Part shown: positions 1 through 64,000 of the stretch, one piece after another
Layout: each line of letters starts with the position of its first letter
Numbering within the stretch: position 1 is the stretch's first letter
Source of the DNA: Bolinopsis microptera
Lineage: Eukaryota > Ctenophora > Tentaculata > Lobata > Bolinopsidae
Direction of reading: 5' to 3'
Assembly (NCBI RefSeq): GCF_026151205.1
Contig: NC_087081.1
Coordinates: forward strand, 8,427,246 to 8,491,245
DNA length: 64,000 nt
Notes under the pieces: model-generated
What the model was told of the DNA's origin: nothing
Database searches by the model: none
Seen by the model: only the letters and a program-made list of their open reading frames with translations
Made by a program: the position numbers and the translations under genes

Positions 1-3000
1 ACCCAGCGAATTAAAACACACAGTCTATTTTACGTGAACCTTGTGAAAATTCAACCAACCAATCATCATGAAGTTCCCATAGAAACCAGCTATCTGGTTG
101 GTTGGTTGTGATAGTAACCAGCCAATGAATGGCCAGCTTCCACCCACCTGTTGAGTCCTAAACCAAAGAACACCTGGGTAAAGCTCTAATTTAGATGGTT
201 ACAGAGATTACCCGCAGCCGTCCGGCGAATGAATGAGATCTAACAGACGATGCATCAGCCAATCAAGTGGAGATATGTTGGCAGTGAGCCAATCAGTGGA
301 AAAGGGGCGGCGGCAGGGTTAGCAACGAGGGTCCCGAGGACGGAAATAAGGGTCATATGAGGTTTGAGCAGTTTTCGATGGTGCAACAAATTCCGCGCGG
401 TATCACTATCTGCGCAATCGAATTTTAGATGACTCCACAATAGTACAATGCTATTGACAGTGACTCCACCCAGTGGCTATGTCATTTATTCATTTTATCA
501 TCATCTATTGAACTATGTGGCGCTATTCAGCGATAGCCGTGGCTCCAATGAATCACTTCTTTGTTTCAAGTATACCATTAAGACGATGACCACATAGCTT
601 CGTTGAATCTGTTTATTTTATTTAGTGGTACAAATGGAACCGCAAACGCCACAACTAAAATGATCTTAGTGCCATCTTAACATATCACCAAAGATATAGT
701 CTCCCCTGGTTGCACTAACACTGTATTATGATCTATGTACTAAAAAGTCTCAAAATAGTGTCATCGGTCATCCTCGATTCAATATCAAAAATTAAAAGTA
801 TAAATATTGAAAATTAAAAGTTAATTAGCTTTGAAATTTAAGCCAGATGCGATATTAGCTCAAGAAACTCTCTTTGTGGCTGTTTAATTTGTTTTAGAGA
901 TACAACGTTTCCTTTTTAATCGGCAAAAGAAGAGTTCTCAAATTGCGAGATCAAAAGGCTTTGCAACTATGAACATTCTGTTACCTTGTCATTCGCAAAC
1001 TAGAGCCGAAAGCTCTTAAAGTGCGCCAATGACAAGGTCATCGATATTTCCGAGTTCATAATCATAAAACCGTGATATGTGACGACTTGGCCAAAGTCTT
1101 GATACAGCTGAAAACATGATTGTAAACAGCTTAGGAGCTGTGCAACATCTTATTAAAAAATAGATTATTAAAAAATCTTATTAAAAATAAATGCTTTTTG
1201 GCAACATTTGTTCACAAAAATACCAAAATAACAATATAGTCGCGAACTAAAAAAGCGTGTTTCACACGTTGATTTAAGTAAGATTCACACCTCAACAAGT
1301 TTTATTAAACGTAACTTTGAGCGGTACAATACCCGCCACAAAGTGGCTTTGTTTCATTAGCAACTGGTAAGATAATTAATTGCAAAGACAGTTCTTGGCA
1401 TATTATGGTCATTCGCAGATTGGATTTGTTTTTGTGTAATACGGAAAGATACTGCGTTTTTTTTTCGCGGAACTTTTTATTTGAAAACAACTTTAAAATT
1501 GAAAATAAACGTTGATTCTATAATGATAACACTAAGTTATCTCCTGACTTGATTATTCTAGAACTTATAAGAGAAAAAACGGGATCCTTACAAAATATAT
1601 TGAAATTAATAAAATAATGACATAATCATTGGAAATGTTGGTTTAATTAAAGACTATCATAAGTTTTGAGGTTTGACATAATACAAAAATATAAATGTAA
1701 TTAATAAGTGGGAGGGGCATGTCACAAGCCGCAAACTTCGATATAAGTTTAATCTATGCGATAATAAGTATAACTATTTATATAGCTCTTTAGGACGTCG
1801 AGGGAGAAAAAACACAATTTCCTGATCTAACATACAAATTTATGAAGAATAGCCCGACGAACTAAGTACAGCTAACAAAAGGAAGAGGAAAAACAAAGAC
1901 CGTGAACAAATAACGGAATTACAGAATATCACCGAATATTGGTCGCCAGTTCACCCAGTTAACACATGCTAACACATGTTATGACTCTACTTGCCCGTAT
2001 CATAACACCGGACATTAAACACTAACCCCCGGATACTCTATACGGGGTGATAACTAGTAAACATCCTCCTCCCCTCCAGTAGCGTGTCCGATATTAGGTA
2101 TCCTTATTCTCACAGGCTCATTCAGCTGTTCAGGGGCCCTTCCCCGCTGTAAGGTTACAACTCTACAAAGAAAGGTAACAATAACAGATGTGTTCTGATC
2201 AATAGCTTTAATGACGCTGACCGTATCGAGAGATGACGTGAGTTGTTTCAAATAAGAGCAAGGGAGGTGCAAACTGCGATGGCTATATTCATCTTTGACT
2301 TAAAAGCAATTTAAGCTAAAGATAGATTCATATTTTAGTGTGATTGGTAACAGCTTTTAAAACAAATTCACGTCTCTTCTGGATGGGTGCCGTCATCAAT
2401 ATATGACAATTAGAAATAACACCACGAACTCGATCCATGAATGTAGATTGTAGAGAGTTCTGAATAGAAAACAATGAGATTAGAATAAACAAATAAAAAC
2501 AAAGAGATCGGAAATTCTACAAAACTGGAGAGAGCTGGGAACTTGATCAGTCTACCACCACCTTATATTATAACGTTTAAAAATGTTATAGATACTGTTT
2601 TAAAACCTAACGTTTAACTTATTGTATTATATCGCTGTGATTAAAAAACAATCTGGTCCGTAGTATCACAACATCTAAGTATCGCAAACAACATCACTTA
2701 TAAGTGGACAAAGTTGCGAAATTCGTGCAGTTATAACCGAGATATATTTATGAAGGAGTCAGATATAATATTGCACGTGTTTTGTATATAACTTAGAGCT
2801 GTTTCTTTGTCTACCACGTTACTTAACTCCTGATGAGGGTTCTAAAAACAAGTTAACTCTACAGCTCACAGACACTGCCAACCTATTATACCATATCAGA
2901 ACGGTAGAAATTCTCTAACACATGTTTCATAACTTAGCTGAGCGAGCAACATAAAGTTAGCTGATGCATTTACTGAACCAATGTGTTAGTCAGCACAATG

Positions 3001-5900
3001 AATCTAATCGTCACTTACATTGACTTTAGCTTATTGTGGATCCTGCAGGACTACATGAATAATGAATATATGCAGGCCTGGGTATGGACCCATCATAATT
3101 TTTTCGTTTCAGTACGTTATTGTATCATGGTAGGGTGCACAAGTATAATTGCGGGTAGGGAAAAATGATAGACCATTACGTAGACTATGTTGTAGAGTAT
3201 GCTGAATATGACAAGGTTATCATGTTGATTGTTGAGGTTCTCTAATTACTAATAGGGTGTTTATGTAAACACTGGTTTGTTTAATTATCTTTTACAAGTG
3301 TGCTGGATCATGCTGTAAAGTTATGTAAATAATGCCCCTTTAAAACCTGGTTAAGTTCTCATGATAGAGCTTAGTATTACTAGTACATAGTAAGGGGAAC
3401 TTAAGACTCAAGAGTTCGAAGTGGTGGGCTAGTATTGAGTATTGAGTCAGTTACCAGCATGTCCACTCCGAGACTAGCGTGTACGACGTACGTCACAATG
3501 GAGATTTACCAGTTTCCTTCCAAAAACATTTATCGCAAGACGATGGACTAGGTACCAGAATAAAAATGTGCTACTAAGCTGTTCTTCAACAAATATACCA
3601 AGACAGAAGTATTTAGCAAGTGAAACAAATACTTTATTTTTGGGGACTGTCTCAAATCAGAATCCATACACAGGGTTTCCTAAATTCCAATACGGGTCGA
3701 GTGAACGTTCGTTAAATTACGCACGCACTTTTATGACAGTGTGATTACTATTACTCTTCTATAATCACCAATTTTAGAAAATACAAAGAAACTTGATCAT
3801 TGTATAACAGCACTTATATTCAAATTGCTGAACAGCATAATAATTAGCGGAGATATTTTCTTTGTATTTATACAATCCTATTGTTGGAATTTAGCAAGGG
3901 TTCTAAAGGGTTATGTTTACTTCTACAAACTGTGGTTAGTTATTTAATCCAGCACTTGTTCAGTAGTGACGTAGTAGTGACGTAGTAGTGACGCAGTAGT
4001 GGAGTAGTAGTGACGTAGTAGTGACGTAGTCGTATTCGAATAGACCCTGTAGATCCTTTCAATAGCCTAGTCAGTAGATTCGTCAAGCAGTTGGGATGGA
4101 AAACATGAAGACATTTTCAACTTCGCTTTTCAATACTTTATTGCAGTTGCAAAGACCACAATCACCCTTTGCGTCAGTCTATGTCCAGATGCAATGCTAG
4201 AATCAGACATAAACTGGATCGGTCATTATTAAGTAACAAGCGTGTCCCTTTAGTTCGGTTCGGTAAAAGAAGATCGTGGTTCGGCAAAATATTCCTGGTT
4301 CGGTCGTTTCCAAACACGTAAGCAGTTTAAGACAAACGCATGCCGCATCCATACAAACTCGATTCAAATTAAGCGATTCAATAAATCAAGAAGTACCAAA
4401 TCGTGTTAGTATAGCCTCAATTCTCCTCCAAAAGAAATCATAAGTTTTCTTCTAGTTCTGATAGGAAGTTATACGATTACAATTTATATAATGAGTATGA
4501 TCTTCACACTATATAGATTATAGAGTTGTATCGTTATTTCTCCTGCCTTCTTTAGATATTTGAAACCCCGATGTCAATATAGATCTTAACTTCTAAACGC
4601 TTCTTAGGGGAGGTCAAATCCAACAATGTTCAACAACATTTAAATTATACTTACAAAAGTCTCGGACGTAAGATATCTAATCTCTAAAAGTGGAACAATA
4701 ATTCTCGGTCGCGGTGGAAGGAAATATCAAACCTTGCAAGGTTCTTTGAAAATGGAAGTTACAAACTCTAAAGCGGAGATCTTAAATCTTGTCCATCCTT
4801 AGATTACAACTACCCACCAGGAGCTCCCTTGGTCTGACAGCAATGATTCGCATTAAGAAATGTGCACAGGAGACGTGACCAAAACCAGACGTCATCTCAT
4901 AGTTATACAGAACAGAATTAACCGTCCGTAATCTAACCTGGACTATTGTCTACAAACTGTCTGGAAAGGGATTATAGCCAGTCGTGTATGTTTACAAAGA
5001 ACAGGACGGTGAATACGAAATATAAAAGTTTTAAAAAGAGATCATCATAGCGGATGCAGCCCATCTTACTAGTACTACAGCTCGGTATGGAGAATGCAAA
5101 CGTGCGCTTTTACTACTCGGCGTTTTGCTTGATTTAAGTAGGAAATTTAGACTCATCCTTGCTAATTTTATTTCCGTCATTAGGCATAAACATTAAACAA
5201 GCACCAGATTGTATAGATCACTAGGGGTTTTTTGCTATTTTGGCAATCAAAATTAGAAATTTAGTGATCGAAAACTTAATCAAAGACAATATTGCCTCCT
5301 AATCGAATTGCTAAAAATAGAACCAGAGGAATTACAACTTGTGACATGCTTCAAACAGTGCGTGAGCTAAGAATATCCTTAATTTGAGATTTACTGGTTT
5401 AGCCAGTCACTCGATTTGGACCAGGTTAATTATGTCTGTCTGATCTTCTGGGTAACTGCAAAAGTCCTGTCCATTCTTGACTCTCCGTCCAGCAACCGGA
5501 TAACTGTCTTAAATCAGATCATCCACTGGGATGTGGCCTGGAAATTTTAACCCAACGCGAATGAACATCTGGAAGTAATGAAAATTATACTTATAGCAAT
5601 TGAAATTGCCTGTTATTAGCTTGAAAACTTAAATATTGAGGCACATGCCACCCCATTTACTACTATAACTACGACTAAAGCTAAAATTCAGTGAAAATGT
5701 GAAAACGTTGATCCTCGCCTTCTTAAGTTATAGTGAAAGGATAATAACAAATCACCTCAGAGTGAGCCATATAATTAAGGGCGGTAAATAAAGTCGACTC
5801 AAATGAATTAGTGAATCTCAAACTCGCAAAGCAAAGGTAACAAAACCTTTATAAAAACACTCAAGATACGCACTAAACCTCCCTCTTCGCATGGTTCACC
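1..5900. other. Gene-poor AT-rich DNA
   Basis: No open frame longer than about 72 codons in this stretch, and none resembles a known protein. Composition is uniformly AT-rich with many short A and T runs. Apart from a 12-bp tandem repeat near 3.96 kb nothing stands out. Small non-coding exons or enhancers could be present but cannot be seen from sequence alone. Confidence 0.6.
3961..4030. repeat. 12-bp tandem repeat
   Basis: About six degenerate copies of GTAGTAGTGACG in tandem, with some copies changed or shortened. Simple minisatellite in otherwise unremarkable AT-rich DNA. Confidence 0.8.
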
Positions 5901-5989
5901 TTCTTGTAAACCGTGTCTGTTCCGTTCAAATAGGCTCGGATAAATTAACTGCCGATTGTAATTACTATTAGCCTAATTACTGGAACCGA

Positions 5990-6200
5990 GAGGACTACAA
6001 AAAATTAGCGGTGAAAAACTCGCGGAGCTTCTCAAGACAGTCGTAGGAGACTACACGTGGGCGCCAGGACACTACATGTGGGCGCAACCCTCCAATCAGT
6101 GCTGGAGTGAACAGTCGCGTGACCATCACGTGACGTGCCGGTGTAAGCTTTACGGAGCCGAGGTGCTATAACCAGGTGCTATCCCTACAAAGGCACATGA
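5990..6200. promoter_or_regulatory. GC-richer CACGTG/CCAAT patch (candidate regulatory)
   Basis: A locally GC-richer island. It contains ACACGTGGGCGCC, then TACATGTGGGCGC (a near repeat of the first), CCAATCAG, and CACGTGACGTG. CACGTG is the core E-box bound by bHLH-ZIP factors in animals, and CCAAT is the NF-Y box. A promoter or enhancer role is inference. Similar patches recur through the first 20 kb. Confidence 0.35.
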
Positions 6201-6939
6201 CATAACTTTTAGCGGAACCGCAGGTAGTCAGGGCTCAGCCGGCTGATACTACAAATTATTCAAAACCAGATGGTATGAGAATATGGAAACAATTCCAGAC
6301 GATTTATAGCAGCTGAGAGAGAAGACAGAATATGTAAAAACTAAAACGTGTAATGAGAAAAACCGGAACGTAGAATGAGTAAAACCGGAACGTTTAAACA
6401 TCAGCTCCAAGGCACTTCAGCAACAGAACAATAAAACGTGCAATAACCCACATCTATTGAAACTAGCTTTGAAGTAAGACTAACGAAGTGCAGTTTTTGA
6501 GTGAAAGAAAATAGTGGAACAAAACATGAACACAAAGGGAAGCTCGTCACTTCGCAACCCGAGCTTGTTGGTGATGACCTCCGTCCAGATCGGAGCTACA
6601 GGGACAAGGAGTGTTTCATCTACTGTGTTTCCAGCAGCATAAGGGGTAAATATGGAATGCTGTGCGGCCGGGAGGCGACGTATACTTTATTTAAAAGTGG
6701 AAGATCTGAACATTATGCTTCAAAAATGAGCTGGAATTTGTTTCGATAACTCCTAGTTCCACCAGTTGTGAAGCTCAAATAACCGGAGGAGCGAAGGTAA
6801 GTATAGCTCCGAGAAACAAAGGAAACTTATTGTGTAGTTCCAAGTGTCGTGAGAAGGGTCAGCGTATACCTTTATTAAATGTAATGCAGCCCGTCTATAA
6901 GCGTACAAGCAATCCTCCGTGAACCCCGCTCCAACCGAC

Positions 6940-7030
6940 CAATGGAACCCCCTGTACAAGTGAAATTAACCAATCAGAGAGCTCTATATCAATCACGTGA
7001 CCCTCACGTGGGAAGAGGTGGCGGGAGCAG
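6940..7030. promoter_or_regulatory. CCAATCAG + CACGTG module
   Basis: Holds AACCAATCAGAGAGCTCTA followed by ATCACGTGACCCTCACGTGG. The same ordered module (GAAGTGAAAC, AGCCAATCAGAGAGCT, then CACGTGG) lies on the minus strand at about 10.64-10.70 kb. This is therefore a dispersed, inverted pair rather than chance motifs. Function unknown; candidate regulatory element or old repeat. Confidence 0.4.
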
Positions 7031-7149
7031 GATTGTGCTGGGTGCTACAGAGATTGGTACTTAATTTCTCTTACTTACCGGAAGTGATGGAGCAGATTAG
7101 CGACTTTATTTGCTGCCTCCCCAACACTCGCACCCTGTAATGGTAATAC

Positions 7150-10000
7150 AGCACTGTGTAACCCACTCTGACACTGCTATACAACTCTGAGGGGCAACAA
7201 GCGGTACAGCAAGATTTTAGGAGTTTCTAGGAAAATTTTTTAGGATTCATAATTCATTATGCACCGAAGCGTTTATTTGCCTTCCCAAAGTCGAGATTTC
7301 CATATCGGAAGCAGTAGTCTTAGATGACATTGATTTGAAATTCTGGAGTTTTTCTTTATGAATTTCGCACTTGATGGGTTTGATTTCGTCGAAAATCCTC
7401 AAGTTTACCTATAGGAGCATAAATTAAACAAATATAAATGAATGAAGCTAACAATAATTAGTTTCCAACTCAAAGCCTCATGGCAGATTGAGTAATTTCG
7501 CTTTAAACAATGTAGCTATACTATTACTAGTTTAAAACAATAGGCAAAATAAAATAATAATTCGCGTCTAAAATATACACTTGTTGTTACACCATGAGTA
7601 ATTAAACATTATAATTATTTATGTGTTGAGACTCTACACATATATTAACGATGCTTCACAGTTTGCACTTGGTAAAATTGTGGATGATTGGATAGTGGCA
7701 TCGTATTTGAAACACAGCAAACGTTTCTACCACGCCAAATCATGAAGAACACGTACTATAGTTCCGCCCAACCCAATATGAAGATAAACAATTGATGCTA
7801 ACAACTATCTGATAGTACGTTACTGTGAACAACTCCCTCTCTGAATCAAGGTGCTGCTTTAACTATAAACGTCGAGAAGAAGTACCATCTGAAGTGACAT
7901 GTGCACCCCAACAGGTACTAATTCTATTGACCAGCCCCAGGTAACAAGCGTGGTCGGGCTTTGTCACCTAGTTTGAGGGCCGTTAATTGTACAGACAGTT
8001 CAGATAAATGACTGCAGAGAGGCAATGTAAGTCGCAGGTTCTGTAGTCGCAAAACTATTATAGCAGGCAATATCATAGTCGTTACTGTCGAGATATTGCA
8101 CGGTAGTATGGGGTGCAAATTTGAAATAGAATTGTGTTCGCAGATAGGATATCCACATTGGTGCAGTTTGGACCGGGACATTTATAAGCAAAGTTGTATT
8201 AAACGATCAAGAAAACGATTCAAGCTGACTGATCAAATGTAAAATGAGATAAATCAAGAATTTGTATGCCGCCTGCATGTGACAGACGTTTCTTAAGAAA
8301 ATAGTGACCAACGTTCTGCGCAGCCTCGCACGACATAAGATCTTACGTTTCAGAATCAGATCACACTAATTGGGCCGGGATCGTGTAACTGTGCTATAGT
8401 CTCAACAAATACGGACCATATGACGTCATGTCCACAAGATACATGTGCCTACAATCTACACACTACTACAGGTTCACACTACAGCAGTCAGTGGTCTCAA
8501 TTCCACCTCCTAACCAGTAACCACGTACCGATCAGAGAGAAAGAGAAAGGGTCTGCAGACCTGCACTGCGAATGTTACATTGAGACCTCAACTCTGCACT
8601 ATAATAAAGCACTAAGAGACAGTAAAACTATAGTGGGCTGCGATGAGTATAAATTGTCATGTAAAATTATCGTGAATATAGAATATAAATTTTGATTAAC
8701 ATTTACACATGGTGCCTCAATTCTCATTGTAATTTTATTAAACATTTGATAGCTTGACCATTTACGAAGCAAATCTTAATTATCAAGGGCAGGTTTCGAG
8801 ACGCAAAAATACAAATTATCAAGTGTAATCTTATTTAGTTCTTATACCTTTATACCCTGTTTTCTTGTTTTACATAATTACTGATACCAGAACAGCTGTT
8901 TTATCGCAAGTACCGTTATGGTTGTAATGCTGCATAGTGCATATTGTAGAGTGGCTTTATGTTTAGCGTTAATAAAAATTATTCACTTTCATTGTAATTG
9001 TAGACGTAAAACCGATCATTTAATGTTTTCACCACAAAATCTTTACAGCGTCAAATATTTGTTTGGAGAATTAACTGGCTTTATTATATCACCATCTCCT
9101 CATCACCGGTAAACCATGAAAAAGGTTGCGATTTTCATTTGAGTCGAGTAAAAAATGGTGACCTTAAACAATCGACGTGTGAAACTGAACAAGTGAACAC
9201 ACTTGTGAGTGATTTTATACCCGCTTACGATAATTCTGTAGTCGAACATTTTAATTAGCAGAAATGTGACCCAGATAAAAATGAAGAAATGCAATATGTT
9301 TAGCTAACAAACAATATTACCATAGGAGATAAAGTTTTGATCTTCCTGGGTGAACTTTTGGAGTTGAAATATAAAAGTGAAATGTGCTGCTTGAGGCACC
9401 AACATGAACAAGCAGATGTGCAGACACAACACAGCTGACAGCTGTTTAGCGCAGAGCTGTCTTGCAGATGTAATGAATTAGTGTGAGTCTCACTGCGCAG
9501 CTTACTTCTAAAATTACGGCACTAAACATCACAGCTAATTGTTGGAACGACAAATTGGGTTGATGTTACCACTGTGATCATGTGCAATGTTCGAACTCTA
9601 GTTGGCTTGTCAGTGGCGGTGGTGGTGGTGGCACGCGGCGGGGGAATAGCTGTTATTCTGGTATTTGTCAGGGTCTGCAATCAGGGCTTGTGTGTGTCTG
9701 GTTTAAGTTAGATTAATAGTTCAATCTGTGGGATTGAGGCCGTTGCTGATTGTGGGAAGCGCTGCTGTGATTATTATTTGAGCCTTAAAACTCCATGTTT
9801 AAGCTATCATACAAATCTGTTATCAAGCTGAGCAATACTTGTTTTCATCAAATTATGGTACCCAATTTTTTTTAAATTCGTGATTTGAATTTAAATAAAA
9901 CATTGCCGATAATGATTCATGAATATTTGTAAAACATTGCACGACAAATAACATTGTAAATCTCAACGAATAGCCAAAGCATGAACAATCAGAAAGCAAA
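7150..10000. other. Gene-poor AT-rich DNA
   Basis: Only short open frames (up to 91 codons), none recognisable as protein, and no splice-flanked coding pattern that I can support. Confidence 0.5.
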
Positions 10001-10069
10001 CCCTGGAGAAGAACTCCATTCAGGAAGGCTGTTGAAGCGTTCCCGACTTAGTTGGGTTATTGGACACGT

Positions 10070-10150
10070 GCTGAGAGAGACTGGATTGGGGAACACGCGC
10101 CCACGTGACACCGATAACGTGAACACGTGACCAGCACGTGGCACACAAAG
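10070..10150. promoter_or_regulatory. Cluster of CACGTG E-boxes
   Basis: Several ACGTG motifs lie within about 80 bp, including GGACACGTGC, CCCACGTGAC, GAACACGTGACC and AGCACGTGGC. This is the densest such cluster in the window. A bHLH-ZIP-bound element is inferred from the motif only. Confidence 0.4.
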
Positions 10151-10639
10151 TGAGCAGATCGTAGGATTAAATGTTAATATCCTAGTGTGCAAGGTTTGGG
10201 GACAATACCGCGCTCTTACTCGCTGAGAACGTTTGCACTTTAACCCTGGTCTGACAACACGAGAACCTTATATTGGACCTCGCAGGGCTATAACAACTTG
10301 TGTAATCACGTCACTGGACCTTGAAACAGCTGGTTTAAAGACCTTGATAACATCCCTGACACGATGCAATTAAAATATGGACTCTCCGCACATTGTAAAT
10401 CCCATTAATATTAGGAAATAGCTTGTGGATTGTCTAAAGGCTGATTTAGTGGCCCCACTAATTATGGACTGAACAGGAATTTTAATCTGGGGATGTCTAA
10501 ATTATCTCAACGCTCCCACATAATACTCCGTCAGCAATCGTGGATAATGAAGATTAACGAAAAAGCGAGGATGATTATGTTATAATGAAGAATAGCCGGG
10601 CTGAATATTACAGACTAATAAACGGGTCTAAGTCTAGGA

Positions 10640-10700
10640 TTCTAGCAGGACCACGTGACGGAAATAAAGCTCTCTGATTGGCTAGTTTCACTTCCCTGAT
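10640..10700 (-). promoter_or_regulatory. CCAAT + CACGTG module (inverted copy)
   Basis: Read on the minus strand, this matches the module at 6.95-7.02 kb: GAAGTGAAAC, CCAATCAGAGAGCT, then CACGTGGTCC, over roughly 50 bp. Confidence 0.4.
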
Positions 10701-10802
10701 TGTCAAATGACACAGGAGAGTTGAGCTGGAACTGAGTTGAACCGCCTTGGACCGTCTCTCAGTCAACTCAGAACAGCCTGCCTCTATTGTTCCTTACAGA
10801 CC

Positions 10803-11005
10803 GGAATATTTGAGCAACACCGGAATATTCGAGCAACACCGGAATCCCTAACAAAATATCCCAATTCTGAGTATCATGTTTATACGGAGAAGGCTTATCA
10901 AGATACAGGGTATGACCTAGGTATTATAGGCGACAGTTTCACTGCAAGTGTAAGTAATAGGGCGACAGTTTCACTGCAAGTGCAAGTAATAGGGCGACAG
11001 TTTAC
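10803..11005. repeat. Two short tandem repeats (about 19 and 32 bp units)
   Basis: Near 10803-10845 an ACCGGAATATTTGAGCAAC-type unit occurs twice and begins a third time. Near 10928-11005 a 32-bp unit starting GGCGACAGTTTCACTGCAAG occurs about 2.3 times, each copy ending GTAAGTAATAG or CAAGTAATAG. A 109-codon frame spans both, but its protein looks like repeat translation and is not recognisable. Confidence 0.7.
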
Positions 11006-11099
11006 CTGTATGTGTATTGTGTATTGTGTGCTATGTAAATATAATTCAGCAACGGTTTGGATATAAATGTAAGCAGAATAGGTCGACAGGTTCATATAT

Positions 11100-14000
11100 A
11101 ATAGGAAATATTGGGAATCAACGAAAACTTGACCTAAAAGTAAAAATATGTTACTAACTACGGATCAATCAAACGTTTTTAACCTACATCATGATTAGAA
11201 TTAACTTAACCTGTATATAGCTGGAGTCGAGTTTTGAACAAAATCTGAAATTAATCAATAACTAACATTCAAAAATCAACATTAATGATTAATTAATCGA
11301 TCCCAATTAGTTTTCCCGCGTATCACAGACCACAGTACTGATTGGTCTGAAACAAGTCACATTTTGACACGTAACTTTTCATAAGGGTGCATATAACCTC
11401 ATCATAATCTGCTTACTAACTATCGTAAATTGGTTTGCCAATCTTCATGTAATTAGCCAATGAAAACTGGTAGCTTGAGGTCACATCGTCCTCTACAGGA
11501 CATTAATTTGTCAAGCTAAAACTAGACTTAATTTAAACTAGACGATTCAACATTTTACTAGCCTGAAATAAGACAATAAAACAAGATTTACAATGCTATA
11601 GAGTTTCCTCAACAACCGACATACAAAAAGCCACTAAATTCGGATCAATAGTTTCAGTGTAAACTTAATCCTGGTCCAGTCATTAGCCCAGACACTATAA
11701 TTGCGGAACCGAAAAGTTTCAAACGCATCCCAGCGACCAACTGAAAATTTAAGTAGAAATAATTTTGTTGAATTCGCATCTTTTCGTGATGGATCAGTGT
11801 ACTGTACATACTACATAACTTCAAATCAAATCTAATAAATTTCAATCAAAAGTAAATTAAAACCACAGACAATGACAACAGAAGATATTGCAATGCTATT
11901 TTAATATATACAATTACATTATAATTATAACCCGAAAGTACCTAGTACATATAGTACATTATAATTATGACACGAAAGAGAACCGGGCCATATTAAAAAG
12001 GGAAACAAATCGCTACTACGGAGACAGAGTGTTGGCCGGTGCGGCCCCGAGAACAACATTACAGAAAGAAGACTCCCAAATTCGAATTTTAATTTCGATA
12101 AAATGATATTAAAATCAATCGCAAAGATCATTAAGTAGGCAGACTATGTGGTGAACACAACGACTAGTGTTTTTTAGGCACGTGAAACAGATTTATAGTT
12201 TTATAATCTAAATAGTAAATACCACAAATATACTCTCACAGCTTCGCAACTTCAATATCATGATAATAGGCTGGGTATCATTAAACCCCTGTCAAGTCCA
12301 ACTATACAGTAATAAGTCGGAGCAGGAGCCAATAAAATCACGACAATTCGTCACGTGACTCAAAGAATAAGCCAGAACGGGCCGGGATTTTAGTCCCGGA
12401 AACCTCGTGATAAAACACGTATTGTAGAGGGTCAACCTGCACCCAGTGTGCACACGCTGACATATATTAACCAAGTGGTCACGTACCATTGATCCACACG
12501 TTCTATGATCAGCAAATGGAAGCATATTGGATTGATCGTTGTATGATCGGTGAATTGAAGTCAAAATGCGCAAGTTTTACAAAAGAAGGAGCGGCTAAAA
12601 CTATGACTGCAGTACAAGCGAATATTACGATTAAACTGCCGGCAAAATTAGAAATAAGGGTGGCAAACGGTTTAATTAGAGCTGATAAACCTAGATGGCA
12701 GTTAACCGAGGTGGACGTGATCGATTAGTGATAATCTCCTCATTTTAACGAGTGCAACTCACGGAAGATCGAAACGTGCAGAGCTAACCTCGCGTTCACG
12801 TTATATCGCTTTTAAATTCGAACGGTAAAACCTAATTGAAAAGCAATCGAGCGAATTGATATGATATGGATCTCACAAAAAACGGTGAGCTTGAGAGAAA
12901 TTGCTAAAAATGTTGTAGCTAACTGAAATGGTAAGCTTATGATGGCGAGTTAGTTTCTTCTACTTTAAGGTATAATATCTTCTAAATCTAACATGTGACC
13001 TGTTAAAAGGCTCTAATCGATGCATCAAGTAGACAATTCACTTACCAGCGATCGGGATGACGGGTGATGACTTACATTTGTACGCCTCTAATTCGGTGGT
13101 TTCTCAATTTTCAGCATGACAAAACAGGTGAAAGTGATGTGTCGGTGTCAATAATTGTAGCGAGGTGGGTTATCTATTTTTGTTGCCATTTACGAGTAAT
13201 CTATTTGTCAAAGTGCACTCCGGACTCCCATGAAAGTGAACAATTTCGAAATCTTATAGTGAACAAATTTCTTCATGGCAGTAAAATTACAGTGCGTAAT
13301 AAAAGTTCAAGCTAATCAAGTACAAATGTATGAAATCAGCTGTGATCATTCGGCTACATCTATTTTATTATACATAAAGCGAGACGGTATATATCTCAAT
13401 CTGTTGCCATTTTATTGCCAATTTACCGACATCAACTTAAACACGAATTTCCACGGAAACCGTGTAGTGAGAAAAATACCATCATGAAACATTTTTGGCT
13501 GGGCTGAATGCTTTTATGGCCTTTTGGCCAGTATGAAGAAATAACAAATGAGCCAAGAAAAAAGAACTTTAGGTCCTGAAATTTATACATAGTTATAAAA
13601 ATCACAAAATAGACAAAAATGTTTGTCTCTTTCACCACTTTAAGCGGGTTAGCCGGGTGTCTAATAGTTTAAAGAGCTGACAAACATGAAGATAGTTGTA
13701 CAAATGCGAAACATTACTTTTTCCTCAGCTCTAAATGATTGTTCAATATTCAGTTCAATAAGATAAAGCTAATGTTTCACTTGTACTATCATGACTTAGC
13801 TAATTGAAAAAATGTGTTATTATATCATAACCAACAGTAATTGAAAAACCCATTCATATAATTGTAAATTGTAGATAAATGTTTTTAGATTTTTCGAGCA
13901 AAACTGAAAATCGATCAAAACTAAAAAATGCGAACATGTTAAAATATGCATGTCACCGGTCGCGTGGCTAAAGTAAAAATGTTACTTGTAGCCCGAGTAA

Positions 14001-17000
14001 CAATGTTACGTTTCCACATCAGTTGTTATGGTAACAAGGTTACTTTAGTCGCTATAGTAACACAGTGGGACCAGAACAAAAGTAAAACTGCAGCAGGGTA
14101 GACGTGCTAACATGTTTACAGCAAGGCAGCGGACACTGCACCTCAACTCAACTCTAATTGGTCAGTTGCCAAGTCACGTGACACACCAGATGTTACTTGA
14201 TTGGCTAGTGTTGGAGTCACAGGACTAATGTTCAGTGCGGGTATTGGTCGGGACCAAATCCCTGGCTGCTGATTGGAGGAGAGGTATTTAGAAGTGAGCG
14301 CTATATTACCTGAGACGGGGAGGACAACAGTATTACGTGGTCACGTGACTAAACCCCCTTCCAGCCCTAACCTTAATGTTTCTCTAAGCGGCGTGTAAAA
14401 TTGTCCCTTCTAACGGACTTTAACGTAATAAGCTCAAATAGATGAACATTACTTTTATATCAAATTCAGCAGATTATTTTTGTAACTCGAAACGAAACCA
14501 CTGAAAATAGTATATGTTTGACAAGTTAAAAATTGAACAATATTAAGCATATATGACGTGATCACAATAACTTTTGATTAAGTTTTAGCAATTATGATAA
14601 GAATTGTCGTGAAGATTAAATTTTCATTAGATTTTTGAAAGAGCTATTTTTTGGGCAAAAACGGCAATGAAAAGGTACTCAGTGACGATTAACAATAACA
14701 TACTTTAGTTCTAGAGGTTTTAAACTTCCGCGGAATATAACACTGTCACGAAGCTGATCTCCCAGACATAGCCTCACTAAACCAGAATGATAAAATCAAA
14801 ACAATAAACTCAGAGCCATGAAATCAGGCAATAACTTCGGGGTCCTTTTAGGGTCCTTTACCTAAAAGATTATTGATTGTAATCATCAAAACTTTATGAG
14901 AGTATGAGGAAATTCTAATATTTGTTGCTTGCTTCCCCAGAAATGTGCTTAACTGACAAGCACTAGCAGAGATTAATATTGTTTGAAATGGGAGGATATT
15001 ATATACTATATTATATTAATATACAACTCAAACGTGACTTGGAGATCGCAGGCGTTGATAAAAGCTCGGTTTAGTTTAGATCAAAGCAGATGATTATGAT
15101 TGACAAATAACTAAATAATAGGGTGACGCATGTTGAAATTGGAGTCTAATTTTATAAAGTCGAATGTAATAAGTAATAAAGTAACCATATTTGTTGCAAT
15201 CAAAGTACGTATAAAAACAAGCAGAGACTGTGAATGTTTGTGATTCTAGATTCAGACGCTGATTTCACCTGAAAACGTTACAATACGTTGAATTCTCCAC
15301 AAATTAACTAAAATAAACTAAATCCAACTAAAGAACTAAAACGGGACATTTTAACAAGATTTAGAAGATGGTGGTCATGTAGGGAAAAAGATGGTGGTTA
15401 GGACTTAGGGAGGAGATTAGAAGACAATTCCGCGTAGTAACATTTGAGAAGTGAGTGTGTGAGCGCGTGGGTGGTATGTGTAGTTGCGTTAGAATATGTG
15501 TCAGCCTACCCGTTACTCCAACGAATAAGCTATCCTGTAATATGCTGTGTGGCAACATAGCTACAGAAACATGTCCTGATGTAGATTGTAGATATTATGG
15601 TCACGAGATCATATCATGGCTATTGGCTCGTTTATAAACTCTGTTTTATTATACCTCATACTGACTTTTTGTGGCGGACAAATAACTTTTATTAACATTA
15701 ATTAATAATTACTGCGTTTATGATCCATCATTTTCATATCTTTAGATTAAAAAAACGGTACGCGATCTCAAGGATTCAAATCATAATGCTGATTTGCTAT
15801 GCAAATACGGCATGCTCTATACAAGAAATTGACTAAACGTTAAAGTAATAAAGAAGAAAAAATCAATTGTTCAATGTTGATCTTATAGACGTTATTCAGA
15901 CTTTTGCCGTGCCCTTAAAAAGTTAAAACACAATCTCATGCATCATCAAGTTTAACAAGCTTGAACACGGTCTGAAAACAATGCCTCGTTTGTCCTAAAT
16001 GTCCCAGCATGGCTACTCAATGGAACTATAAAAATATGAACTAAAAGTCAATCAAACATCATAACAAGGCTAAAGAATGTGGGTGTTCAATACAAGGAGA
16101 GTTTAAATCAAAGATACTGCGTAAACTTCACTGCCCGAATTGATACAATGTTGAAATGTTCGGTACAGAGTTCAGGGGAATAACGAGAAAATAGCATTGT
16201 TTTCAGAGCACGTGTAGCTATCACGTGACTGTCTACTTGTCATGGTAACCGTACTATCCGGCACGCGTATGCGACAGATTGATACACTCAAATGACAGGA
16301 GAGGGGAAGTTTGGAATTCTCTAAAACAGAGGGCACACCGTACAAATTGATATTGAGTAATTATCCTAGGATACAGTGTATATTGAGTTGATACTTTCAG
16401 TACTACTTATTAGAATTAAACAATTAAATCGTTAGTCCAATTAGTGCTCCTGAAAATTACAGAGGATCTTTTGAAGAAGAAAATTCAAAATCGTCACAAA
16501 AGGTTTAAAGAATTGAAAAGTATGCAACTCAAACTCAAACGGTCCAAACAGACTGATGATGAAACTTAACATGGTTGAATGGTTCAGCGGGTCAGTAATT
16601 ATTGGTTTATAATCGCGGCTACAACGTATAGCTCTAATCATACCGATCATTGTGTGAAATTTCAGGGGTCGAGGACACGTGACAGTTGACATATCTATAG
16701 TGGGTGAGATTGTATTGTGTTTGGATTAATTCATCAGCAATCAGTATAGTACTACACTCCTAGATTGGGTATCAATAGCTACTCCAGTTTAATTGCTATC
16801 ATTCTAGTAGATACCATAATGTGTATTCGTGACTTTTAGTAAGAAGCTCAATTTCAACTTTTCCCATCTAAAATACCTTTTATAACAGAGAATCAGATAA
16901 ACCACTTACTATAAGTATAACAGATCAAGGTATTTTATTCAAACTATAGCTTCCACTATTGACTATTTAAGCCATCCATGTTATTGCCTTGATTTTGATG

Positions 17001-17100
17001 GCTCAAATAATGGGAAGCTATAATACTGTTTGTCACGATCAAAATCTATAGCCCAAGAGAAGATGCGAAACAGGCCGCAGTGTTACGCCTATTATTCGCC
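11100..17100. other. Gene-poor AT-rich DNA with scattered CACGTG sites
   Basis: No recognisable coding sequence. CACGTG-type sites occur near 12.35, 14.17, 14.34, 16.21 and 16.68 kb. The 14.17-kb site is flanked by ATTGG boxes (CTAATTGGTCAG and TTGATTGGCTAG). Open frames are short (up to 93 codons) and unsupported. Confidence 0.5.
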
Positions 17101-17118
17101 GACCACCGGGCGCCGGAC

Positions 17119-17157
17119 CACGCCGCCACCACCGACGTCGGTTGTGGTGGCGGCGTG
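17119..17157. repeat. GC-rich hairpin
   Basis: Arms CACGCCGCCACCACCGAC and GTCGGTTGTGGTGGCGGCGTG are complementary except for three extra bases, and meet at CGACGTCG. It is strikingly GC-rich against its surroundings and should form a stable stem in DNA or RNA. Confidence 0.75.
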
Positions 17158-17250
17158 CACTTGTCCCATGTAAGATTTACAACTTCAAAACCATTATCAA
17201 GAAATGCTAACTAGCGCTCACAAGGGGAGCGATCTGCAAGAGGTTAGAGT

Positions 17251-17471
17251 TTATGGAAGTCTATTGTTCTTAAAGTTGACAATTGTTGGTATGTCAGGAA
17301 TTTGTCAAATTGTTGTTTGTCCATTACACATTAGCTGGGGTGCAGTGCGTTTTGAGCAGATATACTTGTGTAAGACTGCTCTCATCTCAATTCCTCACGG
17401 CTCCTCTATTCTGCAGTTATTTAACAGGGGCAATAGAAACAATGGTAGAGGTTGTCAATAAATCTACTGCC
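17251..17471 (+). repeat. Dispersed ~220-bp repeat, copy 1
   Basis: Matches 47313-47530 in the same orientation along its length. Shared blocks include CTATTGTTCTTAAAGTTGAC, TACTTGTGTAAGACT, CTGCAGTTATTTAACA and CAATAAAT near the end. Divergence is moderate. It is not a recognised family. The ending with AATAAA could suggest a retroposed transcript end, but no poly(A) is visible. The 85-codon frame across it is not conserved in the other copy. Confidence 0.7.
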
Positions 17472-18440
17472 TGTTAACGATCATAATTGAGAAAAGGAAA
17501 CAACAATTCCAATCATCAAATCCACGTATAATTATATGAGAACTCGTACGTAACCACAGCACTTTTCTTAAATAATGATCTTTCATTCACTCATGGATAT
17601 GATAACTTTTGTTAGTTCATTTTGACTTATGTGCCTCAGTTGACCAAAACCCACTTTAAAATATTCAATATCGAACAATTTCAAACTATCAGTGAACACT
17701 GACAGGGACTGCAACATCAAAAGTAATGAATGAAAACAATTCACAAAAAGTAAAACAGATTGACCACGATGTAAAACCAAAGTTCCAACATAAAAGCAAA
17801 GCTAGTGATCAGCGAGGCGCAGGTGGTGGGAGACTTCACATAATAATCACTAAGCTAATTAGATAAGTAAACGGGAACAGGGTCTGTAATTGAAGTCAAC
17901 GAGCACTCTTAGGACCTTGAGGGTCATTAATCGTAATACTGAGAATATACCTTTTCAGTGATCACTTTTAGATGCGGGTACTCTCACGGCTTACTTGTTG
18001 TAAAGTTGTAATTCTGTGATATAATCATGAAACTAGTTCACACTGAAGGAAGATAAAAGGCCTCAATAGAAGTGGATTCTGGTGGAGCGATCAGAGTTGA
18101 AATACAATATACTTGTTTTGACACGTGACAGTGATTCTGAGATTTGATTGGTCAATGTTGGAAGCTGATTGGTTAACTGCTGTCACGTTACAGGGAAAAT
18201 ATGTGTCACCAGTATTAAGTAAACAGATCTATTGATCATATTGAATTCATGACAGTTTGGGCTTTGGCCCTAACAAAAATACGTGTCATTGATTTCCGTT
18301 CTTGATGACCATATGTTTTTATCAAAATAAAACCCAAAATTGTAATAAAGTAAATTATGAACAGCAATGTTAAACTGCCACAATATTTTGAATTATAAAC
18401 CTACACGTGATGACTGATGCATTCGTAATTGATCATTTTA

Positions 18441-18796
18441 TAGATGTGGATACTGGCGGGGAGGTGATAATTGTTTGTTTACATTAATAGTGAGCACATG
18501 TTAAGCAGGCTGAGGAGGTGATAATTGTTTGTTTACATTTTAGGTCGAGCACATGTTAAGCAGGCTGAGGAGGTGATACATATTTTGTATTATAGAAGGT
18601 TTGTAACACTTGTAACGCCTTCTTGTTACCGCCCTTTGAGGACCCCGAATTATTTTCTGAACGAAAGCTCAAAAATAACCGAGAAATCGACCTTCTTATT
18701 AACTCATTTTGATGACTGTTTCTGACCTAAAATTGCACGAAAAATCGATTTAGCTAGGTTTCAGAACCTATAAACACTTCCTTATCCCTCAAAATT
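18441..18796 (+). repeat. Left terminal inverted repeat, 356 bp
   Basis: Complementary to 19945-20300. The 66-codon frame inside (18525-18725) appears in both arms, differing in the next-to-last residue (C versus F). This reflects arm identity and is no evidence for a gene. Confidence 0.9.
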
Positions 18797-19752
18797 GCTT
18801 CAGATAGCCAATAGAGCGTTACACGTGGATGCGGGCGATGCTGACTTTCCTACTGGCTGCTACTTCTTCCGGCGTGAACTGAATCTTGCCCCACATCCCC
18901 GCTGGGATGTTTAGTGTAACTCCTGAAATTTAATTCGCTTTTTATTCCGCTTATTCTTAACTAACCGGACGATGATTAATCACTCTACACACAACTAGAC
19001 TGTTAAGTGACGTTTCAACACGTTTTCTAGCTGGCTCTGAAACCTTAACCACCCAGAATGATCCTAACCCTAACACAAACCCGATTTCTAACTTAAGCGT
19101 ATGCTGAAACCTTAACGAGAAGATGTGGTAGAGATAACAATGTGAACAGAGGGTCAAATAAAGATAAGGAAAGTAAACACACGATATCGATCTGCTCACT
19201 TTTCCTGTTTGTGATTGGACGGATCGGTGTCACATGACATAACACCTCTATTACAAGTGGTCGCTCGTTGAGGACCACGGAGCACATCAGGGCTGCCCGT
19301 CGTCAGAATACATTTAATTCAGTTGTCAGTATGATTGTTATATTGTGGTGTTGGTAACCTACCTTCATTGTGTTTCTTTTGACTTTGTTACCATGCTGTG
19401 CTCTGGAAATTGTGATAGTACCTGTTCGATTTGTTAAGGAGACGATCTCCCTGTTCATATGTTACAGGATCAGAATGTTCGTGAGGAACAGTCACCAAAA
19501 GTGAGTTGCTTACCTGCTGTGTGTTTTCGTACTCTGGTCTTCACTCAAGTTGCAAAGCTGCAATAAACGTATCGCAAAGAACATTTATATCTGAAAATTG
19601 TGTTAGTACCAGTTTGATCAGTTAAGGTGAGGATTGCCTCAATCTGTCGGGTTGAGCTTAACTGTCTAGGTCATGAGTAGAACCGAAGGATCAAAATATA
19701 TGGGGGTCCGGACTCTAGGGCGTAAGACTCTAGGGCGTAAGACTCTAGGGTC

Positions 19753-19878
19753 TTAGGGTTAGGGTTAGGGTTAGGGTTAGGGTTTGGGTTTGGGTTAGGG
19801 TTAGGGTTAGGGTTAGGGTTAGGGTTAGGGTTAGGATAAGGGTTAGGGTTAGGGTTAGGGTGATGGTTAGGGTTAGGG
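19753..19878 (+). repeat. Interstitial TTAGGG array
   Basis: About twenty units of TTAGGG with a few variants (TTTGGG, ATAAGGG, TGATGG). It is the animal telomere repeat placed inside a mobile element. It is bordered by GACTCTAGGGCGTAAGA units on the left and their inverted form (CCCTAGAGTCTTACG) on the right. Confidence 0.9.
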
Positions 19879-19944
19879 CGCCGCCCTAAAGTCTCACGCC
19901 CTAGAGTCTTACGACCTAGTTGGTCGTATTAACTATAAAACATC

Positions 19945-20300
19945 AATTTTGAGGGATAAGGAAGTGTTTATAGGTTCTGAAACCTAGCTAAATCGATTTT
20001 TCGTGCAATTTTAGGTCAGAAAAAGTCATCAAAATGAGTTAATAAGAAGGTCGATTTCTCGGTTATTTTTGAGCTTTCGTTCAGAAAATAATTCGGGGTC
20101 CTCAAAGGGCGGTAACAAGAAGGCGTTACAAGTGTTACAAACCTTCTATAATACAAAATATGTATCACCTCCTCAGCCTGCTTAACATGTGCTCGACCTA
20201 AAATGTAAACAAACAATTATCACCTCCTCAGCCTGCTTAACATGTGCTCACTATTAATGTAAACAAACAATTATCACCTCCCCGCCAGTATCCACATCTA
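19945..20300 (-). repeat. Right terminal inverted repeat, 356 bp
   Basis: Reverse complement of 18441-18796, apparently without indels. The single difference I see falls where the left arm reads GACTGTTTC and this arm, reversed, reads GACTTTTTC. Confidence 0.9.
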
Positions 20301-20532
20301 TACTCTGGTACAATTATCCATTATCTAGTCAGATTTCTTTTAGATATTGCCTAATTGCCTGTTTTACTTTGAAAAACTTGATGAGGCGCTCAAATTAAAT
20401 CAATCGAGATGGAAGCAACACAGAACTACAGAATATGTAATGACGTAATGTACCACTTTTTGTACGGTCAAGGTAGAATAAAGAATTCAGATACATTGAT
20501 GGAGTAGCATCACCATAAGTGACGTAATTATG

Positions 20533-22434
<1,902 letters not shown>

Positions 22435-22442
22435 CACGATCA

Positions 22443-22454
22443 GTGCGCGGCCTT
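22443..22454. repeat. Target-site duplication, 5' copy
   Basis: GTGCGCGGCCTT, repeated exactly at 27481-27492 directly after the poly(A) tail of the LINE. It marks the 5' boundary of the insertion. Confidence 0.85.
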
Positions 22455-23521
22455 CCCCCTTTTGTCTGGTTCCGGGCAAAAGACCAGGTAGCTTCGATGA
22501 GGCCTGGCATGTGGGTCTGGATGTGCTGGTTGGTGGTTCCCAGTGTGGTGTGTGCTGAGACTGGGGTGGATGGCTGAAGCCAGGGGACCGCTGGGCTGAG
22601 TGGCGAAGCTGGTGGTCGTAACGGAGGCAGTCCACATTGAGCACCCAAGCGACGAAAGTCGCTAGGTAGCTCGTGGGGATAGCATCCGGGTCGATAGCTG
22701 GCGGCGTTGTCTTAGCATGGCGTGCCACTGGGTGTAGGCACTTTGTTCTGGGCTCGCATGCATCGCGTCAGGGGGGTTGTCGGCTGGGGCGTCTGTCACA
22801 CGTGTAGGTACTTATTGATTTAAAGTACAGCGGCAGAGTCAATCCTGAGCACTAGAGCACCACTTATGACTCTGCCCATTTGCTCTGGAGTTACTGCCCA
22901 GGACCCAATCCTATCCTGTTTCTCTCACCTATAGTGATTGGTAATGGTGCTTTATCCAAAGCAAATGACCTTGCCGTGGTAAGGGGGCTTAATCGGCATC
23001 ACAAGACCAGCCGAGACTAAGCTGTACTGTTCAGCTGAGCAAAACTGAACGTAGGTCGCACGTGCCAACCGTCTTCCTTTACCTCATTTGATCCCTTTTT
23101 CTTTTGGAGCTCTCACAGCCTTCACTCACACCTGAGCATATAGGGTTTTAGAAGTTCAGGGTGTGTACTTCAAGGTCGGGCCCTTAATACCGATCATTAG
23201 CACCCGTTTTACCTTTACCTTATTAGCGGCATATCATTACTGTCGCGGTAGTAAAACAAACATCTTTCTACGATACGCAGAAAGTGTTAAAACTCTCACT
23301 AATACACTTGGACTACAACACCGGATTACCAGTGGAGGAGGCAGGACTGAGCTGGCCTCGTGTGGGATTGGCACACTTGCGCAGGCTTCACAGCCTTGCT
23401 GCGATGGTGCTGGTTCCTATCGGGGCTGTGCTCGTTCAGCAACCACCAAGGAATCCACCACTACTACACCTACACTACAACACCGGATTACCAGTGGAGG
23501 AGGCGGGACTGAGCCGGCCTC

Positions 23522-26500
23522 GTGTGGGATTGGCACACTTGCGCAGGCTTCACTCAAATCAACCTTAAACGCAAGTACAACGCTTGGAAAACCCTGCTGG
23601 TGAACACTCATGGCAGGAAAAATCCTATTGTACTAGCGACTGAACCATACACTAATAACAAACACCTAATTCCACCAATAAGCAAAGAACTAACCGAGTA
23701 TTATTACAAAGTTGGGGACATTAGGCCCCGTGCCGCCATAGTAATACACAAAAACCTAGCTGAAAAAAGTTGGGAACTATCGCAATTCACAACCCCGGAT
23801 CAAGTTGCTATTAAGATTCAACTTAGCTCGACAGAAGTAATTCTGGCAGCTTCGTACATGGATATTAATGGACCAGCTCCATCCCACGAAACCACACCTC
23901 TAGCCAAATACGCTATAGACAACAAAATACCACTCATAATAGGCTCTGACACCAACTCCCAACACACTCTTTGGGGTAACAGGTTGTGCAATAGAAGAGG
24001 AGAGGAACTACTTGATTTCCTCTCGTCGCTAGGGCTCTCCTGTTCCAACAAAGGTTCAACTCCAACATTCCTCAACTCACGAGGTCATAATTCCATCATT
24101 GACCTCACTATTACCAACCAACTGGGGGCTGAACTGATCAGTAACTGGCACGTTAGTGATCTTTACTCAAACTCCGATCACAGATATATCATGTTCGACA
24201 TTACTTCTGGTCCCAAAAAAGAACCAAGACAAATACGCCTAGTCAAGAACACTGACTGGGCGAAATTTGACGAGATTCTTTACAACAACAATGATCTCCA
24301 CAACACCTGCGTTAACACACCACACGACATTGATCACAAAGTTAACACCATTAATACTGCTCTCCGAGCGGCCTTCGAGGAGGCATGTCCCATTACTTAC
24401 ATCTCCAGCGCTGTCAGAAAACCACCCTGGCTAACTCGAGAAGTTGAGGAAGCACAGAGGGGTATAAGACGCAAACTCATCACAGCTCGTCGAATCAAAA
24501 CTGATGCTTCGTGGCTCGCTCTTAGAGAAAGCAACAAGCAATACAACAAGATCCTGTCCAACTCCCAGCGCAATGCGTGGCGGAAATTCTGCGCAGACAC
24601 AGAATCGGTTAAGGAATCTGGAAGGATGAACAAGATTCTGAAAACCTGTACTGACACCAATAACAAACTTGAAGCCGTTTATAAACCAAATGGCGAACTC
24701 ACCAAAAACGCAGAGGAGACACTGGAGGTCATGACACAAACCCACTTCAAGGAGAGTGTTACTGATCCGCCAGTTCCGCCTCTCTGCCCCTTACCCATCT
24801 CCACAGACTTACTAGACAAAATCTACAGCCTTGAAAGAATCGAAAAGGCTCTCCTATCCTTCGATCCCTTGAAGGCTGCAGGACCTGACACTCTAAAACC
24901 TATCATATTCCAGAAAGCCTGGGCTCATATCAAAGACATAACAAAAAACATTATGACAAAAAACCATGAAACGCAACACATCCCAACTTTGTGGAGGGAC
25001 TCTCTTGGAATCTTTCTCCCTAAGCCTGGAAAAACCGACTACAACAAAGCTAAGTCATTTCGAACGATCACTCTTTCGCCTGTGATGTTAAAGTTGCAGG
25101 AGAAAGTGATCTTATGGCATATGCAACATGACCTCAACATAGCTAATGATATCAACAAACGACAATTCGGCTTTAAGAAGGGCTGCTCCACAGAAGCGGC
25201 ACTTCATAAAGTTACTCACACCATTGAGCGCAGAATAGCCAAGAAAGGATATGTCCTAGGTGTCTTTCGAGATATAGAGGGCGCCTTCGACAATGTCTCG
25301 TTCAAGGCTATCTCTGAAGCAGTCAAGGCTACGAAAGTGGACTTGGCTACAGCACAGCGGATCATCAACATGGTAACCAATCGATTCATCACACTAAATC
25401 ATAAGGATAAGTCGAGAAGGGTACGGATCAGGCGAGGTTGCCCCCAAGGAGGCATTCTCTCTCCTTTTCTCTGGAACCTGGTAGTCGACGATCTCCTTTC
25501 CTTTACCGCAAAAGACATCCCGGGTTACCTGCAAGCCTTTGCGGATGATCTGTTGTCTCTAGCGGAAGGGGATGATTTAGACATCATCTGGGACCGAACA
25601 TGCAAAACTATTAAAACGATAGAAAATTGGTGCAGAACCAAAGAGCTATCTATTAGCGCCCTTAAAACTCAGATAGTCATGTTTACCTGGAATAGTAAGT
25701 GGACTCTAAGACCTATAACAGTTGGCAACAACATTATAGGTCTTTCCAAGTCTGCTAAATTTCTAGGAGTGACCTTGGACAGCAAACTCAACTTCAATGA
25801 ACATATCATCAACACCACCAAAAAAGCCACGGCATCCCTCATGCAATGTCGAAGAGCTGTCGGCCCCACATGGGGTATGAGCCCCAAAACATGCAAATGG
25901 ATGTACACGGCTGTCATCCGTCCAATCCTATCCTACTGCTGTAGTATATGGATCAGGGCCACTCAAACGGACTATAACGCGAAGAAACTCAAACGTGTTC
26001 AGGCATTGGCACTCAGAATGATGTCTGGTGCTATGCCAAGCACACCTTTTATCGCATTGAATCACCTCACCGACACTTCTGACATCATACTGTTCCTGCA
26101 AGGTGAAGCAGCAGAGGGTGCGGCCAGGCTACAAGCTTATGGCAGCCTCACTCTTGAAACTATCGCCTTCAGGAAGGGAACTATCAAAAATCATACCACT
26201 ATCAACAAACAATTCATGGCAGACCTCATTATCCCACCTAGAGCAACAAGAGACCTAACAACACCAACCATGATGCTGGGACGGCACTTCACCGTCACAA
26301 CTCCTGGAGCCGATACCACTGAATATAGAAATTCACTTCAAAACACCATTGACAACATTACCAGTGAAACAATCACCTGCTACACTGACGGGTCACTCAC
26401 AGACTCAGGATGCGGGGCTGGCTATATCATCACAACTGACAACAATAACACCACCCTTGAAGAAAGATCATTCAAGCTCCCTGATTATTGCACTGTTTAC

Positions 26501-27247
26501 CAAACAGAGCTCACCGCCATCATTGAAGCTTGCAAATATCTCTCTACCTATACCAACACACATATCATCATATGGTCTGACAGTCTCTCATCTATACAAG
26601 CTATCTCTGCGCTTTCAACGCGGAGTAGAACTACAAGAGACTGTTACGACTCTCTTAATGCACTCGGATCCAACAACACGCTAGAGATACGATGGATTCA
26701 AGCACACATCGGATTGTGGGGGAACGAAAAAGCAGATGAGCTGGCCAAGCTTGGTACAACCAGTGAATCCACTTTAAAGTGTCCAATTCCACAATCCTAC
26801 ATCAAGCGTCAAATCGACAACAAAGTCAACAGACTGAATCAGGAAACTTGGTTAACTGACGGTCCCAGACACACCAAACTGACACTCGGCCACAAGCATG
26901 CCAAAATCATCAAAAACCTCAACACTACACTCAGCAAAAACAGACAAGATTACAGAACTGCAGTTCACCTCATCACGGGTCACTGCGGCTTAAACAAACA
27001 CCTTCACACCATTTGCAAATCAAACACCAGTGCTTGTCCTATGTGCGGCGACGGAGAGGAAACTGTCTCACACTTCCTTGGACAGTGTCCAGCTATTGCC
27101 CAAATTAGAGGTCAATATTTCCAGGACTACTACCTCTCTGTCAATGACATATTCGACAACCAACACATCACCACAATTGTCAATTTCGCAAACCGCACCA
27201 AACGCTTAATTGCGCCGGAAGAGCTGGATCAGACCGGGGTGACTTAA
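23522..27247 (+). CDS. LINE polyprotein: AP endonuclease - reverse transcriptase - RNase H - zinc motif
   Basis: The frame of 1241 codons is uninterrupted. An APE-type endonuclease lies at the N-terminus (LATEPYTNNK; LIIGSDTNSQHTLWGN; SDHRYIMF for the terminal Asp-His). The reverse transcriptase has FGFKKGCSTEAAL, DIEGAFDNV, CPQGGILSPFLWN and the catalytic FADD (a variant of YxDD). RNase H follows with YTDGS, QTELTAIIEAC, WSDSLSSIQAI and AHIGLWGNEKADELA, so the Asp-Glu-Asp-Asp set appears intact. A CPMCGDGEETVSHFLGQC zinc-type motif closes the protein. The start is uncertain: homology-like sequence begins near QINLKRKYNAW, so the true start may lie upstream or at another codon. Its likely function is target-primed reverse transcription of its own RNA. 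Confidence 0.93.
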   Translation: MWDWHTCAGFTQINLKRKYNAWKTLLVNTHGRKNPIVLATEPYTNNKHLIPPISKELTEYYYKVGDIRPRAAIVIHKNLAEKSWELSQFTTPDQVAIKIQLSSTEVILAASYMDINGPAPSHETTPLAKYAIDNKIPLIIGSDTNSQHTLWGNRLCNRRGEELLDFLSSLGLSCSNKGSTPTFLNSRGHNSIIDLTITNQLGAELISNWHVSDLYSNSDHRYIMFDITSGPKKEPRQIRLVKNTDWAKFDEILYNNNDLHNTCVNTPHDIDHKVNTINTALRAAFEEACPITYISSAVRKPPWLTREVEEAQRGIRRKLITARRIKTDASWLALRESNKQYNKILSNSQRNAWRKFCADTESVKESGRMNKILKTCTDTNNKLEAVYKPNGELTKNAEETLEVMTQTHFKESVTDPPVPPLCPLPISTDLLDKIYSLERIEKALLSFDPLKAAGPDTLKPIIFQKAWAHIKDITKNIMTKNHETQHIPTLWRDSLGIFLPKPGKTDYNKAKSFRTITLSPVMLKLQEKVILWHMQHDLNIANDINKRQFGFKKGCSTEAALHKVTHTIERRIAKKGYVLGVFRDIEGAFDNVSFKAISEAVKATKVDLATAQRIINMVTNRFITLNHKDKSRRVRIRRGCPQGGILSPFLWNLVVDDLLSFTAKDIPGYLQAFADDLLSLAEGDDLDIIWDRTCKTIKTIENWCRTKELSISALKTQIVMFTWNSKWTLRPITVGNNIIGLSKSAKFLGVTLDSKLNFNEHIINTTKKATASLMQCRRAVGPTWGMSPKTCKWMYTAVIRPILSYCCSIWIRATQTDYNAKKLKRVQALALRMMSGAMPSTPFIALNHLTDTSDIILFLQGEAAEGAARLQAYGSLTLETIAFRKGTIKNHTTINKQFMADLIIPPRATRDLTTPTMMLGRHFTVTTPGADTTEYRNSLQNTIDNITSETITCYTDGSLTDSGCGAGYIITTDNNNTTLEERSFKLPDYCTVYQTELTAIIEACKYLSTYTNTHIIIWSDSLSSIQAISALSTRSRTTRDCYDSLNALGSNNTLEIRWIQAHIGLWGNEKADELAKLGTTSESTLKCPIPQSYIKRQIDNKVNRLNQETWLTDGPRHTKLTLGHKHAKIIKNLNTTLSKNRQDYRTAVHLITGHCGLNKHLHTICKSNTSACPMCGDGEETVSHFLGQCPAIAQIRGQYFQDYYLSVNDIFDNQHITTIVNFANRTKRLIAPEELDQTGVT

Positions 27248-27459
27248 AGTATTATCTCATATGCTGTCTCGTCTCGTTTTACTTTTCCAAACCCAGCTGG
27301 CATTTAAGCGTATCATTTTGACTCATATATCATCTTACACCATCCTCCACCAATCACTCTGATTTCACCGGCAACCTTCCCCAAGGTTGCCACACCCCAG
27401 AGGTAGGCAGAGCATCTCAATGCTATCCTCTCGTGGGCTATCTTGGCCCAGCCTCTCTT

Positions 27460-27480
27460 AAAAAAAAAAAAAAAAAAAAA
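27460..27480 (+). repeat. LINE 3' poly(A) tail
   Basis: 21 consecutive A residues directly followed by the 3' target-site duplication. Confidence 0.9.
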
Positions 27481-27492
27481 GTGCGCGGCCTT
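27481..27492. repeat. Target-site duplication, 3' copy
   Basis: GTGCGCGGCCTT, identical to 22443-22454. The flank after it (…GATGAGGATCACGAAGTGAGA) resembles the outer part of the foldback arm at 28.85 kb, so the LINE probably landed in an older foldback copy. Confidence 0.85.
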
Positions 27493-28099
27493 ATCGCGAC
27501 GGTTTATTAAATGAAATGACGATGAGGATCACGAAGTGAGAGAAGTCAATTTCATGTTTAAATGCTTGTACATAATTACTCGCAATGAGCTCATTGATTG
27601 ACCGTGACGATGTCAATATTTTTAAAGTACATTATAATTACTACGATAAGGTGGTTAAACTTAATGCATCATATAATGCATCATATCCAATATCATGGTT
27701 GCATCGTTTGCGTTGCATGCATGTTGCAATAATCAATATTTTTGATGCGCGGCTCAATTATAGTGCAACAAGCTACATGTTGCATGCACAATTTGTTTTG
27801 GTTAGAAAAACAATTTGGTATTAAATTCAAGATAAAATGTTTGACATTTAATTAACGGGTGCCCAGAAAGCTTTACTGCGCTGGGCCGGGCCTAACTGCT
27901 AATTTGAATCGGATAGTCAAAAATATATACTTTCGGTTTTTCATGCAAAATGTTCACCGTGTAAAAATAACCCTTTCTCCCCAACAGAAAAATCATGGAC
28001 ATTGTAGATTTTGAGTTATTATAAAATCTCCAAAAGAGTCTCATTTTTGCCGATTAAACGTTTGCAACTTTAATTTTGCGGATTCCTGTTATGTCCTCT

Positions 28100-28195
28100 G
28101 CTTGGCTTGTTATACGTTGTATAGTATGACCTGCTGCGCACGAGTGCGCGACTCCCCCTATAGTGAAACGACCGTGGGGGTCACAACGTGATACA
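28100..28195. repeat. Solo arm of the foldback family
   Basis: Contains CGCACGAGTGCGCG, CTCCCCCTATAGTGAAACG, ACCGTGGGGGTCACAACGTG. This is the same series, in the same orientation, as the right arm of the foldback element that ends near 28875. It has no partner arm next to it. Confidence 0.7.
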
Positions 28196-28395
28196 ATGAT
28201 TGGCTAAATTATGTTACGTGCTGGCTGCTTAAAAATTGGAATGTGCCACGCGTGCAAATAAATTAATGTCGCGCGAGAGCTCATTAAGCCATTTGCTTAA
28301 ATTAAACCACTGCACCTTCTGTAACATGGCCAGCCAGTAAGGTTTGCTAAGTGAAACTTGTAAAGAATTTTCATACGTTGTATGACCCGCCGCGC

Positions 28396-28875
28396 ATTTG
28401 TATCAGGTTGAGACCCCCACGGTTGTTTCACTATAGTGACGATACATGGGGAGCCGCGCACTCGTGCGCGGCGGGTCATACACACAGAAGTGCAAAGAAA
28501 CTGCCACAAACTGCTACAAATTGCTACTAACTGGCACTCACTGCTACAAACTGGCACTGACTGCTACAAACTGCTACTAAATGCTGCAAACGGCGCGCGA
28601 ATGCATGGGCGCGATTGCAGCAGTTAGTATGTAGTAGCAGTTTGTGGCAGTCTGTGCCAGTTTGTAGCAGTTAGTAGCAGTTTGTGGCAGTTAGTGCCAG
28701 TTTGTAACAGTTTGTAGCAGTTTGTAGCAATTTGTAGCAGTTTGTGGCAGTTTCTTTGCACTTTGCTCCTCCTGAGTACAACGTATGACAACCGCGCACG
28801 AGTGCGCGGCTCCCCTGCATCGTAAGAACGATAAACTTAGCGAAACGACCGTGGGGTTCACGACGTGAGACAAAT
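28396..28875. mobile_element. Foldback (long inverted repeat) element, ~480 bp
   Basis: Both halves are reverse complements with modest divergence. The outer parts carry ATTTGTATCAGGTTGAGACC…CCGCGCACTCGTGCGCGG…GTCATAC and its mirror. The inner parts are tandem CTGCTACAAA / CTGGCACT-type decamers on the left and TTTGTAGCAG / AGTGCCAG on the right, meeting near 28590-28615. No coding capacity. Solo arms occur at 28.1-28.2 kb and 57.22-57.32 kb. The whole element would fold into one long hairpin. Confidence 0.75.
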
Positions 28876-28954
28876 ACAATTTGCTTTCAAATATGCAAAA
28901 CTGTTAACGAGTCCAACCCGGCGCGTGTTGACGGATGTTACTCGTCTAAATTTC

Positions 28955-29045
28955 TTCGAAGTAGCGCGCGCCGCTTTCTTCTCGAAATGTTATGGCAAGT
29001 GCTACGAAGTAGCGCGCGCCGGGTCAGACCATTAACATTGGTCAA
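28955..29045. repeat. GCGCGC-rich dispersed module
   Basis: Holds two copies of GAAGTAGCGCGCGCCG, then CAGACCATTAACATTGGTCAAG. The same arrangement (CTTCTCGAAAT, GGCAAGTGCTACGAAGTAGC, CCATTAACAATGGTCAAG) recurs at 57.41-57.50 kb. Confidence 0.7.
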
Positions 29046-29059
29046 GGCGTGTGGTTTGA

Positions 29060-29145
29060 TTTACTGGGCCGCGCTCAGCCTGTCATTCCGCCTAATCTCT
29101 ATTTATTGTTTACCAACATTAAAGCCTGGGGTCCTCAGGTAAGGT
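29060..29145 (+). repeat. Solo end of the 56.5-kb TIR element
   Basis: TTACTGGGCCGCGCTCAGCC…AACATTAAAGCCTGGGGTCCTCAGGTAAG. This is the near-exact reverse complement of 56911-56992, so it is a terminal fragment of the same element family. Confidence 0.75.
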
Positions 29146-29384
29146 TTGATAGGTTTTATAAACCTACAAATTTTAAATTTACAGAAACCCAGGAAACATA
29201 ATTTGACAAGGAGTTTGGCTCACCGGTCACTTAATGTCACTTGGCTTGTACTATCTCTAATTGGGTATTTCGTCACAAGTCATGCGACTCGATATACATA
29301 AAACCAATACAACGAGCAGTTTAAAGACTTTCGGTTTCATTTTTAAAAGCATCACTTTGACAAAGCATAACTCGCCATCAACCC

Positions 29385-29420
29385 CCCCTCCCCCCCCCTC
29401 CCCCCTCCCCCCCCCCCCTC
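29385..29420. repeat. Poly-C tract
   Basis: A run of C with scattered T over about 35 bases. Low-complexity sequence. The frames crossing it are proline or glycine translations of the tract and are not genes. Confidence 0.9.
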
Positions 29421-29884
29421 TTTGCAGCTTCTCGGCTATCTCATCTACCCAGGAAACCTTACCGGCTAGCGATTTACTACAGGGTGATCGCCTTTTCACA
29501 GCTTGTTGATCTCCGCGCGCGCTCGTTAGTTCATTGCATTTGCACGCTTCAATTATTCCAAGAATGCAATTGTACCACGCACCACGTGATACGATTCAGC
29601 CAATCAGAGAACAAGAATCTGCAAAGTTAAAGCTGCGCAGTTTTATAATAAGGCCTAAAATATGACTTTTCGCGATAATTCAAAATCTACATTGTTTTGA
29701 ATTTTCCTCCTGGGGGAAACTTTATTTTTACAAGGCGAACATTTTGTTGAAAACCAGACTTTTCTATCTCTTTTACTTCCGAAGTTAGGCCCCTACCGGT
29801 AAGAGTCCTGGGAATAAATGATATTGTAAATCAAGCAAAAAACTTTTTTAATGCAAATTTTGCACAAAAAACACGCGCAGCTAC

Positions 29885-30010
29885 TTGATTCACGATTTCA
29901 ATCATTTGCAACTCGGCGAGGTCCAGTAGTGCATTTCGCCGATCTACTGTGATCGCGAGAAAAATTATTTGATGCGCGGCGCGGTCCAGTAATGCATCAC
30001 GCTACAAGCA
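29885..30010. repeat. Dispersed module shared with 57.59-57.78 kb
   Basis: Shares GATTCACGAT, GATGCGCG, CCAGTA(A/G)TGCATC and CGCTACAAG in the same order with 57590-57775. Together with the neighbouring modules it shows that the two repeat mosaics have a common origin. Confidence 0.6.
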
Positions 30011-31133
30011 GCGACCAATCACAAATAAAAGCAACGTGCAGCAGTTTTTCAAAAGGTACAAAATAAATTAAATTTGCTTCCCGGCGAATTTATGTTTATT
30101 ACATTTTTAAATATTTTTGACATACCGATCGCGATTACCCAATATAAACTAATTTTTATTCTCCAAGTGAAGCATCATATTCCTTCGCGCTAGTAGCGAT
30201 ATACAGTCGATCTTCGAGATTGTTCTAAAAGGGCCCCCGACAGTTGATCGAAACCAACTTCAATCGATGTATTTTCGGGCGCTGATTCCGAATCACCCCC
30301 ATGACATATCACATAAAGTTAAAATACTCCCTTGACGAGATATTGGCGAAAAACTGTTTCGATCACGTGGTATGACCGTATAAGAAAGTTGATATAATTT
30401 CTCGTTAGGGTTAGGGTTTCAGCTTATGCTTTTGTTAAGGCTAGGATTGAGTTAGGGTTAGGATTGGGATCAGATTAGAGGATTAGGGTTTCGAATAGTC
30501 GTTTAGGGCCAGCTAGAGAACAGGTTGAAAAAGTCATGTGACAGTCGAGTGTAGAGTGATTAATAATCATCCGCATGATGGTTGTAGGTTTATAACCTAC
30601 CAGGACGCGCGCCGAGTTGGACTCGTCGACGGTCCTGATATATTTGAAGCAAATATTTTACGAGTATCACCCGTTAACATAATGGCCATGGTTATTATAT
30701 ATCAGATGATCTACTGATAGAAACTTTATGCTTGAAAATGGATATTAATCTCACAGCTCACTGCAGATCATAAATATATGACAACGGAAGAGAGAAGAAA
30801 ACGTTCAATTTCAAAAATCAATTTATATAATTGGGATATTAATTTCAAACATGAGACCCCTCTATTAGAAGTCTCGTACAACCTCATCCCTGCCCCGATG
30901 ATGGAGTAGATGTGTTTTGAAATTTTATGTGTATATAGCTGATTGTTTAAAGTTCAATACAAGATTAGCCTTGCTAAAAGTCGCCTGAAAAGGGCACTTC
31001 TAAAGCTGCAACATGCTTATAATGATTCAGCATGGACCTCAAGCGATTATGACATAATGCAGCTATCATTTGAAAACAATCCCCTTCATCAAATTTAATC
31101 CATTGTTCTCGGCCCACAGGTTCCTCCTATTAA
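30010..31133. other. Non-coding AT-rich stretch
   Basis: No supported gene. Near 30.40-30.50 kb there is degenerate AGGGTTAGG-like sequence (an old telomere-like tract). Confidence 0.5.
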
Positions 31134-31214
31134 ACAATTTTTGATTTTGGTAAATGAGTGCTGACTCCACCACCTATGTATTTAACCTAATATTTAGTGT
31201 ATTACAGGTAGACA
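31134..31214. repeat. 81-bp direct repeat, left copy
   Basis: Apparently identical to 36814-36894 (from ACAATTTTTGATTTTGG to ACAGGTAGACA). The pair brackets the minus-strand LINE and may be an unusually long target-site duplication. Confidence 0.85.
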
Positions 31215-31229
31215 TTGACTTAGGTAGGT

Positions 31230-33110
31230 ATTTTTTCTCTTAGGAAAGAAAAAATTTAGGAAAGAAAAATTTTTATTTACCACAAAACAATCAATACATA
31301 ATGTTATATTCATAAATAAATTCAAATTTCAATTTCAAACACATATACAGTACGCCGCGCACACAGCCACAATTTAAAATTGTTCAGAAATTCGTAGGTC
31401 AGCTGTAGGCGCCGCGCACATGATCTATTTAATTGTTATCTTACAATACATGTCAATACATATCTTACAATTACATGTCACATTTCTTAATTTCTAGAGC
31501 CAAAATTTCAGAAGCAAAATAATTTAAAAGATATTTCTGTCGTTCACGCAGTACAGGCCGTGAACACTGCGACCTAATTAATATAATAATGGAGAGATTC
31601 CAAAAAACCGCGCGCTCGTTATTTGTGATTAAATTGAGTGCGCGCCACTGTCAACCGCAGTACCGCTCAAGCATGAGGTACTAAGCGGTACGCAGTTTTG
31701 CGTGAGGCGTAGACATTTGTAGCACACGTTTCATTCAACTAATCCATTATGTGACATGTAATTATATTAAAGCAAAAAGAATATTAATTTTAGTAATAAT
31801 TGACGTAAACATATGTGTTTAAATAACATCTATAATCTAGCGAGTTACTAATACCATTTGTTTGTATTATTGATTATATATGTTTACACTAGCCTATATT
31901 ATGATGGAGATATACATTGCATTATATAATTGCTCCAATATTCAACACTGCTAAACAACAAATACCTACTCGCCCATCGATAAAGCAGTCGCCAAAACAA
32001 AGCTCAAAGTTAATATATCCTCGTACTTCGTTTTGGAAACTGTAGAATTCCAATAAATAATTAGTGTTTCAATTGTGTATTCGATGGGCAAGCACTCGCC
32101 ACTCGAGGCCGAGACAAACGGCACCAGCTCCGCCCTGCAACCATGAAGTAATGTAAGCAGTAAGGCGGGGCGGTGGTGTGCGCCGTTTATACGGCCCACA
32201 GCACGAGACATTTTGAGCTCCAAGACTTAAGACTATCAAAGTCCCGAATTAAACATAGCGACTTACCATCGTCAGCCATCAAAAATTTAGAATTTGTATG
32301 TTATAAACTCTACACCTGCTATCATATACACCTGCTAATCAGTATAACATGTAATTTAGTTTGTTATTGGCTAAATTTTCAACTCGATTAAGCGATGCAG
32401 ACGGATGAACTAGGCTTCTCCTCCGTCAAAAACACAATGAGAGGGGGTTGTGGAAGGACACGAACACTATTCGTTAACTCGTACCCCGGGTACCCCCTAG
32501 AACCGTGTCCCATCAGAGAGAGCCCATCACCCGTCAGATCGAAAACAGTGTTTTAGTTTTGATATATGCTGTACCAATTACAATAAATGGTAAGTCAAGG
32601 CTGACGTTGGTAGCAAAATATAAAGTGACACGTCACAACAAAATAACCACTACACACTACACACTATATATACGCTATAACTATTGTACACAGTACACAG
32701 TATAACTTAAATATAAAATATAAACAAGTTACAAGAGACAAAAGGGTTTACAGAAGAGTTTTACATCGGCTCAGCACCGCCAGGACATTGGCTATACACG
32801 TGGATCAATTAGTTTGATTTGGTATGGCTCGACCGGGAAAGTGGTCGAAATTAGTGCTCTTAATGAGTCATCACTGTCGTCTGAATATTAGAGCGGGAAC
32901 TTCCCAAGTTTCGGCCGACAACGCGCACAGCATCGGCGCGCAATGCTATGCGCGTGCCCATATTACTGTGTCATTCGGCGGTTGCGCTCAGCGTAACTGG
33001 GAATGAGTTGTATGTTGTTTACCTAAATTCAAGCATGGTATTCATAGATAAGCTTGTCAGTCAGTAAGTGCTTAAGTGGGAATAACGGGCAAATGAATAT
33101 CACTTCATAA
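31230..33110. other. Probable LINE 3' region, no ORF
   Basis: No recognisable coding sequence. It holds GCGCGC-type patches near 31.36, 31.41 and 31.63 kb and AT-rich stretches. It is either the LINE's long 3' UTR or DNA of other origin inside the bracketed interval. Confidence 0.4.
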
Positions 33111-36100
33111 TCAGAATTCAGTGAAATTTCTGTCACACCACTCAGTTCCATACCGGTTTTGAGCTCTTAGAAGTGACTGTTTAAGTAAATTCTTGACAGA
33201 TCCGCATGTGGAGGTGAAATTTAACGGGCCAAATTTACGGAATTCGTTCCAAAGCCATGCAGATTTATAAATAAATTGATTAGTTGGAGAGGGTGTAATG
33301 AACAGATTATCTTTCCTATTTGATATGTTGAATAAGTAGTATAACGAAATTGGTACTCGTGACTTAATGATCTTGAAAAGTTCCATTAAACAACGGTATC
33401 GGTACAGGTTCTCTGTAACAAGTAATTCATGTTTTGTGAATAGAGGCTTAGTGGACTCTTTAACATAGAATTCAGATCCTAGACGTTGAGAATTAATTGG
33501 TCTTGCTCTAGCACATGTCTTGAATTTGTCTACATAAGCTTCAAAGTCTCCAAAGAGAATCCTGATACACTTCTTTTGAGTAATAAATAGCGGTTTTAAC
33601 TGATTATTGGGAATACCTCCCCAGACAGAAATAGCATAACCTAGGTGTGATTCAAAGAGGGAATGATATATTTGCTTATATAGTGATTCTGGTAAGCATT
33701 TCTTAATACGGTAGATACGTCCACAAGCACTTCTTAAATTCTTGTTGAGGGATGATATATGTGGTTTCCAGCTCAATTTATCGTCCATGATTACTCCGAG
33801 AAATTTTGTCTGACTTACACGTTTAATTATTTTGTTATTAATGGACAAGTTTTGGCTATCTATATCGGCATCTAATTCGTTATTATTACGTTTAGAGGGA
33901 GAAAAATACATGTAACAACACTTCTTTACATTAATGTGCAGTAGGTTAACTCCCATATACTTGTTTACGGCCTGTAGTACTTCATTAGCCAATTCGTATA
34001 CTTTATTTCTCGAATCGGCAGCGACAAATATATTAGTATCGTCTGCAAATAAGACAAATTTACCCTTTTTAGTTATATTGCATATGTCATTGATGTACAG
34101 TAGGAAAAGTAGAGGTCCTAATACACTACCCTGAGGGACCCCGAATTCAACCGGTAATTCATCAGATTTGGTATCCAAAACGTTTACAAATTGTTTCCTA
34201 TTAGACAAATAACTAGAGATAAGATTCAGAGCATTTCCTCTTATGCCATAGTTGTTTAACTTTGTAGTTAGTTTACAGTGGTCTAGAGTGTCAAAGGCTT
34301 TTGAGAGATCGATAAAGACCCCTAGGACATGTTGCTTTTTACTAATTAACGATTCTATATGTTCTACAGAGTAGTTCAGTGCATGGCTGGTGGAGTGTCC
34401 TTTTCTAAAGCCGAACTGGTTTTCATGTATTATACCCTTGGAAGTAAGGAAACTATAGAGCCGCTTATATATTAACTTTTCTAGAATTTTCCCGAATACA
34501 GGTAGAGTTGATACTGGTCTATAGTTTTCTAAAAGCTGTTCGTCTTCTTTTTTGTAAATGGGGCTGATTCTCCCAGTTTTTAATTCATCGGGAAAGTGGC
34601 CTTCTTGCATGCATTTATTAAAGTATCTAGCTAAGTACGGTGCAGTAATTTGACACGACTTCTTGATCACATGAATAGGTATGTCACTAGATTTCCCGTT
34701 TTTTAGTTCGTTTATGATCTCTTTAATCTCAATACAGTCACAATCACAAAGAAAAATACTGGACGTAACTGATGTGGGCAGGTAATCAGTAAATGACGGC
34801 AGGGAATTTATTCTTAAGAAGTCACCAGAGTAAGCTTCGTTCAAGTTAGCTGCAATAGAGGCAAAGTATTTATTGAACTCATTTGCAATTACACGCCGAT
34901 TAATCACACGCTCGTTATTTATCACAAAGTTAGGTTTAATCTCACGTCTCTTCTTACCACGCAGTTCATTAATTATCTGCCAAGTTTTCTTACTATCTCC
35001 AGCGCATTCTGTAATCTTAACACCATGATACTTACGTTTTGCAGAATTAATAAGGTGGTTTAATAACTTCCGGTGTGCCTTAAATTCTTCATGACGTGTT
35101 ACTTTATTTGTACAATTAAAACAAAGGGTAAGACAGTCTGCATGGTTGGTTGAAGAGGCGTTGAGGCATTTCTTCTTAACTGCCTTTTTCCACAGGTCAT
35201 AAAGCTCATGTTTTCTATTTATAGAGGCAATCAGGCCTGATGTAATCCATGGATTATTCTTAGCAGTACGTTTAGAACACTTAGGCTGGTTTAGTTTACA
35301 TGCACTGTCTAGTTGATGATTAAATACAGTGAAAAAATTACTGAAGTCTTCTGGTGGATCACTAGTTAATTCATTGTCTAGTACTTCCACAAATTTGTCC
35401 ACATTTTTTGCACAGTAGTCATAGTACTGGAAATAGTTTTGTTCATGAACCTCAGTAGTGACTAGGGGTGAGTTGAATATGTTAAATACAGCATGGTGGT
35501 GACTGATGCAGGTACTAATTGTTCCAGAGCAGATAGAGTTCTCTATGTTGTTGGTGAGTATGTTGTCAATGCATGATTCGTTACATCCTGGTTTATGATG
35601 CGTGGAAGTAGAAATAAGTGGTGATAAACCTAGACCTAGAATAAGGTTTTCAAAGTCTTGAACAAGTTTACTGTTTTCATCATGGAGATTAATGTTAAAG
35701 TCACCTAGTATGTAAACATTCTTTTTTGGGCATGATTCAATAATTTTTCTAAGTTCATTTAGTGCCTCTGAGGAGTCCCCACTAGGAGGACGGTACAGTA
35801 CTCCTACATGTACAGGTTCATCATGTTGAATAGTAATAAATAGGGTTTCAAGATTTTTGGTTACCCATGATAATTCTTCGTTTACAACTCCGTTAAGTTC
35901 GTCCTTTAAGTACAATGCTACTCCACTTCCCTTTGCTTTATTGATATGTTTGTCCTGATAGAAACAATTGTACCCCTCTAGATGGTAGACAGTGCTTTCC
36001 TCTATTCCAATATTGGTTTCAGCAAGTCCAATAATTTTAAATTTTTCGGCTAATCGGTTTAGTTCCATGCTAAAGGCATCAAAATTTGTTTTATTACCAT

Positions 36101-36455
36101 CTATGTTCTGGAAAATCGTGGAGCAGTTGCTTGCAAAACACGGTTTGATATGTGTGTTAAAGTCCTTAATTGTATAGGATCTACAGTTTTCCAAAGCATC
36201 GGACATCTTTTGGATACATGGGTCACAGTCATTAACTTCAGGATCGGTCATTACTTTAAAAGGATTATATTTTTTAGATATGGAATGTTTACACTCGTTG
36301 CAGTAAAAGTTGTCATTGATAACTTGCGCTTTGGAAGGATTAAAACATTTGGCATGGAGAATACTATTGCAGTTAAAACATTCAAAGTGGGGAAGCCCTA
36401 ATCTAATATTCTTCAGACAGTGACTACAAATTTCCTTTTGAACACGATTAACCAT
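33111..36455 (-). CDS. CR1-like LINE ORF2: PHD-like finger - AP endonuclease - reverse transcriptase
   Basis: 1114 uninterrupted codons. A Cys/His-rich finger starts the protein (CSHCLKNIRLGLPHFECFNC, then CFNPSKAQ and FYCNEC; PHD-like spacing, residues about 8-56). The APE endonuclease follows (AETNIGIEES, GVLYRPPSGD, YILGDFNINL, with SHHHAVFNI at its end). The reverse transcriptase contains FGFRKGHSTSHAL, DLSKAFDTLDH, GVPQGSVLGPLLFLLYIND and catalytic FADD. No RNase H is present, which fits CR1/L2. The start ATG lies 5 nt after the ORF1 stop, compatible with termination-reinitiation. All key residues appear present, so the protein may still be functional. Confidence 0.92.
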   Translation of the reverse strand: MVNRVQKEICSHCLKNIRLGLPHFECFNCNSILHAKCFNPSKAQVINDNFYCNECKHSISKKYNPFKVMTDPEVNDCDPCIQKMSDALENCRSYTIKDFNTHIKPCFASNCSTIFQNIDGNKTNFDAFSMELNRLAEKFKIIGLAETNIGIEESTVYHLEGYNCFYQDKHINKAKGSGVALYLKDELNGVVNEELSWVTKNLETLFITIQHDEPVHVGVLYRPPSGDSSEALNELRKIIESCPKKNVYILGDFNINLHDENSKLVQDFENLILGLGLSPLISTSTHHKPGCNESCIDNILTNNIENSICSGTISTCISHHHAVFNIFNSPLVTTEVHEQNYFQYYDYCAKNVDKFVEVLDNELTSDPPEDFSNFFTVFNHQLDSACKLNQPKCSKRTAKNNPWITSGLIASINRKHELYDLWKKAVKKKCLNASSTNHADCLTLCFNCTNKVTRHEEFKAHRKLLNHLINSAKRKYHGVKITECAGDSKKTWQIINELRGKKRREIKPNFVINNERVINRRVIANEFNKYFASIAANLNEAYSGDFLRINSLPSFTDYLPTSVTSSIFLCDCDCIEIKEIINELKNGKSSDIPIHVIKKSCQITAPYLARYFNKCMQEGHFPDELKTGRISPIYKKEDEQLLENYRPVSTLPVFGKILEKLIYKRLYSFLTSKGIIHENQFGFRKGHSTSHALNYSVEHIESLISKKQHVLGVFIDLSKAFDTLDHCKLTTKLNNYGIRGNALNLISSYLSNRKQFVNVLDTKSDELPVEFGVPQGSVLGPLLFLLYINDICNITKKGKFVLFADDTNIFVAADSRNKVYELANEVLQAVNKYMGVNLLHINVKKCCYMYFSPSKRNNNELDADIDSQNLSINNKIIKRVSQTKFLGVIMDDKLSWKPHISSLNKNLRSACGRIYRIKKCLPESLYKQIYHSLFESHLGYAISVWGGIPNNQLKPLFITQKKCIRILFGDFEAYVDKFKTCARARPINSQRLGSEFYVKESTKPLFTKHELLVTENLYRYRCLMELFKIIKSRVPISLYYLFNISNRKDNLFITPSPTNQFIYKSAWLWNEFRKFGPLNFTSTCGSVKNLLKQSLLRAQNRYGTEWCDRNFTEF

Positions 36456-36460
36456 ACCTG

Positions 36461-36709
36461 TTAACCGTTCCGTCCCCTCCGCTGCAGTGCAGGCGGGCCA
36501 CTAGCCACGTTGCTGTATAGCCGTCCATTGACTTTGCCGATGTGTTTTCTTCTGTCTTCTCCGCCATTTAACCTAATAAATACAGATTGTTTAATGAGTC
36601 CAGCAAGGACTCTTGCCCCTAACTTGTTAAGATGAAGTGTATCAAGTCGACCATGTCTGTCGAATTGTTTCGACCCGGTGATTATAAAGATATTAAGAAT
36701 TTTGTAGAT
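36461..36709 (-). pseudogene. LINE ORF1 C-terminal fragment (SGNH-esterase end)
   Basis: An 82-codon open stretch with no start, ending in TAA just upstream of ORF2. It reads …ITGSKQFDRHGRLDTLHLNK…LAGLIKQSVFIRLNGGEDRR. The DTLH fits the DxxH block that supplies the catalytic Asp and His in SGNH hydrolases, a known ORF1 domain of CR1 LINEs. The rest of ORF1 is absent, as expected for 5' truncation. The family call rests on one motif and on context. Confidence 0.6.
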
Positions 36710-36813
36710 TTATTAATTGTATGACTATTTCCATTATTGAGACATTTTTAATATTTAATTTAAGAGGATTTTTGAAATTTTTATAGGACTGGTTCACAGT
36801 GTGAACAGATTCC

Positions 36814-36894
36814 ACAATTTTTGATTTTGGTAAATGAGTGCTGACTCCACCACCTATGTATTTAACCTAATATTTAGTGTATTACAGGTAGACA
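36814..36894. repeat. 81-bp direct repeat, right copy
   Basis: Apparently identical to 31134-31214; see that entry. Confidence 0.85.
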
Positions 36895-37551
36895 GTGTGT
36901 ACCATATGTGTACAGATACACGAGTATTCCATAATACTTGCACTTATCTCCCACCCCAGTATAAAAATTGATTCCAGATTTATATATTTTTAAACTGATA
37001 TTTAATAAATGATTAAAAGAACCAATTTTAAAGTTGCCATACTAAAACCTTTAGGTCCAAAAATATACCCATTATGCTCACGGCTGTCACTATTAATGCA
37101 CCACACCGCTACCTCCACTGCACTAAAAGTTATACAATAAATTCTACAATCCTAAATTTGTATCGTGATGGAGACCGGTGTCCATACAAAACATTTACTA
37201 CGTTGCCGTTTGGTGTGAGCAATAGCGAACAGCACGCACACTCCTTTGCCCCGTCAACCTATATCTAATCTATTTAAAGAGTGACAACCATACTACACAT
37301 TGAATTAGGATTCCTTTAAATATCAAATTGATTTATTGTAAACTTGTTTACTCTGTAATGAATGGCATAAAATTGAATTTTGTTAAACTGAATTTTTGTT
37401 TAACTGAATTGGTAGCAATGGACCATTGGTAGCTCTGGTTTGCCAATTTTGACTTTTTGAGTTAAATTGTGAATTTTCAGCAATTAGAAATCATCTCGTA
37501 CTTATGTATCTAGAAGCAATTTTAGATAGTAGATAGTAGATACCCGTCTAA
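36895..37551. other. Non-coding AT-rich stretch
   Basis: Nothing recognisable; a 64-codon frame at 37.07 kb is not supported. Confidence 0.5.
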
Positions 37552-39200
37552 TTACGGGTAAACCGCCCCTAAAATGTCACCCACCCCTAAAACGCCACTC
37601 TTGATTGACTGGATCCCATCTTCTTAGAAAGTATCTTACCTAATCATTTGTAACTCCTAAACATAAAAAAATATCATTCAGACCCTGCCACATCCTGAAA
37701 TTGAATCTAAATGATGCCATAAGAGCACTTTTTTCACTTTGTACAAATTTTTTACTTTTGAAAAAAAAAGCGCACAATTTTATAACTCTGGAATTCATTA
37801 ATATTAACTCAGTTTTGGTCTAGGATAGTGATATTTACATATTTTAGCAACTTTGTACATATGACTGGAGATATGGAAAGTTATACATTAGTCAATATTA
37901 CTACCCTCCCCTAAAATGTCACCTGGCCGCCCCCTAAAATGTCATTTTATCAGATTCTGGCTTTGAGACTACAAGCAGCATAAAATGGAGGTACCAGCCT
38001 ATTAAACATCATATTTAACATCTAATGGTAATATTGGAAAGCTTTGGCAGCTCAAGGAATTAGTTTTATTTTATTAATCGCAATAAACATCCCCTAAAAT
38101 GTCTAATTATCCCCCCTAAAATGTCATTTTAACCTGATCAAATTACTTAGGCTTTTCCTAAGATGCAATGCATACTCACATTTCGTTAATTATAGTTGAT
38201 GTTAATAATTAACAAGTGCCAAAACAAGAGCTATTATCGCACACCATGCGAACAAAATACAAATTTGACATTTTAGGGGAGAAAAAATGACATTTTAGGG
38301 GGCATATCATAGGTTTACCATAAACTAGTAAGTACCAAAAAACCGTAGTTTTTGACATTCAATTTTGCTAAAAGCAGTCAAATCTAGTCTATAGAGAAGG
38401 TCAGATCGATTACTGGGTTGGCTTAGTTAACTACAGGTCACTAAAATTGCCAAGATGCAGGATGATGTTAAAAATCCCAAAAAATGCAATTAAAACATGC
38501 AATTTGCACAAGGTTAAAATCACATTGAATCCATTTCTTTTGTGCCAATTGTTAGTTTATAACTAGATAATCTAACTACAGGTGTAAATTTTGTTGACTG
38601 AGTTACTGTTTTGCCGTAAGTTCTGGTATTAAAAAAAAGTCCCCAAAATGTCACAAAAAGTAAATTGACTAAATTCCACCATTTTTTTTCAACAGAGAGA
38701 GAAATTCTGGTCGACACCTCTCAGAAATAGGTTATATTTGTCCCAGAAGTGGTTAAAATTAATAATTGAGCAACATTCTGAGTGCTACACAACCTGTTTT
38801 AGCTGACGTTTTAGGGGTGGTGCACGTGACATTTTAGGGGGTGATTACGGTTTTGAGGTACTTCCTTTAGTGAGTGAATGTTTTCAAGTAGCTTAATGTT
38901 TTAATAAGACAAAACAAATAGTACTAGTGACAAAAGATAAATCAGGCCTCCTGTACATTTTGTAATTATCACACATTATATAGAGTTGACATTTTAGGGG
39001 TGGTGTTTTAAAAGTGACTCCATTTCAACGTCAAAAAAAAATTGTACCTGATTTTATTTTCAAATTTCCAAATCTTCCTTGCAGGCTAGAAAAAGGTTTA
39101 AATATTATTCCTAGACACTTCAGAACCCTGTAAATTTAGCCCTAACTCGGCAATCTGGGCCCAAAAAACAGGTGACGTTTTAGGGGCGGTTTACCCGTAA
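37552..39200. mobile_element. TIR element with repeated CCCCTAAAATGTCA motifs, 1.65 kb
   Basis: The ends are TTACGGGTAAACCGCCCCTAAAATGTCACC and the mirror GGTGACGTTTTAGGGGCGGTTTACCCGTAA, about 30 bp with one mismatch. Inside, the motif CCCCTAAAATGTCA or its complement recurs roughly ten further times: in the CCCC orientation toward the left and in the GGGG orientation toward the right. Positions include about 37584, 37908, 37929, 38092, 38110, 38267, 38288, 38641, 38805, 38827 and 38987. No coding frame. Repeated subterminal motifs in mirrored orientation resemble transposase-binding sites of non-autonomous DNA transposons. No clear target duplication, so the superfamily is unknown. Confidence 0.65.
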
Positions 39201-39684
39201 ATAATAAAATTGTCTTTTCTCAAAAAATTTTCTTTTCTCAATTATTGGACACCGTGGATTAAGCATCTTTATGGTTACACTGTATCTTGTGTGGGACCAT
39301 CCCCTGAGCAAATAAAACATATCGATAAACATTTACTGTGGGTAGTATCGATATATAACTAAATTAAGTAGTATATCACATTACCACAGTTTATTTAAAG
39401 ATCAATTTTACACCATGCAGTTTTGTTTTTTTGTTTTTTCAATTATCTCAATTATAGTTTATTATTTTATTATTATTGAACTACAAAGAAGATTTTTGGC
39501 CAAAATCTTAGGGGGATCAACCCCCCCCCCCCCCCCCATCCACCTGAGAATTATGGCCCAGCAGCGGTCACTTAAAACACAGCTGACACAACGCACGGTT
39601 GGCCATTTATTTTTTTGCTATTAAATTAGCAGGATTCTTTTTATTTTTTGCCAAATGTTAATGGTCAATGTTCATTGTAGGGTG
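39201..39684. other. Upstream region of the SDR gene
   Basis: AT-rich, with a C17 run near 39521-39538. It should include the promoter and 5' UTR of the SDR gene, but no core promoter can be singled out. Confidence 0.4.
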
Positions 39685-40787
39685 ATGGAAAAGAGGAAAC
39701 TACTAGGAGTCACGATACTAATTTTAGTGTTAGCAGTTTATCTGGTACAGAACCCTAACTTCTCGACACTGCAACTCAGAGAGAAGCTAAAAGACAAGGT
39801 GATAGTGATATGTGGTGCCTCCTCTGGTGAGTACATAATCAGTAATCAGTGATGTTTTAGACTAGAAGATAAAGTGAATTTTAAGGCACTATTACCATAG
39901 AAAGAGATTAGGATATTTTTTTAAAAATGTTATAATGATTTTCGTGATCAGGAATCGGAGAAAGGATAGCATACAAGTATGCTGCAGCTGGTGCAAAAAT
40001 TGTTCTCAGCGCTCGAAGCTTGGACAGACTTGCTAAGGTTCAAACCAAATGTTCTACCTTGGGAGCCTCATCTGTCCACATAATCCCACAAGATTTCTCA
40101 AAACTGACTGGAATAGAAAACTTTAGAAATAATGTGCTAGAGATTCACTCTAGTATTGATACACTTGTTTTGAACCATGCTGCTATTCCACTAGGACCTT
40201 GGATAGCACTACCAAACCAGCAAGATCACCAGTTCACTACACGCACCTTCAACATTAATGTGCTGAGCTATATAGAACTAACCCGGGTCTTCCTTCCAGA
40301 TCTAGAGATAACATCAGGTCAGATCCAGGTGACTGGATCAATATCTGGATGGTGCCCCTTCTACCAGGCTGGACTCTACACCTCTACAAAACACGCTGTT
40401 AACGGCTTCTTCTACAGTCTCCAGCAGGAACTACTTGCTAAACAATCTCCCATAACTCTCACTGTATTCACTCTGGGATTGATACTGACTCCCGAGATGG
40501 ACACTCTGATCTCTTCCGAGACTGATACTGCTCTCATCCCTGACCTCTTCAAGGGAAAGGTGGACGAATGTGCTGATGTCATTGTATCCTCTGCTCTCAC
40601 TCGCCCACGTAATGTTGATTATCCTATCTTCAGTGTGAAATCTAACCGTTTTATGGCATATGTGTTTCCGTATTTTCATGAATTAGCTACTTTTACTTAT
40701 GGTTTAAGTTATGACGATATTGTGCAGACACACGAACGGATCCGCAAACTCGGAGATAAGATTGGCTATCAGTTGGGGAACAAATAG
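39685..40787 (+). CDS. 11-beta-hydroxysteroid dehydrogenase 1-like short-chain dehydrogenase
   Basis: Two exons, 39685-39826 and 39952-40787, joined at GTGAGT/CAG, give 325 residues in one frame. An N-terminal hydrophobic segment (residues about 6-21) looks like a single membrane anchor, as in HSD11B1 of the ER. The cofactor-binding motif is CGASSGIG (43-50), where the usual first Thr is Cys. NHAA (from about N122) stands in for NNAG, as in HSD11B1 (NH). The catalytic set is Ser177, Tyr190 and Lys194 (YTSTK). Length fits HSD11B1 (about 290) plus small extensions. The predicted activity is NAD(P)-dependent oxidoreduction of a ketone/alcohol; a steroid substrate is not implied in such an animal. 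The first ATG in frame is 30 nt upstream (39655), but MEKRKLL gives the normal short pre-anchor sequence. Converges with the P5B ATPase. Confidence 0.88.
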
Positions 40788-41560
40788 ATAGATCACAGTC
40801 ATCATTAATTTAAGATGAAAATTGTAGGTTTTGTTTTGTCAATAATTTGATAAAATAGTCATACAGCCCATTGATTTTGTGTAAATGGCAATATTAGTTT
40901 TTAATTCTGGAAAATATTTTGTATTTTTTTTCTATTTTAAAATAAGTGAATTGATTTTAGCAAGCAGTTTTTGATGCTTTGTGAACAGTTTTTCAGAACT
41001 TTATACTTAAATTAAGTTGTATTATTATTTTACTTCTTGAAGATTTTTAGCCTGTTATTTAGTGTATGTTGATTTTTAATTGTATGTGATACGCTCAGTG
41101 ACCTTTCTCAAAAAGGGCTTTATGTTGTTATGTATGCCTTATCAGTTATGAGTTCATGTTTATCCATTTTGATTGTTTATTGTTGAAGTCAATATTTAGT
41201 ATTTTTGTAACACATTTTTGCAATTATTTTGTACTAAGATCATAGTTGTGATACGAAATGATTTGGTTTGATTGATTCATCTTATTTTAAAAACCTCTTA
41301 ATGCAGAACGGTGATATAATCGTTGATTATTTCAAATGAAAATATTTCTGTACTTGAAAACATATTGTTACTTATTCCTGAGACTCTTCCCATCGTTAAC
41401 TGGTGACAGTTATAAAGTGAACAGGTTTATTATACAAGTGCTGTGATTTGTAAAGCATACTATATAAGTAAGATCTATTTAAATCAAAATGTTAGTAAAA
41501 AATATTAAGCACCTGCAAGCAAAGTCGCAAACTTTGGTACTCTCTCGCATTATCAGTTAG
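40788..41560. other. Shared 3' region of two convergent genes
   Basis: AT-rich and non-coding. On the minus strand AATAAA occurs at 41426-41431, about 130 bp past the ATPase stop, and is the likely poly(A) signal of that gene. I see no AATAAA on the plus strand for the SDR gene. Confidence 0.55.
41426..41431 (-). terminator. Candidate poly(A) signal of the P5B ATPase gene
   Basis: AATAAA on the minus strand, downstream of the TAG stop at 41561. Confidence 0.5.
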
Positions 41561-44500
41561 CTAATTCTTAGGTCTATTAATTATAAAAATAATTTCTACA
41601 ATAATGTTTATCAGTAAATTTGCTAATGAGATTAAGATAACCTGTACCCTGAACCACATCGATGGAGCGACGTTAAATTCAAATATTTGGATAACTAGTT
41701 TGTCAGGGAAAATGTCAAAGTAAGTGTTCACAGTGTACAGAACTGCAATCAAGCTCAGCATAAATCTATTCTTGAATACTGGTTCTCTATCCATTGTGTA
41801 AACAATCGCTGGAAAAGTCATTTGAAATATGATCAGTAGAAATATGTAAGTTGCCTCCATGGATCCTTCAGTCAACTCACTTAACGTTGTCTCAACATGA
41901 ACATACCAAGGCTGATCCAGAAGGTAAAGTAAGAACGATATTTGAACTGCAATACAAACTGACAGGAAACAGAACATTGAGAATAGTCTCAGTGAATTGA
42001 AGAACCGACTGGAACGTCTTGAAGTTGATATCGTCTCCCGACTCTCACTGTAACCCAACATGAGATCAATACTCATGACCAATATCAGATCAATATAAAT
42101 CCATTCAGCTTCACTAAGCTCGTAGAAAAAGCTGTACATCAATGATTCTGCAACCATGCCTAGGATGGAATAGCAAGCCGTGAACATGAAGATGGTTAGT
42201 AGTTGTGATCCAACTGTTCTCCCTTCATTTAGTAAAACTGGAACTGATCTGATATCTTTTTCTATACTGTAGAATTCAGCTGCTATGCCAGACTCTGAGT
42301 TTTTGAGAGAAATTCCAACATCAGCTGCTTGAAGAGCTGCATTATCGTTTGACCCATCTCCAACCATGCAGGTTTTATGCCCCATTTTCATTAGGAGCTG
42401 TACTAAATGTTTCTTCATTTTTGGTGTCATTTCAGCAAAAACTTTACCAGCCTGGATCACTCTGTCTAATTCAGTGCCCCCGAAGTCATCTAATATCTGA
42501 AAAGTTTCACCATTGATCACATAACTAGGAGGATCCCAGTAATCTCCCCAAGCAGAGGAAAGTTTATACTCTGAACCATCATCATAGTCTCGAGCTTCCA
42601 CTATTAATCCCCCATATTTATCTAAAGAAGCTTTGATTTCCACGACTCTATCCTGTTCCCTCACTTCTTTGGAGCTTGGTAAGATGCTGATTTGTCGTGC
42701 AGTGTATACAGCAGTATCCAGATTATCTCCAGTACACATCAGTGTTGTAAAGCTAGCTGCATTCAGAGATCTGATGACTTCTTTAGCTCCATCTGCCAGT
42801 GTATCCCCAAATACTAGTAATCCAAGGAACACCAGATCTTTTTGTAAATCTTTCAAATCTTTGTGTCGTCCCTTGTCCTCCTTAAGGTTTTTGTAAGCCA
42901 TTGCTGTTACTATATAACCTTGCTTCGTAAAAGCCTGTATCCTTTGCAGCGTGAAAGGAGGAACCGTTTTTGGTTTACAGCATTCGATTACCCTTTGAGG
43001 CATTCCATTAATGTAGTAGGCCACCCTATTTTCATGTTCGATTTCTGCTACTACACTCTGAGTCCTTTTGTCTGAGTGAAACGGAAATCTCCTCAGAAAG
43101 CTTATCTTGAACTCACCTAGATTATCAAGCTTACCAGAATACACTTTTAAGTTTCCATCTTCGCCTTTCACCATGTCCCACTCAGCCACCCTAAACAACT
43201 CTTTATCAATTGTGTGTTCCTTGGATTTCATAGATTCAGGGGTCACAGAGTGGCATGTTGCCATTAGATACTGAATATCTCCCTCTGATATATCAGTAGA
43301 AGTGTCTATCCCACTCAGCTGAATTTCTGAATTCTCACGGTACACTGCCAGATGTCCGATGTATTTTACTTTGTTCTTTGTAAGGGTACCTGTTTTGTCA
43401 AATACTATGTTATTTACTTGGCCTGCTACAGGTATCCTTCTAAAGTTTCGTGTTGCTATCATCTCCCGAGCCAGTCTTCTCATTGACCACATGAAGGCGA
43501 TGGTTAAAGCAAGTGGTAGAGATGGAGGTATGGCTAACGTTACAAGTCTCAGAGCTGCTTGTAAAGCTACCAAACCCTCCATAGGTTCATCAGGTAGCCA
43601 CAATAGTACTAGCAGTGCTACAAAGAATGCTATTGTGCCTATTACTATTAGGAATTTGAAGTATGTCATAGAGTCTTTATCAAGGGAATACGAATAGTTC
43701 TCACAGGATTCCTCCCGTATCGCACACCCCTTTTCTGTAAGGAATCCTATGTTCACAACAAGTGCCTTAACGTCCCCTTCCGACTGAGGTGTTATCATGT
43801 TTGTACCTGCAAATATGGTGTTGTTGTGGTTTGTCAGTGTAAGTTTCTCCAGCCTCTCTTGAAGGAGAACATCTGGATCAGGATACCGATAACTGGGTCT
43901 AGTGACGCCTGTGAGAAGAGCATTGTCGACAAACGCAGAACCCTCGACAAGGATACCATCAAACGTAAAGTAGTGTGAACTTTTGTTTAAAATGACAATG
44001 TCTCCAGGTACAAGTTCTGTATGGGACACATAGTACTCGCAACCATCCCGGACCACAGTCACTGAATTCTCAACTTCCAAGTTTTTCTCAAGCTTCTCAA
44101 ACTCCCTCTTCTTCTTTCTCAGAGCAATAGAGATTATTACAACAGAGATAAGAACTGCTAGAGCTGAATAGATGTAGTAGCCGGACCACACCCACACTGT
44201 TATGGTAAACAACTGGAACACATAAAACGGATCTACTATGTTTTTAGCAAATATTTCTAGATAAGTTTCACTGTTAACTTTCATCTCGTTTGGTCCATAC
44301 ACCTTCTGCAGGGTTAACACATCATCTGCTCTGAGGCCATCCAGTGATATCTCTGGTCTTTTGAGGGGATTATCGCCATCAAGCCCAGTTAGGGGATAGA
44401 ACGAGTTAAAAGGCTTGCTGAAAATGTACCGACTGTATATGAATGTTAAGTATTTCAGCTCAGTGACCTCACAAATGCTGTTTAGCCTTGTTTTCCCAGC

Positions 44501-45229
44501 TCTGTTCATGTAATCTCGGCTTGAGTTGGCACAACTCTTACCATCTTCGCTGCCGGACAAGGCAGTGTAGTTATCGCATGAATGTTCTATTTTGACAGTG
44601 TTAATTTCACAGGCTGTGTATGTGTTTGTTACCACGTCTAGTACTAAAACTAACACTGCTTGGTCCAGGGAGACTGACTTGTAGCGGATGTGCATTGCCC
44701 AATGAGGCGAGTATACTGAAATAATGTACCTTTATATCAAGTTACAGAAGAAGAGCATCAATATTTCTCAGTTAAAATTCACTTTAAATGTTACTTAATT
44801 CACCATGTATAGCACGATTCACTTAAAACATTAAGTCTTGTTAGTCAGTTGTTTTGTCACGTGACTAACCTTTAAAGAATATGTATGCCAAATAGAAGAG
44901 CCCAAATGAGAAGACAACAATGATCCAAAACACTGCTTCACTACAGGGGTCATGTTTGAATCCCTTTACTGGGTTTTCGTGTCCATTTCCTCGGTGCAGA
45001 ATACCTGAGCCATTGGATTACGGGGTCAGAAATACAAGACGTATTGTGTCAGTATTTTAACATTTATACGGAAGTCAAAATCTAGGAATCTAACGTGGGA
45101 TGCACCTTGTTTATATTCGATAGAAACAGCAGTTAACTGTGAACAATATCGAATAGTTAAGAACAAACCTTTAGAAGCGGACACCTCATCATCGTACAGC
45201 TCATACTGCTCCGAGGATGACATCTTCAC
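41561..45229 (-). CDS. P5B-type (ATP13A-like) P-type ATPase with altered catalytic motifs
   Basis: Three exons on the minus strand, 45229-45169, 45004-44870 and 44715-41561 (introns begin GT and end AG), give 1116 residues. Exon 2 encodes the first hydrophobic segment (FWIIVVFSFGLFYLAYIF), as in ATP13A N-termini. Visible landmarks are PPSLP in M4 (about 462-466; P5B usually PPALP), phosphorylation motif DKTGTLT (Asp505), RRFPFHSDKRTQSVV, TGDN (from 726), GDGSND (850-855, usually GDGAND), and C-terminal membrane helices. Family members ATP13A2/3 move polyamines out of late endosomes/lysosomes. Two motifs are broken: actuator TGES reads TGVT (334-337), losing the Glu needed for dephosphorylation, and KGxPE reads NGMPQ (634-638), losing the nucleotide-site Lys. 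The frame is otherwise intact. It may be a slow, altered or pseudo-pump. Head-to-head with COG8. Confidence 0.9.
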
Positions 45230-46206
45230 TCATCTTCTTACATAACCAATCTGATATGCACAGCACTAGGTAAACATATGTCACATTATAAACTAATGTA
45301 ACAAACAAAATACTGAAAACCTAGAACACAGGTACTGTGTAAGCTGGTCAGCTTGCAGTTTCTTTTGTCCAGTTTGCTTACTATTTACATCAGTGAAACA
45401 ACTTCTTTAGCATATCATTATGACAACTTGTCTTTATTCAATTTAGAATAAAACGGAATTAAAAGTACTTCGACGGTGATTTGAGTTATTTATAGAGAAG
45501 CAACAAAGCGTAATATGCAGGCCACTCCAACGATTAGGAGGAGAAATTTTCAAGTACAAGTACAAGAACCGAATGAGCCTAAAAACATTAACGTTAGAAT
45601 TAACGTTATTACTTATTAGGCTACATAAAAAACAGGACCGTCAAAAAAAATCCCAATAGAGGAGACAAAGATGAGACTTACCGTATTTATATGTTATGTG
45701 GGCTACAAAACAAGTCACATTACAGTTACAGAAGGTTTCCTATGAGGCTTAACTGAAAATGTGTTCTACTGTTTTGATATTGAGATAAAGGACAATCAAA
45801 ACCAAAAGGACAACTGTCTGCTAACGTTATCTTTTCAGGATTTAGAGGACATGACATTCTATTGCACTTTCATGGGCTTACAAGTTATATAACAACACAG
45901 CATGCGAGCTTTTTATCCCGATTAAAAGTCATAACCCACAAAATTCTATCCATATTTGTTCTCTTGTTTCGACTGAATTATCTGATATCAAATTTATGTA
46001 CAGGATGTCTTCTCATTCGAGATACCAGAAGTTTTTTGCTGACTACTTCAAAGGTAAGTAAAAAATTGATTGTGTGTTAAAGATAGCGAATTCGAACATG
46101 GATCTATCGTTTTGTTGGTTAAAATTAATTTACTGAAATTTAGAACATGTCTGTCTGAATAAGTAGATTTGATTTCAACGACTTTTAAAGTTTCAGTAAA
46201 AAAATA
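45230..46206. promoter_or_regulatory. Divergent intergenic region (P5B ATPase / COG8)
   Basis: About 1 kb separates the start codons of the minus-strand ATPase and the plus-strand COG8, so it should hold both promoters. Notable is the palindrome-rich AACATTAACGTTAGAATTAA near 45.58 kb. No TATA box can be assigned with confidence. A 72-codon frame at 45862 is probably chance but could include an upstream COG8 5' exon. Confidence 0.4.
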
Positions 46207-49200
46207 ATGCCCCATTGTTCAGATAGCTGGCAGAACTTTGAAGGCTTTGAAGAATACTTTACTAACGTAATATGCAACCTTACCTCTGATAAATTCAGTA
46301 AGTCAGGATACTACATAATATTGCTCACACGAGAATAAGTTTATTAATTAAAGATTCTTAGAATAAGTTTATTAATTAAAGATTCTTATCTAAAGACGAA
46401 ATGTTGTGAAATCAATTTATCGTGATCTGGATCAACAGGATAAATAATATCAATACTGTGGAAATTGAATCGTAAGAATATAAAACAATCTATTTTAAAT
46501 TCATGTATGATAATTATCAGGCCGAGAAAAGGAGAAATGGGAGGATGAAGAAAGGAGACTGCTTACAGAGCAGAAAAACTTAGCGTTCAAACACTACCAA
46601 TCCTTCGTGTCAACAGCAGAGTGTAGCAGTGATATCAGGCAGTCGTTTGACGGGCTGGAGGTAAACTTGGACAGTGTCATTGAAACTGTTCCCGAGCTAC
46701 AGGATACGTTGTACAAGTGCAGTAAACTGGCGGTGGAAACTAATAAAATGTAAGTAAACTAGCGGTGGAAACTAATAAAATGTAAGTAAACTGGCGGTGA
46801 AAATTAACAAAATGTAAGTAAACTGGCGGTGGAAACTAATAAAATGTAAGTAAACTGGCGGTGGAAACTAATAAAATGTAAGTATACTGGCGGTGGAAAC
46901 TAATAAAATGTAAGTAAACTGGCGGTGGAAACTAATAAAATGTAAGTAAACTGGCGGTGTAAACTAATAAAATGTAATTTAACTGGCGGTGTAAACTAAT
47001 AAAATGTAAGTAAAATGGCGGTGAAAATTAACAAAATGAAAGTAAACTGGTGGTGTAAACTTATAAAATGTAAGTAAACTGGCGGTGTAAACTAATAAAA
47101 TGTAAGTAAACTGGCGGTGGAAACTAATAAAATGTTAGTAAACTGGCGGTGTAAACTAATAAAATGTAAGTAAACTGGCGGTGAAAACTAATAAAATGTT
47201 AGTAAACTGGCGGTGTAAACTAATAAAATGTAAGTAAACTGGCGGTGGAAACTAATAAAATGTGAGTAAACTGGCGGTGAAAATTAACAAAATGAAAGTA
47301 AACTGGTGGCCTATTATATGGAAGACTATTGTTCTTAAAGTTGACAACTGTTGATACTCAGGAATTTATCAAATTATTGTTTTTCCATAATTAGATGGTG
47401 TTGATACGTTTTAATTTTCAAGTACATATTATACTTGTGTAAGACTGGTGTCCTTCAATTCTTCAAGTTTTATCTGCAGTTATTTAACAAGGACAAGTAG
47501 AAACAATAACAGTTGCCAATAAATGTGTAGTTTGTTGAAGTTCAGTTATGGTCCACATCTAGGTAAACTATAGGTAAAAATATAATATTAATCATAAGCT
47601 AAAATGTACTAATCTTTGTATTCTAAATGGGGAAAAGAAGAAACATTGTCAGTCAGTCGAGAAAATTGTCAGTCAGGCTATATGGCAGCTTTGTAGATGT
47701 TGTGACAATGCTAGTAGTGGTCCCAGGCTTGCGACTGGAATTGCGGTGTTAAATCGATTTAACGGTATACCAACGATCCACCTCCCACTTGTTGTTTGGT
47801 ACTTAGCATACATAGTATCGATTAAGCTTCTCAAACAAAGGTGGCAACAAAACAGAACTCCATGGAAAACATCATCAACTAATCGTTACGGATTGTTCCC
47901 TATGGGGGCCAGATTATAGGGAACATAATGGTCGGACACCGTTGGGAACTAACAAATTGTAAGTCTACTGGTGGTTTAATCTATCAAAATGTTTACTGGT
48001 GGTGGAATCAAAATCTTAAGCACGTTAGGGGAAATCTCTACAACCGATTAGTAAACTGTAACGAATAACGATATCTCTCCTACCATAATAACCTATAACA
48101 ATATCTTCTCCACCAGGAGAAAAGAAGCAAATATCAGCATCTCGAAACACCCCCAACTACTTGAGATACTGGAACTACCTCAGCTTATAGACACCAGCAT
48201 TAGAAACAGTTACTTTGAGGAGGGGTTGGAACTGCATAGTTTCGTTAACAACTTAGCCGTTAAATACAATGACATTCCTATCATTCAGGTTTTATGTAAT
48301 TTTAGTTTAGCAAATTAAACAAATATTGCAACATGATATTCCAAATATGTTGATTAACCATGCCAAGAGTCTACAACATATGCCTCTATGTATGTGCACG
48401 TGTTATATTCTTTTTGCCAAGTTTAGGGAAACGATTAGATGGTTTTGTTTTCATTCACATTTAAAATTGTTCATCTGGTCATCCTTATATTATCAATTCC
48501 ATCTCAACACTATTTGTCAGATGATCAAAGAAGATAGTGACGCGTGTATAAAGCACATGGAAGACATCTTGATAAAACAGCTACAAGGACAGATAACATT
48601 AGCTCAGTGTCTGAAGAGTGTCGGATTGTTGAGGAGAATTGGAACTTATACTGACACTCAGCTTAAGGTTATTATTAGGTTTAGAGGTTTAGAGGTTTAG
48701 AGGTTTAGAGGTTTAGAGGTTTAGAGGTTTACATTGTTTGAGTTATTTGTCTGATTGTCATGTTTTGTTTCTTATTGTTCACGATTATTTCTTTTACTGA
48801 CGACTTGACGAACGCTTGATTGTGTGCTGAATAGTATTTATAGTCGTCACAATGCGACTATGTAAACTATTCGACTATCAGGGCTAAAAGTTCCAGTTCT
48901 TAAAGCACAACCGTTGGGGAATATGCACGGTTTCCAAGTACCGCATAAGAGATTATAGCTTTATTGTTGGTAGTTTCTCCTTGATTGTTACAAGTACACA
49001 GTTTAGAATATAAATATTGCAGGTGAAATTTCTGCAAGTACGTTCAGAGTGGTTTCGAGGGATTATTGATAACTTAAATAAAGGAGAAAGTAAGTTTATA
49101 TCATAATCGTCCCTCGCATATTTACATGGTAGATGTCTTTCTTCGAGAATAATTTGCAATGGTTAAACGCACAAGAAATTATATCCTACCAATGGAGCGA

Positions 49201-52150
49201 GAATTCTGACTCTAATGCTTTATTTTTAAACGTAATTCTATATTTCAGTTCAGTATTACATGTGTAAGATGATAGACAGCTACAGAGTCAACTTATTCGA
49301 CATTATAACTCAGTACAGATCAGTCTTCATTGAGGATAAAGCTACAAGTTTAATTTTCAACTCTTGGCTTCATAAACAGGTAGGAACTAAGGAACTAAAA
49401 TGAGATCTTTTTATTGACTGTGGGCTAGATCCTTGACGGGGCCAGGGAGGTCCTTTTCAGCCGGATCTGTATGTTTAAAAATATCTAGGGAATCTTTTCT
49501 CACGGTTCAGAGATGCTAATTCCGATCGGCCCCCGAAGGATCTGCGTGGCATGTTTACTGTCCTCAATTTTCTGTTAGTTTACGTGACGCGCCAAACTTT
49601 ATATCAGGTGAAACAAAGATGACCAATTAACGAGATCGGTGACAGAATTGCGCGCGCTCTAACATTGCGCGTTTCCAATAATCATCATGCGCTGCTTGCT
49701 ATCATGCTATGGTACCAAAAAGTAGCTGCAAAGCAAACATCTCTGAACCAGACATGACCAGCCAACTTTTATGTTAAACTCGATATCATCAACTGTTTTA
49801 CATAACATTGTCTAGGTTGAATATTTCCTGGGAATTCTGAACGAAAATCTACCACGCTGTAACGGTGCCATACTGGATTCAACTCTAGCGCAAGCTATGT
49901 ACTTTGGCATGTCACTCGGTAAGAGCAACTTCATATTATTAAGTTAACATGGTTTAGTGGATTTCCCGTTTGAAAGATTTTTGTTTTAAAGTCAGACGTT
50001 ATTTATTTTAAGTGCATCGTTTAAAGCCACCATCAGCTGTTAACCGGTTTTAATCAGGTTGCAAGTTCTGATATTTTATAGTGATCGTAATGATTTAATA
50101 GATTACCAGAATTAACTATCAGGAAGAGTAGGAACAGATTTCCGAGGAGCCCTGGTCCCGATATTCCAACAGAGAATACTAGAGTTGTGTTTGAAGACTA
50201 TTCAGAAAGCAACTGATAGGTTTAAGAGAAAATGCGAGACTTTGCTTGATGTGGCTTACCACGGTAAGAATATTTTATCGGCACTCCATATTGTAAATAT
50301 AACTAAACAGCAAGCTAATCACACAAAATTTGTTGCAGTTTCAACTTTTCTCGACTTATTCGAATACAATTTTCAACTAGTAAGCAAATTTAAAATTGCC
50401 CTCATTATATTATATACTGGCCATACATCGTAGTCATCAATTAACTTTCTTCAAGAGGCCTGGTGTACTATCTAATAACGAAAATAGTTAAAACCCAATT
50501 TCAAACTCACATGCTTCAGGGGAACCAACACTAGTGAATCTGACTCCTCTGGCTGTGTACACCAACTCAATTGCCAGCATGTTTAACGAATTGAGACACT
50601 GTGCCCCTGTCTCTATCTGCCTCACCGTTGTGCAGACGCTGCAGACCTCACTGCAAACTGTCATCGACTTGACTGTCGGGATCTTCAAGTGAGTTTGTTT
50701 CACTACGACAACATTTTGGTCAGCCTTTTAGAGACATTTTATATATCTGTAATCGATTTCATGAATGGCTCAAAAGTTTCAATCGCTTTCGTTTCAATAT
50801 ATTTAATCGTACTGACATCTTCAAACTATTTCAAACTACTTTTTTAGGTCAAAACCAAAGATAGCTGAGAGGTTCAGTACGATCATAGTTCTGGAAATGT
50901 TACCGATGATCGATTCTTATTTGAAGTCTGTGTTCAAGACACTACCTGAATTGTACAAACATCGATCCTTTTCTGGAAAAACGTAAGTTTATCGTCCTGT
51001 CTTCAGAAAAATCACTCTTCAAAGGATATTTGGTTATCTTTTTTAAGTTGAAATTCTCGAAATATCTTTCTAATTTGATCATTTTCGTCGCAGGTATATG
51101 GACAAGAATCTTCTCTCCTTGGACCTAGTCGCTCTGCAGGACCAACTCCTTCCTTTTCTCTCGTCAGCAACTAAGATCCTACTGGCTGACAAACCTTTCT
51201 CTGTCGAGAACGGAACGAGCGAGGAAACTGCTGATACTGAAGATAACGCTGAGATTGAAAACGAAACAGAAAGTGGAATTCTTGGCGAAGAAAGTGACGA
51301 TAAACTTCCTGATGATGAAATCGAATTTCCTGTTTCTAACGATGAAAATAAAAATGTAATTGAAGTTGCTGGTAATGAAAGCGAAAGAGGGGTTCCTGAT
51401 GATGAAGGTGATAATATAATTTCTGATGTTGACAACGAAAATAGAAATACTGTTCCTGATAACGAAATGACAGTTTCAGATATTGAAAGTGAAAGAAGAG
51501 TCCCTGAAAATGAGACTGTTCGTGATGTTGCTAGTAATGAAAGCGAAAGAGGAGTTCCTGATGATGAAGGTGATAATATAATTTCTGATATTGTCAATGA
51601 AAATGAAATTATTGTTTCTGATAATGAGAGAGAAATGACAATTTCTGACATTGAAGGTCAGGGTAGAGTTCCTAACTCTGACAGTGGAACTATTGGTGGT
51701 GAATCAGAAGACCAGGTTGTAGTTCCTGATGAAGGAGTAGAAAATGAGCTGGAATCAAAAACAGAGACAGAAAATATGGATCATAATAATGAGACAGACT
51801 TATTAGAAAGCGAGAGTAGAGGTGATGCTCAAACAGATGCTGTAGAGACGACTGATGTTCACGAAAGCTCAAAAGTTGAAATAGCGAGTGTTATTCCAGA
51901 TTTACCTCTCGAAACAATCAACAACGAGCTAGAAACATCAGATAATGTTCACTCTGTTGAATTACATAGCGAAAATCTTGAAAATGATAACACAACGTTT
52001 AACGCTAATGACAGAAGTGAAGTGTCTGAAAATAGGACAGCGGAGTGTATCGAGAATGTTGGGGATACCATATCAGTTGAAGATGAAGTCGTGATGAGTT
52101 CTGATTTAGTTAGTTCTGGGGATGTTCGAAACATCGGTCTAGGGGAGTAA
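46207..52150 (+). CDS. COG8: Conserved oligomeric Golgi complex subunit 8
   Basis: Eleven exons: 46207-46297, 46521-46749, 48117-48288, 48521-48667, 49023-49089, 49249-49379, 49816-49918, 50123-50263, 50520-50688, 50848-50982, 51094-52150. All joins are GT-AG, and the sum is 2442 nt (813 residues), with phases consistent. Recognised from conserved stretches: LAFKHYQSFVSTAEC, LLEILELPQLIDTSIRNSYF, LLRRIGTYTDTQL, VNLFDIITQYRSVF, AMYFGMSLGRVGTDFRGALV. COG8 is a lobe-B subunit of the COG tether for retrograde vesicles at the Golgi. Human COG8 is about 612 residues. The extra length here is an acidic, repetitive C-terminal tail (about 492-813). The first exon is less certain: an acceptor at 46219-46220 could join a missing upstream exon. 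Intron 2 holds the splice-donor minisatellite. Confidence 0.93.
46334..46388. repeat. 27-bp tandem duplication in COG8 intron 1
   Basis: AATAAGTTTATTAATTAAAG with the following ATTCTTA occurs twice in direct succession. Confidence 0.85.
46721..47309 (+). repeat. 32-bp minisatellite derived from COG8 exon 2 end plus 5' splice site
   Basis: Eighteen full copies and one partial copy. Copy 1 is the last 29 coding bases of exon 2 (AGTAAACTGGCGGTGGAAAC…AATAAAAT). Each later copy begins at the donor position, normally GTAAGT. Of the 18 later starts, 12 read GTAAGT, two GTTAGT, one GTGAGT, one GTAATT and two GAAAGT. Internal variants (GTGGAAAC, GTGTAAAC, GTGAAAATTAAC) are shared between non-adjacent copies, suggesting higher-order duplication or conversion. 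Confidence 0.95.
47313..47530 (+). repeat. Dispersed ~220-bp repeat, copy 2 (COG8 intron 2)
   Basis: Directly follows the minisatellite and matches 17251-17471 in the same orientation; see that entry. Confidence 0.7.
48679..48731 (+). repeat. 8-bp tandem repeat after COG8 exon 4
   Basis: GTTTAGAG repeated about 6.5 times, starting 12 bases after the exon 4 donor. Confidence 0.9.
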
Positions 52151-52195
52151 TGAATTTTGTGAATGCACAAAATGTATTTTTTGCTTTTGTTTAAG

Positions 52196-52201
52196 AATAA
52201 A
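52196..52201 (+). terminator. Poly(A) signal of COG8
   Basis: AATAAA 46 bases after the COG8 stop codon. Confidence 0.7.
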
Positions 52202-53110
52202 GAATTTAGGTTTAATTTTGATTTTTGTTCTGACTTTAGTAATATTCCTTTTCAAGGCTTAGGAATTATATTATGTCATGGTTTTGACTATGGGCGGATG
52301 AGTTAACACAGTTTGTCAAGCAAATTTTATCCACATCCGTAAGCCGATATTTTAAAGGATATTACGACATGTCAAATCAGGTGTTTCGCATTTTGTTCAT
52401 GTTGGAAATCTTTGAGTGTTTTGGTACTTCTTTTTGAGGGAAAGCTAAACATATTTTACCGTACTATTGTCTTTAGTTTATTTGACTTCGACTTAGAACC
52501 TAATTTTCTTGCTCTTAATTGAACAATTGATTTATGAATGTATCATTATGATCTCGAACTAAACCTGATCATGGCAGTATATGAGCTTAGTACAAAATGA
52601 TGCCTTGTACATTCATTCCAGTGCTCTTACCCCTAGCTACGCCCCGATGTATCATTTCGCATGTTAATAATTTCTGAGTGAATTCGTCGAAATGCAGTTC
52701 ATGCTATAGCTTAGTGGGCTTACTTAAAACTTTATTCAATCCAGAATCACAACAGTTGCATGATGTTGAAAAAACTATTGAATCACAAATTATTCAGTGC
52801 AGCTTGCAGTATCGAGCAAACAAGTTGAATTTAGATTTAAACATGTAAGCTTTTATATTGCGGCAATGAAGCTTGTCAAAGGGCTCGGCATTGAGTTGAT
52901 CAAGATATTTGATATTCTGGGTGTGATAGACTAAGGTTTGCAGCCAGACAAGTGCAACACTTGACATATGAGATGATGTTTTCCAAGGTCCAAGATAACC
53001 ATTATCACCACTCACCTTAACCATGGTAGTAATCGGTTAACAGCTTACAGCCTCTACAGCTTCTAACTTCTGGTCTCTGTATCGAGCAATGTTGGGTGTT
53101 GCCAATAGCA
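52202..53110. other. Intergenic, no confirmed gene
   Basis: A 76-codon minus-strand frame (52794-53024) begins ATGGTTAAGGTGAG, where GGTGAG could be a donor. I cannot confirm it as coding. The remainder is AT-rich without features. Confidence 0.4.
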
Positions 53111-53382
53111 TCACCGGATATTAAAGATGTGACAGCTACAAGTACAGTAACTTGGCCTTACTCCAGTAAGCATGTCACCGTAAGATTGTGAGAAATCGCG
53201 GCCATAACTTTGATGTGATGACGTTTGGAGGCGCACCGGTCCTCTTGTACTGATACTTAGCTGATAAGCTGGCTTGTGTCTAGAGAACTTATCGTGGGTT
53301 TCCCTCGACGTCAAAAGCTTCTTAAGTCTCCAATAGGAAAAGATGATTTAGAATTAGCAGATTGGCTTACCGCTGTTGCCAT
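53111..53382 (-). CDS. Possible small two-exon gene, unknown
   Basis: Minus strand: exon 53382-53371 (ATGGCAACAGCG, donor GTAAGC) and exon 53320-53111, with a 50-bp intron ending TTAAG, keep one frame and give a protein of about 74 residues (start MATAKLLTSRETHDKFSRHK). The middle reads VRLQTSSHQSYGR, which faintly recalls the T-x(4-5)-YG motifs of ciliary microtubule inner proteins. A further donor (GGAGTAAGG) inside exon 2 means the true 3' end may differ. Unproven. Confidence 0.25.
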
Positions 53383-53413
53383 GGAAACGGTGGATTTAAT
53401 GATGCTCTGATCT

Positions 53414-53562
53414 ACTCTCATTTAGAAGAGCGAGCTCAAGTCACGTGAATGGTGCGCGTGACCTCCGAAAACCAATGGGGGCGCGCGAACAAAAGCTCGC
53501 ATCAAGAGCTCGCACGATATTGCAAGCTTTTGTTGCGAGCTTCTATTTCCTCTAATGAGAGT
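53414..53562. mobile_element. Short inverted-repeat element (MITE-like)
   Basis: Begins ACTCTCATTTAGAAGAGCGA and ends with the imperfect mirror GCGAGCTTCTATTTCCTCTAATGAGAGT. Inside, GCGAACAAAAGCTCGCA is mirrored by TGCAAGCTTTTGTTGCGAGC. No target duplication confirmed. Confidence 0.5.
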
Positions 53563-53865
53563 GCAACCTCCATAGCAACTAGCGAGTATACAAAATTTTA
53601 GCCGTTGTACTCTGTATCATTTGTCGAGCATCCTTTGTCTATTCAGTCCCATAAAACCAGCTGTGTCCACAAGCTCTATATCATTAATTAATTCTAGTCG
53701 ATAGTGCACAGTTGTCTTTCCTGTGTGTCAGGCCAAAGCATCTCCAAACACGAGAAATCTCTTCTCTGGAACCCGGATACGACTCAGATATCGCTGCTAT
53801 TATCTACTTCTATTAACTGTAACTGATCCGTAACTTAACATAGCAATTGCCTTTGATCCATCGTC

Positions 53866-54173
53866 GTTAAATACAGTGGCGTAACGTTGCCTGTTGGCGC
53901 CCCCCTGCCGAAAAGGCGCCCCCCTGTTGGCGCCCCCTCCCCTTTTGGTGCCCCCTCCCTAAAATTGAACAAATTAGGTGATTTTTAAAGGATACCCCGT
54001 AAAAAATCTCTAAAAAAGTGTGTATCTAGAGCAAAACGCGCAGTTTTGCTAGTACTTTAGTTAAGTTTTCATAATTGTCCCCACATTCAAACGACGATTT
54101 GGCGCCCCCCTAAGACGGCGCCCCCCTGCACAGCGGGGTCAGCGGGGCCCTTCGTTACGCCACTGGTTAAATA
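53866..54173. mobile_element. hAT-type MITE with 8-bp target duplication
   Basis: Element 53874-54165 (292 bp) has 13-bp terminal inverted repeats CAGTGGCGTAACG / CGTTACGCCACTG and is flanked by GTTAAATA on both sides (53866-53873, 54166-54173). An 8-bp duplication and CAGTGGCG termini are hallmarks of hAT transposons. The interior is GGCGCCCCCC-rich with no coding capacity. Confidence 0.88.
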
Positions 54174-54323
54174 TTTACTGTCGCTTTCCTCTTTTACTGT
54201 GTCTTATTTCTGGTTTGTGCCTTGTTTGCATTGTCAATCATGGCATTCAAGATCATCATCTTTTAAATCTTGCACTTTATGTTCACCTCAACTGGCCCCC
54301 TTAATATTTGTATATTCTTAGCA

Positions 54324-54853
<530 letters not shown>

Positions 54854-55323
54854 ACTGACGTAATCATTCCTGTCTAATATGACTTGCTACTTTCGATGTC
54901 TTACTTTCCCTCCCGAGCCTTCCTGACTTGGCATGAACGAAAAACTCTATCAGACCGTGCTCATTTTAATGTATTCCGATATTTCCGACCCACCTAAAAT
55001 CCAAACCCCGTGCCGGTCCATGTTATAATCAGATGAGAATAAGAATTTTGCTTATAACGATTTATTATATTATCATGTTAATATTTATGATGACATTTTT
55101 ATCCAATTGTTGAATGTTTAGATCCGCTGTCTTTCACTCGACTTTGTGAAATATTTATCATGTGAGATCATTGCATAGGCGTAGCATTTTCAAATATCAT
55201 TGCTGGTATTTAGTGAGGATAATTTGGTTTGGCAAATTCCTTGAATAATGTCATTATTTCTACTCATGATAAGATTGCATTTTCAAAATTCTTAACGAAT
55301 ACATCCTTAGCCAAGACGATACC

Positions 55324-55792
<469 letters not shown>

Positions 55793-55846
55793 CTTGTTCA
55801 TATTGACATTGAACACTTTTCAACTCGTAATATAGCACCTACTGTA

Positions 55847-55852
55847 AATAAA
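55847..55852 (+). terminator. Poly(A) signal of LC8 copy 2
   Basis: AATAAA, 55 bases after the stop codon. Confidence 0.65.
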
Positions 55853-56514
55853 TATGTGTTCCCGATCACCGATTATTTGATATTTATGAAAGATCAGAAC
55901 GCTTTGAAGCCCTTTGCCTCCTTGAACATATTTTTGTTTTAAGCTGGATTTATTATGTTTTTGTAAGCGAGCTCTGTGAGCCGGATTAGGTTAGTGCGGT
56001 GGGTCTTCCAGTTTTGTCCCTGTGTATATAATTTATTTGCCGTACTTCATACATATACACACTCGTCAGAAATTGAAAAGAAAAAAATTGTTTCATTTGT
56101 TTATTTCAATTGTGACTAACATGTAAGTACTAAGTAACAAAGACCGGTCCAATCTTAGATTTGCTTTGAGACCTATGCCTATTGTCCAACATTCAATGAA
56201 CATGGATTGTGGAATGTATTAAAATGTAAAATAGCGGTGAAAGATGCTGGTGCAACTGCAATATAGTTAATCTTACACTTAATATACTTTAATCGGATGA
56301 TGATTGAACACTTGCACCTACTGTACCCGCTATCACAGATTAAGTGATCATGATTGATGATATCAAAACTTCGTTGCATTGCTGATTGCATTTGCAAGAC
56401 AACAAATTAACTCTAACTCAGTACAGTATTTACATTGAAAATAACAACTCCAAACTGTGTACTGTGTACGGCCCAAAATAACCTGTAACCGTGAATTATA
56501 TTATTGAAGAAGTT
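55853..56514. other. Non-coding stretch
   Basis: No recognised feature. A 72-codon minus-strand frame at 56179-56397 is unsupported. Confidence 0.5.
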
Positions 56515-56998
56515 GCGGCGCCCAGTACAGCCTGTCATCAGTCATTCCGAATCCGCCGAATCTCTTTTGTCTATATTTATATGAACAATGAACATTATAC
56601 TTATAGTTATATTATAGCCTGGGGTCCCCAGGTAATTGCGTCTTTACTGATTATATATTTGATATTACTCCTTAGTCCTTTAATTGCTTATATTAGTTTG
56701 ATTGACGATGTCAACCCATCGAGATCGTTGCTCTGCGAAGCAGAGCAACGATCGACGATGCGAAGCAAGAATGCTAGTTTGCGCGTCGAAGCGGCGAATT
56801 AGTCCTCTAAATATTAGTTTGGAGGAATTTGACGTCAAATTAGGGACATTGTTGAAACCATTGTATTGAATTTGATGCAGGTGAAATAGAAGGGAGCCTA
56901 CGTTACAGCTTACCTGAGGACCCCAGGCTTTAATGTTGGTAAACAACCGAATAGAGATTAGGCGGAATGACAGGCTGAGCGCGGCCCAGTAACGTTAC
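56515..56998. mobile_element. Non-autonomous TIR element, ~480 bp
   Basis: The left end (CAGCCTGTCATCAGTCATTC…GCCTGGGGTCCCCAGGTAAT, to about 56640) is a diverged reverse complement of the right end (TTACCTGAGGACCCCAGGCT…GAATGACAGGCTGAGCGCGG, from about 56910). The right end is nearly identical to the inverted fragment at 29060-29145. The centre holds a perfect hairpin. No transposase. Confidence 0.65.
56724..56752. repeat. Perfect hairpin in the TIR element
   Basis: Arms ATCGTTGCTCTGC and GCAGAGCAACGAT (13 bp) around a GAA loop. Confidence 0.9.
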
Positions 56999-57217
56999 AG
57001 CCTACGTTGCAGCTTACGTTACAGCATCATACCACCCGGCCTAGAGATCAGTGAATTCGTTGAACAGAAATGCCACATGCATCATCGGGGACTCAAACAC
57101 TGGAGGCTAGAAGTTTGGTACTGATCCTGCTTTAATAAGTCATTCGGCAAGTGGTAACCTGGCAAACGCATCTTTGCTCGGTCATTGATATACATATAGA
57201 TAGTAAAGATCCTTATA

Positions 57218-57322
57218 TGTCACGTTGTATCACGTGGTGACCCCCACGGTCGCTTCACTATAGTTTCGACGATACAGGGGGAGCCGCGCACTCGTGCGCG
57301 GCGGGTCATACAACGTATGACA
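57218..57322. repeat. Solo arm of the foldback family (inverted)
   Basis: CACGTTGTATCACGTGGTGA, CCCCCACGGTCGCTTCACTA, GCCGCGCACTCGTGCGCGGC and GTCATACAACGTATGAC. This is the left-arm orientation of the 28.4-kb foldback. Confidence 0.75.
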
Positions 57323-57405
57323 AATGTCACGTTGGGGTATAGAAACTGTGTTATATTGTGCTGGGTCAACGAAAAGGTCAAAAACTTGACATACGTTGCA
57401 TGCCA

Positions 57406-57500
57406 CTTTTCGCGCCGCTTTTTTCTCGAAATTTTATGGCCGCCCGATGGCAAGTGCTACGAAGTAGCGCGCGTCGGGCCAAACCATTAACAATGGTCAA
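57406..57500. repeat. GCGCGC-rich dispersed module, copy 2
   Basis: Matches 28960-29045 in the same orientation (TCGAAAT, GCAAGTGCTACGAAGTAGCG, CCATTAACAATGGTCAAG). Confidence 0.7.
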
Positions 57501-57589
57501 GAACCAACATGACATTGAAAATATTTACAAAGTATTAGCTTAAAAGATTGCACAGATACAATTTGTCAACCCGTGTGTACATGTTTTTT

Positions 57590-57780
57590 GTTTGATTCAC
57601 GATGTCAATCCTTCGCATCTCGCCGATCTGCTTGCTCTAACCAGAGCCCTCTCGCTTGCAGTAGCGCGCGACCGCCGGAGTACGCGTAGGCACATGGCTA
57701 TGTGAACCGATCTGCATACGTGGTTGCGAGAAGCATATTAGATGCGCGCGCGACCCAGTAGTGCATCGCGCTACAAGTTT
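57590..57780. repeat. Dispersed module, copy 2
   Basis: Related to 29885-30010 (GATGCGCGCGCGACCCAGTA, TGCATCGCGCTACAAG). It contains TTTTTTGTTTGATTCACGAT twice (57585 and 57779). Confidence 0.6.
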
Positions 57781-57879
57781 TTTGTTTGATTCACGATGCC
57801 CACCCTTGGGGGGGCCTCGGTGGTGGGGCACAGTGGGCTTCTCCCCGTTTTCTCCCGAAGGATTGATGCATAAAAACAA

Positions 57880-60520
57880 GAAAACGCGTTTAAAGGGAAC
57901 GCGCTTTTTTCTGAGTGAGGGTTAACGATAGTTTTAAAATTTCCTGATGTCTTTTTTTTACCCGTGCCCCGGTAATATTTTTAAAAATTCAAAGGGAAAA
58001 AAAATTTTTTAAATTCCCAAAAAAAGGAGTATCATTTTTACGGTTTGAATTTTTTTTATATCAAAATAGATAAGGGGAGGAATTTTTTTCCCCCTTTAAA
58101 TTCAACCCAAACTAGATAATTGTTGTAAAACTTAGTTCAAACTATCAAAAAAAGGGGCTATTTTCAAAAATTTTTGGCAAGGCGTCATTTTTCAGTGAAA
58201 TAATAATAAGATTTATTAAAATAAATGCCAACTTTAGAGAGGGTAACCACATTAAACTAAAGTTTTCCCAATAAAAATAAAGGGTTTAAACAAAAAAAAA
58301 GGGTTTATGCCTAGACGCGAGAAAATTTAAACCTTATGCAATCCCGGGGTTAGTTTTAAAAATATTATCGGCTGATTTTAAAAATTTTCTGAGAGTTTGA
58401 TCCCCCAAAAAAAAATTTATAGGGCCTGTGTCTGGAAAATAGCTTTTCAGATGGCTTCCAAAATTGGGGCGGATTTTTTTAAATAAAAAAACAAATAAAC
58501 TATAATAAAAATTTCTGAAAATTAATGTTTCAGTACAGTTTATACCCCGAAATCAGGGCACTTTCAAAACATTTCTCTAAATTATCTTTCTTAACACCGT
58601 TTCAATTGTAACTTTAAATTAAAATATTATTGATGATCCGGACGATGATAAATATTAAATTACAACTGATTATATTTATGATTTCGGCCTGTCGATGCTG
58701 GAAGCTGATCAGCTAATCGTTAATCGTTACCATGTGACAAGAATAGTATGATGAACCTCCAATCAGTATCTATGTATCAAAAGATAAATATTGATCTAAT
58801 TCAACTCGTCGGGAGCCCTTTTGAAACTCTCGAAGTTAGAGTGCAGAGTGCATGATTACTGATTATCAGCACGATTGGTGAAACAAAGACGAAACCGTGT
58901 GTGATTAGAATTAAAAGAGGAAGATATTTAGTGATAAATTGTGCACTCTTGCATTTAAGTTTTAATTGTTAGACTTGTTCGATGTAGGGCCTTTAATTTA
59001 ACCTAATACTATGCAGTTACTTAGTACTTGGTAAGTCTAGGGAAACAGGTGCTAGTTGTCGGAAATGAAAGGAGTCTGTTCCTGATCGAAGTTACATGAT
59101 GCTGATAGATTTGATGAGCTCAGCACTCAGCAGCCACTGTCTTCAATAGAGTGTTCCAGTTCTGCAATCTGCAGTCTCAAATGTTTTCGCCCAGCTTTTC
59201 TTTTCATCGTTGGTTATAGAAGACAGACCTGAAGAAATACTAGTATAATGAATAATATAGGGTAACATGTCCAGAATGAGTAAAATTGTATTATCGGCAA
59301 ATTTTACTTATGTGAAAACTCCCAACAGGGTGGCGCGGCCCAAAGTAACTGCACACAAGCAACCCCTTTAATGATCACGCACGTAATTTGTGTGAAAATA
59401 AGTACACATTTACGAAGTCAGTGAAAAGAACCTACCTTTATTTACCAATGTCGATTTTTTGCTTGTGATGAAGTAGTCCTCGCAAATGTGAGATATGTAG
59501 GTAGTTGTTTTTAAAAGTAGGATTGTAGTCATAGGTCGATGTATAGCGACGGTAGTTTACCAGCAGCAACCCCTGTACAAATAGAAATGTGGTTTTTATA
59601 TAATTTTTCTAGTTAAATTAATGAGTACAATGCAGGAATAAAAAAATGTGTCTTAAATGTTTATATTAAATGTGTTATAATTATATTAACCTCCTTATAT
59701 TCGTATAATATGTACTCACAAACAATGATAGTCCAACTTTTTTAATTGCTTATAATTTAAACCTTCTTATTAAATAATTAGATGACTGTGTCTGATCTAA
59801 AATTGCACGAGAAAATAGAGAAAATTAGGTCTCAGACAGAACTCGACCGGGATATATAACCGGCGCAGCCGGAAATACCGGCTGGTATTTGGCGATTTTG
59901 TACGGTACCGGCCGGGATTTTGGTTTTAGCCGGGATTTTTCCAAAATAAATTCAGTTTTTCTCAACGTTAATTTGAGTCCAAAATTAACAAATCTGTGAA
60001 CATTTTCCTAAAACATTTTGACGAAGTCATTGAACAATGGAGACTGGAGTCAATCTATATTTAACATAATCATGGGTGTACGAATTATGGACTTCTTTCT
60101 GACTTATGACTTAATTATTGTGACTAAGTGTCACGGCTCACGGTCTGTGTACCGAGGGACAAGTAAAACAGAGTTCTCCGGGTAAAGAAAGCATTAATAA
60201 ATGCTATTCAGTATTCATCCTATTCAATTATTCAGGTAAGGTGATGTAACTGTAAAGTGATAAGCTCCAACTGTCAAACACCATGTTCAATTAATTAAGT
60301 TTAAGTAACCAATACCAGATCACAGGATTGTTTTAGTTACGGAGACTGTTGGAACGATGCAAACCAGATCGGACTCCTATCAGAAAATAGTCGACCACCG
60401 TCCAGCCTCCCTCAAACTCAAATGCCCTACCACTACCCCAGACCACATCCACCTCTCCCAGCCGGGAAAAACAGCGCCCCCAAACTTTTAAAAAAATACC
60501 GCTTTTCCCTACCGCCTAAA
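57880..60520. other. Homopolymer-rich, poorly resolved sequence
   Basis: From about 57.9 to 58.6 kb runs of A, T, C and G are abnormally dense. 58.6-60.3 kb looks more normal but is non-coding. It includes a diverged fragment of the long-TIR element arm near 59.76-59.85 kb (GATGACTGTGTCTGATCTAA). No gene supported. Confidence 0.5.
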
Positions 60521-63500
60521 GGGATACACTGCACGTGCCCCGTTTTTTCCCATCCCTCCCCTTAAAATGTCCAGTCCATGATCCTATTTATAAGTGGAGT
60601 ATTGGGAAGTGAAAAAAATCTCAGCTCTTATTAGGAGAAAAAAACCCCATTCTTAAAACCGTTTTTTGACTTAGGGAAACGTGGCTCAACCCTTTAAAAT
60701 TTTCAGACAAATAAAAAAATTGACCCCCTCTTTCTCCTGCTGAGCAGAACCCCCCCCTTAAAAAAAAAAATCTGATCGCCTCCCAACGACAATCCAGATA
60801 TTTTAAGCACAGAGACAATCATTTAAGGGACTTCGTTATCTATCAGGATAAAGTTTTTTACTGAAAAACTCTCACATTAAGGATAAAACCCCTTTAAAGG
60901 GGGTTTTCTCGATTAATTTAATTTTTTTTAGACAAAAGCCGTTAGATAATTGGTTTTAAAATTAATTGGATAAAAATTTTAAATCCCGAAGTTTGTCTGC
61001 GAAAAAAAACTTGTGAATTTCTCCCCCCAAATGCAAAAAAAGTAAGGGTTCCCCAATATAAAAAACCCGCTCGCCCCGTACAGTGTACACGACAGAGTTG
61101 TGCTGCTTTTTACAAATTTTTTTATATATTGATGTGTTGCAGGGGTTACATCACGTCTTCAACCCAGGGGGGGCAAGGGGGCGAAGCCCCCTGCGGGGTC
61201 CAGGGGCGGAGCAGGGTGGCGAAGCCCCCCCAATAGCAGGGGTCTGGGGGCGCAGCCCCCCAGTGGGTCAAGGGGCGGAGCACCTTGTCGGGGGATAGGG
61301 GGGCGAAGCCCCCCGGGAAAATTTTAAGGAAATTAGACAATTTTAAGCTTTTCCAAATACTTGGGGGAACTTTTTAAATTTAAAACCCATGCCCGGCCAA
61401 TAAAAGGGTTCACCCCTGCACTAAAGGGAATCTTTTTTTTTGGTTAACGGTAAAATGGGCGGCGAAAATAAACCCTTAACCGAAAACCTTTGCTGGCCCC
61501 CCTTTCCTCCCCCCCTCCACCCCCTTTTCCTCTTAACCCCTGGGGGAAATTCCCCAAATCTTTTCGGGAAACGGTATGGTTTTTAAAAAATAAACACAAT
61601 GTAGGGGGGGGGGGGGGGGGGCTACAGTGCATTGGGGTACAGAGCTTTTTGGGGGAATAAAAAAAAATGTTTTACCTTTTGCCCTGGTTTTTTGTTTTTT
61701 AAATTTTTTTTAAATTTTCTTGTTTTTTTTAAATTTGTTCCCCCCAACCCCGGGGGGGGGGCACCCTGCCCCCCCCCCCCCCGGGTTTTTCCCCCTTTGT
61801 TTTTGCCTTTGGAAACCAAAAACCCCACGGAAGTTGGGCCCCAAAAAGGCTTTTTTTAATGAAAACCCCAAAAAGTACAAAAATTGCCTTGAAAACATAG
61901 CAACTTTCCCAGAGATTAGATTTTGTGTGTGAAAAAAAGTTTGTTAAAAGAAATTATACAGCTGTAGAACATTCCTTTTAAACACATGGGGGCCGGAAAC
62001 CAACTTTTTAAAATTTAAACTCCAAATTAACACAAATTTCTAAAATTTTTTTCGTAGATTTAAAATCAATTACAGAGGGTGTGGCATTGGCCAGCCCCCC
62101 CTATTTAACTATTTTTGGTTGAAACATAAATTAAAATTTAAAATTGAAACAGGTTTTTACAAAAGTCAAAAACAGTAAACACAAATTTTTGGGGTTATTT
62201 TAAAATCACCCAAAAATTTTGGGTTTCCCAAAATTGAAATTAATTTTTTAGGGCGTCTTTTCATGAAAAAAGGCCACACCCTTTTAAATTTGTTTTTTAA
62301 AAAAGTTTACAAAACCCTTTGGGAAAATAGTTATATAACTTGAAAATTTTTAAATTTAAGAAAATTGGATTTATCCCAAAATTTACCCTTATTTTCCGAT
62401 AAAATATATATAAACCCACTATCCCACAACCAGCATTTTTCCCTCCCGCCTCGAGGATACACGCACGTCCCCCTTACCCCTCATGCCTCGTCAAAAATTT
62501 TCCCAGCCCCATAATTTTCCTGTGCACAAGTCCCGGAGTATAGGGGAAAATTTGCCAAAAAATTCAGCCCCTTTTTCCAAGAAACCAAAAAACCCCACTC
62601 TTTAAACCGTTTTTTGCATTTAACAAAAACGTGGCTCAAGCCCACTTGTCAGAAAAATACAAAATGTGCATCACCTTTTTTCCCCTCTGAGCAGAACCCC
62701 CCCCAAAAAAGAAAAACAAATTGCTTGCCCCCCAAAGGGACAATCCAGATATTTTAAAGCCCGAAAAAAAACTTTTAAAGGGAGATTTTCGAAAATTCAT
62801 AGGATCTTGATTTTACTGCCTGAAAACTCAGCACTTCAGGATGAAACATAAAATTTTTGGTTTTTCCCTGATTTCATTCATATTTAGACAAAATTCCTTT
62901 TAAAAAAAAATTTGGGTTTAATTAAAATTGGAAAAAAATTTTATGCAAGGGTTGTGTCGGGCGAAAAAAAACGGGGAAACTGGCCCATCCCCAAATTTGC
63001 GAAAAAGTAATGTTACCTATCTTTAAAATTTTAACCGACGCCCGTACAGTGTACACACAGATTTGTGATTTGCGTTTACAAATTCTTTTTTAATTTTGAT
63101 TTTTTGGGCCTTTGGCAACCAAAAACCCCCTTCGAAGATCGGCTGTAAGGTTTAATCATGTTAATACACAGTTTTAAAAACATTGCCATTGATTTCATGA
63201 AAAACTTTCCAGAGTTTAAAGATTATTGTGTGTAAAAAAGGGATGTTAAAGTATTTCCCGTCTCCCTAAAAACATTGGGTTAACCATGGTGGCCGAAAAA
63301 ACTTTTTAAAATTTATCTCCAAATTTACACACAAATTTTGAAAGTTTCGTAGACTTAAATCAATTCAGGGGGTTTTGGCCCTTTTGGCCACCCTTTTTCT
63401 ATTTCACTTTTAGGGTTTTAAAAAATTTTTAAAAATACAGATTATATTGTTAAAAGTGTTTTTAAAAAAATTCAAAAAAACAAAAACAAAAAATTTGGGG

Positions 63501-64000
63501 TAGGCCCTTTAAATAACCCCAAAAATTTGGGCCCCAAAAAGGCAATTAAATCTGAGGGCGTTTTTTATGAAAAAGAGGCCCACCCCCCTTTTAATTGTTT
63601 AAAGTTTACGAGCCCTTTTTAAAAATTTTGATTTTATAAAACCGAAACAAAAAACTAAAAAAATTGAGTTTTTATATCAATTTTTTCTTATTTGCTTGAG
63701 AAAATAATATAAAATACCCCTATCCCAACTACCGCATTCCAAAGCCTCAGGGGATAAACTGCACGTGCCTTTTTAATTCCTCATCCTCTTTTAAAAAGGG
63801 TCCGGTCCATAAATCCTGGGGCATCAATTTGGGGGAAAAATTTGGGAATGCCAAAATTTTCAGCTCTTTTTCGGGTGAAATCCCAAAAAACCACTCGGTA
63901 CCTTTTATTGCACTTACAAAACGTGGCTAAAGCCCCTACATGCCAAATACAAAATGTCCATCCCCTCTTTCTCTGCGGGACAGAACCTCCCCCTTAAAAG
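60520..64000. repeat. Tandem satellite, ~1.3-kb unit, three copies
   Basis: Units begin near 60520, 62450 and 63745 (the last runs off the window). Shared landmarks are ATACACTGCACGTGCC, TTTTTTGACTTAGGGAAACG/AACAAAAACGTGGCTCAAG, CCCGTACAGTGTACAC, TTGGCAACCAAAAACCCC and AACTTTTTAAAATTTA. The second period is about 1295 bp. The first is about 630 bp longer because of an insertion at roughly 61.13-61.80 kb. Copies differ mostly in homopolymer length, which suggests consensus errors. All frames here are short and unsupported. Confidence 0.75.
61160..61325. repeat. GGGGCGAAGCCCC palindrome cluster
   Basis: Five or more palindromic GGGGGCGAAGCCCCC-type units (also GGGGGCGCAGCCCCC, AGGGGCGGAGCA) within about 160 bp. 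It lies inside the extra segment of the first satellite copy. Extremely GC-rich against its surroundings. Confidence 0.85.

What the first reader, a model, noticed from the sequence alone, without database searches (positions are those of the whole stretch)
46721..47309. COG8 intron built from copies of its own exon end and 5' splice site
The last 29 bases of COG8 exon 2 plus the donor were amplified into 18 full 32-bp units. The intron therefore carries one true donor and at least 11 identical GTAAGT donors in the same AAT|GTAAGT setting, plus GTTAGT, GTGAGT and GTAATT variants. Reading past the first donor meets an in-frame TAA at once (ATG TAA), so use of any later donor would truncate the protein. 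This is a natural test of how a spliceosome chooses among tandem equal donors, and it may act as a length-variable switch for COG8 dose.
Basis: partly seen in the sequence, partly recalled or inferred. Interest (0 to 1): 0.85.

Follow-up and report, generated by a model that had tools for sequence, protein, structure and literature searches.

The report
Repeat array across COG8 splice site
In this animal's COG8 gene the end of one exon and its splice signal are repeated 18 times in a row into the following intron; this is real, but arrays of the same kind are already known in two human genes and in amphioxus, and nothing here shows that it acts as a switch.

Summary
The array is real and almost exactly as described. 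Eighteen full 32-bp units run from 46721 to 47296, plus a partial unit to 47309. Unit 1 is the last 29 coding bases of a COG8 exon plus GTA. Eleven further GTAAGT copies follow, with two GTTAGT, one GTGAGT and one GTAATT; two units have lost the GT. The gene is COG8 (Pfam Dor1, 2.5e-62); in my model the array follows exon 3, not exon 2. Use of any of the 17 later positions gives a stop after residue 118.

Best reading: a minisatellite straddling an exon-intron boundary, as in the human CBS and ABCA7 repeats and amphioxus 'mirages'. In ABCA7 about 2% of transcripts keep one unit; next-exon skipping grows with length.

Against a selected switch: donor positions vary as much as the rest of the unit, and boundary duplications are no commoner than duplications elsewhere (1 of 47 against 28 of 840). 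A genome-wide excess of tandem GTAAGT is outdone by a non-donor word. Open point: two C13 arrays resemble the unit, so copying from exon to intron is inferred, not shown. New member of a known kind.

The parts
46521..46749 (+). COG8 exon 3 (229 nt); its last 29 nt are the exonic part of repeat unit 1
   Evidence: splice signals and phase; conceptual protein hits Pfam Dor1 at 2.5e-62
46721..47309 (+). 32-bp tandem array: 18 full units (to 47296) and a partial unit
46750..46755 (+). true 5' splice site GTAAGT (phase 2; reads on as ATG TAA)
46782..47299 (+). 17 further donor positions: 11 GTAAGT, 2 GTTAGT, 1 GTGAGT, 1 GTAATT, 2 GAAAGT (dead)
47557..47816 (+). inserted copy of a high-copy interspersed repeat (about 260 bp, 97-99% identical to 39 other near full-length places listed)
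   Evidence: left boundary
47940..48068 (+). diverged relic units of the same repeat, with GTAAGT at 47959
   Evidence: local alignment score 87 against a maximum of 45 in 200 shuffles
48117..48288 (+). COG8 exon 4, joined in frame to exon 3; acceptor CCACCAG ending at 48116

Best explanation
A minisatellite that straddles a constitutive exon-intron boundary of COG8. A stretch holding the last 29 exonic bases and the donor was tandemly duplicated, then spread by unequal exchange or slippage with block copying between units. The spread is tolerated because the outermost (first) donor closes the exon, so extra copies fall inside the intron. Selection keeps only the exonic copy and its donor; the intronic copies drift. 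Expected behaviour, inferred and not shown here: the first donor is used in most transcripts, a few per cent use the next donor and are destroyed by nonsense-mediated decay, and longer alleles lower output, perhaps by skipping of the next exon as in ABCA7.
For: Exon copy equals the consensus and opens the array. Units 3, 10 and 18 share a three-site haplotype, and units 10 and 18 share a dead GAAAGT: block copying. Similarity between units does not fall with distance (2.1-2.9 differences at lags 1-11). Donor positions are not conserved in the intronic copies. The true donor is fifth of the nine modelled COG8 donors in U1 duplex energy, so it is not boosted against its copies. The same genome has other arrays that include a coding edge, on acceptor, donor-or-stop and stop-codon sides. 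Precedents with splicing data: ABCA7, amphioxus globins.
Against: No transcripts were available, so use of the first donor is not shown. The direction of copying, exon to intron, is inferred from one genome, and two C13 arrays with a like 32-bp unit (17 of 19 bases alike in the core) leave a shared origin open. Classic duplicated-donor experiments (recalled) often favour the intron-proximal site, and in DOK7 the intron-proximal of two sites is preferred, though it is also the stronger; on that rule the first COG8 donor should lose. In ABCA7 alternative transcripts taken together exceeded the canonical one in many brain samples, so 'tolerated' need not mean harmless.
Confidence: 0.74

Rival explanations
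1. Length-variable dose switch: repeat number sets the share of transcripts that leave from later donors, hit the immediate stop and are destroyed, and selection keeps the array for this.
For: Twelve of 17 later donors pair with U1 as well as the true one and all 17 positions lead to a stop after residue 118. In CBS and ABCA7 longer alleles go with lower activity or expression.
Against: Donor positions in the array are not constrained and two of 17 are dead. In ABCA7 retention of one unit did not change with length; exon-19 skipping did. Boundary duplications are not enriched.
Confidence: 0.1
2. Neutral boundary array, but with heavy mis-splicing: the allele is a partial loss of function that is tolerated or recent.
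For: Many equal donors downstream; an intron-proximal preference would favour them (and recalled work).
Against: Reading frame of the nine modelled exons is intact; the array has aged (92% identity, relics), so a strongly harmful allele is unlikely to have persisted; amphioxus RT-PCR is reported to suggest regular splicing.
Confidence: 0.07
3. The repeat came first: a minisatellite related to the two C13 arrays entered the boundary, and one unit became the exon end.
For: The COG8 unit and the C13 unit share a core (CTGGCGGTGGAAACTAATA against CTGACAGTGGAAACTAATA) and the 32-bp period; doubled units align at score 45, at most 25 in 2000 shuffles. Outside C10 and C13 only two single places in the genome match the core within one mismatch.
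Against: The C13 unit was picked as the best match in 265 Mb and doubling counts it twice, so the shuffle test overstates it; it has no GTAAGT; whether other COG8 proteins carry this exon end was not tested.
Confidence: 0.05
4. A genome-wide process in this species specifically amplifies splice donors.
For: GTAAGT alone is as common as its mirror word (160744 against 153150) but three in tandem are 5.4 times commoner (16393 against 3050).
Against: The non-donor word AGTAAC shows a 22-fold excess (42481 against 1889; its single-word counts were not taken): the genome is rich in GTAAC-type minisatellites, which often contain GTAAGT. Matches are also not arrays. Kinase boundaries show no enrichment.
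Confidence: 0.02
5. Assembly artefact.
For: Tandem arrays are prone to mis-assembly in copy number.
Against: Units differ by a structured set of substitutions, flanks are clean on both sides, and diverged relics exist; only the copy number could well be wrong.
Confidence: 0.02

Closest known systems
Human CBS 31-bp VNTR, c.1444_1467+7(16_21)
   Same: Unit is the exon end (24 nt) plus the first 7 intronic nt, 16-21 copies, so each copy carries a donor position; unit length and copy number nearly equal to those here.
   Different: Human, unrelated gene and sequence; polymorphic in populations and reported to go with lower enzyme activity when longer. No such data for COG8.
Human ABCA7 intron-18 VNTR (25 bp)
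   Same: First GT of the array is the exon-18 donor, the unit carries a donor, retention of a unit gives a premature stop.
   Different: Starts at the GT, so no exonic bases are in the unit as described in the passages seen; 12 to about 427 units; measured: about 2% one-unit retention, exon-19 skipping rising and expression falling with length.
Amphioxus 'mirages' (Adh3, globins BflGb6 and BflGb9)
   Same: Minisatellite-like tandem duplications of exon-intron boundaries, donor or acceptor side; concerted evolution within the cluster.
   Different: Different phylum; longer units in the globins (150-160 bp) and few copies (6 and 3 in two haplotypes of BflGb6); Adh3 units 10-72 bp.
Human internal tandem repeats at exon-intron boundaries in segmental duplications
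   Same: Minisatellites averaging 30-bp units, some at boundaries, that can form new introns.
   Different: On average 4 copies, in recent paralogues with transcript support.

Membership tests
Boundary-spanning minisatellite ('mirage') | Tandem repeat of minisatellite size covering an exon-intron boundary | tested here: met
   the boundary itself rests on a gene model, not on RNA
Boundary-spanning minisatellite ('mirage') | Repeat units contain both exonic sequence and a splice signal | tested here: met
   29 exonic nt plus GTA AGT
Boundary-spanning minisatellite ('mirage') | Concerted evolution inside the cluster | tested here: met
   flat divergence with distance, shared haplotypes among units 3, 10, 18
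Boundary-spanning minisatellite ('mirage') | Length variation between alleles or individuals | not testable with these tools
   one assembly only
Boundary-spanning minisatellite ('mirage') | Regular splicing undisturbed | not testable with these tools
   no RNA data held
CBS/ABCA7-type donor VNTR with dose effect | Later units carry a donor whose use gives a premature stop | tested here: met
   sequence and frame only: 15 of 17 later units have a GT, all 17 positions lead to a stop
CBS/ABCA7-type donor VNTR with dose effect | Expression or activity falls with repeat number | not testable with these tools
   needs population and RNA data
Intron gained by tandem duplication | Intron absent at this position in relatives; duplicated exon sequence at both ends of the intron | tested here: inconclusive
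   the acceptor junction itself has no second copy within 350 bp (best 11 of 20), but relic units lie 50-180 bp before it; no relatives' genes available

The most novel reading that the evidence does not exclude
The array is a selected, length-variable decoy bank: later donors capture U1 in a repeat-number-dependent way, each capture leads to the immediate stop and decay, and COG8 dose, and with it Golgi trafficking, is tuned between individuals by copy number.
Probability: 0.07. Interest if true: 0.65.

Novelty: new member of a known kind. Interest (0 to 1): 0.3.

Why it matters
It adds a clear case, with 12 equal competitors downstream of the true donor, to a small set of boundary-spanning minisatellites, probably in a comb jelly. 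Such loci ask directly how a spliceosome picks the outermost of many equal donors, and other boundary arrays in this genome could serve as replicates. The general question is already open to test in human CBS and ABCA7, so the gain is breadth rather than a new principle.

Tried and rejected
Array as part of an interspersed family: the 589-bp array has listed matches only to itself, an 11-bp array on C4 and a 28/32-bp array on C13. The C4 match is shared simple words. The C13 match I first took as unrelated; on checking, its unit shares 17 of 19 core bases and the period, and the core occurs within one mismatch at 70 places: the COG8 array, two C13 arrays and one place each on C2 and C5. Kinship is left open; a widespread family is rejected.

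Genome-wide donor amplification: looked strong from GTAAGT (distinct forward arrays 8 in the first 2.6 Mb of C1 against 3 in 3.7 Mb for the mirror word) and TTTCAG (5407 against 1300; singles not counted), but AGTAAC (42481 against 1889; singles not counted) shows the excess is not specific to splice words; rejected.

Middle of the intron as decayed array: 47310-47560 scores 21 against a shuffle mean of 22; rejected. Conservation of intronic donors: none found. Decline of donor quality along the array: GTAAGT in 8 of 9 units in the first half against 4 of 9 in the second, Fisher p 0.13; not significant.

Frequency at boundaries: 47 exon boundaries listed by eye from 14 kinase loci, fetched around 14 of 136 kinase matches that I picked because they cover part of the domain; a few doubtful junctions were dropped before the count, and L081 and L083 are near-identical paralogues. 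One of 47, the L088 donor, has a boundary-spanning duplication (19 of 20 bases, 39 bp downstream). The 840 control positions lie in the same loci and are not independent of each other.

Species: the best solved relative of one glutamate receptor's ligand-binding region is a Mnemiopsis chain, but for the whole receptor a kainate receptor scores higher, and three other receptors gave nothing at 1e-70. The comb-jelly assignment rests mainly on 13 large contigs holding 258.1 of 264.65 Mb.

Full report
What is there. The region holds one tandem array of period 32, 46721-47306, 18.3 copies, 92% matches and no indels. Read out in register it is 18 full units and a partial one ending at 47309; mean pairwise identity 92.0%; the first unit equals the consensus. 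Twelve GTAAGT copies lie in the array including the true donor at 46750, plus two GTTAGT, one GTGAGT and one GTAATT; units 10 and 18 have GAAAGT.

The gene. A conceptual protein from seven exons matches Pfam Dor1 (the COG8 family) at 2.5e-62. The exons are 46005-46053, 46223-46297, 46521-46749, 48117-48288, 48521-48667, 49023-49089 and 49249-49379, joined by GT-AG introns with matching phases; 49816-49918 and 50123-50263 continue the frame. Later exons were not modelled. So the array starts in exon 3 of this model and fills the 5' part of intron 3 (46750-48116). The first 29 bases of the array are the last 29 of exon 3, coding SKLAVETNK and two bases of the next codon.

The rest of the intron. 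A roughly 260-bp interspersed repeat sits at 47557-47816; 39 other near full-length places at 97-99% identity are listed, and 544 candidates were found of which 40 were scored, so this is a lower bound. Beyond it, about 47940-48068, lie diverged copies of the same 32-bp unit (alignment score 87; maximum 45 in 200 shuffles), one with GTAAGT at 47959. The stretch 47310-47560 shows no trace (score 21, shuffle mean 22). The array, or a sister of it, was thus probably once present nearer the acceptor.

How it changed. Divergence between units does not rise with their distance (2.1 to 2.9 differences at lags 1 to 11). Units 3, 10 and 18 share the same three substitutions, and 10 and 18 also the dead donor. 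This is block copying inside the array. The donor hexamer of the 17 intronic units carries 1.0 differences per site against 0.85 elsewhere, and 4 distinct changes at 6 sites against 10 at 26. There is no sign that intronic donors are kept by selection.

Where the unit came from. I infer that the exon end was copied outwards, because that copy is coding, opens the array and equals the consensus. This is not proved. Two arrays on C13 have a 32-bp unit that shares 17 of 19 core bases with the COG8 unit; doubled units align at score 45 against at most 25 in 2000 shuffles. The C13 unit was the best match in the whole genome and doubling counts it twice, so that test overstates the case. The core within one mismatch is found at 70 places, all in the COG8 array, in the two C13 arrays or, singly, on C2 and C5. 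Chance likeness and common origin both remain possible.

What splicing would face. In a simple duplex with the U1 5' end (sequence recalled), the true donor scores -7.0 kcal/mol and 12 of the 17 later ones score at least as well; it is fifth of nine modelled COG8 donors. Splicing from any of the 17 later positions to exon 4 gives a stop after residue 118. So correct expression requires choosing the outermost of 13 equal sites. Which site is used could not be tested.

Precedents. Human CBS has a 31-bp repeat described as c.1444_1467+7(16_21), that is 24 exonic and 7 intronic bases in 16-21 copies (PMC2630376, passages); more units are reported to go with lower activity (PMC5188458, passage, citing Lievers 2001, which I did not see). 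Human ABCA7 has a 25-bp repeat whose first GT is the exon-18 donor; retention of one unit was about 2% in all tissues tested, gives a premature stop and did not change with length, while exon-19 skipping rose and expression fell with length; in 90% of one brain region's samples alternative transcripts together exceeded the canonical one (PMC5954066, passages). Amphioxus globin and Adh3 genes have 'mirages', tandem duplications of either boundary, suggested by RT-PCR not to disturb regular splicing (PMC3087553, passages). Boundary repeats that form introns are described in human segmental duplications (PMC2812944, passages). COG8 fits this kind.

Is it common in this genome? I looked by eye at 15 arrays on C1 chosen because they repeat GTAAGT (all 8 in the list) or TTTCAG (7 of about 16 in the list). 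Four of the 15 include coding edge sequence: L028 (acceptor side, kinase gene, Pfam 1.4e-43), L068 (donor side, or a stop codon; no Pfam hit), L069 (acceptor side; no Pfam hit, leucine-rich-repeat-like by eye) and L071/L072 (end of a reading frame with its stop; no Pfam hit). Three only abut a splice site (L033, L040, L065), one lies in frame inside coding sequence (L076), and in seven I recognised no coding edge in the array (L064, L066, L067, the chosen array of L070, L073/L074, L075, L077). Two neighbouring arrays that I had not chosen also include a coding edge: a second one in L028 and one in L070 at a sushi-domain exon (Pfam 9.6e-19). In a set chosen by kinase homology, 1 of 47 boundaries shows such a duplication, against 28 of 840 random positions in the same loci; COG8 itself 1 of 13. 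Boundaries are neither hot spots nor protected, as far as this small sample can tell.

A lead that failed. GTAAGT three times in tandem is 5.4 times commoner than its mirror word although the single words are about equally common. That suggested donor-driven amplification. The control AGTAAC, not a donor, is 22 times commoner than its mirror in the same test (single words not counted). The genome abounds in GTAAC-type minisatellites, so the GTAAGT excess cannot be read as splice-related.

Species. Thirteen contigs hold 258.1 of 264.65 Mb (lengths), as expected for n = 13 comb jellies such as Bolinopsis microptera and Hormiphora californensis (PMC10232365, passages). One glutamate receptor's ligand-binding region has a Mnemiopsis chain as its best solved relative, though the whole receptor matches a kainate receptor better. 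This is a likely assignment, not a proof.

Literature limits. None used COG8 as a term. None of the listings named boundary-spanning arrays in comb jellies; subscription papers are not held.

Verdict. A real, boundary-spanning minisatellite, new in gene and probably in phylum, of a kind already known in humans and amphioxus. The dose-switch idea is possible but has no direct support here.

Noticed in passing
window 18439-20302: Perfect 359-nt inverted repeat arms (18439-18797 and 19944-20302) enclosing 21 TTAGGG-like repeats (19753-19878) that are flanked by inverted 15-bp repeats; a similar CTAACC core with like flanks is at L061 6436-6559. Looks like a mobile element with a telomere-like core.
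   Followed up: partly
window 20534-22399: 1.9-kb CCTTCT-type array giving long spurious open frames.
   Followed up: no
window 41564-44731 (-): Intronless 1056-aa P-type ATPase frame (Pfam E1-E2_ATPase 2.9e-24) next to intron-rich COG8; possible retrogene.
   Followed up: partly
window about 54300-54850 and 55270-55800: Two neighbouring copies of a dynein light chain gene (Pfam Dynein_light 3.5e-44 for a joined conceptual protein).
   Followed up: partly
L088, minus strand, base 490 of that strand: AKT-like (by eye) kinase exon end plus donor GGGGATTAG|GTGAGTGTAAT duplicated once, 39 bp apart, around a run of G: a two-copy stage of the same kind of boundary duplication.
   Followed up: partly
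L071/L072 (C1:1801500-1805500): 42-bp array that begins in the last codons of a reading frame and repeats its stop codon far into the 3' flank: the stop-codon analogue of the COG8 array.
   Followed up: partly
L076, minus strand: 30-bp repeat kept in frame inside a long coding stretch (DEVAVVGTVS-type, 3 copies).
   Followed up: no
L003 about 1490-2795 (C4): 1.3-kb array of the 11-bp unit TTTACTTACAG, starting at the end of what looks by eye like an exon; each unit reads as an acceptor on one strand and contains GTAAGT on the other.
   Followed up: no
G000:C13:1524342-1525588 and 1714558-1715327: Two minisatellites, 190 kb apart, whose unit core CTGACAGTGGAAACTAA resembles the COG8 repeat unit.
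   Followed up: partly
whole genome: AGTAAC three times in tandem occurs 42481 times against 1889 for its mirror word: a strong, unexplained bias of minisatellites towards GTAAC-type units.
   Followed up: no
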